Below are positions 1 through 57,510 of a stretch of 57,510 bases of DNA, piece by piece. The notes under the pieces were generated by a model. The model made no database searches, was not told where the DNA came from, and was given only the letters and a program-made list of their open reading frames with translations. The position numbers and the translations under genes were made by a program. Source of the DNA: Polyangiaceae bacterium (GTDB lineage Bacteria; Myxococcota_A; Polyangia; Polyangiales; Polyangiaceae); NCBI GenBank assembly GCA_022842465.1, contig JALHPN010000029.1:1-57510 (forward strand). The letters are read 5' to 3'. Within the stretch, counting starts at the first letter, position 1; each line of letters starts with the position of its first letter.

Positions 1-2
1 CG

Positions 3-830
3 AGCGCCGCGCTGCACGCGCAGGCGGCGACCGCGCTCGCGGGCGTCGCGCTCGCCATCGCGCGCGCACCCGTGCCGTTCGCGCAGGCGTCCGCCGCGCT
101 CGTCGTCGTCCTCGAGCTCGTCCTCCCGGTGCGTTCGGCGGACGAGACGCTCGCCGCGCGCGAGGTCCTCCCCCGCGGGGCGACCGCGGCCTGGACCGCG
201 AACGCCTTCGACGGGGTGCCGCCAGCCGGCGTCCTCCTCGTCTCCGATCGCGCCCTCGCGCGCCGGCTCGCCGCGGCGCGCGCGACGGGGGAGATGCGTG
301 GCGACGTCCTCGTCGTCTCCACCAACGACGCGCGGTCGCGTCTCTCGGCGCGGGCGCTCCTCCTCGAGCCGAAGCTCGCCCCGCTCTTCCGCGATCTCGC
401 GCTCGGGAGCCCCCCCGAGGAGCTCTCGCTCACGCAGATCGCAGGGGCGCGGCCCGTGCTGCTCTCGTTCGAGCGGGCGTGGGACCGCGCGCTCGCGCGT
501 CATCTCGTCCCGGTCGGCCTCTTCGCTCGCTTCGACGCCGAGCCGCGCGGCGCCGTCGACAGGAAACGTGCGGAAGGCCTCGCCGCCCCCGTCCGGGATC
601 GCCTCGTGCGCGCCGTCGTCGCCCGGAGGGACGAGGACCTCGTGACCCTCACGGCGAGCCTCCTCCGCGCCCGAGCCCTCGGCGTCGCCGCCACCGGCGA
701 CCGCGACCTCCTCTCGCGGGCGCTCGACGAGCTCCACGCGTTCGCGCCGCGTGACCCCGTGGCCACGCAGCTCGTCCGGCGGATGGTGACGTCCAAGGGG
801 CCGATCGAGGTGCGCGATCTCGGACCTTGA
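3..830 (+). CDS. C-terminal part of a membrane protein (5' end outside window)
   Basis: The frame is open at the left edge, so the start is missing and 275 residues are visible. The first 45 or so residues hold two hydrophobic Ala/Val/Leu-rich stretches that look like the last membrane segments of a polytopic protein. The rest is soluble and rich in Ala, Arg, Leu and Asp, with no catalytic motif I recognise. Polytopic segments followed by a soluble C-terminal domain are known in GT-C type glycosyltransferases, but that assignment is only a guess. The gene ends in TGA, 94 bases before the next lipoprotein gene on the same strand. Confidence 0.7.
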   Translation, partial: SAALHAQAATALAGVALAIARAPVPFAQASAALVVVLELVLPVRSADETLAAREVLPRGATAAWTANAFDGVPPAGVLLVSDRALARRLAAARATGEMRGDVLVVSTNDARSRLSARALLLEPKLAPLFRDLALGSPPEELSLTQIAGARPVLLSFERAWDRALARHLVPVGLFARFDAEPRGAVDRKRAEGLAAPVRDRLVRAVVARRDEDLVTLTASLLRARALGVAATGDRDLLSRALDELHAFAPRDPVATQLVRRMVTSKGPIEVRDLGP

Positions 831-924
831 GGGGGGGAAATCGCGGAATCCAGCGTAATCGGACGGCGAGCCCGTCGTCTCCTGGCGCGGGTGGTGAAGT
901 CTGCTACCTGTAGTCGGAGCCCCG

Positions 925-1743
925 ATGTCTACCCGCCTCACCTGGCCCTCGTTGCGTCTCCTGGCCCTCGCCGGGGCCTCCCTCGTGGCCGTTTCGGCCG
1001 CCGCCTGCGCCGCGCCGCCCGCAGAGGGCGACGAGGACGTCGGCCAGGAGGAATCCGAGCAGACGAGCACGCCTCCGGCCTGGTACCGCGTCCGGGTCGC
1101 CGAGGGCGACACGCTCGCCGTCGAGCCCGTCTCCGGCGGGACGATGCGCTGCGCCGCCGGCGACGAGTCGCCGCGCTGCGCGGTCTCGTTCGTCGACGTG
1201 AGGCGCGCCGGGATCGGCCCGGAGATCGGCGACGAAGCGCGGGCGCGGATCGGCAGCCTCGCGAAGGACGACGCCGTCATGGTGCTCGGACGCCCGAGCG
1301 TCCGCACCTACGGTCAGGGCGAGCAGGCGACGCGGAGCCTCCGGCTCCTCGCCACGCGCATCTACGAGAACGTGGCGCGCGCGAGCATGGACGGCGACCT
1401 CTACGAGATCACGCGGCTCGAGACGCCCACGCCCTGCCGCCTCACCCGGATGATCCCTTCGCCCCGCGGCGTCCTCGCAGCGCCCCTCCTCGAGGCCTTC
1501 GACGGTACGTGTGCCCACCAGGCGCGAAAGATCGCCACGTCCGACACCTTCGACATCGACACGCCCGACTGGCGCACCGACAGCGGACCGATCGCGCCCC
1601 CGGTCGTCGCCGGCCTCGACGAAGATCTGGCGCAGGGAAGCTCCGTCGTCGTCGTGGGACGCCTCGTCGGCACCGCCGGCCCCGTCTCGCGCCCGCGCCC
1701 CGCCCAGGTGTGGCGCGACATGAAGCGCTCCCTCTCGCGCTGA
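925..1743 (+). CDS. Uncharacterised lipoprotein
   Basis: This is a 272-residue protein with a hydrophobic signal peptide ending in an Ala-Ala-Ala-Cys lipobox (Cys28), then an acidic Glu/Asp/Gln linker typical of exported myxobacterial lipoproteins. The remainder is a mostly beta-rich soluble region with an internal pair Cys-Ala-Ala-Gly and a later Pro-Cys-Arg. No family is recognised. The ATG has GGAG five bases upstream, and a TACCT element lies about 15 bases upstream. It is followed 28 bases later by the RMD1-like gene on the same strand, which seems to have its own promoter. Function is unknown; it probably sits on a membrane facing the periplasm. Confidence 0.75.
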   Translation: MSTRLTWPSLRLLALAGASLVAVSAAACAAPPAEGDEDVGQEESEQTSTPPAWYRVRVAEGDTLAVEPVSGGTMRCAAGDESPRCAVSFVDVRRAGIGPEIGDEARARIGSLAKDDAVMVLGRPSVRTYGQGEQATRSLRLLATRIYENVARASMDGDLYEITRLETPTPCRLTRMIPSPRGVLAAPLLEAFDGTCAHQARKIATSDTFDIDTPDWRTDSGPIAPPVVAGLDEDLAQGSSVVVVGRLVGTAGPVSRPRPAQVWRDMKRSLSR

Positions 1744-1754
1744 CGCGCCCGCGC

Positions 1755-1760
1755 TATCCT
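1755..1760 (+). promoter_or_regulatory. -10-like element just before a start codon
   Basis: TATCCT ends 11 bases before the ATG at 1772, and no Shine-Dalgarno sequence lies between. A start of transcription about seven bases downstream would give a leader of only a few bases. Prediction from position and sequence only. Confidence 0.4.
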
Positions 1761-1771
1761 CGCGTCCCGCG

Positions 1772-2920
1772 ATGGATGACGCGCCCACCCCTCCGGTCAC
1801 GAGCACGACGCGATCGCCGATCGCCGTCGAGCGCGGCGTGATCCTGGCGTACCGTGTCTTCGACACCGGCGACACGATCGACCTCGATCGTGCCGAGCGG
1901 GCACTGCCGAAGGCCCGCCGGGTCGACCTCGGCGGCCCGCTCGCCGAAGGCCTCGTCATCCCCGCGCGCCCGCTCGAGGTGCACCTCGGGGAGAGCGATC
2001 TCGCGATCGCGCGCGCGCGCGCCGCGGCGCCTGGCATCCCGCTCCGCGCGGAGGTGTGCGCCCACCTCTACGAGTTCGGCGCGGTCTCGGTCCTCTACGA
2101 GATCCCGATCCCGCCGGGGACGACGCTCGAGGCGCTGACCCCACTCTGCGACGCGCTCTACGACGCACCGGAGCTCGACGAGGCGGGCAGGAAGCATCGG
2201 ACCGAGCTCGTCCTCCAGCTCGACGGCGCCGTCGAGAAGGCGCACGAGTGGGCGGAGGCCGAGTCCTACACCGTGCTCTTCGTCGAGGTGATCTCCGGCG
2301 CGAGCGTCGACGAGCTCAAGTGCTCCGAGGTCCTCGCGAAGCTGCTCCTGGGTGAGACGAGCCCGCGCGCGCTGAGCGAGGCGACACGGGACGACGTCTT
2401 GAAGAACGCGTTCTCCTACCTCGCCGACGACCTCGTCGTCCTCGACTGGAACAGCGCGCTCGTCGTCGAGCCGAGCGGCTCTCGCGTCGTCGCGAACGTC
2501 CTCGAGCTCGCGACCTGCCAGCTCCTCGAGTTCCGGTACTACGACGGCATCCTCGATCGCGAGCTCGGGCGCGTCTACGACCACGTCGAGAAGGCGCGGC
2601 CGCGACTCCTCCGGAGCCCATACCGGGCGCTGACGCGGGAGGTGCTCCGGCGCTTCATGGAGCTCACCGACGTCACCGAGCGCGTCGACAACGCCATCAA
2701 GAGCGTCGGCGACTTCTACCTCGCCCGCGTCTACCTCGCGGCCATACGCCGCTTCCGCGTCGGCGAGTGGCGGGACAGCGTCGAGCAGAAGCTCGAGCTC
2801 GTGCAGAAGTCCTACGAGCTCCTCAAGGGCGAGGTCGAGGTCTCGCGCAGCCAGTGGCTCGAGGTGCTGGTGGTGCTGCTCATCTTGATCGAAGTGGTCT
2901 CCGCGGCCTTCCGCCACTGA
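1772..2920 (+). CDS. RMD1/DUF155-like membrane protein
   Basis: This 382-residue protein resembles the RMD1/DUF155 family (yeast Rmd1, human RMND1). The resemblance lies in the layout: an N-terminal soluble alpha/beta region, a long helical middle beginning with a Leu-Glu-x(4)-Gln-Leu-Leu-Glu segment (about 240-255), and a single C-terminal membrane helix (about 360-378) after a Ser-Gln-Trp-Leu-Glu motif, ending in Ile-Glu-Val. In eukaryotes these proteins are anchored at mitochondrial membranes; the bacterial role is unknown. The assignment is by pattern, not alignment. It is separated by only 14 bases from the convergent SGNH-hydrolase-like gene. Confidence 0.6.
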   Translation: MDDAPTPPVTSTTRSPIAVERGVILAYRVFDTGDTIDLDRAERALPKARRVDLGGPLAEGLVIPARPLEVHLGESDLAIARARAAAPGIPLRAEVCAHLYEFGAVSVLYEIPIPPGTTLEALTPLCDALYDAPELDEAGRKHRTELVLQLDGAVEKAHEWAEAESYTVLFVEVISGASVDELKCSEVLAKLLLGETSPRALSEATRDDVLKNAFSYLADDLVVLDWNSALVVEPSGSRVVANVLELATCQLLEFRYYDGILDRELGRVYDHVEKARPRLLRSPYRALTREVLRRFMELTDVTERVDNAIKSVGDFYLARVYLAAIRRFRVGEWRDSVEQKLELVQKSYELLKGEVEVSRSQWLEVLVVLLILIEVVSAAFRH

Positions 2921-2934
2921 CCCGCGATCTCAGG

Positions 2935-4182
2935 TCACGGCCACGGGAGCGGCGTGTAGCTGGCCTCGTCCTTGAACGGGTTGCTCGCGTCGTTCGCGTT
3001 CGTCACCCACGCGCGGCAGTTCGCGATCTCGCCGGGCGACTGGGTCAGCGTGTAGTGCCCCGCGCAGACCTCGTCCGCGATGAACGCGCGGCACTCGGTC
3101 ATCGTGTGCGTGCCGGCGCCGGGCGCGTCGTAGTAGGCGCGGACGTAGTCCCGCGCGAGCTCCTGGAGCGCCGCCACGGTGGCGGCGTTCGCCGCGTCGG
3201 GCCCCGGCGCGCCGACCGGTGAGTCCCGGAACACCGATGCGTAGGTGACCGCGGCGACGTAATAGGACCCGAGCGACGTCAGGTGGACGCCGTCGGTGAA
3301 CACCGCCGCGAGGCGCTGGCGCGGCGTGCCCGTGATCCCGGGCACGGCGTCGGCGAGGAGGCGCTCGACCAGCGCCACGAGCGCGGCGCCGGCGGGAAGC
3401 GTCGCGACGCGGCGTGGCTGCCCGTTGACCGCGAGCGTGTCGTTCACCTTGGTCGCGACGCACTCCCACGCGTAGAGCGCCTTCTTCTCGTAGTCGACCC
3501 ACGGGGCAGGATTGTCCATGTCCATCGTGAGCCAGCTGTCGTAGAGGTACGTGCGCGCCGCGGCGTTCCCGGCGACGAGCCGGTCGTGATAGTGCCGCGC
3601 GTAGCCGACGGTGTTCTCCCACTTCACGCAGCCGAGGAGATCGTGCCGCTCGGTGACGACGAGCGTGTCGTAGCGATCCCCGGCGCCGAGCGTCTGTGGC
3701 GCGAGGATCTCGGCGGGCACGTTCATCCCGCTACCGTCGCGGTTCTTCCCGGTGCTGTAGCCCGGCCAGCCGGGGCTCCCCGGGCTCGACCCTTTCGTGC
3801 GGACGCGTAGCGGCGAGCCGATCACGTTCTGCTGGTTCCAGCGCAGATCGGCGCCGCGGCCTCCGGCGATCCTCTCGACGTGATCGGGGAGCGGGTTGTC
3901 CATGAGGCTGTGGCCGCTGTAGAGCACGCGCGCCCTCGTCAACGGCGCGCCGAAGCCCCCGTCGCCCGGGCTGCCCCCGTCCGCGCGCGGGCTTCCCCCG
4001 TCGTCCGTGTCGCCGCCGTCGCCAGCCCCGCCGTTCGCGTCGGCGGCAGCCGAGCCCGCGTCCCCCGTCGCCGCGGCGTCGTGTCCGTCGTCGTCCGCCG
4101 AGCACGCGCCGATGGAGAGGGGAAGGACGGCGGCAAGAGCTACCGCGGCGAGAGCGGGTGAGACCCGGCGAAGCGCGCGCAT
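2935..4182 (-). CDS. SGNH-hydrolase-like lipoprotein
   Basis: This 415-residue lipoprotein has its lipobox Cys at residue 27, followed by a long low-complexity Asp/Gly/Ser linker (about 30-78). The domain starts with a Gly-His-Ser-Leu block (Ser92) and later has Asp-Gly-Val-His (Asp297, His300). These fit block I Ser and the block V Asp-x-x-His of the SGNH/GDSL esterase fold. It could de-esterify polysaccharide or lipid substrates in the cell envelope, but the substrate is unknown. The C-terminal ~60 residues contain several Cys and may form a separate disulphide-bonded end. It is divergent from the lipoprotein gene at 4301 with 118 bases between the starts. Confidence 0.7.
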   Translation of the reverse strand: MRALRRVSPALAAVALAAVLPLSIGACSADDDGHDAAATGDAGSAAADANGGAGDGGDTDDGGSPRADGGSPGDGGFGAPLTRARVLYSGHSLMDNPLPDHVERIAGGRGADLRWNQQNVIGSPLRVRTKGSSPGSPGWPGYSTGKNRDGSGMNVPAEILAPQTLGAGDRYDTLVVTERHDLLGCVKWENTVGYARHYHDRLVAGNAAARTYLYDSWLTMDMDNPAPWVDYEKKALYAWECVATKVNDTLAVNGQPRRVATLPAGAALVALVERLLADAVPGITGTPRQRLAAVFTDGVHLTSLGSYYVAAVTYASVFRDSPVGAPGPDAANAATVAALQELARDYVRAYYDAPGAGTHTMTECRAFIADEVCAGHYTLTQSPGEIANCRAWVTNANDASNPFKDEASYTPLPWP

Positions 4183-4300
4183 GAGTCTCGAAGATACGCC
4201 TTTCGGCGACGACCTCGCACGCGGTTCGCGCGCCCCGCGCCGAGCGTGTCACCCGTTCGGTGTCTCGACGTCGAGCAAGGCCGATGTCAAACCCACCTGG

Positions 4301-5464
4301 ATGAAACGTTTTCCCGCGTGCATCCTCGCCCTTGGGACCGTCGCGCTGCTCGCCTGCGAGGACGAGTCCGCCAGCACGTGCTGCGGGACGCCGGACGGCG
4401 GGGTCTTCGTCCCGGAGCCCACCGCTCCGCCGCCGCCGGGGGCGGGGCCGACCGAGGATGGTGGCGCCGACGGCAGCGCGCCCACACCGACCGCGGACGT
4501 CGTCGACCCCTCGCTGGACCACGCCGAGCTCCCCGCGGACCTCGCGTCGGCCGCGGCGCTGCCCGTGGGCGAAGGCGACGGAGCACTTCCCGGAGCACGG
4601 ACCTACGAGGACGTCACGGCGAACGTCTCGTCCGCCACGATCGCACGAACGGTCGAGAGTCGACCGGCGCGCGAGGTCACGGTCTTGATTCGCTGGGGCA
4701 CGATTCCTCCCGCCCCGACGCCGTCGGTCGGCGCGTGGGCCGACTTCAGCGGTTTCGTCGCCGTCGCCGACGGCGAGCTCGAGCTCGTGCGCCCGCTCCG
4801 CTGGGCGTCGGCGTCGGATCCCGCGGCCGCACGACCGAACGAGTTCGTCGCCCCCCAGAGCGACGCGCGGCTCATCCGCTTTCGCTCGTTCATCGGCGCA
4901 GGCTCCACCGGCCTGGCGCTCCGCATCCGGCGCAGCACGATCCGCCCCGTGGTGCTCACGCTCAGCGTGAACGGCATCACCCGTTCGATCCCGCTCGAGA
5001 TGTTCCTCGGCCAGAGCATCGTCGCGGGTGGCTGGAACGTGGCGGTCGGGAACGTGCAGTTCGACAGCTCGGTGCCGAACGAGACCGAGGCCTGTTACGT
5101 GCAGACCGGGACCATGCAAGGTGCATGGAGCTTCGTCGACGGCACGACGCTACAGGCGTTGACGGGCAGCGTCGCGCGCACGGGTGCTCCGAGCGAAGAG
5201 CTGCGGTTCACGGCGGGCGAGACGCGCGGACCCTACGGCAACTACACGGGGACGCTCGGCGGAGCGCCGCTTGTCGGCTTCTACGGCAAAGCCTCGGTCT
5301 TCGGCACCTTCGCGAAAGAGGGCCGCTTCATCGGACGCATCGACGGCGCGAACCAGGAGCTGTTCCTCGGCGCGTACGAGGGGGTAGCCGTGAACGGACG
5401 CGTCTTCCGGCGATCGTCTTGCGACGAGCCCGGCGCCGCGCAGAAGAACCTGTTTCGGTTCTGA
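4301..5464 (+). CDS. Uncharacterised lipoprotein
   Basis: The start at 4301 is chosen because it begins a textbook lipoprotein signal (Met-Lys-Arg, hydrophobic core, Leu-Leu-Ala-Cys with Cys19); the frame is also open upstream but that part is not protein-like. The 387-residue product has a Cys-Cys pair and a Pro/Thr/Ala-rich linker after the anchor. A region of alternating hydrophobic residues then suggests beta-sandwich structure, with an N-terminal domain (about 90-240) and a C-terminal domain (about 245-385) that looks like a small beta-barrel. No known family is recognised. The next gene converges on it 40 bases away. Confidence 0.75.
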   Translation: MKRFPACILALGTVALLACEDESASTCCGTPDGGVFVPEPTAPPPPGAGPTEDGGADGSAPTPTADVVDPSLDHAELPADLASAAALPVGEGDGALPGARTYEDVTANVSSATIARTVESRPAREVTVLIRWGTIPPAPTPSVGAWADFSGFVAVADGELELVRPLRWASASDPAAARPNEFVAPQSDARLIRFRSFIGAGSTGLALRIRRSTIRPVVLTLSVNGITRSIPLEMFLGQSIVAGGWNVAVGNVQFDSSVPNETEACYVQTGTMQGAWSFVDGTTLQALTGSVARTGAPSEELRFTAGETRGPYGNYTGTLGGAPLVGFYGKASVFGTFAKEGRFIGRIDGANQELFLGAYEGVAVNGRVFRRSSCDEPGAAQKNLFRF

Positions 5465-5504
5465 AGGCACGAGGCGCCGGCACCGCCCCCCTCGCGGGTG
5501 GGGC

Positions 5505-6107
5505 TCAGCGGAGGCCGGAGCTCTCGCTTCCGCTCGGCGCCGGCTCGTCGGGCGGGCAGATCTCGGTGCCGGGGCACGTGTCGGAGCCGCTCGGCGTGCC
5601 GCCGCTTTCGCTGTCCGTCGGGCTCGGGCCCGGGCAGATCGTGATGTTCGAGATGCCGGAGGCGGCGGGGCCGGACGTGCCGTTCGGGTTCACCCAGGAC
5701 GTCCCCGTGCCGTACGCCGTCCCGCCGCCCGACTTCACGGCGTAGGCGACGGCGCCGCCCGAGGAGAGCTGGAAGCCGACGTACTCGCCCTCGCCGTCCT
5801 TCTCGGTCCAGCCGACGAAGGTGACGGCCTGGCCTCCGGGCGAGACGACGAGGCCGGCCTCGCCGATGTCGCCGCCCTCGATGCGCACGCACCCGTCGGG
5901 CACCGGGCCCGTCGAGGGGATCGTCGTCGGATCGGCGACGCCGCCCGAGCCGCCACCCGAGACGCCACCTCCGCCGGCCTTCGCCTCGGAGCTCGCGGCG
6001 CCTTCACTCGTCGCGCGCCCTGCGCTCTGGCCGGTGTTCTCCGCGGCGTCACCGGCGTTGCAGGCGAAGAGGGTCGCGGCGGCGAGAACGAGGGAGAGGG
6101 TTCGCAT
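5505..6107 (-). CDS. Uncharacterised Gly/Ser-rich lipoprotein
   Basis: This 200-residue lipoprotein (Leu-Phe-Ala-Cys lipobox, Cys16) has a Gly/Ser/Ala-rich linker to about residue 60. A small domain follows with two cysteines, one in a Gly-Cys-Val-Arg motif and one in Ile-Cys-Pro-Gly, and a Pro/Ser-rich tail with two further Cys. The Met at 6107 is preferred over upstream in-frame Met codons because it starts the signal peptide. No family is recognised. It probably sits at the outer membrane or cell surface. Confidence 0.7.
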   Translation of the reverse strand: MRTLSLVLAAATLFACNAGDAAENTGQSAGRATSEGAASSEAKAGGGGVSGGGSGGVADPTTIPSTGPVPDGCVRIEGGDIGEAGLVVSPGGQAVTFVGWTEKDGEGEYVGFQLSSGGAVAYAVKSGGGTAYGTGTSWVNPNGTSGPAASGISNITICPGPSPTDSESGGTPSGSDTCPGTEICPPDEPAPSGSESSGLR

Positions 6108-6313
6108 GAGGACTCGTCGAGCACGCGCCGTGCTCGTCTTCGGCGCGGTCCCGGTCGCGCGGAGTGCCACCCGCATCGTCCGTCGAGATCCGGCGCCTGG
6201 CACGGCGGCCGACCAGGCATGGCAAGCGCCCGGGCCTGGGAGCTCGATCCATCGGCTGAGGGCGAGCGCACGCAGCGCGTCGGCCCGCTGTCGCCGGACC
6301 GCTGCGGCCTCTC

Positions 6314-7153
6314 TCAACGCGGGCACCACGGGCCGAGCGAGCTGCTGCACAGCGGGTCGAGCGGATGGCACGCGCAGCCGCTCGCGCCTGCGTCTGCGCT
6401 CTTCGCGGAGCCGGGGGACGCCTTCACGACGCGGCCGACGTGGGCGTGGAGACTCCTGCACGCCGTCGCCGCCGCGGTGCTGAGGTGGGCGTCCTCGGCG
6501 ACCTTCGCGCAGTGGCGCGCGAGCGCGGCGCCCTCCGCCCGCCAGCGCTTGGTGGGTCCCTGTGCGACGTCCTCGAAGGAGACGCGGAGCGAGGGGTCCG
6601 TGCGCCACGCCGGCGGAAGGGTCGCGAGACCCTGTCGATCGAGCGAGGTCGCCCACCCGATCATGACGTCCGCCGCTTCGCTCATCGCCTCGACGCGGCC
6701 GGCGTCGGTCGCGTCCGGAGCGCTCGCCGCTCGCGCGTAGGCGGCGCTCGTGCGCTCGACGAGCGCCTGCGCGGTCGTGAAGGAGAGCAGCGCGGGCGCG
6801 CCGGCATCGGCCGCCCGCATCGTCCCTCGCGCGAGTCTGGCGCGCAGCGCGCGCGCGGCGGCGAGCTCCTCCGCGTGCCGTAGCGACGGATCACCGGCCG
6901 TGCTCCACACCGGCGACAGGTCGGGCGCGGGCACGTCCTCCGACGCGACGGCCGCGGGTGCGGCCTCGGCGATCTCGGCTTGCGAAGAGCCCTCCGGCGG
7001 CTCTCCCGCGTCGCGGTCCGGAACGATGATCTCCGCCGCGCGGGCCGGCGCCGCCTCTCGCGCCGCGCAGCCGTACGCCGCCGCTGCGAGCGCCGGACAC
7101 CCGAGGACGACGGCCAAGGCTCTCGGCGCGCGGACCACGCCGCTAGGACTCAC
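6314..7153 (-). CDS. Uncharacterised exported or lipid-anchored protein
   Basis: I start this at a GTG (7153) because GGAGGGG lies six bases upstream and the product then opens with a hydrophobic signal followed by Tyr-Gly-Cys. An ATG at 7222 in the same frame would overlap the first bases of the divergent glutamine-synthetase-like gene and add a long basic tail, which is less likely. The 279-residue product is Ala-rich and helical, with four cysteines clustered at the extreme C terminus (Cys-Ala-Cys-His and two more within 15 residues). That spacing is unlike a haem CxxCH site. No family is recognised. Confidence 0.6.
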   Translation of the reverse strand: MSPSGVVRAPRALAVVLGCPALAAAAYGCAAREAAPARAAEIIVPDRDAGEPPEGSSQAEIAEAAPAAVASEDVPAPDLSPVWSTAGDPSLRHAEELAAARALRARLARGTMRAADAGAPALLSFTTAQALVERTSAAYARAASAPDATDAGRVEAMSEAADVMIGWATSLDRQGLATLPPAWRTDPSLRVSFEDVAQGPTKRWRAEGAALARHCAKVAEDAHLSTAAATACRSLHAHVGRVVKASPGSAKSADAGASGCACHPLDPLCSSSLGPWCPR

Positions 7154-7206
7154 GTCCGCCCCTCCGCCTTGGGCACGCCGCCGCGCAAAAGGCCGCCGAC
7201 TTCGGA

Positions 7207-7212
7207 TAGGGT
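7207..7212 (+). promoter_or_regulatory. -10-like element for the glutamine-synthetase-like gene
   Basis: TAGGGT ends eight bases before the ATG at 7221, with no Shine-Dalgarno sequence between. This suggests a leaderless or nearly leaderless transcript. Confidence 0.4.
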
Positions 7213-7220
7213 GCTTCGCC

Positions 7221-8603
7221 ATGGTCGCCAGGGAAACCCAGGTCCGCGAGCTCCGTCAGACGTTCGAGAAGCGCGGCATCCGGAAGGTGAAGATCGGCGG
7301 CTTCGACATCGACGGCGTCCTCCGAGGCAAGTACGTCTCGCTCGACAAGTTCTGGGGCGTCGTCGACTCGGGGATGGGCTTCTGCGACGTGATCTTCGGC
7401 TGGGACATCGGCGACGTCCTCTACGACAACGCGAAGGTGACCGGCTGGGAGACGGGCTACCCAGACGCGCACGCCGTGCTCGATCTCTCGACCTTCCGGA
7501 TCCCACCCGGGGAGCCCGACACGGCGGTGTTCCTCGTCGACTTCGTGGGCGAGGACGGCGTCCCGCATCCGGCCTGTCCGCGCTCGCTCCTGAAGACCGT
7601 GATCGCCCGCGCGGCGAAGATGGGCTTCCGCGCGCTCTTCTCCTGCGAGCTCGAGTTCTGGGTGTTCAAGGAGACGCCGGAGTCGCTGCGTGCGAAGAAC
7701 TTCCACGGCCTCACGCCGATCTCCCCCGGCATGTTCGGGTACTCGTGGCTGCGCGAGGAGCAGAACCGCGATCTGTGCCACGCGATCCTCGACGAGATGT
7801 CGGCGTTCGATCTCGAGATCGAAGGGCTCCACACGGAGACCGGCCCAGGAGTCTACGAGGTCGCGATCAAGTACGACGACGTCCTCCGCGCCGCCGACAA
7901 GGCCGCTCTCTTCAAGACCGCCATGAAGAGCCTCGCTCACCGCCGCGGCCTCGCCGTCACGTTCATGGCGAAGTGGAGCCACGAGCTCCCCGGCTCGAGC
8001 GGCCACGTCCATCAGTCCCTCTGGTCGACGGGGAAGAAGGGGGCCAAGGAGACGAACGTGTTCTACGACGCGAAGGGCGAGGGGAAGCTCTCCGAGACCG
8101 CGCGACGCTACATCGCGGGCCAGGTCGCGCTCATGCCGGAGCTGACCGCGCTCTACTCGCCGACGGTGAACAGCTACAAGCGCTACGTGCCCGGCGTCTG
8201 GGCGCCGATGACGGCGTCTTGGGGCATCGAGAACCGCACGTGTGCGATCCGCACGATCCCCGGCAGCGCGAGCTCGACGCGCATCGAGTACCGCCAGCCC
8301 GCGGCCGATCTCAACCCGTACGTCGCGATGGCGACGTCCCTCGCGGCAGGGCTCCACGGGATCGAGAGGAAGCTCGTCCCACCGCCGCCCGCGAAGGGCG
8401 ACAGCGATCGGACCAAGGGCCTCGCCCCGCTCCCGCGCACGCTCGAGGACGCGACCGCGCTCCTCGCCAAGAGCAAGGCGGCCCGGGCGATCCTCGGCGA
8501 GCCGTTCGTCGATCACTACATCCGCACCCGTGTGTGGGAGGTGCGCCAGTTCCGTCGTGCCGTCACGGACTGGGAGCTCGCGCGCTACTTCGAGTCGATC
8601 TGA
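7221..8603 (+). CDS. Glutamine synthetase family protein (GlnA-like or gamma-glutamyl-polyamine ligase)
   Basis: This 460-residue protein has the complete glutamine synthetase catalytic layout: Cys-Glu-Leu-Glu-Phe (Glu143, Glu145) for metal binding, a Glu-Thr-Gly-Pro-Gly-Val-Tyr-Glu segment (about 206-213), Gly-His-Val-His (about 261-264), an Asn-Arg-x-x-x-Ile-Arg ATP/glutamate motif, and Arg-Ile-Glu-Tyr-Arg near 355. The family ligates ammonia or an amine to the gamma-carboxyl of glutamate using ATP. The divergent N-terminal domain and the lack of a glnB/ntr context suggest a GlnA3- or PuuA-type enzyme rather than the housekeeping one. A porin gene begins seven bases downstream, so the two may be co-transcribed. 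Confidence 0.85.
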   Translation: MVARETQVRELRQTFEKRGIRKVKIGGFDIDGVLRGKYVSLDKFWGVVDSGMGFCDVIFGWDIGDVLYDNAKVTGWETGYPDAHAVLDLSTFRIPPGEPDTAVFLVDFVGEDGVPHPACPRSLLKTVIARAAKMGFRALFSCELEFWVFKETPESLRAKNFHGLTPISPGMFGYSWLREEQNRDLCHAILDEMSAFDLEIEGLHTETGPGVYEVAIKYDDVLRAADKAALFKTAMKSLAHRRGLAVTFMAKWSHELPGSSGHVHQSLWSTGKKGAKETNVFYDAKGEGKLSETARRYIAGQVALMPELTALYSPTVNSYKRYVPGVWAPMTASWGIENRTCAIRTIPGSASSTRIEYRQPAADLNPYVAMATSLAAGLHGIERKLVPPPPAKGDSDRTKGLAPLPRTLEDATALLAKSKAARAILGEPFVDHYIRTRVWEVRQFRRAVTDWELARYFESI

Positions 8604-8610
8604 TTCGACG

Positions 8611-9831
8611 ATGCGCCGCGCCGTCCTCACCCTCCTCGTCGGCGCCTCGCTCGCGGGCACCTCGTCCGCCGCGCGCGCGGCGGACGCCCCGCGCGAGGCG
8701 CAGCCGAAGGCCCCCAAGGTCAGCGCCGCCTTCGGCAAGGGCGTGACCGTCGCCGACGCGGACGGCGACGTGGAGCTCAACATCCGCGCCCGCGTCCAGC
8801 TCCAGGGCGCCGTCGAGACGAACGCCCCGGACGCGGACGGCGAGCGCGCCGCCGCCGACACCATGTTCCTCGTCCGGCGGATGCGCGTCGTCTTCCAGGG
8901 CCACGTCCTCCAGAAGGCCGTCCGCTACTACTTCCAGCTCGGCCTCTCGACGCGCGACATGGAGCCGGATCTCCTCGTCCCCGTCCGCGACGCCTACGTC
9001 GAGTGGCTCGGACTGCGCGACGTGAGCGTCCGCGCGGGCCAGATGAAGGTCCCGCACACCCGGGAGCGCGTGATCTCCTCGTCGAACCTCGAGCTCGTGG
9101 ACCGCTCGAACGTGAACGCGGAGATGAACCTGGACCGCGACGTCGGCGTGGCCCTCTTCTCCAAGGACCTCTTCGGGGCGGGGAGACACCTCCGCTACAC
9201 CGCCGGCGTGTTCGGGGGCGACGGCCGTAACCGCACCGCGAACCGCGCAGGTCTCCTCTGGGCCGCGCGCGTGGAGGCGCTCCCGTTCGGAGACTTCGAG
9301 GACTACGAGTTCGCCGATCTCGAGCGCGGGGAGAAGCCGAAGCTCTCGTTCGGCGTCGCGACGGCGTACAACCAGAGCACGGTCCGCGCGCTGTCGACGC
9401 TCGGCGACACGTTCACCACCGGCACGGTCGACTACCGGCATGCCTCGGCGGACGTCCACGCGAAGTGGAAGGGGCTCTCCATCTTCGGCGAAGCGGTCTA
9501 CCGCAAGGCCGACGCGCTCGTCGTCGGGACGAAGGTGGGGAGTGACGGCGGGCTCGTCACCGAGCGCCCCCGCCCCGCCCTCGGCTACATGCTCCAGGTC
9601 GGCGCGACGCTCACGCGGAGCGTCGACATTGCGCTCCGCTACGGCGAGGTCCGCCCTCTCGACGGGGAGATCGTGAACCGCGACCGCGAGATCGGCGGCG
9701 GGGTCGGCTGGTACCCGCGCGGGCACAGCTTGAAGATCCAGGCGGACTACTTCCGTCTGATCCGCGACACGTCGACGTTCGACGACGTCGCGACCGACCG
9801 CGTGCGCGTGCAGACGCAGCTCTACTTCTGA
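8611..9831 (+). CDS. Phosphate-selective-type outer membrane porin (OprO/OprP-like)
   Basis: The 406-residue product has a cleavable signal peptide (Ala-Arg-Ala-Ala-Asp near residue 24) and then a short linker. Next come long runs of alternating residues characteristic of a 16-strand porin: an Arg-x-Gln-Leu-Gln first strand, and Gly-Gln-x-Lys-Val-Pro around residues 145-150, a signature of the OprO/OprP porin family. The chain ends in an aromatic residue (Leu-Tyr-Phe), as needed for BAM-dependent insertion. It probably forms a channel for anions in the outer membrane; phosphate selectivity is not proven. Its last ten bases overlap the end of the convergent receiver gene. Confidence 0.8.
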   Translation: MRRAVLTLLVGASLAGTSSAARAADAPREAQPKAPKVSAAFGKGVTVADADGDVELNIRARVQLQGAVETNAPDADGERAAADTMFLVRRMRVVFQGHVLQKAVRYYFQLGLSTRDMEPDLLVPVRDAYVEWLGLRDVSVRAGQMKVPHTRERVISSSNLELVDRSNVNAEMNLDRDVGVALFSKDLFGAGRHLRYTAGVFGGDGRNRTANRAGLLWAARVEALPFGDFEDYEFADLERGEKPKLSFGVATAYNQSTVRALSTLGDTFTTGTVDYRHASADVHAKWKGLSIFGEAVYRKADALVVGTKVGSDGGLVTERPRPALGYMLQVGATLTRSVDIALRYGEVRPLDGEIVNRDREIGGGVGWYPRGHSLKIQADYFRLIRDTSTFDDVATDRVRVQTQLYF

Positions 9832-10208
9832 TCCACCGCCGGCGTCGCGGCGCGGAGGATGGCCGCGACGAGGCGCGCCTTCGTGAGCGGCTTGCGCACG
9901 ACGGCGATGTCGTCCGGCACGCTCGACGAAAACGGCAGCGCCGTCATGACGACGACCGGCACCTCGCGGAGCCTCGGAGCCTCGCGGATCGCACGGATCA
10001 GGGCCCACCCGTCCACGTCCGGCATCATCAGGTCCGTGAGCACCACAGCGGGGAGATGCTCCGCTCGACGGAGGTGCTCGAGGGCGTCCGTGCCGTCCCC
10101 GAAGGCGACGTGGGGGATCCCCACCTCGTCGAGGATCTCCACCACCTGCGCCAGCACGGCCGGCGTGTCGTCGACGACGAGCACGTAGAAGGGCGTGCGG
10201 TGGGCCAT
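9822..10208 (-). CDS. Single-domain response regulator (receiver protein)
   Basis: This 128-residue protein is a lone CheY-like receiver. It has the acidic pair in Val-Val-Asp-Asp (about 10-12), the phospho-acceptor Asp in Leu-Thr-Asp-Leu-Met-Met-Pro (about 60), the switch Thr in Val-Met-Thr-Ala (about 90) and the Lys in Arg-Lys-Pro-Leu (about 110). No output domain follows. The ATG at 10208 begins the domain directly; a longer upstream frame exists but is not protein-like. The gene is divergent from the NtrC-type regulator at 10366, and two tandem palindromes lie between them, so the two may be co-regulated or share a phosphorelay. Confidence 0.85.
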   Translation of the reverse strand: MAHRTPFYVLVVDDTPAVLAQVVEILDEVGIPHVAFGDGTDALEHLRRAEHLPAVVLTDLMMPDVDGWALIRAIREAPRLREVPVVVMTALPFSSSVPDDIAVVRKPLTKARLVAAILRAATPAVDQK

Positions 10209-10282
10209 CCGGCGGATGGCTCCCAGCAGATCGCGCGCCAACCCCGTGCGACGGAGAAGCCGCGCGCAAGAGGCGTGCTCGA

Positions 10283-10318
10283 CCGGAAGACTTCCGGATC
10301 GACCCGGAAATTTTCCGG
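10283..10318. promoter_or_regulatory. Two tandem 15-bp palindromes (candidate operator)
   Basis: CCGGAAG-A-CTTCCGG (10283-10297) and CCGGAAA-T-TTTCCGG (10304-10318) are each perfect inverted repeats around one central base. Their centres are 21 bases apart, two turns of the helix, so bound dimers would sit on the same face. They lie between the divergent receiver and NtrC-type genes, about 50-80 bases before the latter. They are best explained as binding sites for the regulator itself. Confidence 0.6.
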
Positions 10319-10353
10319 ATCGACCCCGTTTGCCGGAGCGCCGGGGGCGTGGG

Positions 10354-10359
10354 TAGAGT
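10354..10359 (+). promoter_or_regulatory. -10-like element for the NtrC-type gene
   Basis: TAGAGT ends six bases before the ATG at 10366, and no Shine-Dalgarno sequence is present. Transcription would begin at or next to the start codon. Confidence 0.4.
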
Positions 10360-10365
10360 CCGAGC

Positions 10366-11745
10366 ATGACCTCGCCTCGCGATCGCGCCGAGCACGTGGT
10401 GCTCGTCGTCGACGACGATCCCGCGATGGCGGCGATGGTGGCGGAGGGCCTCTCCGACCTCGGGTGGTCGACCCGGACGGCGAGCCGCGCGGACGCTGCG
10501 ACGAGCGCGGTCCGCGACCCGTCGGTCGACGTGCTCGTGACCGACCTCCGCATGCCCGGGGTCGACGGCATCGAGCTCCTCGCGCTCTCGAAGACGATCG
10601 CGCCGGAGCGCCCCGTGGTCGTCATGACCGCCTTCGGCGCGATCGACACCGCCGTCGAGTCGCTCCGGAAGGGCGCGTACCACTACCTTCTCAAGCCGTT
10701 CAAGGTCGCCGAGCTCGATCTCTTCGTCGAGCGAGCGCTCGCGGAGCGCGAGCTCCGCCGGGAGGCGCGGTCGCTCAAGCGCGCGCTCGGGGAGAAGTAT
10801 GCGCCCTCGAGCCTCGTCGCGGAGAGCGACGGCATGCGCGAGGTCAAGGCGCTCGTCGAGCGCGTCGCCGACGCCGGCGTGTCCGTCCTCTTCACCGGGG
10901 AGACCGGCACCGGGAAGGGCCTCGTCGCGCGGGTGCTCCACGGGATCGGGACGCGCGCGGCGGCGCCGTTCGTGTCGCTCAACTGCGCGGCGCTCCCGGA
11001 GACGCTCCTGGAGAGCGAGCTCTTCGGGCACGTGAAGGGCGCCTTCACGGGCGCGACGACGACGCGGCCCGGTCTCTTCGTGGAGGCCGACGGCGGCACC
11101 CTCTTCCTCGACGAGATCGGCGACATGTCCCCGGCGTTGCAGGCGAAGCTCCTCGACGTCCTCGAACGCCGCGTCGTGAGGGCCGTGGGAGCGGCCCGCG
11201 AGCGGGAGGTCGACGTGCGCATCGTCGCCGCCACGCACCGCGATCTCCGGGCTCGCGCAGCCCAGTCTCTCTTTCGCGAGGATCTGCTCTACCGACTCGA
11301 AGGCGTCGCCATCGAGATCCCACCCTTGCGCCAGCGGAGAGACGACATTCCGGCGCTCGTCACGAGGTTCGTGGACGCGGCGCGGGCGGCGAACCCTCGC
11401 TCGAGCGTGACGCGCTTCGCGCGCGACGCGATGGATCGCATCCTCGACTACGCGTGGCCCGGGAACGTCCGCGAGCTCGAGCACGCCGTCGCGCGAGCGA
11501 TCCTGCTCGGCCGGGGGCCGGAGGCCGAGCTCGGCGACCTCCCCCCCTCGGTCGCGCGCCGGCGCGAGGCGCGCGACGTCATCGACTTCGGAGACACGGT
11601 CATCCCCGTCCGCGAGCTCCAGCGACGTTACGCGGCCTGGGCCCTCGAGCGCGGCGGCGGACGGAAAGCGGTCACGTGCGAGCGCCTCGGCATCGACGGC
11701 AAGACCCTCAACAAGTGGCTGAGCACCGACGAAGGCGAGGGATAG
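10366..11745 (+). CDS. NtrC-family sigma-54-dependent response regulator
   Basis: The 459-residue protein has three parts. A receiver comes first (about 1-125; phospho-acceptor Asp in Thr-Asp-Leu-Arg-Met-Pro, Lys in Leu-Lys-Pro-Phe). An AAA+ sigma-54 interaction domain follows (about 145-375; Walker A Gly-Glu-Thr-Gly-Thr-Gly-Lys, intact GAFTGA loop, Walker B ending Phe-Leu-Asp-Glu, arginine finger region Phe-Arg-Glu-Asp-Leu). A Fis-type helix-turn-helix lies at the C terminus. It should activate sigma-54 promoters when phosphorylated. The histidine kinase gene begins six bases downstream, making a cognate pair. The RND efflux operon that follows, or its own operator at 10283, are likely targets. 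Confidence 0.92.
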   Translation: MTSPRDRAEHVVLVVDDDPAMAAMVAEGLSDLGWSTRTASRADAATSAVRDPSVDVLVTDLRMPGVDGIELLALSKTIAPERPVVVMTAFGAIDTAVESLRKGAYHYLLKPFKVAELDLFVERALAERELRREARSLKRALGEKYAPSSLVAESDGMREVKALVERVADAGVSVLFTGETGTGKGLVARVLHGIGTRAAAPFVSLNCAALPETLLESELFGHVKGAFTGATTTRPGLFVEADGGTLFLDEIGDMSPALQAKLLDVLERRVVRAVGAAREREVDVRIVAATHRDLRARAAQSLFREDLLYRLEGVAIEIPPLRQRRDDIPALVTRFVDAARAANPRSSVTRFARDAMDRILDYAWPGNVRELEHAVARAILLGRGPEAELGDLPPSVARRREARDVIDFGDTVIPVRELQRRYAAWALERGGGRKAVTCERLGIDGKTLNKWLSTDEGEG

Positions 11746-11750
11746 ACGGG

Positions 11751-13148
11751 TTGGCCGCGCTCCTCGGACTACGGCGGTACGCGCTCCACATCGCGACGGT
11801 CCTGGCGCTCGGCCTCGTGCTCGCCGCCGCCGGCTGGTCCGCGGCGAACGAGCGCGAGGCGGCGATCGACGATCTCTCGCACGAGCAGGCGGTCCTGGCG
11901 ACGGCGGTGGCGGCGGTCTTCGAGCATCGCCTCGCCGACCGGGCCTCGCGCGAGTCGGGGACCGAGCCTCCGCCGCGCGGGCCCCTCACGGACGTGGAGG
12001 CGATCGAGCTGCTCGGCGGCGCGAGACGGCTCGAGGATCGAGGCGAGCTGATGGTCCTCGTGGCGCGGCCGGGTGAGCGCGGCTTCCTCACTACCGACGC
12101 GCGCGTCATCCCGTCGATGCGTCTCCACGCGGCGGCGGAGGCGCGCGCGAGCACCGTGACCCTGCCGCGGGACGAGGCCGTGTCCTTCGGGCTGCCGCCG
12201 CGTCGCGCGGTGGCGGGCATCGCCACCGTCTCTCCGACCGAGGTGGCTGGCGAGCGGCCACGAGGCCGGTGGACGGTCGTGGTGATGGCGTCGACCGCGC
12301 GCGTGCGCTCGCGTGAGGACCACGAGGAGCGGCGGCTGGCGGTCACGGTCTTCGTCGCGGCCGCGGTCGTCACCGCCTTCGGCGCGCTGGCCCGACGACG
12401 TCAGCGCGCGGCGCTCGAGATCGAGCGCCGGACGGCGATCGCGATCGTCGAGGGGGAGAAGGACGCCGCCCTCGCGCGTGCCGAGAAGATGGCCGCGCTC
12501 GCGGCGCTGTCGACCGGCATCGCGCACGAGGTCGGGACGCCGCTCTCCGTCATCGTGGGCCGGGTCGAGCAGGTGCTCGCTCGGGTTCCCGACGACGAAC
12601 GGGCGAGACAAGCGCTCGGGATCGTCGTCGAGCAGGTCGAGCGCATCCAGCGCATCGTGCGCGGTTGTCTCGCGCTCGCGCGTGGGGAGGCGCCGCTCCT
12701 CGTCCGGGCGTCGCCCGAGAAACTGGCGGAACGAGCCGTGGACCTCGTCCGGCACCGCTTCGACAAGGCGGACGTCGTCCTCGTCATCCGGGCGGACGCG
12801 GACCTCCCCGAGGTCTCTTGCGACCCGTCGCTCTTCGAGCAGGCCCTCGTGAACGTCTTGCTCAACGCGTGCCACGCGTCGCCGCCCGGGTCGGAGGTCG
12901 TGCTGTCCGTCTCGCCCGCCGGCAGGCACGCGCTCTTCGCCGTGGAAGACGAGGGGAGCGGCATCTCCCCCGACGTCGCGGAGCAGGCGACGGAGCCGTT
13001 CTTCAGCACGCGACGGGAGCAAGGTGGCTCGGGGCTGGGGCTCACCATCGCGCGCGAGATCGTCACCCATCACGGCGGCGAGCTCACCATCGGTCGTCGC
13101 GAGGACCGCAGCGGGACGCGCGCGACGCTCACCGTCCTCATCGCTTGA
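11751..13148 (+). CDS. Membrane sensor histidine kinase, partner of the NtrC-type regulator
   Basis: I start this at TTG 11751, which has GAGGG ten bases upstream; a GTG at 11715 in the same frame lacks a ribosome site. The 465-residue protein has a first membrane helix (about 10-28), a periplasmic sensor region of about 165 residues with no recognised domain, and a second helix (about 200-218). The HisKA motif follows (His in Gly-Ile-Ala-His-Glu-Val-Gly-Thr-Pro, about 262), then an HATPase domain with N box (Asn-Val-Leu-Leu-Asn-Ala), G1 (Asp-Glu-Gly-Ser-Gly) and G2 (Gly-Ser-Gly-Leu-Gly-Leu). No HAMP domain is obvious. The ligand is unknown; the neighbouring efflux operon suggests an envelope stress or toxic compound. 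Confidence 0.9.
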   Translation: MAALLGLRRYALHIATVLALGLVLAAAGWSAANEREAAIDDLSHEQAVLATAVAAVFEHRLADRASRESGTEPPPRGPLTDVEAIELLGGARRLEDRGELMVLVARPGERGFLTTDARVIPSMRLHAAAEARASTVTLPRDEAVSFGLPPRRAVAGIATVSPTEVAGERPRGRWTVVVMASTARVRSREDHEERRLAVTVFVAAAVVTAFGALARRRQRAALEIERRTAIAIVEGEKDAALARAEKMAALAALSTGIAHEVGTPLSVIVGRVEQVLARVPDDERARQALGIVVEQVERIQRIVRGCLALARGEAPLLVRASPEKLAERAVDLVRHRFDKADVVLVIRADADLPEVSCDPSLFEQALVNVLLNACHASPPGSEVVLSVSPAGRHALFAVEDEGSGISPDVAEQATEPFFSTRREQGGSGLGLTIAREIVTHHGGELTIGRREDRSGTRATLTVLIA

Positions 13149-13217
13149 TCCGGCGGCGAAGCGGGTCGCGAGGCGGAGGGATTCCGTTTCGCGCGCGAGG
13201 AGAGGCCGGATCTCCGG

Positions 13218-14657
13218 GTGAAAGGCATGGAACGGAACGTGCTGGACAGGTCGCCCATGCCTTCGCCTCCCCCCCTCCGGAGAGGCGGCCTCGGCCTCCT
13301 GGTCGGGTGCCTCTTCGCGACGAGACTCGCCGCGGCGCAGCCCGAGGGGGGCGCGCCGCCGGTCCGTGCGATGACGCTCGAGCAATCGCTCGCGTACGCG
13401 CGTGCGCATCACCCGGCCGAGGTCGCATCCCGCGCCCGCATCGAGGCCGCCCTCCGAGAGGCCGACGCCGTGTCGGCGCAGTGGCTCCCTCGCGTCGGCG
13501 CGTTCGCGCAGATCGTCGGATCGACGGTGAACAACTCGACGACGACGATGCTCTCGAGCCCCACCGTCGACATCCCTCGCATCGGCGCGACGCGGGTCGA
13601 CCGCACCGCCGACATGACCCCCTACGCATCGACCGCCGTGGCCGTCGGTCTCCGGCAGGAGCTCTTCGACTTCGGACGCATCGCCGCGGAGCGCGCGGCC
13701 GCGACGGGTCTCGCCGACGTCGAGCGTCAGCGCGCGCGAGGTGTCGAGATCGACACGAGCTTCGCGGTGACGCAGTCGTTCTTCGCGGTCCAGTCCGCCC
13801 GCGCGGTCGCGCAGGCGTCTCGCAGCGCGTTCGTGCGGGCGGTCGCGCACCGCGATCTCGCCCGCGCGAACGTGGCGAGCGGGATGAGGCCGCCGATCGA
13901 GCTCACGCGCTCCGAGGCCGACGTCGCGCGCTACGAGGCGGGCACCGTCCGGGCGGAGGGCGCGCTCCACGTCGCGCGCAGCGTCTTCGCCGCGGCGGTC
14001 GGCGTCGCCGACGACGAGCTCGACGCGAGCGGCGACGACGCCGCCAACCTGGACCTCCCTTCGTTCGACGAGCTCGCGCAGAAGCTCGCCGGGACACCGC
14101 TCGCGCGCGAGGCCCAGGCCCGCCTGGATGCGCAGCGGGGCGAGACGCGGAGGCTCGAGGCGCAGACGCGCCCGAACCTCTTCGCCACCGCAGCCGTCAG
14201 CTCGCGCGCGGGCGGAGCCCCGCCGAACGCCGGCACGGTCTCGGTGGGAGACGGGTTTCTGCCGATCGTCCCGAACTACGACGTCGGCTTGATGCTCGCG
14301 TGGCCGCTCCTCGATCCCACCTTCGGGCGCCGCGCGGACGCTTCGCGCGCGAGAGAGACCTCCCTCGGCGCGGAGGCCTCCGTCGCGCTCCGCAACCAGC
14401 GCGCCCTTCTCGCTACGGCGTGGCGCGAGGCGGAGACGAGCGCGCGGTCCCTCGACGCCCTCGCCCGAGCCGAGGCCGCGGCCCGCGCGAACCTCGATCA
14501 GGCCGAGCAGCGCTTTCGGGTCGGCCTCGGCACGTCGACCGAGCTCGCCGATGCGCAAGCGCTGCGCACCGAAGCCGAGGTCCAGCTCGCCGTGGCGCGC
14601 TTCCAGGCGCGTCGCGCGCGCGCGAGTCTCGACCGCATCGTCCAGGAGTCCCGATGA
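13218..14657 (+). CDS. TolC-family outer membrane efflux protein
   Basis: This 479-residue protein has a basic N terminus and signal peptide (cleavage after about residue 40) and two repeats of long amphipathic helices rich in Ala, Arg and Glu, as in TolC channel proteins. Each repeat holds a Gln-Glu/Leu-Phe-Asp-Phe-Gly-type or Pro-Leu-Leu-Asp turn typical of the family's beta-strand segments. It would form the outer membrane duct of a tripartite pump. Met codons at 13218 or 13257 are both possible starts. The stop overlaps the next start (ATGA), so the adaptor is translationally coupled. Confidence 0.88.
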   Translation: MKGMERNVLDRSPMPSPPPLRRGGLGLLVGCLFATRLAAAQPEGGAPPVRAMTLEQSLAYARAHHPAEVASRARIEAALREADAVSAQWLPRVGAFAQIVGSTVNNSTTTMLSSPTVDIPRIGATRVDRTADMTPYASTAVAVGLRQELFDFGRIAAERAAATGLADVERQRARGVEIDTSFAVTQSFFAVQSARAVAQASRSAFVRAVAHRDLARANVASGMRPPIELTRSEADVARYEAGTVRAEGALHVARSVFAAAVGVADDELDASGDDAANLDLPSFDELAQKLAGTPLAREAQARLDAQRGETRRLEAQTRPNLFATAAVSSRAGGAPPNAGTVSVGDGFLPIVPNYDVGLMLAWPLLDPTFGRRADASRARETSLGAEASVALRNQRALLATAWREAETSARSLDALARAEAAARANLDQAEQRFRVGLGTSTELADAQALRTEAEVQLAVARFQARRARASLDRIVQESR

Positions 14658-15811
14658 GTCACGCCGACGAGCCCTTCGCGAAAGTGTCTCCTGTCTCGCC
14701 GAGGCGCTGGGTCATCCCCCTCGGCATCTCCGCGGTCGTGGGGCTCGTGCTCGGCGGCGGCGGGCTCCTCCTCCATCGCGCGGAGGCCGGCGTGAACAAG
14801 GCGGCGCTCGCCGACGAGCCGAAGGGCGTCACGGTCGTCCTCGCGAAGGAGGCCACGTTCCGCCCGACGAGACGCTACGTCGGCACGCTGGAGCCGTGGC
14901 AGTCGGCCCGCGTCGGACCGCAGCTCGCGTCGGGCTTCGTCGACACGGTCCTGGTCAGACCCGGCGCGATCGTCAAGCGCGGCGACGTCCTCGCGACCCT
15001 CGACTGTCGCAACGCGTCGATGGGGAACCAGGCCGTCGCCGCGCAGGCTCGCGCCCTCGAAGCACGCCAGAAGGCTGCGACGCGCGAGGCGTCGCGCCTC
15101 GGCGAGCTCCTCGAGGGAGGCTACGTCGCGCCGAACGAAGTCGAGCAGAAGCTAGCCGCCAACGCCGCGAACGAAGCCCAGATCCAGGCGCTCCTCGCCC
15201 AGGCCGCCGGCAAGTCGCTCGAGGTCTCGGACTGTGTCCTCCGTGCTCCCTTCGACGGCGAGGTCGCGACGCGCCTGGCGGACCCCGGGGCCTTCCTCCG
15301 GCCCGGGACGGCGATCGTCTACCTCGTCGATCGCTCGATCGTCCGGCTCGCCGCCGACGTCCCGGAGATCGACCTCGGGGCCGTCGCCCCGAAGAGCACG
15401 GTGAAGATCAAGCTCCTCGCGACGGGCGTGGAGACGGCGGGCGAGGTCGCGCGGCGCGCCCCCGCGGCGGATCCCGGGACCCGCACGGTCCACTTCGAGG
15501 TCGATCTCCCGAACGAGAAGCGTGACCTCCCCGTCGGCACGACCGCGGAGATCCGCGTCGACGTCGGCGAGCTCTCGCCGGCGACGGAGATCCCGCTCGC
15601 CTCCGCCAAGGTGAAGGGCACGAGCGCGACGGTCTTCGTCGTCGAGGACTCCGTCGCCAAGCAGGTCGTCGTGCGGGTGCTCGGAGAGCGGGGGGGGAGC
15701 CTCTTCGTCGAGCGAAAGCTCGCCCCGGGCACGTCCGTCGTGACGCAGGGCCGGTCGCTGCTCGCGAGCGGAGACCACGTCTCGGCGCGCGTCGAGGAGA
15801 CGAAGCCGTGA
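14654..15811 (+). CDS. RND efflux periplasmic adaptor (membrane fusion protein)
   Basis: The 385-residue protein has one N-terminal membrane helix (about 20-42), with a short cytoplasmic tail and no lipobox. A barrel-sandwich (lipoyl-like) half follows at about 75-115, then a helical hairpin (about 118-165, with Val-Ala-Pro-Asn-Glu-Val-Glu-Gln), the second lipoyl half and a beta-barrel domain. This is the standard adaptor order joining an inner membrane RND permease to TolC. The gene is coupled on both sides: its start overlaps the TolC stop and its stop overlaps the permease start. Confidence 0.9.
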   Translation: MSHADEPFAKVSPVSPRRWVIPLGISAVVGLVLGGGGLLLHRAEAGVNKAALADEPKGVTVVLAKEATFRPTRRYVGTLEPWQSARVGPQLASGFVDTVLVRPGAIVKRGDVLATLDCRNASMGNQAVAAQARALEARQKAATREASRLGELLEGGYVAPNEVEQKLAANAANEAQIQALLAQAAGKSLEVSDCVLRAPFDGEVATRLADPGAFLRPGTAIVYLVDRSIVRLAADVPEIDLGAVAPKSTVKIKLLATGVETAGEVARRAPAADPGTRTVHFEVDLPNEKRDLPVGTTAEIRVDVGELSPATEIPLASAKVKGTSATVFVVEDSVAKQVVVRVLGERGGSLFVERKLAPGTSVVTQGRSLLASGDHVSARVEETKP

Positions 15812-18800
15812 CGCGGCTCGCGCTGAAGAACCCCATCTTCGTCCTGATGCTCTGCATCGCGCTCGTCGTCTTCGCGGGCGTCGTGACGCCGCGCATGAGC
15901 GTGGACACGTTCCCCGAGCTCTCGCCGCCCGTGCTCGTCATCGGCACGAAGGCCTCCGGGATGGGGCCTAGCGACGTGGAGAAGACCCTCACCTGGCGCC
16001 TCGAGAAGGCCGTCTCGGCGACGCCGGGTGTCGATCACGTCGAGAGCGTGTCGCGCAGCGGCCTCAGCATCATCTTCGTCTGGCTGAAGTGGGGGACGGA
16101 TCTGAACGCCGCGCAGTCGGTCGTCCAGCAGCAGGTCGCCTTCGCGATGTCGTCCGTCCCGAAGACGCTCGGAATCATCCCCCCGTTCATCCTCCAGTAC
16201 GACCCGTCCAACGCACCCGTCATGCAGATCGCGGTCTACGGCGGGGGGCTCTCCGCGGCGCAGCTCTACGACTATGCGGCGAACGTCGTCGAGCCTCTCG
16301 TCGAGGGCATCGCCGGGGTCGCGAGCGCGTCCCCCAACGGCGGCAAGGAGCGCCAGATCAACGTCATCGTCGACCCCGTCCGGGCGGCGGCGCGGGGCCT
16401 CACGTCGACCGACATCGCGAAGGCCGTCGAGCGCGCGAACGCGCTCCTCCCTTCGGGACGGATGAACCCCGACACCTTCTCTGCGAATGTCTACACGAAC
16501 GCAGTCCCGAAGGCCGTGGCCGACATCGGTGACGCCGTCGTGAAGATGCAGGGCGGCGTTCCGGTGCTCATCCGCGACGTCGCCACGATCGAGGACGGCG
16601 GATCGAAGGACGCCCAGGCGGTCACGATCAACGGCGAGAAGGGCGTGTACCTCAACGTGCTCCGCGTCCCGGGCGGAAACGTCGTCGCCATCAACGATCA
16701 GATCAAGCAGATCGTCTCGAACCTGAAGGACCTGCCTCCCGGCGTCCACCTGGAGCCCATCTTCGACCAGTCGACCTTCGTGCGGTCCACGATCGAGGGG
16801 CTCCAGAAGGAGATCTTCCAGGCGCTCGTCCTCATCGGGCTCGTCATCCTCCTCTTCCTCCAGAGCCCGCGCTCCGTCCTCATCTCGGCGATCTCGGTCC
16901 CTGTCTCCTTCTCCATCATCCTCATCGTCCTCTACGCGACGGGGCAGAGCCTGAACGCCTTCACGCTCGGTGGCCTCACGCTCTCGATGGGGCCGCTCGT
17001 CGACATCAGCGTCGTCGTCCTCGAGTCGATCCACCGGAACGGGCACGGGCGGAGTCGCGCGCTCGCCGCGCTCACCGGCGCGAACAGCGTCGCGATCCCC
17101 GCTCTCGCAGCGACGCTCGCGACCCTGGCGGTCCTCCTGCCGGTCGCGCTCCTCGCCGGCCTCGCGAAGAAGCTCTTCGTGCCGCTGGCGCTCACCGTCG
17201 CGACGGGAATGATCGCCGGCTACCTCGTCTCGATGATCGTCACGCCCGTCGCGTGCCGCTACCTCCTCCCGAAGACGCACAAGGAGCCGGGACGCCTGGC
17301 GGGCGCCGTGCAGCGCGCGGTGGCGAAGGTCGGGAGCGGCTACGCCGACCTGCTCCGCGTCGTCCTCCCGTATCGGATGTGGGTGGCGGGAGCCGCCGTC
17401 GTCCTCGTCGCGGCGAGCGGATGGGCCGCTGCGCGGCTGCCGACGACGTTCTTCCCCGACATCGACGAGTCGATGGAGCGCGTCTACGTGCGCTTCACGG
17501 CAGGGACCTCTCTCGAGGAGGCCTCCGCGAAGACGGTCGCGATCGCGAAGACGCTCGAGCAGAAGCTCCCTCCCGGCACCGTGAAGCTCGTCCTCACCAA
17601 CGTCGGTTCGCCGAGCAAGGCGCGCTCGGCGATGACGAGCCCGAACATGGGGCCGCACCAGGGCTTCGTCCGCGTCGAGCTCACGGAGGCCGGAAAGCGC
17701 GAGCTCGGTCAGCGCGAGCTCTCGGACATGATGCGGGAGATCCTCGAGCACTCCTACCCGGGCGTCGACTTCCTCCAGGCGCCCGGCGGGCTCGTCGCGA
17801 GCGTCTTCTCGAACGGATACATCGCGCCGCTCGTCGTCGAGGTGAAGGGGAGCGACCTCGACGGGATGCTCGATGCGTCGCGGAAGGTGGCCGAGGTGGC
17901 GCGCCGCGTACCCGGCATCCGCGACGTCTATCTCCGCCTCGAGAACGACTACCCGGAGATGCGCGTCACGACGGATCGCGAGACGGCGGGCCTCGTCGGC
18001 GTGTCGGCGCGCGACGCGGCCCAGACGACGCTCGAGGCGACGCTCGGCAACGTCAACACCCCTGCGGTCTGGACGGACCAGAACAACGGCCAGTCGTACT
18101 ACGTCGTCACCTACTACGACGACCAGGTCGTCAAGGACATGGCCACGCTGGGCGAAGTGCCCGTCCGCGTGGCGGCGAACGGGACGACCGTGACGCTCGG
18201 CGCCTACGGCAACATCGAGCGCGCCACGGGTCCGGTCCTCGTCACGCGCAACCAGCTCACCCGCGTCGCGCACGTCTACATGCAGACGGAGCGGCGTGAC
18301 ATCGGGAGCGCGGCCGCCGAGCTGGAGAGACGCCTCCGCGCCGACCCGACCACGAAGGACGTTCCCTTCTCGTTCGTCGGGCAGATCGAGCTCATGCGAA
18401 CCACGTTCTCCGGGCTCGGCGGCGCGCTCGGCCTCGCCGTCATGGTCGTCTTCATGATCATGGCGACGCAGTTCAAGTCGCTCCGGCTGCCGTTCGTCAT
18501 GCTCTTCACGATCCCCGTCTCGCTCGTCGGCATCGTCCTCGCGCTCCTCGCCGCCGGGCAGGGGTTCTCGATCACCGCGCTGATGGGGGTGCTCATGGTG
18601 ATCGGCATCGCCGTCTCGAACGGCATCCTCATGGTCGACCACGCGAATCGCGAGCTCGCGGGGGGGATGGCCCCGGCGGAGGCGGTCGTCGACGCGGCGC
18701 GCGTGCGCTTCACCCCGATCGCGATGACCAGCCTCGCGACCATCTTCGGGCTGCTCCCGACGGCGCTCGGGCTGGACGAGGCCTCGGCCGCGAACCAGCC

Positions 18801-18984
18801 GCTGGCGCTCGCCGTCGTCGGGGGCCTCCTCTCCTCGACGTTCCTCTCCCTCTTCCTCGTGCCGGCGATGTTCACGTTCCTCGCGAAGCCCGCCTCGCGC
18901 GACCCGGAGGACGCCGTCCTCGACGACCCGACCTCCGGTCATCTGGAGATCGACCCCGACGGTCACGTCGTGGCGGCGGAGTGA
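15808..18984 (+). CDS. RND efflux permease with atypical proton-relay residues
   Basis: At 1,058 residues this has the size and layout of an AcrB/HAE-type RND pump: a first membrane helix at the extreme N terminus, two large periplasmic loops and two groups of five to six helices (about 335-540 and 860-1030). It starts with GTG inside the adaptor stop codon (GTGA). The helix-4 motif reads Leu-Val-Asp-Ile (Asp399, Ile400), so the second Asp of the usual Asp-Asp pair is missing. The helix-10 Lys of AcrB is replaced by Ser937 in Val-Ser-Asn-Gly. Ser-Asn-Gly is common in one clade of uncharacterised RND pumps. It should export small molecules or ions using the proton gradient. Confidence 0.9.
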   Translation: MTRLALKNPIFVLMLCIALVVFAGVVTPRMSVDTFPELSPPVLVIGTKASGMGPSDVEKTLTWRLEKAVSATPGVDHVESVSRSGLSIIFVWLKWGTDLNAAQSVVQQQVAFAMSSVPKTLGIIPPFILQYDPSNAPVMQIAVYGGGLSAAQLYDYAANVVEPLVEGIAGVASASPNGGKERQINVIVDPVRAAARGLTSTDIAKAVERANALLPSGRMNPDTFSANVYTNAVPKAVADIGDAVVKMQGGVPVLIRDVATIEDGGSKDAQAVTINGEKGVYLNVLRVPGGNVVAINDQIKQIVSNLKDLPPGVHLEPIFDQSTFVRSTIEGLQKEIFQALVLIGLVILLFLQSPRSVLISAISVPVSFSIILIVLYATGQSLNAFTLGGLTLSMGPLVDISVVVLESIHRNGHGRSRALAALTGANSVAIPALAATLATLAVLLPVALLAGLAKKLFVPLALTVATGMIAGYLVSMIVTPVACRYLLPKTHKEPGRLAGAVQRAVAKVGSGYADLLRVVLPYRMWVAGAAVVLVAASGWAAARLPTTFFPDIDESMERVYVRFTAGTSLEEASAKTVAIAKTLEQKLPPGTVKLVLTNVGSPSKARSAMTSPNMGPHQGFVRVELTEAGKRELGQRELSDMMREILEHSYPGVDFLQAPGGLVASVFSNGYIAPLVVEVKGSDLDGMLDASRKVAEVARRVPGIRDVYLRLENDYPEMRVTTDRETAGLVGVSARDAAQTTLEATLGNVNTPAVWTDQNNGQSYYVVTYYDDQVVKDMATLGEVPVRVAANGTTVTLGAYGNIERATGPVLVTRNQLTRVAHVYMQTERRDIGSAAAELERRLRADPTTKDVPFSFVGQIELMRTTFSGLGGALGLAVMVVFMIMATQFKSLRLPFVMLFTIPVSLVGIVLALLAAGQGFSITALMGVLMVIGIAVSNGILMVDHANRELAGGMAPAEAVVDAARVRFTPIAMTSLATIFGLLPTALGLDEASAANQPLALAVVGGLLSSTFLSLFLVPAMFTFLAKPASRDPEDAVLDDPTSGHLEIDPDGHVVAAE

Positions 18985-18987
18985 CCG

Positions 18988-19656
18988 TCAATAGAACTGG
19001 ACGTTGAGCCCGAACGCGCCGCCGAGCGCGTTCGTGCCGTCGACGTGCACCGGCGTCGCCTCGGCGTAGAGGGAGAGCCCCCACTCGCGGTCGAGGTGCA
19101 CGTTCCACCCGACGCGCCCGGTCGCGGCGATGCCGAAGGTCGCCGGGGCCCCCGCGCGTTCGGCAGCCGGCATGTAGGGGTTGTTGAAGAGCATCCCGAG
19201 CCCGAGACCGCCGCTCACGAAGACGCGATCGGTCAGGAAGACCTGCGCGGAGAGACCGTAGAAGGCGAGCACCGTCTGCTCGATCCCGAAGCCGCGATCG
19301 CGGAACGTGCTCGTCCCCGTGGCGCGGAACGAGAGGGCGAGGTCGCGCGAGACGAACCCGCCGACCCCGAGGTTGATGGGCGCCAGCCCGATGGGCGCCG
19401 TGGCGGCATAGGTCGGCGCGCTGTCGAAGGTCGTGTGCGACAGGCCGACCCCGAGCTCGACGGTCAGGCCGCGGCGAGAAGGTCCGAGCGTCACGTTCGG
19501 CACGCGCGGAGGAGGTGTGTATGCGTAGGCCTCGGGAGGCTCCGCGGCGACGGCGGGCGGCGCCGTCTGGGCGGAGGCACCGCGGGGAAGAACGAAGGCG
19601 ACGAGGAAGAGGCAGAGCGGGAGGAGGAGAGCGAAACGCGACGATGGCACGGGCAT
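18988..19656 (-). CDS. Outer membrane beta-barrel protein
   Basis: This 222-residue protein has a signal peptide (Ala-Ser-Ala-Gln about residue 30), a Pro-rich linker and then eight or so amphipathic strands, rich in Gly and aromatic residues. It ends in Asn-Val-Gln-Phe-Tyr, a proper barrel end signal. The pattern fits an OmpW/OmpA-like eight-stranded barrel, but no specific family motif is visible. The gene converges on the efflux permease with only three bases between the stops, and its promoter probably lies in the 200-base gap up to 19862. Confidence 0.75.
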   Translation of the reverse strand: MPVPSSRFALLLPLCLFLVAFVLPRGASAQTAPPAVAAEPPEAYAYTPPPRVPNVTLGPSRRGLTVELGVGLSHTTFDSAPTYAATAPIGLAPINLGVGGFVSRDLALSFRATGTSTFRDRGFGIEQTVLAFYGLSAQVFLTDRVFVSGGLGLGMLFNNPYMPAAERAGAPATFGIAATGRVGWNVHLDREWGLSLYAEATPVHVDGTNALGGAFGLNVQFY

Positions 19657-19862
19657 GCGTTCGGACCGCGCGCGTCGCAGGCGTGACGAGCGCGGGCTCA
19701 GCTCCTGGGATCACGAACCGTGCCGTACGGTGGGTGCTCGATTCATGCGCTCTGCAGCGATGTCGCGACCTTCGCGTGAACGCCGGTTCGCGTCGCGCGC
19801 GTGCCTACGGACGAGGTCTGGAGTCGCGTCGGGCGCGCCCGGCTCGCCGAACGACGACGGAG

Positions 19863-20813
19863 TCAACGCGGCGACGTCAGCAGCGCGCGCGCAGGCTCCG
19901 AGAGGAGGACGTCGCGCACGCGTAGGTCGGGGTCGGCGCCGCGGTCGATCCACGCCGCGAGGAGCTCCGCCATGCCCGCGGGCGGCTCCTTTCGACTGCC
20001 GGGCGGCATGTGCTCGTCGTCGTCGTCGGGTAGATGCATGCGGGTGACGACGAGGCTTTTCGCGCTGCTGCGCGCCACGTAGCCAGGACCGTGCTTTCCC
20101 CCGGCGCGCATCGCCTCGAGCGTGTCGAGCCGCAGGCGGCCCTTCGAGCGACGCTCGCCGTGACACTCGACGCAGTGGGTGTCGAGGAGAGGCTGGAGGA
20201 CGTCCGCGAGCACCTTCACGTCGCTCCCCGGGGGACCGGACGGAGCCGTCGGTGCGACGGCCGTCGGAGGCGCGTCGCCGCCCAGGTAGCCCTCGCCGTG
20301 GGTGAGGGTCCCGCCGAAGTGAGCGCCCACCGTCATCAGCGCCGCCGTGAGGACGAGGAGCCCGCGAAACGCGCCGTCGAACCGCCCGCGTGCGAAGGCG
20401 GCGGCGGCGCATGCCGTGAGGGACGCCATCGTCACCCAACGATGGAGGGCGAGGTGCCTCGGAGCGTGGCCGCCGCCTGCGGCGAGGAGGACGCCGAGGA
20501 CGAATGCCAAGGCCGCGCTCACGAAGAGGAGGGGGACGGCGAGATCGAGCGCGGCCGCGGTCCGCGCGCGCTCGCGCGGGCTCGCCACGGAGAGCGCCTC
20601 CAGCAGCACCACGAGGACGAGCGCGCCGAGCGGGAGGTGGAGCGCGAGGACGTGGAAGCGACCGAGCACGTCGGTGAGGCCCCCCGCCCGCGTGGCGCTG
20701 CCCGGCGGCAGCGCGAACGCGAGGGCCGTCGCGGAGGCGACGACCGCCGCCGCAGCTTTCCACCCGATGAGACGCACGGCGCGGTCGGGAGAGAGGGGAG
20801 CTTCCGTCGGCAC
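19863..20813 (-). CDS. Membrane protein with C-terminal cytochrome c domain (planctomycete type)
   Basis: I start at GTG 20813; the frame continues upstream but would run into the divergent dehydrogenase gene. The 316-residue protein has about five membrane helices in the first 170 residues, arranged like a DUF2231 protein. A single haem-binding Cys-Val-Glu-Cys-His (about 212) follows, with a Met-Pro-Pro-Gly distal-ligand motif about 60 residues later. This is the planctomycete cytochrome c pattern (PSCyt1). It is likely an electron carrier anchored in the inner membrane with the haem in the periplasm. No oxidase gene is nearby. Confidence 0.8.
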   Translation of the reverse strand: MPTEAPLSPDRAVRLIGWKAAAAVVASATALAFALPPGSATRAGGLTDVLGRFHVLALHLPLGALVLVVLLEALSVASPRERARTAAALDLAVPLLFVSAALAFVLGVLLAAGGGHAPRHLALHRWVTMASLTACAAAAFARGRFDGAFRGLLVLTAALMTVGAHFGGTLTHGEGYLGGDAPPTAVAPTAPSGPPGSDVKVLADVLQPLLDTHCVECHGERRSKGRLRLDTLEAMRAGGKHGPGYVARSSAKSLVVTRMHLPDDDDEHMPPGSRKEPPAGMAELLAAWIDRGADPDLRVRDVLLSEPARALLTSPR

Positions 20814-20864
20814 GTGCGCCGAGCGTAGCGCGAACCGCGTCTTTCCGGCTCCTCGAGACCGAGC

Positions 20865-20870
20865 TAGCCT
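20865..20870 (+). promoter_or_regulatory. -10-like element for the alcohol dehydrogenase gene
   Basis: TAGCCT ends ten bases before the ATG at 20881 and there is no Shine-Dalgarno sequence. The 67-base gap to the divergent cytochrome gene must hold both promoters. Confidence 0.4.
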
Positions 20871-20880
20871 GCTCGGTCGC

Positions 20881-22014
20881 ATGAGCATCGTGACCTGGAG
20901 CTTTCCGACCACCATCGTCTTCGGCAACGGCAGCCTCACCAAGCTCCCCGACCACGTGAGGCGTGCGTCCGGGACGCGCGCGCTCGTCGTCTGCGACCCC
21001 GGCGTCGTCCGCGCGGGCATCGCAGAGCGGGTGAAGCGCGTGCTCGAGGGGGCCGGGATCGCCGCCGCGATCTTCGATCGGGTCGCTCCGAACCCCGTCG
21101 AGGAGAACGTCTTCGAGGGTGCGGCGGCGTTCAAGGCGCACGGCGCGGACGTCGTCGTCTCGGTCGGCGGGGGTGCCCCGCTCGACACCGGCAAGCTCAT
21201 CGCCCTTCGCACGACGCACGAGCGGCCGCTCCACGAGTACGACGACGCGATCGGCGGTGACGCCCACATCACGTCGAACGTCCCGCCGATCCTCACCGTC
21301 CCGACCACGGCGGGCACCGGGAGCGAGGTCGGGCGCTCCGGCGTCGTGACGTTGAAGGCGACGGGTCGGAAGACGGTCATCTTCAGCCCGTACCTCCTCG
21401 CGAAGGCGGCGATCCTCGACCCCGAGCTCACGACGAGCATGCCCGCGCGCGTGACGGCGGCGACCGGGTTCGATGCGCTCACGCACAACATCGAGGCGTA
21501 CCTCTCGCTCGGGGATCACCCGATGGCGGACGGCATCGCGCTCGCGGGCGTCGAGCTCTGCGCGAAGTACCTCCAGACCGCGGTCGAGAACGGGGCCGAC
21601 CTCGAAGCGCGCGGCGGGATGATGAAGGCGGCGATGATGGGCGCTGTCGCGTTCCAGAAGGGGCTCGGCGTCTGCCACTCGCTCGCGCACCCACTCTCGA
21701 GCGAGAAGGACATGCACCACGGCCTCGCGAACGCGCTCTGTCTCCCTGCGGTCATGGACTTCAACAACATCACCGTCCCCGATCGCATCGAACGCGTACG
21801 TCGCGTCGTCGACGTGACGGCGACGAGCCTCTCGAACGCGATCCGCTCGCTCCGCGAGAAGGTCGGGCTCCCGAGCGGCCTCGGCGCCGAGGGCGTGACG
21901 AAGGCGGACATCGGCAAGCTCGCGGACAAGGCGATGGAAGACGCGTGCCACCGGTCGAACCCGCGTCCCTGCACCCGCGAGGACATGATGAAGCTCTACG
22001 ACGTCTCCCTGTGA
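20881..22014 (+). CDS. Iron-containing alcohol dehydrogenase
   Basis: The 377-residue protein is a full-length group III dehydrogenase. It has Gly-Gly-Gly-Ala-Pro-Leu-Asp-Thr-Gly-Lys (about 96-105) for NAD binding and Pro-Thr-Thr-Ala-Gly-Thr-Gly-Ser-Glu-Val (about 141-150). The metal ligands Asp198, His202, His266 and His280 show the spacing known from FucO/AdhB. It oxidises or reduces an alcohol/aldehyde with NAD(P) and Fe(II); the substrate is not determined. The stop overlaps the GTG start of a broken dehydrogenase gene (GTGA), so this was probably once a two-gene operon for alcohol metabolism. Confidence 0.92.
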   Translation: MSIVTWSFPTTIVFGNGSLTKLPDHVRRASGTRALVVCDPGVVRAGIAERVKRVLEGAGIAAAIFDRVAPNPVEENVFEGAAAFKAHGADVVVSVGGGAPLDTGKLIALRTTHERPLHEYDDAIGGDAHITSNVPPILTVPTTAGTGSEVGRSGVVTLKATGRKTVIFSPYLLAKAAILDPELTTSMPARVTAATGFDALTHNIEAYLSLGDHPMADGIALAGVELCAKYLQTAVENGADLEARGGMMKAAMMGAVAFQKGLGVCHSLAHPLSSEKDMHHGLANALCLPAVMDFNNITVPDRIERVRRVVDVTATSLSNAIRSLREKVGLPSGLGAEGVTKADIGKLADKAMEDACHRSNPRPCTREDMMKLYDVSL

Positions 22015-22214
22015 CGAAGAAGGTCGTCCTGGTCTGAGGTCTCGGCACCGGCATCTCCGATGCCGTCGCGCGAAGGTTCGGCGAGGAAGGTCATGCCGTC
22101 GCGATCGTCGCGCGGAACGGCGTCTACGCGATGGGATCACCGGTTCGCAGCTTCAATGAAGAAGTGATGAAGTGGACCAACCGCCTCGTCGAGGACACCA
22201 AAGTCGGCACATGA
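22011..22214 (+). pseudogene. Broken short-chain dehydrogenase joined to a foreign C-terminal tail
   Basis: Starting at GTG 22011 (overlapping the preceding stop), the frame reads like the N terminus of a short-chain dehydrogenase: Val-Val-Leu-Val, then Gly-Leu-Gly-Thr-Gly-Ile and an Ala-Arg-Arg-Phe-Gly-Glu-Glu-Gly helix. It is interrupted by TGA at 22035, where the Thr of the nucleotide-binding Thr-Gly-x(3)-Gly-x-Gly motif is expected. After about codon 40 (near 22127) the dehydrogenase pattern stops. It is replaced, still in frame, by about 28 residues rich in Asn, Glu, Lys and Thr ending at TGA 22214. That tail sits seven bases before an immunity gene and is probably the end of a lost toxin-like protein. 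The join is a deletion or recombination scar. Confidence 0.65.
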
Positions 22215-22221
22215 GCACACC

Positions 22222-22797
22222 ATGGACACACTGATCTGGACCTTCAGCCCGGTAGCGCATGCGGCCAACCTGTACGAGCTCAGGGGGCTCGACAAATCCT
22301 TCCGGCTCTCAAGGGGCGTGCCGCTGCTCGCGGGGTTTCCGTCCGACGTGGCGTTCCACATGAACCCCGATTTCCCGGACGACCTGGTGCTGCCCGACTG
22401 CGCGGACAACGTGAAGGACGCGGTGCTGGTCTCGGAGCGCGTGCACCGGTTCCTGCTGGAACTCGGTCTCCCGAAGGTGGAGTTCCTGCCGGTGTCGATC
22501 ATCGACCACAAGGGCCGCGTGGCGAGCCGAAGCCACGTGATCGTGCACCCCATCGAGCCCGTGCCCTGCATCGACCTTCAGGATTCGGTCTACGTGCGCA
22601 GCGAGATCGTGGCCGACAAGCTGCAGGACGTGACCCGGCTCGTGCTGGACCCGTCGCGCGTGCCCGCGGATCGGCCGATCTTCAAGGCGCAGGGTCTTGC
22701 GCGCGCGACCTTCGTGCACCGCGAGCTAGCGCAGGCGATCAGCCGCGAGGGCTTTTCGGGCGTAGGCTGGATCGAGATCGACCGGTTCAGGAACTGA
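22222..22797 (+). CDS. Imm11-family (DUF1629-like) immunity protein
   Basis: This 191-residue protein matches the general pattern of the Imm11/MXAN_0049 family. It has Leu-x(4)-Pro-Leu-Leu-Ala-Gly-Phe-Pro near the start, an acidic Leu-Pro-Asp segment, Val-Ser-Glu-Arg (about 72-75), Glu-Phe-Leu-Pro-Val (about 90), a Phe-Lys block followed by Arg-Ala-Thr-Phe-Val near 160, and a C-terminal Gly-x-Gly-Trp. The family neutralises polymorphic toxins in the cytoplasm. Its codons differ from the neighbours: CTG is common for Leu where they use CTC, and GC content is lower. No intact toxin gene precedes it, only a short tail, so it is an orphan, apparently transferred in. Confidence 0.7.
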   Translation: MDTLIWTFSPVAHAANLYELRGLDKSFRLSRGVPLLAGFPSDVAFHMNPDFPDDLVLPDCADNVKDAVLVSERVHRFLLELGLPKVEFLPVSIIDHKGRVASRSHVIVHPIEPVPCIDLQDSVYVRSEIVADKLQDVTRLVLDPSRVPADRPIFKAQGLARATFVHRELAQAISREGFSGVGWIEIDRFRN

Positions 22798-22799
22798 GG

Positions 22800-23051
22800 G
22801 TCTTCGGCGCGCAGCATGAGGCTCGGCGACCAGTTCGAGGCCATGGCGTACGACATCGCCTTCTGACTCAGCCCTTCACGAATCTCGAATAACGGCTCGA
22901 TGACCTCGGCGAGGTTTGCGTGAACATGCGCGCCTAGCTGCGTGGGGCGGCCATCGTTTCGCTGCTCGCACGCTCGGGATGCCCAGGCGTTTCGACTGGC
23001 GTGTGTGTCGGAGAACTCCGCGCCGTGCTCGTTCACGAGCCGGTAGAGCAC
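22800..23051 (-). pseudogene. Remnant of an unidentified gene
   Basis: From a GTG at 23051, 46 bases after the stop of the membrane protein gene, a minus-strand frame gives about 84 residues that look protein-like. They include Asn-Glu-His-Gly, Ser-Asp-Thr-His-Ala-Ser-Arg and Gly-Ala-His-Val-His-Ala-Asn, and use mixed, non-local codons (TTA, CTA, ATT, CGT). The frame stays open to 22590 only because it runs antisense through the immunity gene, so the real gene has lost its 3' part or shares an artificial end. I do not recognise the family. The only other content of 22798-23097 is this fragment. Confidence 0.35.
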
Positions 23052-23097
23052 CTTCGCGTGCGGGCGCGCGCGGCCTCGACTGCCCGGGGCTCGTCCG

Positions 23098-24747
23098 TCA
23101 GGGCGTCCGCTCGTTCCAGCGCGGATCCGGCGCGGCCGCGATGTCCTCGATCACGTCGTCGACCTCCGGGGCGGCGCCCTCGCCCCGCTGCTGCTCGCGC
23201 ATCGCGGCGAGCCCCATCTCGAGGCGCCGCCGCTGTTCGAGCGCCGCCCAGGTCATGCCCTTCAAGGGGGTCTTCCGCGGCCGCAGGATCCAGCGCGGTC
23301 GGGCGTCGAACCCCGCCATGCCGGTGTGCTCGCGCTCCTCGAGCCGCGACGCGACGAAGTAGTTCTCCGCCATCGCCTCGTCGATGTCGCGGCACCCGCG
23401 CTGCCGGCAGTGCACCTCGAACGGCGCGTCGACGAAGATGCCGGCGTAGCGGCGCTCGCGGAGCGCCGCGAGGTGATCGGCGGGTGCGGGGTCGCCCGCG
23501 CGGAGGACGTCGAAGAGGGCGGCCGAGTGGTAGTGCATCCGCTTCGTCAGGTTGCCCACCGGCGTGACGACGACGTCGCCCTCCTTCTCGAGCGAACGGA
23601 CGGCCGCCTCGAGCTTGGCCTTGTCCCGCACGTCCGACGGGCCCGGCGCGACGTCGTTGGGATCGAACACGAGGCCGAGGAGCTGGAGCCCGACGAGCGC
23701 GAGGGCGCCGGCCTCGACGAGGGGCCCGCCCTTCGACGAGGCTCGCGTGGCGGCGGCGGCGGCGGCGGCGCAGCCGAGGGGGGTCCACGCGAGCAGCACG
23801 TTCTGCCAGCCGCCGCGATGCGCGCGGAGCGAGAAGGACGCCGCGAGGAGCGCGACGAGGAGGACGGCCATCGTCGTGCTCTTCCAGGTCGTCGTGTCGG
23901 CGGGCTCCTCGCCGCGCCGGCGCGCGAGGAGCGCGCGTGCCTCCCAGACGATGAGTGCGAAGCTGCCGCCGGCGAGGACGAAGGCCTTCGGGAGATCGGT
24001 GATGAAGAACACCGAGAGGAGCGCGGGCTCGATCCCGTGTGAGCCCGGGAGCTTCATGCAGTAATACCGCCACCACCCGCCGGTCGTGATCTCGAGGTAG
24101 CCCGCGAGGAGGACGAGGACGGCCCCGCCGGCCGCGCCGAGGACGAGCGCGCGCCGCCTCTCCCCGGACAGGAGGAGCCCGGCGAAGGCGCCCGCGAACG
24201 CGAAGAGGCCTGGCTGCTTCGCGAAGAACGAGAGGCCGAGAACGGCGCCGGCGATCGCCGTCCGCGCGTGCGTCTCGCCCCCGAGCAAGGTGGCGACGCC
24301 GGCGACGACCAGCGCGCTCCCGAGGGGATCGACCCGCTCCAGATCGAAGAAGAAGAGCGTCAGCGAGAAGCACGCGACGTGGAGGAGGACGGAGACGGCG
24401 CTCCACCAGCGATCGGCCCCGAGGCTCCGCGCGAGGCGATGCACACAGACCCCCGCCGAGGCCGTCGCGAGCACCGACACGACCTTGCACGCGACGAACG
24501 TGGACGTCACGCGCGCGAGGGCAGCCGAGAGCCAGTAGTAGAGCGGCGGGTAGAGGAACGAGATGAACTCGCCCGACGGCGGCGCGTAGATCGGGAGGCC
24601 CGCCTTCACGCGGTCGACGGTGTCGCGGATCGAGCCGGTCATCCACTCGGCGTCGACGGGGTACGCGAAGCGCAGAGAGACGACGTAGAGCAAGAGGCCG
24701 ACGTGGGCGACCCCGAGGAGGAGGACGATGATGCGGAGCGCGCGCAC
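23098..24747 (-). CDS. Polytopic membrane protein, GT-C/PMT-like glycosyltransferase
   Basis: The 549-residue protein starts with GTG and has about ten membrane helices up to residue 360, followed by a soluble C-terminal domain of about 170 residues. The first periplasmic loop contains Asp-Ala-Glu-Trp (about 33) and then Tyr-Pro-Pro-Leu-Tyr-Tyr (about 67), as in PMT/ArnT-type GT-C enzymes, where an acidic residue in loop 1 is catalytic. Loop 2 has Phe-Asp-Leu-Glu-Arg-Val-Asp-Pro-Leu. These enzymes use lipid-phosphate-linked sugars. A (CGG)n run near 23750 encodes a poly-Ala helix. It lies 27 bases downstream of the next membrane protein gene. Confidence 0.7.
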   Translation of the reverse strand: MRALRIIVLLLGVAHVGLLLYVVSLRFAYPVDAEWMTGSIRDTVDRVKAGLPIYAPPSGEFISFLYPPLYYWLSAALARVTSTFVACKVVSVLATASAGVCVHRLARSLGADRWWSAVSVLLHVACFSLTLFFFDLERVDPLGSALVVAGVATLLGGETHARTAIAGAVLGLSFFAKQPGLFAFAGAFAGLLLSGERRRALVLGAAGGAVLVLLAGYLEITTGGWWRYYCMKLPGSHGIEPALLSVFFITDLPKAFVLAGGSFALIVWEARALLARRRGEEPADTTTWKSTTMAVLLVALLAASFSLRAHRGGWQNVLLAWTPLGCAAAAAAATRASSKGGPLVEAGALALVGLQLLGLVFDPNDVAPGPSDVRDKAKLEAAVRSLEKEGDVVVTPVGNLTKRMHYHSAALFDVLRAGDPAPADHLAALRERRYAGIFVDAPFEVHCRQRGCRDIDEAMAENYFVASRLEEREHTGMAGFDARPRWILRPRKTPLKGMTWAALEQRRRLEMGLAAMREQQRGEGAAPEVDDVIEDIAAAPDPRWNERTP

Positions 24748-24774
24748 GACCGCCGTCTCCCTACCATGGAGACG

Positions 24775-26508
24775 TCACGGCCAGTAAGGCCGCGGCGGCG
24801 CGAGCGAGTCGGGCTGGGGGAGGAGCGGCGGGGCCACGCGGAAGCCGTCGAAGTTGTCGGGCGGCGGCTCGTCGGCGCGCGAGGCGAACGGCGCCGGATC
24901 GTAGGGGACGAGCGTGTCCTTCTCGCGTCGCCCGTGGTCCGTGTAGAGCCACAGGGTGCGGTCGGGGAAGCGCCTACGGAGCTCGTCCACGAGGGCAGGG
25001 TGGAACTTGGCGAACACGACGTCGCCCGCGTCGCGGAGATCGACCGGGTTCTCGGCGAGCGCCGCGAGCGCGCGGATGTTGAGCATCCACATGGCGCCGT
25101 CGGGCACGATCGCGGTCCACCCGAGCTTCGGGTTGTAGAGGTCGTCGGGTCCGAAGGCGACCATGACCAGCGCCCGACCGCCCTTCCACGTGTCGACGAG
25201 GCGCGCGTAGCGATCGTCGACGGCCCAGTACCCCCACACGGGGTCTTTGATCTCGGTCCAGGTGCGGCGATACGCGAAGGCGTTCCACGCCGTCGTGACG
25301 ACGAGGAGCCCGACGACGACGCGGCGGCGCAGCGCCTCGCCCCGCGCGATCCCCACCGCGCCGAGCGCGACGACGATCACCGTCGCGGGGAGGGCGCTCT
25401 GGTAGAACCGCGCGCCGAAGCAGGTCCCGCCGTGCCAGTAGAGCGCGTAGAGGAGGATCGAGAGGACGGGGACGAGGACGAAGAGGCCCGACCGACGGCG
25501 CGTCTCCTTCCGCGCGAGGGCCGACACGAGGCCGACGACGAGGAGCGGACCGCAGGCGAGGAGGAGCCACGCGGTCATGTTGTCGCCGAGGTTCGAGAGC
25601 GCGTTCGCGATCGTGTGACGCGCGTCGTGCACGGTGAGATCGCAGCCGTGGCCGGCGCCGAGCCCGAGCGCGTTGCAGCCCTTCCGGTACTGGAAGAAGG
25701 GGAGATCGGCCGGCGCGAGGTGCTCGTCGAAGTAGGCCATCTGCGGGAAGCGGAGCGCCGAGCCGGTGAGCGCGTGATTGAACGCGAGCAGGCCGATCGT
25801 CGGAGGCAGCGCCGCGAGCCCGGCCGCGAGCACCTGCCGGACCGTGGCGCGGAGGGAGAGCACCTCTGCGCGCGCCGCGAGGAGGATCCCGAGGGCGAGA
25901 AACGCGCCGAGGATCGTCCCACACAGCGGCCGTGTGGCGGCGGCGATCCCGAGCGCGAGGCCGGCGGCGGCGGCGAGCGACACCCGTGGCGGCGCCTCCC
26001 CGACCTCGCGGATCACGAGCTCGGCGACGAAGACCAGGATGACCGCCGCCGCGCAGGCGACGAGCGCGTGCGACATGCGGCTCGCCGCGAGGAGCACGGC
26101 CTGCGGGCTCATCGCGTAGAGCGCGGCGGCGACCGCGGCGACGAGCGGCCCGCCGGCGCGTCGTCCCGCTCGCCCGACGAGGAGGACGGTCGTGCCGTGG
26201 AGGAGCGGGTTCACCCACGCGGCGAGCCCGACCTTCTCGCCGATCGCGAGGACGGCGGGCCATCCCGGGGGGAAAATCCCGTAGCGCGCGCCGCGGTCCT
26301 CGAGGAACCACGTCGTGAAGGCGGCGCGGGGGAGGGCCTCCGGGGCGCGGAGCTCGCCGGCCGCGAAGAGCTTCGCCTGGAACGTGTAGGCGATCTCGTC
26401 CATCACGTGCGGCATGTCCCCGAGCGCGACGCGCCCGAGGACACGGGCGAGGACGACCCCGACCACGGCCGAGAGGATCACGGCGAGCCGCGTGTTCTGC
26501 TCCTTCAT
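24775..26508 (-). CDS. Polytopic membrane protein, GT-C-like
   Basis: This 577-residue protein has a dozen or so predicted helices and an early loop with Met-Asp-Glu-Ile-Ala-Tyr (about 36-41). Phe-Pro-Pro-Gly-Trp-Pro-Ala follows, the same acidic-loop then aromatic-Pro-Pro order seen in PMT/ArnT enzymes. A periplasmic Cys-containing loop (about 300-330) and a soluble C-terminal end with Lys-Phe-His-Pro are also present. The start at 26508 overlaps the upstream stop (ATGA), so it is translated with the gene at 26505. It probably transfers sugars to envelope polymers; donor and acceptor are unknown. Confidence 0.7.
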   Translation of the reverse strand: MKEQNTRLAVILSAVVGVVLARVLGRVALGDMPHVMDEIAYTFQAKLFAAGELRAPEALPRAAFTTWFLEDRGARYGIFPPGWPAVLAIGEKVGLAAWVNPLLHGTTVLLVGRAGRRAGGPLVAAVAAALYAMSPQAVLLAASRMSHALVACAAAVILVFVAELVIREVGEAPPRVSLAAAAGLALGIAAATRPLCGTILGAFLALGILLAARAEVLSLRATVRQVLAAGLAALPPTIGLLAFNHALTGSALRFPQMAYFDEHLAPADLPFFQYRKGCNALGLGAGHGCDLTVHDARHTIANALSNLGDNMTAWLLLACGPLLVVGLVSALARKETRRRSGLFVLVPVLSILLYALYWHGGTCFGARFYQSALPATVIVVALGAVGIARGEALRRRVVVGLLVVTTAWNAFAYRRTWTEIKDPVWGYWAVDDRYARLVDTWKGGRALVMVAFGPDDLYNPKLGWTAIVPDGAMWMLNIRALAALAENPVDLRDAGDVVFAKFHPALVDELRRRFPDRTLWLYTDHGRREKDTLVPYDPAPFASRADEPPPDNFDGFRVAPPLLPQPDSLAPPRPYWP

Positions 26509-28634
26509 GCGGCGCGCCTCCGAGCCACGACGAACGACGCCGCGAGGACGAGGCCGACGACCACGACGCCGAGGCCGAGCGTGTCCTTCGGCGTAGGAGG
26601 GGGCCTCCACCCGGGCGGCAGCGCCTTCTCCATCGCCGGGAGGGGCGTCCAGAAGCACCGCGTCTTCGCGCGCACCGCGGCGACGACGGCATGGACCGCG
26701 GCGAACGTGACGCCTTTCACGTCTCCGGCGACGCGATGCTCCGCGGTCATGCGCGCGAGCGTCTCCTTCGCGGCGAGGAGCTCGGCCTCCTCCGTGATCG
26801 GGGACGAGACGAGGTCGGCCTGCACCGAGAGAGGCATCCCCGGCGAGGGTGTCTCCGATCCGAAGCGGACGTCGACGTCCCAGCACCCGTCTGCCTTCGC
26901 GAGCGGCGAAGGCGCGCCCGGCCCGCGCACGCGGACGCAGAGGCCGCGCGAAGCGGCCGCGTCGAACGCGCGCTCGAGGCGGTTCGCGTCGCCCGGCTCG
27001 CCGCCGAAGCCGCGCGCGCCGACGCTCGCGCGCACGTCCGGAGAGAGGGCCGGGAGGGCGGCGGCGCCGGCATCGCACGACGTGAAGTCGATCTTCCAGA
27101 GGCGCTGCCGGAACGTCGCGTTCTGCGTGTACCAGACGCCGCGAAGCCACGTGTCGTGGTCGGACGCGAAGCTCGCGATCTCGGTGAGGGCGATCTCGGG
27201 GTGATCCACGACGCGGAGACGAAAGCCGAAGTTCGAGAGGTCGGGGAAGTCCTGGTCCTCACCGGCGGGGAGGACGACGTGGGTCACCTTCTCGCGGCGG
27301 AGGAGGTCGACCACGTCGTCCCGGTCGAGCGCGGTCATCACCTTCGGGGTCGTGAGGGCGCCGAGATCGAGCAGCGATCGCCTGGCAAAATAGCCGATCC
27401 CGCCCACGTCGAAGCTCGCGACGACGGCGTCTCCGGGCAGGTCCCGCACCGCGAGACCCGCGGCGACCTCTGTCCGGCGGACGTGCTCGACCGCCGCGCG
27501 ATGGGCGAGGTGCCACTCCCAGTACGCGTTGCCGAGGCACACGAGCCAGAGCGCGCCGGAGACCCCGAGGCCCGCGAGGCGCGCGCGCGGCGTCGCGAGC
27601 GCGCGCGAGAGATCGAACGATCCGAGGACGGCGAAGAGGACGAAGAGGACCGGGACGAGCGGCTGGTACCGGCCGCCGTGCCCGGGGACGGGGAGCACGA
27701 CCACGAAGACCGCGGCGTGGAAGACCGTGAAGCCGGCGGCGACGAGGAGCCCGACGCGCCGCCGCCGGACGGCCGAGAGGACGCCCGCGCTCGCGAGGCC
27801 CGTCGCGAGCCAGAAGACGACGTTCGTCTCGAGGCCGAGCGTGAACTGCCGGAGCCGATAGGCCCAGGCGAAGACGAAGTCGATCGCGAGCGACGTCGCG
27901 CTCGCGTGGCCCTGGACGGAGTCGATCCAGAGCCAGCGCCGCCCGCGCATCGTGGCGGGCATCGGCGTGCCGGCGAGGAGCGCGTTCGAGCCGAAGTAGA
28001 GGAGGCACGCGACGACCCACGGGGCGAGCGACGAGAGCGTGTCGCGTGGGCTCCGGCGTCGCGCGTGGACGAGACCCGAGACCACGAGCCCGAGCGGCAC
28101 GAAATCGGGGCGCGTGAGGGCGGCGACGCCGGCGAGGACCCCGGCGAGGAGCGGCGCGCGCCGATGCGAGGTCGTCGCGACGGCGATCGCGCCGAGGGCC
28201 GCGGCCGCGACGAGCGAGGCCTCCATGCCGGAGACCGCGAACCACGTGAGATCCCCGCCCGCGCAGGCGAGCACGACCGCAGCCGCGTCGTCGGGCTCGT
28301 CGTCGCCGACCAGGCCGAGGAGCGCCTGTCCGGTCCCGAGGGCGCCGACGATCCCCAGCGAGCTCGTCCACACGACGGGATTCGCGTGGAGCTTCTGCCC
28401 GAGCCCGAGCAGCGCGGCCCAGAGGTAGCTCGTCGCGCCCGCCCCGTAGGCGCCGGGGAGGTAGCCGAGCGTCCCGGTCTCGGCGAAGGTGCGGGCCACG
28501 ACCTGGTGGATCCAGGCGTCGTCCAGCGGAAAGCCGCTCGCGCGTCCTCCCCAGAGGAACGGCCCCAGGAAGAGGACGGAGGTGACCAGCTGCACGAAGA
28601 GCAGCGCGAGTCGCCTTCGCCTCGATTGCAGCAC
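26505..28634 (-). CDS. Large polytopic membrane protein, GT-C-like, with soluble C-terminal domain
   Basis: I start at GTG 28634, as the frame continues further upstream only through antisense of the divergent gene. The 709-residue protein has about eleven helices to residue 400 and a large soluble region (about 405-680) with scattered Cys, then a last helix (about 683-700) and a basic tail. The first loop has Pro-Leu-Asp-Asp-Ala-Trp-Ile (about 35-41), an acidic pair typical of GT-C enzymes. A -10-like TACAAA lies seven bases before the start and overlaps the -10-like element of the divergent gene. Confidence 0.65.
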   Translation of the reverse strand: MLQSRRRRLALLFVQLVTSVLFLGPFLWGGRASGFPLDDAWIHQVVARTFAETGTLGYLPGAYGAGATSYLWAALLGLGQKLHANPVVWTSSLGIVGALGTGQALLGLVGDDEPDDAAAVVLACAGGDLTWFAVSGMEASLVAAAALGAIAVATTSHRRAPLLAGVLAGVAALTRPDFVPLGLVVSGLVHARRRSPRDTLSSLAPWVVACLLYFGSNALLAGTPMPATMRGRRWLWIDSVQGHASATSLAIDFVFAWAYRLRQFTLGLETNVVFWLATGLASAGVLSAVRRRRVGLLVAAGFTVFHAAVFVVVLPVPGHGGRYQPLVPVLFVLFAVLGSFDLSRALATPRARLAGLGVSGALWLVCLGNAYWEWHLAHRAAVEHVRRTEVAAGLAVRDLPGDAVVASFDVGGIGYFARRSLLDLGALTTPKVMTALDRDDVVDLLRREKVTHVVLPAGEDQDFPDLSNFGFRLRVVDHPEIALTEIASFASDHDTWLRGVWYTQNATFRQRLWKIDFTSCDAGAAALPALSPDVRASVGARGFGGEPGDANRLERAFDAAASRGLCVRVRGPGAPSPLAKADGCWDVDVRFGSETPSPGMPLSVQADLVSSPITEEAELLAAKETLARMTAEHRVAGDVKGVTFAAVHAVVAAVRAKTRCFWTPLPAMEKALPPGWRPPPTPKDTLGLGVVVVGLVLAASFVVARRRAA

Positions 28635-28641
28635 GGGGCGC

Positions 28642-28651
28642 TTTGTAGCAT
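28642..28651. promoter_or_regulatory. Overlapping divergent -10-like elements
   Basis: The ten bases TTTGTAGCAT contain TAGCAT for the plus-strand gene (13 bases before ATG 28665). On the other strand they contain TACAAA for the minus-strand gene (seven bases before GTG 28634). The two hexamers share a TA pair, so polymerase could hardly occupy both at once. Confidence 0.45.
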
Positions 28652-28664
28652 CGTGCGCGCCTTC

Positions 28665-30164
28665 ATGGCTCGGTCGTCGTGGCTCCGCCGCGCGCGCCTC
28701 TGGATCGTGGCGGCGTTCACGTACGCGTTCTTCTTCTCTGGAGGAGATCCGAACGGCGCCACGCGGTATTCGCTCACCGAGTCGCTCGTGGTGCGTCATG
28801 CGCCCGACATCACGCCCGTCCACTTCCGGACGATCGACAAGGGCTACAAGAACTACAAGTTCTTCGCCGACAAGGCGCCGGGCCTCTCCTTCCTGGCGAC
28901 GGTCCCGTTCGCGATCTTCCGCGGGGCCGACGCGGCGCTCCACATCGACCCCGAGAGCCGCGAGGCGCAGCTCGCGAAGCTCTATCTCCTCACGCTGATC
29001 TTCGCGGGCGGCGCGGGGGTGGGGACGACGCTGCTCCTCCGGCGCCTCGCGATCTTCCTCGGGGCGAGCCGCCGATCGGCCGAGCTCGTCGCGTTCGCCT
29101 ACGCGTTCGGGACGATCGCGTTTCCGTTCTCGACCGTCCTCTTCGGCCACCAGCTCGCCGCGTTCCTGTTGCTCGGCGCGCTCGTCCTCGCCCTCGAGCG
29201 ACGCGAGGCCGGCACGCTCGGGCGTCCGCGCGTGCTCGCCCTCCTCGGGGCGCTCTGGTCGCTCGCCTTGATCGTCGAGTATCCGACCGCGTTCGCGATC
29301 GCGCCCGCCGGGATCGCGACCCTCGCCTGGACGATCGCGGAGCTCCCCGAGGACGCGCGGAAAGATCGGGGGCTCGTCGCCCGGAGCCTCGCGCGGAGCC
29401 TCGCCTTCGTCGCCGCGGGCGGCATCCCCGTCCTCGCCGTCCACGTCGCGTTCTCGTTCTGGGCCTACGGTAAATTCGCGCTCCCCTACGTCTACGTGAG
29501 CGAGCCGTACTTCCGCGCGCACATGAGCGGCGGGCTCCTCGGGATCGGCCTCCCCAAGCTCCTCGCGACGGTGGGGACGACCGTGTCTCCGTACCGCGGG
29601 ATCCTCTTCCTCTGCCCGGTGCTCGCGCTCTCCGTCGTCGGCCTCGGCGCGTGGGTCGCCTCGGGGAAAGGGAAGCCCGCGCTTCGCGTCGCGGTCCCGA
29701 CGCTCGCGGTCTACCTCCTCTTCCTCTGCTCGTATTACGCGTGGGACGGCGGCGGGAGCACCGGGCCGCGTCACGTGCTCCCGGCGCTCCCGCTCTTCGT
29801 CGTCGGGATCGCGTTCTTCGCGGACCGCTCGCGCGCGGCGTACCTCGTCACCTTGGCGCTCACGGTGACGAGCGCCGTGATCGTGCTCATGAACGTCGCC
29901 GTCCTCGTCCAGCAGCCGCAGGGCGACGTCTTCGGGATGAACCCCTTCTATGACATCGTCGTGCCGAAGCTCGCGCACGGCGTCGTCGCCATGAACACGC
30001 AGGACGCGTTCATCCCCTTCGGCCGCGCCGATGCGTCCTTCAACCTCGGGACGCTCCTCGGGCTCTCGGCTCGCGCGTCGCTCCTCGTCGTCGTCCTGGT
30101 CTGGGCGGCGGCCTACGTCATCCCGGCGATCGCGGATCGCCTGAGGGCTCCCTCTCATGCGTGA
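28665..30164 (+). CDS. Polytopic membrane protein, possibly GT-C-like
   Basis: This 499-residue protein has about ten helices. Its first loop holds Gly-Asp-Pro-Asn-Gly-Ala-Thr-Arg-Tyr-Ser-Leu and then a Tyr-Lys-Asn-Tyr-Lys-Phe-Phe-Ala-Asp-Lys-Ala-Pro-Gly segment (about 63-75). Similar Asn-x-x-Arg and Asp-Lys-Pro motifs occur in uncharacterised dolichyl-mannose-transferase-like membrane proteins. A later Tyr-Tyr-Ala-Trp-Asp-Gly-Gly-Gly-Ser-Thr-Gly-Pro-Arg motif (about 360) is the best-conserved-looking part. Its end overlaps the start of the next gene by eight bases, so they form an operon. Confidence 0.7.
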   Translation: MARSSWLRRARLWIVAAFTYAFFFSGGDPNGATRYSLTESLVVRHAPDITPVHFRTIDKGYKNYKFFADKAPGLSFLATVPFAIFRGADAALHIDPESREAQLAKLYLLTLIFAGGAGVGTTLLLRRLAIFLGASRRSAELVAFAYAFGTIAFPFSTVLFGHQLAAFLLLGALVLALERREAGTLGRPRVLALLGALWSLALIVEYPTAFAIAPAGIATLAWTIAELPEDARKDRGLVARSLARSLAFVAAGGIPVLAVHVAFSFWAYGKFALPYVYVSEPYFRAHMSGGLLGIGLPKLLATVGTTVSPYRGILFLCPVLALSVVGLGAWVASGKGKPALRVAVPTLAVYLLFLCSYYAWDGGGSTGPRHVLPALPLFVVGIAFFADRSRAAYLVTLALTVTSAVIVLMNVAVLVQQPQGDVFGMNPFYDIVVPKLAHGVVAMNTQDAFIPFGRADASFNLGTLLGLSARASLLVVVLVWAAAYVIPAIADRLRAPSHA

Positions 30165-31500
30165 CGCCAAGCGCGTCTTCTTCCTCGTCACGGCGATCGT
30201 GAGCGCGGTCGCGGTGGCCTACGTCGCGTACGTCCACCTCCTCGCCTCGCAGCGGGCGAAGGTCGACGACGTGAAGGACTTCCGCGAGGGCTTCGGCGCG
30301 CGCGACGCGCTGCCGGACGGGTGGACCGTGCACACGAAGGGCGCGCTCGTGGCGAAGGTCGTCAACGGCACCTTCCGCGTCGAGGGGAGCGGGAAGGCGG
30401 GCGACGAGGTCCTCGTCGATCTGCCGCCCCGTCGGTTCGAGGACTCCGTCGTTAGCCTCGCCTTCGCGACGCCGTCGCAGGCGGGGGTCGAGCTCTTCGT
30501 CGGCGTGGCGCAGCTCGGCGAGCCGCCGCGGGCGCTGACGACGGGCTGGGTCTCCGGCCCCGAGCCGCTCCTCCACTTCGGCGGCGACACCTCCGGGCCG
30601 TACCGCGAGATGCGCGCGGCGGAGGACGTGAAGCTCACGGGCTTCGGCGGCGACGCGGGGACCGCGATCACCTCTGGCGCGCCGTCGCACACGATCGCGC
30701 TCCAGTTCACGCCCATGTTCGGTCATGCCGCCGCGCTCGTCGACGGCCTCCCCGTCACGAGCGCCCACAGCGGCTGGCTCCAGGCAACGCCCGCGCGGCT
30801 CGTGTTCGGTGTGCGGCTCCGGAGAGACGTGCCCGACCTCGCCGTCGCGATCGAGTCGCTCGCGCTCCGGACGCTCGACTGGACGCTCCCGAGCTTCGAG
30901 GATCCGTTCTCGGGCGAGTTCGTCGACCCCGTGCGCTACGGCGTGCATTTCCCGGATCCGGATCTCGGCGTCCTCGACATGCGGATGGCGAAGGGCGGCG
31001 GGCTCCTCATGCACGCACGCTCGACGGCGCTCGTCGCGCACCACGTGCCCCTCTTCATGCTGCGGACGACCCCCTTTCCGCTGCGCACGTGCCTCATCAC
31101 GGCCGACGTCACGATCGAGAAGCTCGAGGAGGCGGCGCTCTTCTTCGGCCTCATGGGCGCGAGCGCGTGGACGCCGGCGAATCGCGTGTTCGACGTCGGC
31201 GTCGTGCAGCGGACCGGCAAGCCGGCCGAGGTCTTCGCGGGCGGAGCGTGGACCGCGACGGGCGGCCTCAGCTTCGACCCGGGCGGCAAGGTCGAGCTCC
31301 CGAAGCGGCTCGTGATCGAGATCCGCTACGACGCCGCCACCTCGAAGGGCCAGACCTTCGTCGACGGGAAATCGCTCGGCGAGCACGTCGTCGATCTCAA
31401 GGCCCTCGACTTCACCGCCATCCGCATCGGCGCCGACGGCTACTCCGCGGCCTCGGTCGCCGACGTGAAGGTCCACAAGCTCGCCGTCGAGCAGCGCTGA
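30157..31500 (+). CDS. Membrane-anchored protein with tandem LamG/DUF1080-like domains
   Basis: The 447-residue protein has one N-terminal membrane helix (about 7-28) and then two beta-rich regions (about 40-250 and 255-445). Each opens with an Asp/Phe-rich strand and contains Gly-rich turns, in the manner of concanavalin-like or 3-keto-disaccharide-hydrolase (DUF1080) folds. No catalytic residues can be assigned. It overlaps the upstream membrane protein gene by eight bases, suggesting a joint role in handling an envelope glycan. Assignment of the fold is tentative. Confidence 0.6.
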   Translation: MRDAKRVFFLVTAIVSAVAVAYVAYVHLLASQRAKVDDVKDFREGFGARDALPDGWTVHTKGALVAKVVNGTFRVEGSGKAGDEVLVDLPPRRFEDSVVSLAFATPSQAGVELFVGVAQLGEPPRALTTGWVSGPEPLLHFGGDTSGPYREMRAAEDVKLTGFGGDAGTAITSGAPSHTIALQFTPMFGHAAALVDGLPVTSAHSGWLQATPARLVFGVRLRRDVPDLAVAIESLALRTLDWTLPSFEDPFSGEFVDPVRYGVHFPDPDLGVLDMRMAKGGGLLMHARSTALVAHHVPLFMLRTTPFPLRTCLITADVTIEKLEEAALFFGLMGASAWTPANRVFDVGVVQRTGKPAEVFAGGAWTATGGLSFDPGGKVELPKRLVIEIRYDAATSKGQTFVDGKSLGEHVVDLKALDFTAIRIGADGYSAASVADVKVHKLAVEQR

Positions 31501-31520
31501 GCCGGAGAGCCCTTCCGTGC

Positions 31521-31526
31521 TACCAT
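31521..31526 (+). promoter_or_regulatory. -10-like element for the second NtrC-type gene
   Basis: TACCAT ends ten bases before ATG 31537, without a Shine-Dalgarno sequence between. It marks a transcription unit separate from the membrane-protein operon ending at 31500. Confidence 0.4.
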
Positions 31527-31536
31527 CCGCGCCGCC

Positions 31537-32963
<1,427 letters not shown>

Positions 32964-32967
<4 letters not shown>

Positions 32968-34130
32968 AGACGCGTCGGCAGAAGGCCCTCGCGGTGCTCC
33001 TCGCGCCGCTCGCCACCGTCTCCTGCCGCCGCGCTCCGGCGCCGCAGGTGACGGCCGAGGACGCGGGCATGCGCCCCGTGACCGGCATCGCGACCCCCGA
33101 GGTCCGCGCCAGCGCCAGCGCCGCGCGGCCGGGCATGGTCTACGTGCCGGCCGGCACGCTGCGCGCGGGGACGCCCGCGGGGAACGTCCCCCGCGTCGCC
33201 GACGAGGAGATGGCGGGCACGCCCGTGCCGATGCAGGGATTCTACATCGATCAGCTCCCCTACCCGAACGAGCCCGGCGCGATCCCCACGACCAACGTGA
33301 CGCGGGACGAGGCCGCTCTGCTCTGCGCCGCGAAGGGCAAGCGCCTCTGCACCGAGCTCGAATGGGAGCGCGCGTGCAAGGGAGAGGCGAACACGACCTA
33401 CGAGTACGGCGACGTCTACCGCCCCCAGACCTGCGGGACGGGCGCGACCGCCGAGGAAGGCGCGCGGCGTCCGAGCGGCGAGAGCGCGGCTTGCAAGAGC
33501 TCCTTCGGCGTCGCCGACCTGCACGGCGGCGTCTGGCAGTGGACCTCGAGCACGTGGGGGCGCGGTAGCAGCGACGGGAAGCTCGGCGTCCTCCGCGGCG
33601 GAAACGCCGTCGCGGGTGAGCTCGTGGGCCGATGCGCGAACGCGATCGGGAGGCCCGCGGCGAAGAAATCCGCGACGATGGGCCTCCGCTGCTGCGCCGG
33701 CGCGAAGAACGAGGCCGAGGTCCAGGTGTCCTTCCGCGGGAGCCCGGGGATCGTGCTCCAGGCGAAGCCCGATGCGATCGCCGCGGCCCTCCCCGACACG
33801 ATCGCCGACGGCGCGACGGCATCGCGCGCCTACCGCTGGTCGCCCGTCGCCAACGAGTCCCTCGGCATCGTCCTCACGTGCGCGCGGAACGGCGCGCCGT
33901 GCTCCTTCGTCGTCGGGCGGATGCCGGACGCGGAGGCCGCCGACGCCGGTGCGGCTGCGAGCCCGACCGTCATCGCCCGGGAAGCGATGGGGCTCGTCGT
34001 CCCCGACCTCGCTCGCCTCGGCGACGCCAAGCACCTTCGCCTCCGCGGCATCGACACGAACGGCACGTTCAGCCGTGAGGTGACCTATGTGTACGGGCGC
34101 ATCGACGTCGGCCCGATGAAACGCCCGTGA
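32964..34130 (+). CDS. Formylglycine-generating-enzyme-like (SUMF1 fold) lipoprotein
   Basis: The GTG start lies inside the stop of the NtrC-type gene (GTGA). The 388-residue product has a lipobox (Thr-Val-Ser-Cys, Cys21) and then a domain with the FGE-sulfatase order. That order is Met-Val-Tyr-Val-Pro-Ala-Gly, Gly-Phe-Tyr-Ile-Asp, Lys-Arg-Leu-Cys-Thr-Glu-Leu-Glu-Trp-Glu, Gly-Val-Trp-Gln-Trp-Thr, Leu-Arg-Gly-Gly and Gly-Leu-Arg-Cys-Cys. Many bacterial members are not enzymes but binding folds. I cannot confirm the copper-binding cysteine pair. A C-terminal extension (about 255-388) is beta-rich and unassigned. It probably acts in the periplasm. Confidence 0.8.
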
Positions 34131-34152
34131 CGGGCTCGGGAGGGGGGACCGC

Positions 34153-34455
34153 ATGACCAAGACGCTCGCGCAGCGAATCCGAGAAGACCTCGACGACTTC
34201 GACATCGACGCGGACGTGAGGGCGCTCGTGGCGACGTGGCTCGCCGCGGACGACGCCTTCAACCACTGGTTCTTGGAGACCACCAAGGGGTCCGTCGACG
34301 ACGACGCCCTCATGGGCCTCCTCGGCGGGTACGGCGAGTCGCAGGACCTCGTCGATCCCGTCTGGCGGGCCTACGTGAAGAGCCGGGAGCCCGGCCCCCT
34401 GGCGGCGGCCCTCTCGGCCTCGGCCGCGAAAATGGCCGCTCTCCAGCGGCGCTGA
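34153..34455 (+). CDS. Small uncharacterised protein
   Basis: This 100-residue acidic, helical protein has GGAGGGG 6-12 bases before its ATG. It contains an Asp-Asp-Phe-Asp-Ile-Asp stretch near the start and a conserved-looking Trp-Phe-Leu-Glu-Thr segment. It has no signal peptide, membrane helix or cysteine, so it is probably cytoplasmic. It lies between the FGE-like gene (22 bases upstream) and a hairpin (34460-34476). It may be a co-transcribed partner of that operon. No family is recognised. Confidence 0.65.
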   Translation: MTKTLAQRIREDLDDFDIDADVRALVATWLAADDAFNHWFLETTKGSVDDDALMGLLGGYGESQDLVDPVWRAYVKSREPGPLAAALSASAAKMAALQRR

Positions 34456-34459
34456 AAGA

Positions 34460-34476
34460 CCGGGAACCTTTCCCGG
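34460..34476 (+). terminator. Short hairpin after an operon (weak terminator candidate)
   Basis: CCGGGAA-CCT-TTCCCGG is a perfect seven-base-pair stem with a three-base loop, starting four bases after the stop at 34455. No T-run follows, so it would be either a weak intrinsic terminator or a 3' end protection hairpin. Confidence 0.4.
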
Positions 34477-34570
34477 CGAGGCGCTGTCTGCCTCCTCGAG
34501 ACCGACGAGCTGGCCCGAAAAGCCTCGCAGTTCCGCGAGCTCGGATGACGCCGTCCTCACGAGAGAGACC

Positions 34571-36166
34571 ATGACGACCTCGCACGTCTTCGCGCCCGCG
34601 TTCGCCCCGGAGAACCCGTTCTTGGCTTCGGCCGTCGCTCCGGCCTACGAGCGCGCCGCGGCGACGGAGGCCGTCGTGACCGTCTCCGGCGAGCCCTGCT
34701 TCGCGCTCGTGCAGAGCGGCCCGCCGGTCCCCGAGGACGAGGTCGAGACGGCAGCGACCGCGATCGAGGTCACCGTGCGCTGGGGCGCGCAGGTCCTCCT
34801 CGTCAAGCACCTGGGCGAGGGCCGCGGGTTCCGCCTCGGTCGAGACTTCACCCTCCCCGACGACGTCGCGTCGAGCGGCGTGACCGAGCTCGTCGCGCGC
34901 CGCCCCGAAGGGCCCGTGGTCGTCGTGCCGTCCGGCGCCCACGCCACCGTCAGGTCGCGGGGCCAGGCCGTGCGCGAGCTCGCCGCGGGCGAGGAGGCCC
35001 TCCTCGCCGAGCGGAGCACGATCGTCGTCGAGGCGTTCGCGGCCCGCACCGACGGCTCGTACGGCGAGCCCGTCACCTTCGAGATCGCCGCCGTCCGGGC
35101 GGGCAAGATCGCGAAGGTCGGCTTCCTGACCTCGATCTCGTCGACCGCGCTCGGCTTCATCGGCGCCTCGTTCCTCGGCCACGCCGCGATCGTCGCCTCG
35201 ATGGCGATGTTCATGCCGGCGATGGGCGCGGACGACGCGGACGGGATCGACCGTGACCAGATGCTCTTGATGCAGAAGCTCCTCAACGCGAGCGCCGAGC
35301 GCGAGCTGCTCGAGACGCAGACCGACGACAACGCCGGCGACACGGCGGCCCAGGGCGGCGGCGGTGGCGGACGCCACGCCGGCGAAGAGGGCAAGGCGGG
35401 CAAGACGACCCCGGTGACGACCCACGGTCGCATGGGCTTCCAGGGCAAGGAGTCCGCGTCGAAGATCTCGAAGGCCGACGAGCTCCGCGCCGCGCAGACC
35501 GAAGGCCTCGTGGGCCTCCTCCTCGCGACGTCGGCGGATCCGAACGCCCCGAGCTCGATCTGGTCCAAGGACGCCTACCAGGGCTCGGACGTGAAGAGCG
35601 CGATGGGCGACCTCTTCAGCCAGAACATCGACGACGCGATGGGTGCGGGCGGCCTCGCCCTCAACGGCACCGGCGAGGGCGGCGGATGTGCGTCCGGCGA
35701 CTGCAGCGGCGTCGGCCTCGATCTGACCGGCGGGATCGGCGGCCTCGGCCGCGGGAAGGGCTTCGGCATCGGCAAGGACAAGGACGGCGTCGGCAACGGC
35801 AGCGGAAAGCTCCAGGGCACGTACACGCCGAAGAAGATCACGATGCGCCCCGACGGCACCATCTCGTCGAACGGCCGTCTCCCCGCGGAGGTCATCCAGC
35901 GCATCGTCCGTCAGAACTTCGGCCGCATGCGGCTCTGCTACGAGAACGGCCTCCGCGGCAACCCGGGCCTCCAGGGCCGCGTCTCGACGAAGTTCGTCAT
36001 CGGTCGCGACGGCGCCGTCGCGACGGCGCAGGACGCGGGCTCGGATCTCCCGGACCAGAAGGTCGTCGCGTGCGTCGTGAACAGCTTCTCCAACATGTCG
36101 TTCCCGGCCCCCGAAGGCGGCATCGCGACGGTCGTGTACCCCCTCTCGCTCTCCCCGGGCGAGTGA
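34571..36166 (+). CDS. AgmX/PglI C-terminal domain protein
   Basis: The 531-residue protein has an N-terminal soluble beta-rich region (about 1-180), a hydrophobic stretch (about 185-220) that would span a membrane, and a Gly/Ala/Asp-rich linker (about 255-430). It ends in the TonB-like AgmX/PglI domain (about 435-528), recognisable from Val-Ile-Gln-Arg-Ile-Val-Arg-Gln-Asn-x-Gly-Arg-Met-Arg-x-Cys-Tyr-Glu. In Myxococcus such proteins are linked to gliding motility and to the cell envelope. The long Gly-rich linker with repeated Gly-Lys motifs is typical of the family. Confidence 0.85.
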   Translation: MTTSHVFAPAFAPENPFLASAVAPAYERAAATEAVVTVSGEPCFALVQSGPPVPEDEVETAATAIEVTVRWGAQVLLVKHLGEGRGFRLGRDFTLPDDVASSGVTELVARRPEGPVVVVPSGAHATVRSRGQAVRELAAGEEALLAERSTIVVEAFAARTDGSYGEPVTFEIAAVRAGKIAKVGFLTSISSTALGFIGASFLGHAAIVASMAMFMPAMGADDADGIDRDQMLLMQKLLNASAERELLETQTDDNAGDTAAQGGGGGGRHAGEEGKAGKTTPVTTHGRMGFQGKESASKISKADELRAAQTEGLVGLLLATSADPNAPSSIWSKDAYQGSDVKSAMGDLFSQNIDDAMGAGGLALNGTGEGGGCASGDCSGVGLDLTGGIGGLGRGKGFGIGKDKDGVGNGSGKLQGTYTPKKITMRPDGTISSNGRLPAEVIQRIVRQNFGRMRLCYENGLRGNPGLQGRVSTKFVIGRDGAVATAQDAGSDLPDQKVVACVVNSFSNMSFPAPEGGIATVVYPLSLSPGE

Positions 36167-36266
36167 CGGCTGCGGCGGCGCGGCTCGCCCGGCGCCGCGG
36201 AAAGCGCCCTCCGGGGAACACCTCGGCCACCGCGTGGGTTGACGGCGTGTGGAGGAGCGCGCTTCG

Positions 36267-37235
36267 ATGTCGGTCATGCGGTGGTCGCCGAAGGTCGCGG
36301 GAACGTTCTCGGCTCTCACGCTCGCCTCCGGCGCGTTCGGATGCGCGGAGTCCTCGCCGCCCGACGCGATCGGGCGCGTGAGGCACCCCGGCACCGTCCT
36401 CGTCGAGGACGCGGACATCGGGGTCTCGGCGTCCCCTCCTCGTAGGCAGGCGCCGGCGGAGCACGAGGACGACGACCGGAGCGCGATCTTCCTCTTCCAC
36501 GACGTCCTCTCGCCGTACGGAGCCTGGCGCGACGACGCGCGCCTCGGGCTCGTCTGGTCGCCGTCGGCCACCGCCGTCTCGACCGATTTCGTCCCGTACG
36601 CGAGCCACGGCCGCTGGACGTACCGTGAGGTCTCCCAGTCACCCGAGTGGACGTGGGTGAGCGATCTCCCGTGGGGCTGGGTCACGTTCCACTACGGCCG
36701 CTGGGCGTACTCGGGCGATCAGGGCTGGGCGTGGATCCCGGGCCGGAAGTACGCGGGCGCCTGGGTCGACTGGCGCGTGCCGTCCGCGGGCGGCCCCGCG
36801 ATCGGCTGGGGTCCGCGCCCGCCGTCGTTCCTCTGGCGCGTGTCGCCGCTTCGCACCGCGTGGCACGGCACGCTCGATCCGCGCGATGCGTACCTCGAGA
36901 CGATGCCCTACGCCGCCTTCGCGACGCCGTACGTCTACGCGCCGGTCGCGAAGGTCTTCGCGCCGGACCTCGCGTCGACGCTGCTCACGGCGGATGCCGC
37001 GCTCGCCATCGCGCACGCGACGACGCCCGCGGACGCGCCGCACGCCGAGTCCCTCGGACTCCCCGCGAGCGACATCGCGGCCCCGCCCGCGATGGATCGC
37101 GGCCTCCTCCAGGCCTGGATGCTCGCGACCCCCGCGAACGCGGCAGCCGTCGGAGCCGGCCCGCGCCTCTCCACCGCGCCCCGGCTCCGCACATGGGTCG
37201 CCGGCGGCGCGAGCGCCCGCTCCGCGGCGCGTTGA
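36267..37235 (+). CDS. DUF6600-type exported protein
   Basis: The start at 36267 is chosen because GGAGGAG lies nine bases upstream; the same sequence would be coding if translation began at GTG 36249. The 322-residue protein has a signal sequence. It then has two Trp/Gly/Tyr-rich repeats (about 70-95 and 125-190), with Ser-Pro-Tyr-Gly-Ala-Trp, Tyr-Gly-Arg-Trp and Trp-Gly-Pro-Arg-Pro-Pro, which are hallmarks of DUF6600. Its role is unknown. A Cys after the hydrophobic core (Phe-Gly-Cys) may make it a lipoprotein, but the lipobox is poor. Confidence 0.7.
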   Translation: MSVMRWSPKVAGTFSALTLASGAFGCAESSPPDAIGRVRHPGTVLVEDADIGVSASPPRRQAPAEHEDDDRSAIFLFHDVLSPYGAWRDDARLGLVWSPSATAVSTDFVPYASHGRWTYREVSQSPEWTWVSDLPWGWVTFHYGRWAYSGDQGWAWIPGRKYAGAWVDWRVPSAGGPAIGWGPRPPSFLWRVSPLRTAWHGTLDPRDAYLETMPYAAFATPYVYAPVAKVFAPDLASTLLTADAALAIAHATTPADAPHAESLGLPASDIAAPPAMDRGLLQAWMLATPANAAAVGAGPRLSTAPRLRTWVAGGASARSAAR

Positions 37236-37305
37236 CGACGCGCGGGCCTCGGCGCCTGGACACCAGCCTGCGCGAGGGCCATGCTTCGCGACGCGAGGGC
37301 GAACC

Positions 37306-37695
37306 ATGGCCGACGAGAAGCGCTTCCAGACGTTCGAAGAGTTCTGGCCGTACTACGTGAAGGAGCACGCGAAGAAGAGCACGCGCATCCTCCACTTCGT
37401 CGGGACGACGGCCGCGATGAGCTGCGTGGCGGGCGCGATCGTCTTCCGGAAGCCCCTGCTCCTCCTCGCGGCGCCGATCCTCGGCTACGGGCCCGCGTGG
37501 TTCAGCCACTTCGTCATCGAGAAGAACCGTCCGGCGACGTTCACCTATCCGGCCTGGTCGCTACGCGCCGACCTCGTCATGTGGCGGAAGATGGTGATGG
37601 GCGAGATGGACGCCGAGGTCGCGCGCGTCCTCGCCGCGGAGGAGCCCGCTCGAGCGGCCGAGTCCGTCGGGGCCCCCCAGCCCGCCGCCAACTGA
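37306..37695 (+). CDS. DUF962 (Mpo1-like) membrane protein
   Basis: The 129-residue protein carries the DUF962/YGL010w signature: Phe-x-x-Phe-Trp-x-Tyr-Tyr-x-x-Glu-His, Thr-Arg-x-Leu-His-Phe-x-Gly-Thr, Gly-Tyr-Gly-Pro-Ala-Trp and His-Phe-x-x-Glu-Lys-Asn-x-Pro-Ala-Thr-Phe. It has two membrane helices (about 30-50 and 55-75). Yeast Mpo1 is an Fe(II)-dependent dioxygenase acting on 2-hydroxy fatty acids in phytosphingosine breakdown; the conserved His residues are present here. This is a good candidate for lipid alpha-oxidation, relevant because some myxobacteria make sphingolipids. Confidence 0.85.
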   Translation: MADEKRFQTFEEFWPYYVKEHAKKSTRILHFVGTTAAMSCVAGAIVFRKPLLLLAAPILGYGPAWFSHFVIEKNRPATFTYPAWSLRADLVMWRKMVMGEMDAEVARVLAAEEPARAAESVGAPQPAAN

Positions 37696-37869
37696 CGCAG
37701 GCTTCGTCCTTCCGGCGCGCCTCGCGCGCGTCGAGGCTGCGGACTCGAGGCCGAAATGCGACGAGCTGTGTGCCATCGTGGGCGACAGCGAGATCAGAGA
37801 GCCTCGCCGTCGCGCAGGGAAAGCCGGCCGCGTACCCCCCCGGCACGCGCGTTGCTCGTGCGCGCCGCC

Positions 37870-38769
37870 ATGCGCCACCCACGGCTTTCTTCTTCCGTGC
37901 TCGCTCGCGTCTTCTCCGTGTCCGCGCTCCTCGCGTGCTCGGGATCGGAGCCCGCCGACTCCCTGTCGACCTCGCCGACCGCGCCCGCAGACGATCCAGG
38001 CGGCCGTGAGTCGCCGCCGGCTGCGGCGCTCCCCGGTGGGCCTGCCTCGACGTCCGACGCGTCGGCTGCCGGCCGTCCCGCGCCCGACGCGAGCAAGGCC
38101 GCATGCGCGGCGATGGCCGCGGTTCAATGCGCGAAGTACGAGGCGTGCGGCTACGACTACTTCCTCGACGGTGCTCTCGCCGGCGAGTGCGAGCGCCGCG
38201 TCGCGGCAGCCTGCGTCGCGGAGACGACGGCGCCGCAGACGGGGTGGACGCCCTCGGCGATCGACGCATGCAACGCCGCGGTACCGAACCTCGCGTGCAG
38301 CGCCCTCGACGCTTCCGCGTGCACGTTCACGGGCACCCTCGCGCTCGGGAGCCCGTGCGCGTTCGACGGCCAGTGCGCGAGCGGCAGCTGCAGCGCGAGC
38401 TCGCTGCAATGCGGCTCGTGTCAGCCGCCGCGGCCTCCGCCGTCCAAGGCGGTCGTCTTGCTGGAAGCCGGAGCGGAGTGTGACCGCTCGGACGTCGCGT
38501 CACGGTGCCACCCGTTCAAGGGCCTCTTCTGCGACGCGACGACGAACACGTGCGCGAAGGTCACGCCCGTTCCCCTCGGCGGCGCCTGCGACGCGAGCGC
38601 GGGGCTGGTCTGTCAACCCAAGGGCCGCTGCGCGGGGCCGGCGGGCGCTCGGACGTGCATAGCGAACGTCGAGTTCGGCGGAGCGTGCACGACGACGCAG
38701 GAGTGCGGATTCGCCTTGTGCGTAGGAGGGACCTGCCGCTTCCCGGAGTACGGCGACACGTGCCCATGA
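37870..38769 (+). CDS. Cys-rich lipoprotein
   Basis: The start at 37870 begins a lipoprotein signal (Leu-Leu-Ala-Cys, Cys23). The 299-residue protein has an Asp/Pro/Ala-rich linker to about 75, then a Cys-rich domain with about twenty cysteines. Their pattern recalls small disulphide modules found in many myxobacterial surface proteins, with Gly-x-Pro-Cys, Gln-Cys-Ala-Ser-Gly-x-Cys and Gly-Gly-x-Cys spacings. No enzyme motif is present. The segment from 37696 to 37869 shows no other gene. It ends 67 bases from the convergent kinase gene. Confidence 0.7.
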   Translation: MRHPRLSSSVLARVFSVSALLACSGSEPADSLSTSPTAPADDPGGRESPPAAALPGGPASTSDASAAGRPAPDASKAACAAMAAVQCAKYEACGYDYFLDGALAGECERRVAAACVAETTAPQTGWTPSAIDACNAAVPNLACSALDASACTFTGTLALGSPCAFDGQCASGSCSASSLQCGSCQPPRPPPSKAVVLLEAGAECDRSDVASRCHPFKGLFCDATTNTCAKVTPVPLGGACDASAGLVCQPKGRCAGPAGARTCIANVEFGGACTTTQECGFALCVGGTCRFPEYGDTCP

Positions 38770-38836
38770 GGGAGACCCCCGACCTTCGCACCGCGAGGTG
38801 GCTAGCCGCGCCGCGCTCCGGCTCGCGAAGCCTGGG

Positions 38837-40147
38837 CTACAGGTACGGGTTCTGCCGGAGCTCGGGCGATGCGCTCACGGGGGGAGTCGGCCTCGGCTTC
38901 GAAGTTGGGTGCGGGCGACGTGGGCCGCTGGTGCGGAGGGCTGGAGCCGGGGTCGCGCTAGCCGAAGACACCGGCCCAGGCACGTCGACGCGCGCTCCCG
39001 CGTCGGCGGAGGCCGAGACGTCGCGCGCGGGAGGAGGTGCCGTCGTCGTCGCGGCTGGCTCGGTCACGATCGGTTCGTGGTCGGGCGCAGCGTCACGAGC
39101 CGACCGCGCACGGAGGCCAACGACGAGTGCGACCGCGATCACCACGCCGACCACGCCGACCGTGACCTCTCCCGCGCGACTCCGATGGAGCGGTCTCGAC
39201 GGTGGCGTCGCGGCGAGGGGATGGGTCGTGAGCTCCTCGTCTCCTCTCGCGACGAGCGCGGGCGCAGTCGGCGCGAGGCGCCCCGCGGCGCCGCCGAGTC
39301 TCGCGACCTCGGCGAGAGCCGTCGCGACGAGGGCCGCGTTCTCGAACCGCCGCGACGCGTCGCGGACGATGCACCGATCGAGGACGGCCTGCAGCTCGGG
39401 CGCGTCGACCCCGCGCGATGCGAGCGTTGGAATCTCGGCGCGGAGCACGGCGGAGAACGTCTCCGACACGGTGCCGCCGCCGAAGGGATAGGTGCCCGTG
39501 ACCAGCCGAAAGAGGACGACGCCGACGGACCAGATGTCCGTCCGACCGTCGACGTCGCGAGGTCGGTCGAGCTGCTCGGGGGAGATGAACTGTGGCGAGC
39601 CGAGGACGCCGTCCGCCGACGTCAGCGTGGGCTGTCCGTTCCACTCCGCGGTCTGGACGAGCTTCGAGATGCCGAAGTCGAGCACCTTGATCGTCTCCCC
39701 GCGGCCCGGCACTTTGGCGACGAAGAGGTTCGACGGCTTGATGTCGCGATGGACGATGCCAGCCGCATGCGCCTCGGCGAGCGCCTCGCAGACGTCGCGC
39801 AGGAGCTCCGCTGCCCGCGCGACGGGAATCGGAGCCGCGCCGAGCTTCCCGAGGTCGGCACCCACAAGCCTCTCGAGGACGAGGTAAGGGCCGTACGCGG
39901 AGCTCTCGGCCACGTCGTAGACACGGACGACGTGCGGGCTCTGGAGCAACATCAGCGCGCGTGCCTCCCGTACGAGCCGCTCGTTGTCGCTCCTCAACGC
40001 CTGCTTGGAGAGGAGCTTGAGCGCGCAGCTCACGCCCGTCCGTTCGTCGAGTGCGGCAAGCACGACGCCCATCCCGCCCTGCCCGAGCACGGACTGGATC
40101 CGGTAGCGCCTCTCGAAGAGCGAGCCGGCGACGGGGACGTCAGACAT
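38837..40147 (-). CDS. Ser/Thr protein kinase (PknB-like)
   Basis: The ATG at 40147 has AAGGAG six bases upstream. The 436-residue protein is a complete Hanks-type kinase: Gly-loop Gly-Gln-Gly-Gly-Met-Gly (22-27), Lys44, His-Arg-Asp-Ile-Lys-Pro-Ser-Asn (Asp135), Asp-Phe-Gly (Asp157) and Ser-Pro-Glu-Gln. A membrane helix lies at about 330-350 with a Pro/Ala/Ser-rich extracytoplasmic tail. It diverges from the secreted protease gene, and a palindrome lies 26 bases before its start. FHA domains bind phosphothreonine, so the FHA-AAA+ regulator at 41496 is a natural partner; this is inferred from proximity. Confidence 0.92.
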   Translation of the reverse strand: MSDVPVAGSLFERRYRIQSVLGQGGMGVVLAALDERTGVSCALKLLSKQALRSDNERLVREARALMLLQSPHVVRVYDVAESSAYGPYLVLERLVGADLGKLGAAPIPVARAAELLRDVCEALAEAHAAGIVHRDIKPSNLFVAKVPGRGETIKVLDFGISKLVQTAEWNGQPTLTSADGVLGSPQFISPEQLDRPRDVDGRTDIWSVGVVLFRLVTGTYPFGGGTVSETFSAVLRAEIPTLASRGVDAPELQAVLDRCIVRDASRRFENAALVATALAEVARLGGAAGRLAPTAPALVARGDEELTTHPLAATPPSRPLHRSRAGEVTVGVVGVVIAVALVVGLRARSARDAAPDHEPIVTEPAATTTAPPPARDVSASADAGARVDVPGPVSSASATPAPALRTSGPRRPHPTSKPRPTPPVSASPELRQNPYL

Positions 40148-40172
40148 CGACTCCTTGAGCTTACCGCTGCTC

Positions 40173-40189
40173 GTGATCTGGGAGATCAC
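40173..40189. promoter_or_regulatory. Palindromic site, copy A (GTGATCT-N3-AGATCAC)
   Basis: A perfect seven-base inverted repeat with a GGG spacer, lying between the divergent kinase and protease genes. The identical arms occur at 42769. Its centre is 146 bases upstream of the -24 element of the protease promoter candidate, a normal distance for an enhancer-type site. It also lies 26 bases before the kinase start, where a bound protein could repress the kinase. Confidence 0.65.
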
Positions 40190-40273
40190 TTCGCTCCTGT
40201 CGGGTCACGCGGCTGGATCCTGTCTCCGATGGCGCCGCGCGAGCACGGGCGTCACGTGTCCGTAGAGTGCCAA

Positions 40274-40286
40274 TAAGGTCTTGAAT
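40274..40286 (-). promoter_or_regulatory. IHF-like site between palindrome and promoter
   Basis: TAA-N4-TTGAAT matches the IHF consensus (read on the opposite strand) at all but one position. It sits in an unusually AT-rich patch about 100 bases after the palindrome and 40 bases before the -24 element. This is where a bending protein would sit in a classic sigma-54 promoter. Confidence 0.35.
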
Positions 40287-40325
40287 CTCTTTGACTTGAG
40301 ATGTCGACGCGGCCTGCGCCCACGA

Positions 40326-40341
40326 GGGCACGGCGCATGCT
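40326..40341 (+). promoter_or_regulatory. Sigma-54 promoter candidate for the protease gene
   Basis: GGGCACG-N4-ATGCT matches the -24/-12 consensus TGGCACG-N4-TTGCA at the key GG and GC pairs with correct spacing. Transcription would start near 40352, leaving a leader of about 83 bases that contains the GGAGGA site before the ATG at 40435. Confidence 0.55.
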
Positions 40342-40434
40342 GCGAGGGAGAGCGGAGCCGGCAGCTCGCGACGAGGCCGAGGGGGCCGCGCCGCGACGGC
40401 GCACTCGTGCGCCCGCCGGACGAAGGAGGAGTCC

Positions 40435-41439
40435 ATGTTCCAGCAGAAGTCGCACCTCGACGCCCGCATCGCTCTCGTCGTTCTCGCCCTCGCCTCGGCG
40501 GGGATCTCGACATCCGGCTGCGCCGCCGAGACGGAAGACGATCTCGTCGACGACGGCATCGACGAGTCGGGAAGCGCCATCCTCAACGGTCGCGCGGACT
40601 CGGCGCACGCGGCGGTGGCGTCGATCCTCTTCGACAAACTCGCGACGGCGACGGGCAAGACCAGCACTTCGATCTGCACGGGGACGCTCGTCCGTCCGGA
40701 CGTCGTCCTGACGGCGGCACACTGCGTCGTGTCGACTCCCGCGGAGAAGCTCTCGAACTTCCGCGTCGCGTTCGGGCCGACGGCGACGACGGGGACGCGC
40801 GTCCCCGTCGGGAAGATCACCTCACACCCCGGCTACGTGCCGGGCACGTTCGGCTCGCCGGACGTCGCTGCCATCCTCCTCGCGCAGCCGGTCACGTCGA
40901 TCAAGCCGATCCCCGTCGCGCTCGGTCCGCTGCCGAACCTGGTCGGGAAGAAGGTGATCGAGGTCGGCTTCGGGGTCACCGCCGTCAACCCCGACGGCTC
41001 GGGAACGGGCGCCGGCACGCGCCGCTCCACCGTGACGGTCGTCGCGGCCCAGGAGCCCAACCTGCTCCGCGTCGGCGACACGAACGGCAGCGAAGGCTCC
41101 GGCTCGTGCCGCGGTGACTCGGGTGGACCGACGCTCGCGGGGACGACGTCGGGTGTGGTCGTGGTCGGCGTCCACTCCTTCGGCAGGGCGAGCTGCCAGG
41201 GCGCCTCGGCGAGCTATCGGACGGACGTCGCCGCGCCGTTCATCCGTGGTGCCCTCGCGCTGTCGCGCGCGCCCGCCGCCGCGGCTCCCCCCGCTGCGGG
41301 CGCGCGCTGCTCGGTGAACGTGTCGTGCAAGAACGGGAGCTGCGCGTGCACGGCTGGGCCGAAGGCGGGCGTGGCGTGCAGCGGATCGTCCAGCGCCGGC
41401 GCTGCGAGCTGCAGCGAGGTCTGCAAGGTGTGCGAGTGA
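40435..41439 (+). CDS. Secreted trypsin-like serine protease with C-terminal Cys-rich module
   Basis: The 334-residue protein has a signal peptide with a possible lipobox Cys (Cys29) and an acidic propeptide. An S1-family protease domain follows, with Thr-Ala-Ala-His-Cys (His96), a Ser-Pro-Asp-Val-Ala segment (Asp143) and Gly-Asp-Ser-Gly-Gly-Pro (Ser229). All three catalytic residues are present. After a Pro/Ala-rich hinge (about 280-290) comes a Cys-rich module of 44 residues. It has the pattern Ser-Cys-Lys-Asn-Gly-x-Cys-x-Cys-x-Ala-Gly-Pro and a Ser-Ser-Ser-Ala-Gly-Ala-Ala-Ser-Cys block. The small lipoprotein at 42966 carries the same module. GGAGGA precedes the start; the upstream region has a palindrome and a sigma-54-like promoter. 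Confidence 0.9.
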   Translation: MFQQKSHLDARIALVVLALASAGISTSGCAAETEDDLVDDGIDESGSAILNGRADSAHAAVASILFDKLATATGKTSTSICTGTLVRPDVVLTAAHCVVSTPAEKLSNFRVAFGPTATTGTRVPVGKITSHPGYVPGTFGSPDVAAILLAQPVTSIKPIPVALGPLPNLVGKKVIEVGFGVTAVNPDGSGTGAGTRRSTVTVVAAQEPNLLRVGDTNGSEGSGSCRGDSGGPTLAGTTSGVVVVGVHSFGRASCQGASASYRTDVAAPFIRGALALSRAPAAAAPPAAGARCSVNVSCKNGSCACTAGPKAGVACSGSSSAGAASCSEVCKVCE

Positions 41440-41495
41440 GGTAGGCCCCTCGTTGCGCGGTCGACGAGAAACATGCAACCCTCCAGGGACTAAGG

Positions 41496-42755
41496 ATGTC
41501 CGACGAGCTCCCTACACATCGGACGGAGGGCCCCGCCGACCGCGAGGCGGGGGTCGTCTTCGGTATCGTCGTCGTCGAAGGTCCCGACGCCGGAGCCAGC
41601 GTCGCGCTGGACACAAGCTCCGCCGCCCGCGTGCTCGTGGGCACGAGCCCCATGTGCACGCTTCGCCTGAACGACCGCGCCGTCTCGCGCCGGCACGTCG
41701 CCTTCCGCGCCACCGGCGGCGTGCTCGTCGCCACGGATCTCGGCTCGACCAACGGGACGACGATCAACGGCGTCAGCATGCGCGAGGCGGCGCTCCGGGG
41801 CGGCGAGGCGGTCGCGCTGGGCTCGACCGTGCTCGCCATCCGGCGCGGAGACGCCCTACCGAGCGCGATCGTCGACGCGTCGTTCGGGCGCGTGCTCGGG
41901 CGAAGCGTCGTCATGCGTCGGCTCTTTCTCCTCCTCCACGATCTCGCGCGAAGCGAGCGCACGGTGCTCCTCGACGGTGAAGCCGGCGCGGGCAAAGAGC
42001 TCGTCGCGGAGGAGATCCACGCGCACTCGTCGCGAGCGTCGCGCCCGTTCGTCGTCGTGTCGGTGCACGCGCTCGACCCGGAGGGCGTCGAGGAGCGCCT
42101 GTTCGGAGAGGCAGGGCTCCTCCGCGAGGCGTCGGGGACCGTCTACGTCGACGAGGTCTCCGCGCTGCCGGCGTCGGCCCAGGCGAGAGTCCTCGCCTTC
42201 CTCGACAGCCCTCTCCCCGATCGGTCACGCCTCGTGCTCGGCACGAAGCGCGACCTCGATCGCGACGTGCAGACCGGTCGCTTCCGCGAGGATCTCCTCG
42301 CGAAGCTCGCGACCTGTCGCGTCGAGATCCCGGCGCTCCGGGAGCGTCCTTCCGACGTGCAGGTGATCGCCGAGGCGATCTGGGAGGCGCTCGCTGCCGC
42401 CGACCCGGAGCAGCCGCAGCGGCAACTCCCGCCGGACTTCGTCCCTCGCTTCGAGAGCTATCCGTGGCCGGGAAACGTCCGCGAGCTCGAGCAGGCCGTG
42501 ACGGCACGCTACAACCTCGGTGAGATGGGCCGCTGGCGCGCGGGCAGCGGGCAGCGCCGAGGAGAGGACTTCCTCGGCGCCGTGATCGATCAGGAGCTCC
42601 CGCTCTCCGACGCTCGCAAGCTCGTCGTCGACGAGTTCGAGCGCCGCTACGTCGGCTACATGATGGCGCGCCACGGAAGCAGCCGCGACGCCGCGGCTGC
42701 GAGCGGTGTCGCGCTCCGCTACTTCCAGCTGCTCCGAGCGCGCGACCCGCGCTGA
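41496..42755 (+). CDS. FHA-domain AAA+ regulator lacking the GAFTGA loop
   Basis: This 419-residue protein has an FHA domain (about 20-115: Ser-Pro-Met-Cys, Ser-Arg-Arg-His, Gly-Ser-Thr-Asn-Gly-Thr). A sigma-54-type AAA+ domain follows (about 130-345), with Walker A Gly-Glu-Ala-Gly-Ala-Gly-Lys-Glu, Walker B Val-Tyr-Val-Asp-Glu and the Phe-Arg-Glu-Asp-Leu and Trp-Pro-Gly-Asn-Val-Arg-Glu motifs. A Fis-like helix-turn-helix forms the C terminus. Between Leu-Phe-Gly and Gly-Thr-Val-Tyr-Val-Asp-Glu about a dozen residues are missing, including the whole GAFTGA loop. It therefore probably cannot remodel sigma-54 holoenzyme in the usual way and may act as a phosphothreonine-responsive DNA binder. 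Palindrome copies lie on both sides of it. Confidence 0.88.
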   Translation: MSDELPTHRTEGPADREAGVVFGIVVVEGPDAGASVALDTSSAARVLVGTSPMCTLRLNDRAVSRRHVAFRATGGVLVATDLGSTNGTTINGVSMREAALRGGEAVALGSTVLAIRRGDALPSAIVDASFGRVLGRSVVMRRLFLLLHDLARSERTVLLDGEAGAGKELVAEEIHAHSSRASRPFVVVSVHALDPEGVEERLFGEAGLLREASGTVYVDEVSALPASAQARVLAFLDSPLPDRSRLVLGTKRDLDRDVQTGRFREDLLAKLATCRVEIPALRERPSDVQVIAEAIWEALAAADPEQPQRQLPPDFVPRFESYPWPGNVRELEQAVTARYNLGEMGRWRAGSGQRRGEDFLGAVIDQELPLSDARKLVVDEFERRYVGYMMARHGSSRDAAAASGVALRYFQLLRARDPR

Positions 42756-42768
42756 GCCGCGCGCCGTC

Positions 42769-42787
42769 GGTGATCTCGCAGATCACC
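42769..42787. promoter_or_regulatory. Palindromic site, copy B (GGTGATCT-N3-AGATCACC)
   Basis: A perfect eight-base inverted repeat with a CGC spacer, with the same arms as copy A at 40173. It begins 14 bases after the FHA-AAA+ stop and its centre is 100 bases upstream of the -24 element before the small lipoprotein gene. Confidence 0.65.
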
Positions 42788-42876
42788 AAGCGTCCATCGG
42801 GGGCCTCTCGATCCCGAGGAGACACCACCCTCGCCGCAGAGCGTGGCCAAGATGCGGGAATCCTTCGGGGACGGGC

Positions 42877-42892
42877 TGGCATCGCAGGTGCT
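42877..42892 (+). promoter_or_regulatory. Sigma-54 promoter candidate for the lipoprotein operon
   Basis: TGGCATC-N5-TGCT matches the -24/-12 consensus at TGGCA and TGC with exact spacing. The predicted transcription start is near 42903, about 63 bases before the ATG at 42966. Confidence 0.6.
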
Positions 42893-42965
42893 TCACCTCA
42901 CACCGGGTCACGCGGCGCTCTTCGTGGCGAGAGCGCGAGGTCCGCGGGCCGAGGAGGAGACCATC

Positions 42966-43340
42966 ATGTCCAAGCATGCGTTCGCGATCGTCCTTGTTCT
43001 CACGGCCGTCGCGTGCAGCGGCAGCGATCTCGCCGAGAAGGAGAGCATCGAGAGCCTCGTCACCCGGGATCCCGACATCGCGACGGTTACGGGCCAGACC
43101 AGCGCGGAGCCCGGAGTGCCCGAGGTGGTGCTCGAGACGAATCCCGACGGCGGCGCGACGCCACCGGACGGGGGCCCCTCGCGCGTTCCCGACGGCGGGG
43201 AGACGTCGTGCGGCGCGAGCATCTCTTGCTCGAATGGCGCGTGCACGTGCGGCGCAGGACCGAACAAGGGGCGGTCCTGCGTCGGCTCGTCCTCGGCAGG
43301 CGCCGCGAGCTGCGCGACGTTGTGCTACTTCTGCAAGTGA
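42966..43340 (+). CDS. Small Cys-rich lipoprotein sharing the protease's C-terminal module
   Basis: The 124-residue lipoprotein (Ala-Val-Ala-Cys, Cys17) has an acidic, Pro/Gly-rich linker (about 20-80). It then has the same Cys-rich module as the protease at 40435: Ser-Cys-Ser-Asn-Gly-x-Cys-x-Cys-x-Ala-Gly-Pro, a Gly-x-x-Cys, then Ser-Ser-Ala-Gly-Ala-Ala-Ser-Cys and a final Cys-x(2)-Cys-x(2)-Cys arrangement. It has no enzyme domain. GAGGAGGAG lies just before the ATG. It could be a surface partner, anchor or competitor for the secreted protease. The next gene starts 23 bases after its stop. Confidence 0.8.
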   Translation: MSKHAFAIVLVLTAVACSGSDLAEKESIESLVTRDPDIATVTGQTSAEPGVPEVVLETNPDGGATPPDGGPSRVPDGGETSCGASISCSNGACTCGAGPNKGRSCVGSSSAGAASCATLCYFCK

Positions 43341-43363
43341 TTCATCCTGACGAATCGAGAGTG

Positions 43364-44581
43364 ATGCCGCGCAACGTCCGTCGCGCCACCGCCACCGCCA
43401 CCGCCACCGCCACCGCCCTGCGTCGCGTGTCGCCTGCCCTCGCGACGTTGCTCTTGGTGGCATGCGACGTGATGGGGGAGTTTCGCGGCGTCGACGGGGA
43501 CTCGACGGCGGGAGACGCGGGAGTCGTGGGCGCGGTCGCGCCTGACGGCGCGCCCGTCGCCTCCACCGGCGGTCCGATGCTCGCGGGCTGCCCGCTCTTC
43601 CCCCCCGATCACATCTTCAACACGCGGATCGACGCTCTGCCCGTGCATCCGATGTCCGACACGTTCGTGCTTTCGGTCGGAGCGTGGAAGCTGAGGATGA
43701 ACGTCGGCGCGCCGGGCGAAGCGAGCCCCTCCGAGTATGGCATCCCGTACAACGTCGTGCGCGGAGCGGCGCTAGAATGGCCACTCGTCCACTACGCGAC
43801 GACGGACACGGACCTCGCGTACGACCCGCGACCCGAGAGCGACTGCGCGACGAGCGCCGCCCGAGTGCTCGTCTCGCCCTGCACCGCAGCGGCCGCGCCG
43901 AGCCCGCTCCTTCCCGTGCCGCCCTCACCTCTGGTCCAGGGCGGGCTCGTCACGGACTCGAGCCGTCCGTACGACGACTACACGATGCTGATCCTGGACA
44001 GTGACAGCTGTCGACTCTGGGAGGCGTTCGAGACGCACCCGCGCGCGGGCGGCGGTTGGAACATCTTCGGCTCGGCGTCGTTCGATCTCCGCTCGACCGA
44101 CTTGCGGCCCGACCGGTGGCGGTCGGCGGACGAGTCGGGGATGCCGATCTTGCCGCTCCTCGTCCGCGTCGAGGAAGCGCGGTCGGGGACGATCGAGCAC
44201 GCCCTCCGGTTCACGCTCGATGCGTCCTACCTGCGCAACGCGCATGTCTGGCCGGCACGACATGCCTCGGGAGACAAGACGTCCACGGCGCTGCCTGCCT
44301 TCGGTCAGCTCTTTCGGCTGAAGCCCTCGGTCGCGATCCCTGACGCCTTCAGCGTGGAGGCGAAGGCGATCCTCACCGCCCTGAAGAGGTACGGGGCGTA
44401 CGTCGCGGGCGCCGGCACGAAGAGCTGGGTGCTCACGGCCGAGCCGAGCACGTCCTGGGACCCCGCGACAATCGATCAGATCGAGTCCTTCTACGGCGAC
44501 ATGCTCGAGGCCGTGGACCTCGCGCCGCTCCAGGCGCGTCCCGGGTTCTCCGCGGACTCGGCGAAGGTGCCGGCGCCATGA
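43364..44581 (+). CDS. Uncharacterised lipoprotein with a hexanucleotide repeat in its signal peptide
   Basis: The 405-residue protein has a basic start, then Ala-Thr repeated five times, then the hydrophobic core ending in Leu-Val-Ala-Cys (Cys34). The mature part begins with a Cys-Pro-Leu-Phe-Pro-Pro-Asp-His-Ile-Phe-Asn-Thr-Arg-Ile-Asp motif (about 78-92). The same kind of Phe-Asn-Thr-x-Ile-Asp motif opens a family of uncharacterised secreted proteins. Later Trp- and Asp-rich segments suggest a beta-sandwich or propeller. No catalytic site can be assigned. It lies in one operon with the small lipoprotein before it and the TPR protein after it (ATGA overlap). Confidence 0.75.
   Translation: MPRNVRRATATATATATALRRVSPALATLLLVACDVMGEFRGVDGDSTAGDAGVVGAVAPDGAPVASTGGPMLAGCPLFPPDHIFNTRIDALPVHPMSDTFVLSVGAWKLRMNVGAPGEASPSEYGIPYNVVRGAALEWPLVHYATTDTDLAYDPRPESDCATSAARVLVSPCTAAAAPSPLLPVPPSPLVQGGLVTDSSRPYDDYTMLILDSDSCRLWEAFETHPRAGGGWNIFGSASFDLRSTDLRPDRWRSADESGMPILPLLVRVEEARSGTIEHALRFTLDASYLRNAHVWPARHASGDKTSTALPAFGQLFRLKPSVAIPDAFSVEAKAILTALKRYGAYVAGAGTKSWVLTAEPSTSWDPATIDQIESFYGDMLEAVDLAPLQARPGFSADSAKVPAP
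43385..43414 (+). repeat. (GCCACC)x5 microsatellite in coding sequence
   Basis: Five perfect tandem copies of a six-base unit encode Ala-Thr repeats in the signal peptide. Copy-number changes would keep the frame and lengthen or shorten the region before the hydrophobic core. Confidence 0.85.
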
Positions 44582-45462
44582 CCCGGGCGGTCCTCTCGCG
44601 AGCACTTCCGCTCCTGCTCCTCGGCGCGTCGCTCGCGTCGGAGCCGAGCGCGTACGCCGGCGACGCGCAGACCCGGGCAGCGGAGCTCTTCCAGGACGGC
44701 GAGCGCGCCTTCCAGATCGGGGACTACGCGCGTGCGGCGCGCCTCTTCGAAGAGGCCCAGGTGCTGCGTCCGCACCTCTCGACCCTGTGGAACGCGGCAC
44801 GCTCGCGTCATCGCGCAGGGGACGTCGTGCGGGCGGCGAACCTGTACGCGCGTTTCGTCGCGCAGTCCCCCGCGTCGTCCGAGCGGCGCATCGCCGAGGA
44901 GGCGCTCGCGAGCTTCCGGCCGACGCTCGGCGAGCTCGCGTTCGAGGCCTCGCCGGGCGCGGTCGGCGAGATCGCCGTCGACGGCGAGCCCGTCCTCGGC
45001 TTGCGCTGGTTCGTCTCGCCCGGTGAGCACGACGTGTCGACGTCCACCGAGGGGGGCGAGCGGCGTCGTGTCCGCGCCGTCGCAGGTGCCGTCACCCACG
45101 TATCGCTCGTGCCCGCGCCCGCGCCCGCGCCCGTGCCACGCCCCGCTGCGCTGCCGCTCCCGCCCGAGCGAGATCGCCAGCAACACTCGGGCCTCCCGCC
45201 GATTTTCGTCCTCGCCGGAGGCGGGCTGACCCTCGCGCTCGGCGGCGTGACGGTCTGGTCGGGCGTGGACACGCTCTCCCGTCGTGACGCTTACGATTCG
45301 AGCTTGTCGCGCGCCGACTACGACGCGGGGAAGGACGCCGAGCGCAGGACCAACATCTTGCTCGTCGGCGCTGCAAGCGCGTTCGTCGTCACCGGGCTCG
45401 TCCTTCTCCTCACGGACTGGCACGCGCCGCTCTTCGGCGGCCCCGCCGGGCGTCCGCCGTGA
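44578..45462 (+). CDS. TPR-containing exported membrane protein
   Basis: The 294-residue protein starts inside the previous stop (ATGA). It has a signal peptide (cleavage near Ala-Tyr-Ala-Gly, about 28) and two tetratricopeptide repeats (about 32-100, with Gly-Asp-Tyr-Ala-Arg-Ala-Ala and Gly-Asp-Val-Val-Arg-Ala-Ala). A short beta-rich PEGA-like region and a Pro/Ala linker follow (about 178-195). Two membrane helices lie at about 208-228 and 262-282. This is a common myxobacterial layout for periplasmic TPR proteins with a membrane tail. A role with the Cys-rich proteins of the same operon is likely but unproven. Confidence 0.75.
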   Translation: MTRAVLSRALPLLLLGASLASEPSAYAGDAQTRAAELFQDGERAFQIGDYARAARLFEEAQVLRPHLSTLWNAARSRHRAGDVVRAANLYARFVAQSPASSERRIAEEALASFRPTLGELAFEASPGAVGEIAVDGEPVLGLRWFVSPGEHDVSTSTEGGERRRVRAVAGAVTHVSLVPAPAPAPVPRPAALPLPPERDRQQHSGLPPIFVLAGGGLTLALGGVTVWSGVDTLSRRDAYDSSLSRADYDAGKDAERRTNILLVGAASAFVVTGLVLLLTDWHAPLFGGPAGRPP

Positions 45463-45551
45463 GGGCCCTGAAAGGAGTCGGCTGACGGACGCCCCGCTGA
45501 GCCGCGCCCCTTGGCCGTGCTACGCTCACCCTCGCTTGGGGAGGGCTTTCG

Positions 45552-47291
45552 TTGAGTGATCGCGCCGACATCGCGGATCCGCAGCCCCGAGGCCGGGTCG
45601 GCACCGTCATCAACGGCAAGTGGAAGGTCGACGCGCGCATCGGCGCGGGCGGCATGGCCACCGTCTACGCGGCGACTCACCGGAACGGCGGGCGGGTGGC
45701 GCTCAAGGTGCTGCACACCCACCTCTCGAAGGACGAGGGCACACGCGCGCGCTTCCTCCGCGAGGGTTACGTCGCGAACGCGGTCGGGCACCCCGGCGTC
45801 GTCGGCGTCCTCGACGACGGCATCGCGGAGGACGGGGCGGCCTTCATCGTGCTCGAGCTCCTGGAAGGAGAGACGACCGAGGCCCGCCGCGAGCGGCTCG
45901 GGGGCAAGCTCGAGATCGCCGATGCGCTCGATATCGCCGATCAGGCGCTCGACGCGCTCGCCGCTGCGCACGACAAGGGGATCGTCCATCGCGATCTGAA
46001 GCCCGACAACGTGTTCCTGACGCACGCGGGGCACGTGAAGTTGCTCGACTTCGGCCTCGCCCGCATGAAGGACGCGACGGCGGAGGCGACGCGCACGGGC
46101 GTCACGATCGGCACGCCCGAGTTCATGCCGCCGGAGCAGGCGGTGGGGAAGCGCGGCGCCGTCGACGAGCGCTCCGACGTGTGGGGGCTCGGCGCGACGC
46201 TCTTCACGCTCCTGACCGGCGAATATGTGCATGATGCATCGACACTGCACGAGCAGCTCCTCGCGAGCGCGACCCACCGCGCGCGTCCCATCCGGTCGCT
46301 CGTCCCTGCCGTTCCGCCGCCGGTCGCGCAGGTCATCGACCGCGCCCTCGAGCTCGAGAAGGAGCATCGCTGGGCGACCGCGAAGGAGATGCAGGACGCC
46401 TTTCGTCAGGCGCGGCGCCTCGCCGATCGCTACGGGGAGGACTTCTCCTCCGACAGCCTGACGGTCGCCTCGTCCCGCGACGGCGCGGTGTCGTCGGACG
46501 AGACGGTGCTGGCGCCTCGTGAGCCGCCGTCCTCCGACCAGACGCAGAGGCGCCTCTCCCCGCGCGGCTTCGCGCGCGCGCTCCCTCACGAGGACGACGA
46601 GACGGATCAGACCGAGCGCGTCCCGATCAGCGGAGACCAGCAGAGGCCGCCGCCGAGCTTCCGCGTCGCGCCGCCCGCGCCCGCCTCGACGGAGCGGGAC
46701 GTCGGGCCCGCCACGCCGCCCGTCTCGACGCCGCCGCGTACCGCGCGCCTGTCGCAGTCCTCCCCCGAGGGGACCCCCGCCGTCCAGACGCCGAGACATG
46801 GCGGGACCGCGATGATGCCTGCCTATGCGGGGCCGCACTACGTCCCGGGGCGGACGCCCGGAAGTGGCGTGCCCGCAGCCACGGGCGACGTGTTCGGCGA
46901 GACCGTCCCGATGAACGCCGAGATGATCGCGAACGCGACCCGCGCGGCGCGTGACCGGAGCGCGAATCAGCCCCACGGACCGTCGTCTCCCCAGACGCTC
47001 GCGATGTCGATCCCTCCGCACACGCCTCGGAGCGCTCCCTCGAGCCGGCAGCTGCCGAACGCGCGGCAGAGCCCGTACGGCGGTCCGACGATGGGCGGAC
47101 CGGGGCCGTCGTACGTCCCGACCGCCCCACGGACGGCGCCCGGGACCGGCGTGACGACGAGCCCCGGTGTCCGGGGGACCACGTCGCTCGCGGGCTCGCG
47201 TCGGACGGTGTGGCTCGTCGTCCTGCTCGTCGTCTTCCTGGTGGCGCTGGGCATCGTCTGGGCGCTCCTCCGCCTCGGCCACCTCTCGTGA
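45552..47291 (+). CDS. Ser/Thr protein kinase with C-terminal membrane anchor
   Basis: Translation starts at TTG, with GGGGAGGG seven bases upstream. The 579-residue protein is a complete kinase (Gly-Ala-Gly-Gly-Met-Ala loop 31-36, Lys52, His-Arg-Asp-Leu-Lys-Pro-Asp-Asn with Asp148, Asp-Phe-Gly Asp167) to about residue 290. A long Pro/Ser/Thr/Arg-rich linker (about 300-545) and one membrane helix (about 553-573) close to the C terminus follow. A TACGCT -10-like element lies at 45521. A long disordered linker between kinase and anchor is common in myxobacterial kinases. The substrate is unknown. Confidence 0.92.
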   Translation: MSDRADIADPQPRGRVGTVINGKWKVDARIGAGGMATVYAATHRNGGRVALKVLHTHLSKDEGTRARFLREGYVANAVGHPGVVGVLDDGIAEDGAAFIVLELLEGETTEARRERLGGKLEIADALDIADQALDALAAAHDKGIVHRDLKPDNVFLTHAGHVKLLDFGLARMKDATAEATRTGVTIGTPEFMPPEQAVGKRGAVDERSDVWGLGATLFTLLTGEYVHDASTLHEQLLASATHRARPIRSLVPAVPPPVAQVIDRALELEKEHRWATAKEMQDAFRQARRLADRYGEDFSSDSLTVASSRDGAVSSDETVLAPREPPSSDQTQRRLSPRGFARALPHEDDETDQTERVPISGDQQRPPPSFRVAPPAPASTERDVGPATPPVSTPPRTARLSQSSPEGTPAVQTPRHGGTAMMPAYAGPHYVPGRTPGSGVPAATGDVFGETVPMNAEMIANATRAARDRSANQPHGPSSPQTLAMSIPPHTPRSAPSSRQLPNARQSPYGGPTMGGPGPSYVPTAPRTAPGTGVTTSPGVRGTTSLAGSRRTVWLVVLLVVFLVALGIVWALLRLGHLS

Positions 47292-47304
47292 TAAGACCGG
47301 CGGC

Positions 47305-47823
47305 ATGACGCTCCGGGTTCTTGCTACGGGTCTCGTCGTGGGTGCCTTCGCCGTCCTGCTCGCGGGGTGTCCGTCGAAGGAGGGCGAGCAGAAGGACGCG
47401 CAGGCGCCGAGCGCGAGCACCGGGGCCCCTCCCGCGATGGCCGCGCCGGGGGCGGCGTCCGGCCCGCTCGCGAAGCTCGAGACCGAGAAGCCGACGCCCG
47501 AGCCGTGGACGATCGACGGGCAGCCCGCGCCGTTCCTCTACTGGGGCGCGGAGGACCTCCGCCTGTCGGCCTCGTGCCAGAAGGGTCAGGCGCTCGCGTG
47601 CGAGGCGGTCCGCCAGCTGCGCGTCGCCGCGCCCGTGGAGATCCCGCGCCGCTTCCTGGACGGTCGGCAGAGCCCGGGCACCAAGGTCTGTCAGAAGCTC
47701 GGACACCCGATCCTCGTCGGGAAGAACGCGATGGGCGCGGAGGACAGCTTCTGCCGCTTCCCCGACGGCTCGATGGTGTCGACCGGCGCCCTCGAGCGCT
47801 ACGCGATGCGCGTGATGGAGTGA
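47305..47823 (+). CDS. Small uncharacterised lipoprotein
   Basis: The 172-residue lipoprotein (Leu-Leu-Ala-Gly-Cys, Cys22) has a Pro/Ala linker to about 55. A compact domain with four cysteines follows (Ala-Ser-Cys, Leu-Ala-Cys-Glu-Ala, Lys-Val-Cys-Gln and Phe-Cys-Arg-Phe), probably two disulphides. It begins 13 bases after the kinase stop, so it is likely in the same operon and might be the periplasmic side of a signalling pair. No family is recognised. Confidence 0.75.
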   Translation: MTLRVLATGLVVGAFAVLLAGCPSKEGEQKDAQAPSASTGAPPAMAAPGAASGPLAKLETEKPTPEPWTIDGQPAPFLYWGAEDLRLSASCQKGQALACEAVRQLRVAAPVEIPRRFLDGRQSPGTKVCQKLGHPILVGKNAMGAEDSFCRFPDGSMVSTGALERYAMRVME

Positions 47824-47925
47824 CTGGAAGGTTCCACGCACGCTGCGTGTAGTCTGCGGCACCTTGCCCGCACTCCCCTGCCAGTCATTGACGGATGAGC
47901 GGTTCACGGTATGTAAGCGATCCCC

Positions 47926-47941
47926 TCGAACGCTCGTTCGA
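47926..47941. promoter_or_regulatory. 16-bp palindrome TCGAACG-CT-CGTTCGA
   Basis: A perfect seven-base inverted repeat 42 bases before the OmpA-like gene. It contains CGAAC-N4-GTTCG, the core of the LexA box of Gram-positive bacteria; known myxobacterial LexA boxes differ. Regulatory role is suggested by position only. Confidence 0.4.
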
Positions 47942-47983
47942 CCATCCGTCGATCAGGGCCCACCTGCCGGAGGAACTCCAGCC

Positions 47984-48517
47984 ATGAAGAAGCTCGTTCT
48001 CGTCGCCGCCCCTGCCCTCGCGCTCCTCGCGCTCGCGTGTGGAGGCAACGAGAAGCCGCCGCAGCCCCCCGTCGCGCAGCCCGCTCCCTCGCCGACGCCG
48101 GTGACGAGCGCGCCCGCGAAGACCGAGCAGATGGCGGTGAACGTCGACGACGAGATCGCGAAGAAGTGCGACCTCAAGTTCACGAACATCGAAGAGGCGC
48201 CGAAGTTCGACTACGACACGGAGGCGCTCACGCAGGGTGAGAAGGACGTCCTCTCCGCGATCGCGAAGTGCCTCACGACGGGGCCGCTCAAGGGGCGCGC
48301 GGTGGAGCTCGTCGGTCGCGCCGACCCGCGTGGCGAGACCCAGTACAACATGACCCTCGGCGCCAAGCGCGCGCACTCCGTCCAGAGCTTCCTCTCGGGC
48401 CTCGGCGTGGCGGGCGACAAGATGCGCGAGACCTCGCGCGGCGAGCTCGACGCCTCCGGCAAGGACGAGGAAGGCTGGCGCAGGGATCGCCGCGTCGACG
48501 TCCGCCTCGTGAAGTGA
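47984..48517 (+). CDS. OmpA/Pal-family lipoprotein
   Basis: The 177-residue lipoprotein (Leu-Ala-Cys-Gly-Gly, Cys19) has a Pro-rich linker followed by an OmpA C-terminal domain (about 70-175). The family pattern is present: Phe-Asp-Tyr-Asp at the first strand, Val-Glu-Leu-Val-Gly-Arg-Ala-Asp-Pro-Arg-Gly-x(2)-x-Tyr-Asn, Leu-Gly-Ala-Lys-Arg-Ala and a terminal Asp-Arg-Arg-Val-Asp-Val-Arg. The Asp and Arg bind the meso-diaminopimelate of peptidoglycan. It would tether the outer membrane to the cell wall. GGAGGA lies about ten bases upstream of the ATG, and the palindrome at 47926 lies in its promoter region. Confidence 0.88.
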   Translation: MKKLVLVAAPALALLALACGGNEKPPQPPVAQPAPSPTPVTSAPAKTEQMAVNVDDEIAKKCDLKFTNIEEAPKFDYDTEALTQGEKDVLSAIAKCLTTGPLKGRAVELVGRADPRGETQYNMTLGAKRAHSVQSFLSGLGVAGDKMRETSRGELDASGKDEEGWRRDRRVDVRLVK

Positions 48518-48536
48518 CGCGGGCGCCTGCTTCGGC

Positions 48537-48542
48537 TAGACA
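48537..48542 (+). promoter_or_regulatory. -10-like element for purC
   Basis: TAGACA ends eight bases before ATG 48551, and no Shine-Dalgarno sequence is seen. A leaderless or nearly leaderless transcript is predicted. Confidence 0.35.
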
Positions 48543-48550
48543 ACCGAGCC

Positions 48551-49516
<966 letters not shown>

Positions 49517-49528
49517 GCCCGCCGACCG

Positions 49529-50626
49529 TCACATCGAGAACGGCTCGGGCATGAAGAGGAGCCCGAAGATCAAGAGCGTCCCGATCGCGACCGCCTTCCG
49601 GCGACCGTCGAGGGGCTCCGTTCCGGTCGGAGGATGGTCGAGCAGCTCGTGCTTGCGGAGGACGCCGCCCTTCCGCTCCATCGCGAGGAGGAGCGCGAAG
49701 GCCGCGAGGAAGACCGCCGGGAGGAGCGACCCCGGCTTGTCACGCGCATAGCTCGCGAGCATGACGAGCCCGAACGTCACCCCCGCCCGGACGCGGACCG
49801 TGAGCGTCCCGGGGGGAAGCTCGTCGCCCCGTCCCTTCGCCCCGAGGAGACCCAGGATCGCGAGCATCTGGAACCAGACGAGCCAGAAGACGCCGTTCGA
49901 CAGGTGCTTGCCGAGATGGTGGAGCCCGAGCCCCCCCGCGAGGTCGCGCCCGACGTGGCCGAGCACCGACACGCCGAAGAACACGAGCATCGCGCGGTGG
50001 AAGAGGACCGCTTGCTTGTCCTGCTTCGGCCCGAAGAGCGCGTAGGCGACGTGGCCCCCGTCGAGCTGCCCGATCGGCAGGAGGTTGATCATCGTCACGA
50101 ACATGCCGCCCCACGCCGCGAACGCGATGGGCGAGAGCGTGAGCTCGTAGCCTGGAGGCGCGGCGGGAGCGAACGCGCGATCGAGCAGCTTGAGGAGGAC
50201 CGACTCGCCGAGCTGCCACATCCCCTCCTGCGAGACGGGCACGAGCCGCGAGTGCGCGGCGCCCCACGCATAGAGCGGGATCGCGAAGACGAGCCCCGCG
50301 AGGGGACCTGAGGCGCCGATGTCGAGCAGCGCGCGCCGCGTCGGGATCGCGCCGGGCATCCGGATCACGGCGCCCATCGTGCCGAACGGGCTGAGGAGCG
50401 GCAGCGGGATGAAGAAGGGGAGCGACGCCTCGACCCGGTGCAGCCGCGCGGCGACGTAGTGACCGAGCTCGTGGGCGACGAGGATCGTGAGGAGGGTCCC
50501 CGCGAACTGGGCGCCGCGCAGGACGCCGTCGGGGCCGAGCCAGCTCCCCTCGCCGTACTGCGCGCCGGTGACGAAGACGCTCGCGATCGTGGCGAGGAAG
50601 AGGACGAGGTTCGTACGCCACCTCAT
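49529..50626 (-). CDS. Site-2-type intramembrane metalloprotease (M50 family)
   Basis: The 365-residue membrane protein has the zinc site His-Glu-Leu-Gly-His (His52, Glu53, His56) in a membrane helix. The third-ligand motif lies in Asn-Leu-Leu-Pro-Ile-Gly-Gln-Leu-Asp-Gly (Asp189). About eight helices are predicted in all. Such enzymes cut membrane proteins, often anti-sigma factors or signal peptides. No PDZ domain is present. The start overlaps the stop of the SctL/FliH-like gene (ATGA), an uncommon pairing that suggests the two are made together. Confidence 0.88.
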   Translation of the reverse strand: MRWRTNLVLFLATIASVFVTGAQYGEGSWLGPDGVLRGAQFAGTLLTILVAHELGHYVAARLHRVEASLPFFIPLPLLSPFGTMGAVIRMPGAIPTRRALLDIGASGPLAGLVFAIPLYAWGAAHSRLVPVSQEGMWQLGESVLLKLLDRAFAPAAPPGYELTLSPIAFAAWGGMFVTMINLLPIGQLDGGHVAYALFGPKQDKQAVLFHRAMLVFFGVSVLGHVGRDLAGGLGLHHLGKHLSNGVFWLVWFQMLAILGLLGAKGRGDELPPGTLTVRVRAGVTFGLVMLASYARDKPGSLLPAVFLAAFALLLAMERKGGVLRKHELLDHPPTGTEPLDGRRKAVAIGTLLIFGLLFMPEPFSM

Positions 50627-51303
50627 CCGCGAAGCTCCTCCGCAAGCACGTCGCGCAGGGCGATCGCGAGCCGTTCGAGCTGGGGACGGAGCCGCGCGTC
50701 GACGCGTCCGAGCTCGGTCTCGACGACGACGGAGCCCCGCGTGAGCTCGTCGTTTGCGACGACCTCGACGACCTCCGCCACCTCCGACCCGACCTCGGCG
50801 AGGACGTGGCGGAGCATCGCGAGGTCGGCGGGCGAAGCCTCGATCCGCATCCGGCGCGCCCCGCGCGTCTCGCGGAGGGCCTCGGTCGCCAGCGTCGCGA
50901 TGCGCGCGCCGTCGACCGCGAGCGCCTCGCCGACGATGCGCTCGGCGAGCATGACCGCCATCGCGACGGTTCGGTCGATCTCGCGTGCGGCGCGCGACTC
51001 CTCCCGCGCCCGGAGCGCGACGTGCGCGGCGGCGAGGCGGGCGATCTCCGCCTCGCGGGCCGCTCTCGCGGTCTCCTCCGCCTCGCGTGCGGCCTTCGCC
51101 TCCGCCTCGCGGAGGATCGCGCGGGCGCGCTCCTCCGCGGCGTGGACGAGGCGGGCGGCCTCTTCGCGCGCCTCGACGATCGCGGCCGGAAGCACGACGG
51201 CACGTCGCGGGGTCGGGAGCTCTCCGGCGCGCGGCGGCCCACCGTCAACGTTCGTCCCGACGAGCTCGTGCGCCTTGATCACGCGTGCGCGAGCGATCGT
51301 CAT
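50623..51303 (-). CDS. FliH/SctL-like stator protein of a type III secretion or related ATPase
   Basis: The 226-residue protein starts with Met-Thr-Ile-Ala-Arg-Ala-Arg-Val-Ile-Lys. It has a long Ala/Glu/Arg coiled coil (about 40-115, heptad-like with few hydrophobics), then a globular C-terminal part with Ala-Ile-Ala-Leu-Arg-Asp-Val-Leu near the end. This matches the stator proteins FliH/SctL (YscL/HrpE), which regulate the export ATPase. No ATPase, ring or needle gene is visible in the window, so it is either an isolated copy or the edge of a dispersed system. V-type ATPase subunit E-like proteins share this look. Its start overlaps the 3' end of the small gene at 51300. Confidence 0.6.
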   Translation of the reverse strand: MTIARARVIKAHELVGTNVDGGPPRAGELPTPRRAVVLPAAIVEAREEAARLVHAAEERARAILREAEAKAAREAEETARAAREAEIARLAAAHVALRAREESRAAREIDRTVAMAVMLAERIVGEALAVDGARIATLATEALRETRGARRMRIEASPADLAMLRHVLAEVGSEVAEVVEVVANDELTRGSVVVETELGRVDARLRPQLERLAIALRDVLAEELRG

Positions 51304-51506
51304 CGGAGGCCCGCCTCGTCGACGGCGCGGGCGATCTCCTCGGCCACCGTCGCGAGCGCGCGCGCGCGCACGGAGCGCTTCGGATCGCCGAGCGCGCGCA
51401 CGAGGTCGGCCGTCGCGGGAGACGGCGGGTCGCCGAGCGACGCGAGCGCCTCGTCGACCGAGCCGGTGGCGAGGACGTACATGGCGACGAAGCTCCTCTG
51501 CCACAC
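51300..51506 (-). CDS. Small helical protein coupled to the SctL-like gene
   Basis: The stop overlaps the start of the SctL/FliH-like gene (ATGA). Two starts are possible: GTG 51506 (68 residues) or ATG 51482 (60 residues). The product is soluble and helical, with Asp-Glu-Ala-Leu-Ala-Ser-Leu-Gly-Asp and Ser-Val-Arg-Ala-Arg-Ala-Leu-Ala-Thr-Val, reminiscent of a HEAT-like helical pair. It could be a small accessory protein of the same complex. The 51507-51775 region upstream has no gene I can support; it must hold the promoters of this operon and of the lipoprotein gene at 51776. Confidence 0.5.
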   Translation of the reverse strand: MWQRSFVAMYVLATGSVDEALASLGDPPSPATADLVRALGDPKRSVRARALATVAEEIARAVDEAGLR

Positions 51507-51775
51507 GGTCTGGGGAGACTACACGACGCCCACGCCGCTCGGAATCGGCGGGACGAGACATCGTCGTCTCGCACGACCGTCCCCCTCGCGGACGAGCTTG
51601 CCGCGGCGTCGGGGAGGTATCCGCCGGGCGGGCGCCGTGGTGCAAGCCGGCGTGTGATCGGTGTACCCGCGGGGCGTCACCTGTATCTGCAGCGTCGCCC
51701 CTGATACACCTCGCGAATCCCGCACGTTTACGGCGGTACTAGGCTGGCCTCGCGCTTGCGAGGGAGTCGTTCACC

Positions 51776-52288
51776 ATGACGACCCACCTCCTCGGAGCTC
51801 TCGCGGCCCTCTCTACCTCGCTCGTCCTCCTCGTCGGCTGCGCCGCCGGTCCTGACGAGCTCGATGCCAACACCGCCGCGGAGGCGAGCGACGACGACGC
51901 CTCCGCGGTCCCGAGCGTCGAGATGGACGGCGTCGAGCCTCGGGGGGGCGGCGTGAACTGCGCTTGCCCGGCGGGGCAGGAGTACCAGAACGGCCTCTGC
52001 TATCCGACGTGCCGCAGCGGCTATGGCGGCGAGGGCCCCGTGTGCTGGAAGACGTGCGCGTCGGGCTTCAAGGACACCGGCTTCTTCTGCCATCGCGACT
52101 CCAAGATCATCTCGGCGAACACGAGCAAGTGCCCCTGGTACAACAAGTGTGGCCTCGGCTCGAGCTGCTCGACGTGCCCTGCGGGGTACGCGAACGACGG
52201 GTGCACGTGCCGCCGCGACGCGTACATCTACGCGCAGGAGTCGTACACGCGCGGCGCGGGGACGGTGCCCACGTGCTCGTCGTACTGA
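51776..52288 (+). CDS. Cys-rich secreted lipoprotein
   Basis: The 170-residue lipoprotein (Leu-Leu-Val-Gly-Cys, Cys22) has an acidic linker and then a domain with 15 or so cysteines (about 60-168). Repeats such as Cys-Ala-Cys-Pro-Ala-Gly-x-Glu-Tyr, Cys-x-Ser-Gly-Tyr and Cys-Pro-Ala-Gly-Tyr-Ala resemble EGF-like or growth-factor-receptor-like disulphide modules. It does not share the module of the protease at 40435. AGGGAG lies nine bases before the ATG. A surface adhesion or protective role is possible but not shown. Confidence 0.7.
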   Translation: MTTHLLGALAALSTSLVLLVGCAAGPDELDANTAAEASDDDASAVPSVEMDGVEPRGGGVNCACPAGQEYQNGLCYPTCRSGYGGEGPVCWKTCASGFKDTGFFCHRDSKIISANTSKCPWYNKCGLGSSCSTCPAGYANDGCTCRRDAYIYAQESYTRGAGTVPTCSSY

Positions 52289-52316
52289 GCGGGCGACGAA
52301 GGTTGCTCGTGTTGCT

Positions 52317-53192
52317 TCATCGGCCCTCGCCGACGAAGCCATCGCGGGACCGGAATCGAGCGGACGAGCCGTCGTCGCACCGCACGACCTCGCCGTCGTC
52401 GACGAGCTTTTCGAGGTGCGCCTCGAGGCTCAGCGTCGCGATCGGCCAGAGGTGGCGCGGCGTGTCGGCGTAGGCCTCGGCGACGAGCGCGGCGAGGTCG
52501 GCGCCCGCCGCCGGCGCGGCGGCCACCGCGTCGAGGACCTTCTGCTCGCGGGCGAGCCTGTGCGTGACGTAGCGCCGGAAGATGGCGCTCGGGTCGTCGA
52601 TCGGGTCGCCGTGCGCCGGCAGCGCGATCTTGGCCGACAGCGCGGCGAGGCGCTCGAGCTGCTCGAGGTAGACGCGCATGTCGCCGTCGCCCGGCGCGAC
52701 GAGGATCGTCCCGACGCTCGCGACCATGTCGCCGACGACGAGCGCGCCTGCGCCCTCCTCCAGGAGACACACGTGGCCCGGCGCGTGTCCGGGCGTGTGC
52801 AGGACGCGCCAGCGCTCGCGGCGCGGGCCTTCGAGGATGATCTCGTCGCCCTCCTCCAGCTCGCGATCGACGAGCACACCGTCGAGCCGTTCCCGCGTCG
52901 CCCGGTGGACCCACAAGGGAACGCCGAGCTCGCGGCGAAGCACCTCGAGCCCTCCGACGTGATCGGGGTGATGATGGGTCGCGACGAGCGCCACGAGACG
53001 ACGACCGCGCGACGCGAGGCTCCGCGCCCAGTCGAGCCAGGCGCGCTGCTCGTCCGCGTAGGGCGTCGCCGGCTCGACGAGCACCACGTCCCGGCCGCCG
53101 AGCGCGTAGCTGTTGGTGTGGGTCGCCGGGAGGAGGGTCGGCGTGCGGGCCGCGAACATCTCGATCGAAGACGTGATCTCCCGCGGCCGCAT
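52317..53192 (-). CDS. Metallo-beta-lactamase-fold hydrolase (LACTB2/glyoxalase II-like)
   Basis: The 291-residue protein has the zinc motif Thr-His-His-His-Pro-Asp-His (73-78) and later His-Thr-Pro-Gly-His-Ala-Pro-Gly-His, then Val-Val-Gly-Asp-Met-Val and a Pro-Ala-His-Gly-Asp motif. These are the His and Asp ligands of a two-zinc MBL hydrolase. A C-terminal helical extension (about 215-290) with Leu-Ala-x-x-Ala-Tyr-Ala-Asp-Thr-Pro resembles the winged-helix tail of LACTB2-type enzymes. The substrate could be RNA, a thioester or a lactone. It converges with the Cys-rich lipoprotein gene 28 bases away. Confidence 0.85.
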   Translation of the reverse strand: MRPREITSSIEMFAARTPTLLPATHTNSYALGGRDVVLVEPATPYADEQRAWLDWARSLASRGRRLVALVATHHHPDHVGGLEVLRRELGVPLWVHRATRERLDGVLVDRELEEGDEIILEGPRRERWRVLHTPGHAPGHVCLLEEGAGALVVGDMVASVGTILVAPGDGDMRVYLEQLERLAALSAKIALPAHGDPIDDPSAIFRRYVTHRLAREQKVLDAVAAAPAAGADLAALVAEAYADTPRHLWPIATLSLEAHLEKLVDDGEVVRCDDGSSARFRSRDGFVGEGR

Positions 53193-53360
53193 CGTTCCCG
53201 AGAGCCTGGCACGCGGCGGGTGAGGAGTCGATTCCGCGCGACACCGACGCCAGAGCGGAGGGGGCGCTTCGTCGTCGTGGAGGACGGGAAAGCCAGGGAG
53301 AAGCCTGCGTCGCGCACGCTGGGCCGGATGTTGCGTCCTCTCCCTCCCGGAGGTCGCGTC

Positions 53361-54101
53361 ATGAAGAATCTCGGGATCGGGCTCGCCACGTTCGCGGCGT
53401 CGCTCGGGGTCTGGCTTGCCGCGGGGTGCTCGGAAGCAGAGTCGCCGGCCGTTGCCGACGCGAGCGTAGCTGCCGCGGACGGCGGAACGACGCCGGACGC
53501 GACGGCCCCGCCCGACGTCGACGCGTCGCCGAGCGCCCCTGCCTGCGTCTACACCGAGCCCGATGCGGGGCCGGGAACGGCCTGTCCCTCGCCGGCGCCG
53601 GCGCAGATCGTCCCGTACCGACCGGCGGCCCGTACCGCATCGTGCACGCCCGACGACGTCGCGTTCCTCGAGACGCAGGTTCGCGAGAGCACGGCCACGG
53701 CGACGCTCGCGAGCCTTCGCGACGCGCTGGCGACGCGCTCGCCGACGTGCGCCGCGTGCGCGTTCACGCGCGAGTGTGACGCGGCGTGGGGACCGGTCGT
53801 CTTCTCGAACGAGGCGCGCACCCGCGGCTTCGTCAACTTCGCCGGCTGCGCCGAGCGGGCGCCGGGGGGGAGCAAGGCGTGCGCCGAGGCCCTCCACGCG
53901 AATCAGCGGTGCCTCGACGTGGTGTGTCCGCCGTCGGCGTGCGGCGCGTCCTCGGAGTGCGCGAGGGACGCGACGAAGCCGGGCGGCGCGTGTGCGTCGT
54001 CGGTCGCCGCGACCTGCGGCGAGAGCATCCCGTCGCTCTGCGAGAACATCTTCGGCGCGGTCCGCGTGCTCTGCGGCGCGAACGCCGACGGCGGTAGCTG
54101 A
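53361..54101 (+). CDS. Cys-rich lipoprotein
   Basis: The 246-residue lipoprotein (Leu-Ala-Ala-Gly-Cys, Cys23) has GGAGG 12-8 bases before its ATG and an Asp/Ala/Pro-rich linker to about 60. The rest has 14 or so cysteines, including Cys-Ala-Ala-Cys-Ala-Phe-Thr-Arg-Glu-Cys and Cys-x-Asp-Val-Val-Cys-Pro-Pro-Ser-Ala-Cys, in a pattern seen in many myxobacterial lipoproteins of unknown function. It is divergent from the hydrolase at 53192 (168-base gap) and followed by a strong hairpin. Confidence 0.7.
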   Translation: MKNLGIGLATFAASLGVWLAAGCSEAESPAVADASVAAADGGTTPDATAPPDVDASPSAPACVYTEPDAGPGTACPSPAPAQIVPYRPAARTASCTPDDVAFLETQVRESTATATLASLRDALATRSPTCAACAFTRECDAAWGPVVFSNEARTRGFVNFAGCAERAPGGSKACAEALHANQRCLDVVCPPSACGASSECARDATKPGGACASSVAATCGESIPSLCENIFGAVRVLCGANADGGS

Positions 54102-54116
54102 GGGGCGAAGACGCGA

Positions 54117-54147
54117 AAGGCCCACGTGCACGGGGCACGTGGGCCTT
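54117..54147. terminator. Bidirectional hairpin terminator
   Basis: AAGGCCCACGTGC and its exact complement form a 13-base-pair stem with a five-base loop, between two convergent genes. The T-rich end (CCTT) is short, but the A/T ends on both strands suit termination from both sides. Confidence 0.8.
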
Positions 54148-54168
54148 CTCGCTACGGCGCGGACGTGC

Positions 54169-55353
54169 TCAGACGCGCTCGACGACCATCGCGAGCGCTT
54201 CGCCGCCGCCGATGCAGATCGAGGCGAGGCCGCGCTTCTTGTTCTGATCCTTCATCGCGTGGAGGAGCGTCGTGACGATGCGCGCGCCGCTCGCGCCGAT
54301 CGGGTGACCGAGGGCCACAGCGCCGCCGCGGACGTTCACGCGCGAGAGATCGAACTTCGAGAGCTGCGCGCACGCCATCGCGACGACGCCGAAGGCCTCG
54401 TTGATCTCGACGAGGTCGACGTCGTCCGTCTTCAGGCCGAGCTTCGCGAGCGTCGCGTCCATCGCCTTGGCGGGCGCGGTCGTGAACCACTCGGGCTCTT
54501 GCGCGTGGCCGCCCCAGCCGGCGATCTTCGCGATCGGCTGGAGGCCGTGCTTCTTCACGGCCGCCTCGCTCGCGAGGACGAGCGCAGAGGCGCCGTCGTT
54601 GATCGAGGACGCGTTCGCCGCGGTGATCGTGCCGTCCTTGCCGAAGGCCGGCTTCAGCGCCGCGAACTTCGACGGGTCGCCCTTCGCGGGGCCCTCGTCG
54701 AGCTTCACCATGAGCGGGTCGCCCTTGCGCTGCGGGACCGCGACGGGCGCGACCTCGGCGTCGAAGAGGCCCTCTTTCTGCGCGGACAGCGCGCGGCGGA
54801 AGCTCTCCTTCGCGTACTCGTCCTGCGCCTCGCGCGAGAACTTGTGCTCGGCTGCGCACTTGTCGCCGCAGACGCCCATGTGGACGTTCGAGTAGGGGTC
54901 CCAGAGGCCGTCGAAGATCATCCCGTCGACGAGGGTGCCGTTCCCCATCCGGTACCCGCTGCGAGCCTTGTCGAGGTAGTAGGGCACATTCGACATCGAC
55001 TCCATGCCGCCCGCGACGATGACGTCCTGGTCGCCGGTCATGATCGCGCGCGCGCCCTGGATGAGGGCCGCCATGCCCGAGCCGCAGACCTTGCTCACGG
55101 TCGTGGCCGGGACGCTCTTCGGGAGGCCCGCGAAGATCATCGCCTGGCGCGCGGGCGCCTGGCCGATGCCGGCGGAGAGGACGTTGCCCATGAAGACCTC
55201 GCCGACCTGGTCGGGCGAGACCTTCGCCTTCTCGAGCGCAGCCTTGATCGCGACCGCGCCGAGCTGGGGCGCCGTCACCGATGCGAGCGAGCCGAGGTAG
55301 GCGCCGATCGGGGTCCGCTGGGCCGAGACGATGTAGACGGGGGGCAGAGCCAT
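54169..55353 (-). CDS. Acetyl-CoA C-acetyltransferase (thiolase)
   Basis: The 394-residue protein is a full-length thiolase. The nucleophile Cys90 lies in Val-Cys-Gly-Ser-Gly-Met, the His350 in Gly-Gly-Ala-Val-Ala-Leu-Gly-His-Pro-Ile-Gly-Ala, and Cys380 in Ser-Ile-Cys-Ile-Gly-Gly-Gly-Glu-Ala. Asn-Glu-Ala-Phe-Gly supplies the other conserved residues. It condenses two acetyl-CoA or cleaves acetoacetyl-CoA, in the cytoplasm, for fatty acid oxidation, polyhydroxybutyrate or isoprenoid routes; no partner gene is here to choose between them. AAGGAG stands before the ATG. Confidence 0.95.
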   Translation of the reverse strand: MALPPVYIVSAQRTPIGAYLGSLASVTAPQLGAVAIKAALEKAKVSPDQVGEVFMGNVLSAGIGQAPARQAMIFAGLPKSVPATTVSKVCGSGMAALIQGARAIMTGDQDVIVAGGMESMSNVPYYLDKARSGYRMGNGTLVDGMIFDGLWDPYSNVHMGVCGDKCAAEHKFSREAQDEYAKESFRRALSAQKEGLFDAEVAPVAVPQRKGDPLMVKLDEGPAKGDPSKFAALKPAFGKDGTITAANASSINDGASALVLASEAAVKKHGLQPIAKIAGWGGHAQEPEWFTTAPAKAMDATLAKLGLKTDDVDLVEINEAFGVVAMACAQLSKFDLSRVNVRGGAVALGHPIGASGARIVTTLLHAMKDQNKKRGLASICIGGGEALAMVVERV

Positions 55354-55421
55354 GATGCTTCTCCTTCGAGGCGGCCGTGGGATCGGGAGCGGCCACCCGT
55401 GCGATGACGCACGGGCGCCTT

Positions 55422-55431
55422 ATAGCGCTAT
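55422..55431. promoter_or_regulatory. ATAGCGCTAT palindrome between divergent genes
   Basis: A ten-base perfect palindrome in an otherwise GC-rich 89-base gap between the thiolase start and the next lipoprotein start at 55443. The TATAGC and TAGCGC parts could serve as divergent -10 elements or an operator. Confidence 0.4.
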
Positions 55432-55442
55432 TCTCCCGCGGG

Positions 55443-55994
55443 ATGGCGGGATCCGCTCGCGACGAACGTGGAGAGGCGCGTCACGCACCGCTGAGGCGTG
55501 CGGCCGTCGTGTCGATCCTCGTGCTCGGCGCGCTCCACGTCGCGATCGCGACGTCCTGCGCGGAGGCCGGGGCCGACGACGACGCCGAGGTCGACGCGGG
55601 GAGCTCGTCCGGCGCCGTCGCCCCCGCGACGTGCCCCGTCATCCCGCCGCCCGCGGGGGGGACGTGCCTCGTCCCCGAGGGGACGACGTGCGCCTTCGGG
55701 CCGTGCGAGACGCGCTTCGCCCGCTGCACGGGCGGGGTCTGGCGCTACGCCGACAACGATCCGGGCCAGCCGATCTGCCCCTCCCAGCCGCCGGCGGCGG
55801 GGGAGGCCTGCCCGCTCTGCTTCCCGACGGCGACCTCCTGTCTCTACGGCAGCACGGACTGCAGCGCGGCCGATGCGAGCACGAACCGGGTCGTCGCCGC
55901 CTGCGTCTCGGGCCTCTGGACCCTGGGCCTCGAGCCCTGCCGGGACGGGGGCGGACCGGATGTTCAGGGTGACGGCGGGCCCGATGCCGACTAG
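55443..55994 (+). CDS. Uncharacterised exported or lipid-anchored protein
   Basis: I choose ATG 55443 (183 residues); upstream Met codons in frame lie within or before the palindrome at 55422. A basic N terminus is followed by a hydrophobic core and Ala-Thr-Ser-Cys (about residue 39), which could be a late lipobox. The mature part has about ten cysteines in Cys-x-Val-x-Pro and Cys-Ala-Phe-Gly-Pro-Cys-type patterns. It resembles the other Cys-rich lipoproteins of this window but shares no clear module with them. Function unknown. Confidence 0.6.
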   Translation: MAGSARDERGEARHAPLRRAAVVSILVLGALHVAIATSCAEAGADDDAEVDAGSSSGAVAPATCPVIPPPAGGTCLVPEGTTCAFGPCETRFARCTGGVWRYADNDPGQPICPSQPPAAGEACPLCFPTATSCLYGSTDCSAADASTNRVVAACVSGLWTLGLEPCRDGGGPDVQGDGGPDAD

Positions 55995-56009
55995 AAGACT
56001 CCCGCTCCC

Positions 56010-56354
56010 ATGGCTGAATCCGAATCGAAGCTCTCGACGTTCCTGAACACCAACAAGCTCGACGCGAAGCGCCTGCTCGCGGCGTCGCACAAGCTCGAGA
56101 CCCTCCAGATCGAGGATCGAAAGCTGAAGCTCGCGAAGCGCCAGCAGAAGAAGTCCGCGGCGGCCGGCAAGGAAAGCGGCGAGAAGCCGACGGGCAAGCC
56201 CCGCTCGGGCCGTCCCGTCACGCCGCGCTCGCTGACCGCAGCCCTCTCGGGCACCGCCGTGAGCGGCCCGACGAAGCAGCGCATCCTCCGCGCCGTGAAC
56301 TATCTCCTCGAGCAGAAGAAGAAGGACAAGGTCGACCTCCGTCAGCTCTTCTGA
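56010..56354 (+). CDS. Small basic uncharacterised protein
   Basis: This 114-residue protein is rich in Lys and Ala (Lys-Lys, Arg-Gln-Gln-Lys-Lys-Ser) with a Pro/Gly/Lys linker (about 55-72) and a helical C-terminal part (about 75-110). It has no signal peptide or membrane segment, so it is cytoplasmic. Its basic composition and two helical halves joined by a flexible linker suggest a nucleic-acid-binding protein, but no motif proves it. A TAGAAG lies 13 bases before the start, inside the end of the previous gene. Confidence 0.65.
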   Translation: MAESESKLSTFLNTNKLDAKRLLAASHKLETLQIEDRKLKLAKRQQKKSAAAGKESGEKPTGKPRSGRPVTPRSLTAALSGTAVSGPTKQRILRAVNYLLEQKKKDKVDLRQLF

Positions 56355-56393
56355 CCGAACCGCTCGGGCCGGCCGAGCGTAGGTGGGACGAGT

Positions 56394-56507
56394 TCAGCTG
56401 AGTGCGGAGCGCCGCGTCCGACGGCGGTTGACCCAGTCGTGCAGGTCGTACCCGATCACAGCGAGCGCCACGCCGAGCGCGATCATCCCCATGCAGCCAC
56501 CCTGCAT
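56394..56507 (-). CDS. Possible 37-residue membrane protein
   Basis: From ATG 56507 (or ATG 56492 or 56486) a short frame gives a single membrane helix of about 15 residues followed by Asp-Leu-His-Asp-Trp-Val and a strongly basic end (Asn-Arg-Arg-Arg-Thr-Arg-Arg). A helix followed by positive charges would orient it with the tail in the cytoplasm. No Shine-Dalgarno sequence is clear, and a hairpin overlaps its start. It may be real because small single-helix proteins are often missed; it could equally be chance. Confidence 0.3.
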   Translation of the reverse strand: MQGGCMGMIALGVALAVIGYDLHDWVNRRRTRRSALS

Positions 56508-56511
56508 GGGG
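56487..56511. repeat. Inverted repeat CCCCATGCAG-N5-CTGCATGGGG
   Basis: A perfect ten-base inverted repeat with a CCACC loop, about 100 bases before the ECF sigma factor start. It may be an operator for that gene or an RNA hairpin. No other copy was seen in the window. Confidence 0.5.
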
Positions 56512-56608
56512 ATGGCCGGTGGACCCCAATTTCCTGCGTCGTTTTTGTGGGCAGGTGCAGGGGCACCGCGGCCTTCACCCCACCGGTGCGCCGGGAGGGG
56601 GGCCGCCG

Positions 56609-57316
56609 ATGAACCTCCGGCGGACCCGCCGCACCGAACCTCACGTGACCGCGGTTGCGCATCCCCTCCTGCATTCGGGCGCCCGCGACGCGGCGCCGCC
56701 GCCCACGCCGGCCCTCTCGGACGAGAGCGCGCTCGTGGAGCGGGCGGCATCGGGCGACGCGTCGGCGTTCAAGGCGCTCTTCCAGCGTCACCGCGGAGAC
56801 GTGGCGCGGCTCGTCTACCGGATGCTGAACGCGCCGGCGGACCTCGAGGACGTCGTGCAGGAGGTCTTCGTCCAGGTCTTCCGCAGCCTGAAGGACTTCC
56901 GCGGGCAGGCGAAGCTCTCGACCTGGATCCATCGCGTGACCGTGAACGTGGTGCTCATGCACCGTCGCTCGGCGAAGAGCCGCCCGGTCCTCGCGGAGGA
57001 GGCGCCCGGCGACCTCATCGCCGACGCGGACTCCGCGCTCCCGGACGAGGAGACGGAGCGCCGTGAGCGGATGCGCGCGTTCGGCCGCTTGCTCGAGCGC
57101 CTCGCCGACAAGAAGCGCGTCGTGTTCGTGCTCCACGAGCTCGAAGGCCTCGCGCCGGCGGAGATCGCGGAGATCGTCGGCGCCCCCGTCCTGACGGTGC
57201 GGACGCGCCTCTTCTACGCGCGGCGCGAGCTCGAGGCGATGATGCACGAGGAGCCGACGCTGTCCGGCATCCACGTCACCGCCAAGGACGCCTCGTCCAA
57301 GAAGGGGGAGCGATGA
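56609..57316 (+). CDS. ECF (RpoE-like) RNA polymerase sigma factor
   Basis: ATG 56609 is preferred, with GGGAGGGG upstream; ATG 56519 would add 30 unusual residues. The 235-residue protein has sigma region 2 (about 55-110: Asp-Leu-Glu-Asp-Val-Val-Gln-Glu-Val-Phe, Phe-Arg-Gly-Gln-Ala-Lys-Leu-Ser-Thr-Trp-Ile) and region 4 (about 160-215: Phe-Val-Leu-His-Glu-Leu-Glu-Gly-Leu-Ala-Pro-Ala-Glu-Ile-Ala-Glu). The ATGA overlap with the following gene is the usual sigma/anti-sigma arrangement. It probably controls an envelope stress response. Confidence 0.93.
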   Translation: MNLRRTRRTEPHVTAVAHPLLHSGARDAAPPPTPALSDESALVERAASGDASAFKALFQRHRGDVARLVYRMLNAPADLEDVVQEVFVQVFRSLKDFRGQAKLSTWIHRVTVNVVLMHRRSAKSRPVLAEEAPGDLIADADSALPDEETERRERMRAFGRLLERLADKKRVVFVLHELEGLAPAEIAEIVGAPVLTVRTRLFYARRELEAMMHEEPTLSGIHVTAKDASSKKGER

Positions 57317-57510
57317 AGAAGCTCTCTCTCGACGACCTCGTCAGGGAGGCGAAGAAGAGCTACGCGCCGCGCGAAGGCGACGACCTCGACTGGGACGCGG
57401 TCGAGGCGCGCCTCGAGAAGCGCCTCGCGACCGAGGAGGTCGCGCCGCGCGTCGCGCGTCTCCGCGCCTCGGGTTCGTTCGCGCGCGTCGCGGCGCTCGG
57501 GCTCGCCGCG
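57313..57510 (+). CDS. Probable anti-sigma factor, N-terminal part (runs off the window)
   Basis: Only 66 codons are visible before the end of the window. It starts in the sigma factor's stop (ATGA) and begins Met-Lys-Lys-Leu-Ser-Leu-Asp-Asp-Leu-Val. Then come charged helical residues and, from about residue 55, a hydrophobic stretch that could open a membrane helix. This fits a FecR-like or transmembrane anti-sigma factor. The assignment rests on gene order and coupling; the domain itself is not fully visible. Confidence 0.6.
   Translation, partial: MKKLSLDDLVREAKKSYAPREGDDLDWDAVEARLEKRLATEEVAPRVARLRASGSFARVAALGLAA

Follow-up and report, generated by a model that had tools for sequence, protein, structure and literature searches.

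Sigma-54 promoters are marked by a -24/-12 element with the consensus TGGCAC-N5-TTGC, in which the GG and the GC are invariant. In Myxococcus xanthus, enhancer-binding proteins carrying an FHA domain, the subject of work by Jelsbak, Givskov and Kaiser in 2005, are reportedly thought to read signals from Ser/Thr kinases, and to our knowledge targets are known for few FHA enhancer-binding proteins. VpsR and NtrX carry a receiver-type domain. According to one report (PMC10274813), contact with sigma-54 requires the GAFTGA loop, and NtrC proteins that lack it regulate sigma-70 promoters. Here we describe a locus within a 57,510-nucleotide stretch of a Polyangiaceae genome (contig JALHPN010000029.1; the window) whose regulator resembles the M. 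xanthus proteins in having an FHA domain fused to an AAA+ domain of the sigma-54-activator type (Table 1). As read from the sequence, it is reasonably probable that the locus is a small regulon around a phosphothreonine-gated, degenerate FHA enhancer-binding protein, which would act on a private operator and modulate sigma-54-type promoters.

Table 1. Features of the kinase/FHA locus, with positions in the window.
Feature	Position	Strand	Basis or remark
Ser/Thr protein kinase, Hanks type, PknB-like	38837..40147	-	Pfam Pkinase 1.5e-40; translated from ATG 40147
Palindrome A, GTGATCT-GGG-AGATCAC	40173..40189	.	candidate operator of FHA regulator; exact 17-mer, one of two genomic copies
13-mer CGGGTCACGCGGC, copy 1	40201..40213	+	common to protease and lipoprotein upstream regions
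GATCC box, +35 from palindrome A centre	40216..40220	+	three sister-clade upstream regions have the same order, with the box at +37
-24/-12-like element GGGCACGGCGCATGC	40326..40340	+	2 mismatches to TGGCAC-N5-TTGC, one in -12 part
Trypsin-like protease	40435..41439	+	Pfam Trypsin 1.3e-22; TAAHC and GDSGGP in translation
Cys-rich C-terminal module of protease	41296..41436	+	match to lipoprotein tail
FHA-AAA+-HTH regulator, degenerate enhancer-binding protein without GAFTGA	41496..42755	+	Pfam FHA and Sigma54_activat; loop deletion
Palindrome B, GTGATCT-CGC-AGATCAC	42770..42786	.	exact 17-mer; 19 bp from 42769 with flanking G and C
GATCC box, +32 from palindrome B centre	42810..42814	+	order as in sister-clade upstream regions
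-24/-12-like element TGGCATCGCAGGTGC	42877..42891	+	2 mismatches to TGGCAC-N5-TTGC, one in -12 part
13-mer CGGGTCACGCGGC, copy 2	42904..42916	+	lipoprotein upstream region
Small lipoprotein, mostly linker and Cys-rich module	42966..43340	+	module as in protease
TPR-like protein, possible extra locus member	44578..45462	+	Pfam TPR hits weak, under cut-offs
Second Ser/Thr kinase, possible extra locus member	45552..47291	+	NCBIfam PknB-like 1.8e-69, under its cut-off

The regulator has an N-terminal FHA domain (Pfam) and an AAA+ domain (Pfam Sigma54_activat, 7.7e-24) in which the Walker motifs GEAGAGKE and VYVDE are visible. A loop survey found its GAFTGA loop to be deleted, with FGEAGLLREAS instead, and the loop to be absent throughout its sister clade as well. 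With the loop for sigma-54 contact missing, the protein should not fire sigma-54 promoters alone, and by its sequence it is not a normal sigma-54 activator. The AlphaFold2 model has a pLDDT of 84 and places helices at residues 370-393, 396-403 and 407-415 in the putative C-terminal Fis-type HTH, to which HTH_50 gives a weak match (E 0.13). By sequence the nominally best-matching PDB chain is NtrX, whose aligned loop is likewise without GAFTGA. At E <= 1e-30 the regulator has 50 matches within its own genome, many of them like FHA enhancer-binding proteins. Of two scans made to place the source organism, one with the regulator found nothing, and one with the clade alignment gave 29 loci from Labilithrix and other metagenome-assembled genomes, mostly myxobacterial; the window thus probably comes from Labilithrix or a near relative.

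The product of the protease gene has the trypsin domain and both the His and Ser motifs of a trypsin-like (S1) protease, and by eye its N-terminus is signal-peptide-like with a Cys after it. Its Cys-rich module matches that of the lipoprotein at 50% over 50 amino acids, and such modules are rare (5 of 108 genomes). Since both proteins end in the same rare module we take them to belong together, and the palindrome described below marks their genes as likely joint targets of the FHA-AAA+ regulator. In G004 a related lipoprotein gene lies immediately downstream of an FHA gene and has a -24/-12 match upstream. The region upstream of the G004 lipoprotein also holds three GGATCC, a weak hint; in its density of GATC boxes it ranks behind 15 of 159 other regions.

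The first-pass annotation had placed the palindrome GTGATCT-N3-AGATCAC ahead of both genes, and these sites are real: a whole-genome motif search returned two exact 17-mers in 9.57 Mb, both at this locus and spaced 2.6 kb apart, where the family rate predicts ~0.04 copies. The two upstream regions also have in common a 13-mer, CGGGTCACGCGGC, which has four genomic copies, the two outside the locus sitting in called genes. A control element common to the two genes, and limited in this genome to the locus, is supported.

With up to two mismatches the palindrome has 62 copies in the genome, and the four listed copies with one mismatch are all intragenic according to an in-house gene caller, which is crude; three coding palindrome copies that it called intergenic were corrected by reading the frames. 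A genome-wide regulon under the exact palindrome was rejected on the two exact copies and the called positions of these four, and a role as terminators was rejected because 40140-43000 yielded zero terminator matches. Elsewhere in the family, across 107 further genomes (867 Mb), there are four exact copies of the palindrome, three of which are protein-coding (V-I-W-E-I-T twice, in orthologous genes, and V-I-C-E-I-T once); the fourth, in G122, is intergenic-looking, yet crossed by long open frames, and the gene downstream of it is a secreted GH16-like one. The 18 loci fetched for relatives and paralogues, and the kinase-FHA loci of G004 and G001, contain no copy with fewer than two mismatches. 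Eight palindrome pairs turned up in 49 stretches totalling 510 kb (45 FHA loci, 3 loci of Cys-rich genes and the region in the window), where Markov shuffles gave 6, 6 and 8; of the eight, only the pair in the window was not GC-rich. That each FHA module has a palindrome pair of its own was rejected as a general rule, the 48 other fetched loci giving none beyond GC-rich chance.

The -24/-12 elements also claimed for both genes are present, but they are weak, with two mismatches each, and 27 such two-mismatch matches occur across the window against 28.6 expected, which is not above chance. The probability of a match keeping GG and GC in both upstream regions is ~0.001 on the window background, and ~0.02 if the background is taken instead from the tandem intergenic gaps of the fetched loci, which hold 17 sense sites in 24.4 kb. 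At the protease and lipoprotein genes alike a half-site is followed by a GATCC box and then by the -24/-12 match, the GATCC slot having been picked after inspection of the window sites, with a chance rate of 1.4% per site.

The sister clade of the regulator is encoded in a kinase-X-FHA operon. Of five upstream regions from this clade, three have GGGTGATCTGGATC as their best conserved block, and behind it come a GATCC box at +37 and then a -24/-12 match; the block as such is absent from the other two (L047 and L048). Because the same order of half-site, GATCC box and -24/-12 match stands upstream of three sister-clade operons, we tie the palindrome to the clade of the regulator and regard sigma-54 promoters as plausible. 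The spacing between half-sites is 5 bases in the window as against 2 in the sites of the sister clade, such a dyad is absent from L164, another kinase-X-FHA locus, and the -24/-12 sites at some related loci are better than those of the window.

Were the regulator to work instead at a promoter of another type, as NtrC of Rhodobacter capsulatus and Caulobacter and VpsR are reported to do, the -24/-12 matches in the window would be there by chance. Their weakness and window-wide frequency fit this reading, as do the loss of GAFTGA and the nominal resemblance to NtrX with its similarly deficient loop. We nevertheless think it unlikely, given that three sister operons keep a -24/-12 match next to this same half-site and that no sigma-70 match stands out in 40140-43000, where the scan may fit GC-rich myxobacteria badly.

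Across the fetched loci GTGATC is not enriched between genes (0.92 per kb against 0.88 in genes); the corresponding densities are 0.39 and 0.29 for GGTGATC, 0.48 and 0.29 for GTGATCY, 7.98 and 9.21 for GATC and 0.57 and 0.39 for GGATCC. The motif GGTGATCTGGATC occurs at 17 places in 7 of the 12 genomes of the genus. At the kinase operons of G005, G008 and G010 it has a one-mismatch -24/-12 element 160-161 bp downstream; at L143 and L155 a two-mismatch element follows at 108 and 111 bp, and at L148 the distance is 261 bp. At the other 11 places the next 450 bp downstream contain no -24/-12 match in that direction (six of these places have one on the opposite strand, three have one upstream and the rest have neither), and GGTGATCTGGATC was for this reason rejected as a regulon motif of the genus.

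The gene order and leaders described in the first-pass annotation stand, with the kinase start shifted to 40147, where it is better placed and where palindrome A lies ~25 bp upstream of it. This adjacency would suit an unrelated factor, such as a one-domain dimeric repressor, to which the palindromes might belong and which would control both genes and perhaps the kinase too. Dyads of this general type are widespread (GGTGATCN{2,6}GATCACC is present in 64 of 108 family genomes), and the intergenic-looking copy in G122 precedes a gene for a secreted product. We find such a factor improbable, as the same half-site belongs to the block that is best conserved ahead of three operons of the sister clade itself and the only two genomic copies flank the protease and regulator genes.

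At 13 of 15 FHA loci the stretch that was fetched, of 7 to 16 kb, also includes a kinase match, and both exceptions are cut by contig ends. The TPR-like protein of the window has a relative beside the kinase-FHA pair of G004 (33% identity, 1e-11) and no significant match to the small protein X encoded in the sister operon. From gene neighbourhood alone we infer a step from kinase to FHA protein, and the direction of control in the locus we likewise infer. In the regulon that we favour, the FHA domain would read threonine phosphorylation, probably by a neighbouring Hanks-type kinase, and the C-terminal HTH would bind the dyad together with the GATCC box ~32-35 bp on, upstream of the genes for a protease and a Cys-rich lipoprotein that probably cooperate outside the cytoplasm. 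The AAA+ domain, with its Walker motifs kept and GAFTGA lost, is not expected to open a sigma-54 promoter unaided. Two modes of action may be envisaged: (i) most likely, an FHA paralogue bearing GAFTGA would fire the sigma-54-type promoters, and the regulator would modulate them through mixed oligomers or competition for the site; (ii) less likely, it would work at another type of promoter or with another holoenzyme.

The circuit as first proposed, in which the kinase activates an FHA-AAA+ protein that alone binds the palindromes and opens both sigma-54 promoters, holds up as far as the common operator, the rare common domain and the sister-operon footprint are concerned. A sigma-54 gene is present in the genome, the two -24/-12 matches at this locus lie at a sensible distance from the palindromes, and others stand upstream of the sister operons and the G004 lipoprotein. 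Firing by the regulator alone does not hold up: the loop is deleted in it and in its whole sister clade, and PMC10274813 gives the loop as required for sigma-54 contact and sigma-70 promoters as those regulated by GAFTGA-less NtrC. With GAFTGA deleted, binding the palindrome and firing the -24/-12 element would need a partner protein or another form of polymerase; the kinase step, moreover, is read from neighbourhood, and we judge the circuit in its original form very unlikely. Two unrelated palindromes meeting by chance are scarcely credible, for nothing but the shortness of the motif favours this, against an expectation of ~0.04 copies and the sharing of both a 13-mer and a product domain.

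A wider proposal, tentative and open to real doubt, is that a kinase-linked clade of FHA enhancer-binding proteins has lost GAFTGA but kept its activity at sigma-54 promoters; as phospho-gated pseudo-activators its members would dilute, poison or anchor mixed rings of GAFTGA-bearing paralogues, one copy here having gained a private operator pair for the protease and the lipoprotein that share the Cys-rich tail. If the clade does work at sigma-54 promoters, this would show enhancer-binding proteins evolving into modulators of their own paralogues, an idea for which the window offers a compact test locus. Hetero-oligomeric enhancer-binding proteins of M. xanthus, reportedly described by Volz, Kegler and Mueller in 2012, are by the title of that work a precedent for mixed oligomers in myxobacteria; we know of no GAFTGA-less FHA member that takes part in them. 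In the open-licence literature we found nothing joining GAFTGA with FHA (Myxococcus included), or Sorangium with FHA, enhancer binding and kinase. Kinases lie near many of the fetched FHA loci; at this one the sequence suffices to name a target pair as well as a candidate operator and a comparative footprint. Compared with the M. xanthus FHA proteins, the regulator and its sister clade are without GAFTGA and have a recognisable local candidate operator. From GAFTGA-less NtrC, VpsR and NtrX the regulator differs in having an FHA domain where these have one of receiver type. It shares with them the AAA+ enhancer-binding-protein fold without the sigma-54 contact loop, as described for NtrC and VpsR in PMC10274813 and as seen in the aligned loop of NtrX. 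Unlike in that group, the candidate operator of the sister clade adjoins -24/-12 matches.

Both 17-bp palindromes reported in the first-pass annotation (A, before the protease gene, and B, before the small lipoprotein gene) proved exact in sequence and position, and they are the only exact copies in the source genome (9,571,116 bases, 431 contigs). Among 108 family genomes searched, including the source genome, the exact palindrome occurred in 4 of the 107 others (867 Mb as summed rounded sizes), one copy each. Three of these outside copies are protein-coding, reading V-I-W-E-I-T in two orthologous genes, radical SAM-like in appearance, and V-I-C-E-I-T in a third; the fourth is apparently intergenic, yet crossed by long open frames. 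By our own arithmetic the family rate predicts 0.04 exact copies in the source genome against the two found 2.6 kb apart, and the pair is therefore not a product of chance. Among the contrary results, no similar palindrome at <2 mismatches was found in 18 other fetched loci, nor any palindrome pairs above GC-rich chance in 48, and GTGATC showed no intergenic enrichment in fetched loci (0.92 vs 0.88 per kb). A putative secreted GH16 glycosidase gene (named by eye) in locus L117 (genome G122) is preceded at a distance of ~155 bp by two adjacent dyads, GGTGATCTGAAAGATCACC and GGTGATCTCAGCGATCACC (around 4735), with a two-mismatch -24/-12 match in between.

Features of the protease–lipoprotein region
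Feature	Position	Remark
Palindrome A	40173-40189	before protease gene
13-mer, first copy	40201-40213	upstream of protease; same strand as second copy
Protease gene	40435-41439	
Regulator gene (FHA-AAA+-HTH)	41496-42755	+ strand
Palindrome B	42770-42786	before lipoprotein gene
13-mer, second copy	42904-42916	upstream of lipoprotein
Small lipoprotein gene	42966-43340	
Lipoprotein-like gene, TPR-like protein, second PknB-like kinase	43364-47291	after small lipoprotein gene

The 13-mer common to the two upstream regions, CGGGTCACGCGGC, occurs just four times genome-wide, the remaining two within called genes. For randomly drawn pairs of window stretches of such size, having a 13-mer in common has p ~0.016; the unequal distances of CGGGTCACGCGGC in the two regions belong with the contrary results.

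The sister clade of the regulator is encoded in a kinase-X-FHA operon. Across eight such sister-type loci (L047-L054; L054 is absent from the tree), the small protein X (our own reading) and the FHA regulator were present in all, the kinase in six (contig ends truncate L049 and L052) and a putative FG-GAP-like secreted protein, again our reading, in most. In five, the kinase is preceded by an intergenic gap, which every time contains one -24/-12 match (three with one mismatch, two with two). In the three closest of these loci (in G008, G005 and G010) the upstream DNA has mostly diverged, with 30% of alignment columns identical, counting gaps and first kinase codons. The best-conserved block, GGGTGATCTGGATC (14/14 identical), contains the window half-site GTGATCT; next in degree of conservation come AAGGYGATCCGGTC (13/14) and a three-way tie at 11/14 between the -24/-12 element, AAAAYAGCGATG and ATGTRGGATCACCC. 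A GATCC box lies at +37 from the dyad centre in these three loci, +35 at A and +32 at B (chance within a 12-bp slot 1.4%, the slot having been set after looking). Counted from where each motif starts, the -24/-12 follows after 160–161 bp for the sister motif, 153 bp for A and 107 bp for B. This common order of half-site, box and promoter supports binding of dyad plus GATCC box by the regulator clade, with control apparently directed to protease and lipoprotein rather than to the kinase. Against an operator reading count the half-site spacing (5 in the window vs 2 in sister sites) and the presence of GGTGATCN{2,6}GATCACC in 64/108 genomes. Upstream of L047 and L048 the GGGTGATCTGGATC block is absent as such and a GATCCGG box is kept; a dyad of this kind is also missing from L164, likewise a kinase-X-FHA locus. 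Overall, operator assignment and co-regulation of the two genes are supported at the level of sequence.

A Cys-rich module common to both products (E 1e-6; 50% over 50 aa) forms the C-terminus of the protease, a 334-aa protein matching Pfam Trypsin at 1.3e-22, and of the small lipoprotein, which counts 124 aa including Met and has no Pfam or NCBIfam match. Each translation opens with a signal-peptide-like segment and then a Cys, so that the two proteins may both be lipoproteins. A profile built from six copies (E <= 1e-4) found the module eight times in 5/108 family genomes, including the two copies in the source genome. One copy, in G004, belongs to a lipoprotein whose gene comes immediately after a kinase-FHA pair; in G005 (L043, 971-3724), a Cys-rich lipoprotein, an ABC-ATPase-like gene (by eye), a trypsin-like protease and a twin-arginine-type lipoprotein (the latter two named partly by eye) stand in a row. 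The FHA neighbourhood and the product pairing thus each recur elsewhere, once each. L043 is a second genomic setting of the pair. Next to the FHA gene of G004, as after the small lipoprotein gene here, there is a kinase, together with a TPR-like protein akin to the one in the window.

The genome has a sigma-54 gene. Within 119 tandem intergenic gaps of fetched loci, chosen for FHA genes and motifs and hence no random sample, -24/-12 matches numbered 17 sense vs 4 antisense, and 8 vs 0 at <=1 mismatch, so the group probably does have genuine promoters of this type. The window sites have two mismatches apiece, the G004 lipoprotein a one-mismatch site ~77 bp before its start, and, of the two G001 Cys-rich gene copies, the one examined a two-mismatch site. 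None was found before the Cys-rich genes of G005 and G000:C8 or the G005 protease, nor before the one Met tried for the G065 Cys-rich copy.

Direct activation of these promoters by the FHA-AAA+ protein, as first proposed, is unlikely because the regulator lacks GAFTGA, a loop kept, exactly or as a near variant, in 24 of 30 inspected genome homologues (the regulator itself being one of the 30). We prefer a version in which it would modulate a GAFTGA-bearing paralogue, a type well represented in the genome: a kinase-linked, phosphothreonine-gated, degenerate enhancer-binding protein whose private operator pair would drive two products with a common module, the sign of regulation, polymerase form and kinase step being inferred. 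In sister-clade regulators (L004-L009, L060) the arginine-finger motif is altered too, as is the Walker B Asp in three, and these proteins may have lost ATP hydrolysis. A literature search among open-licence papers found no report of FHA and a missing GAFTGA combined in one enhancer-binding protein; enhancer-binding proteins with FHA and those lacking GAFTGA are each already known, and work by Volz from 2012 reportedly, to go by its title, offers a precedent for mixed oligomers in myxobacteria.
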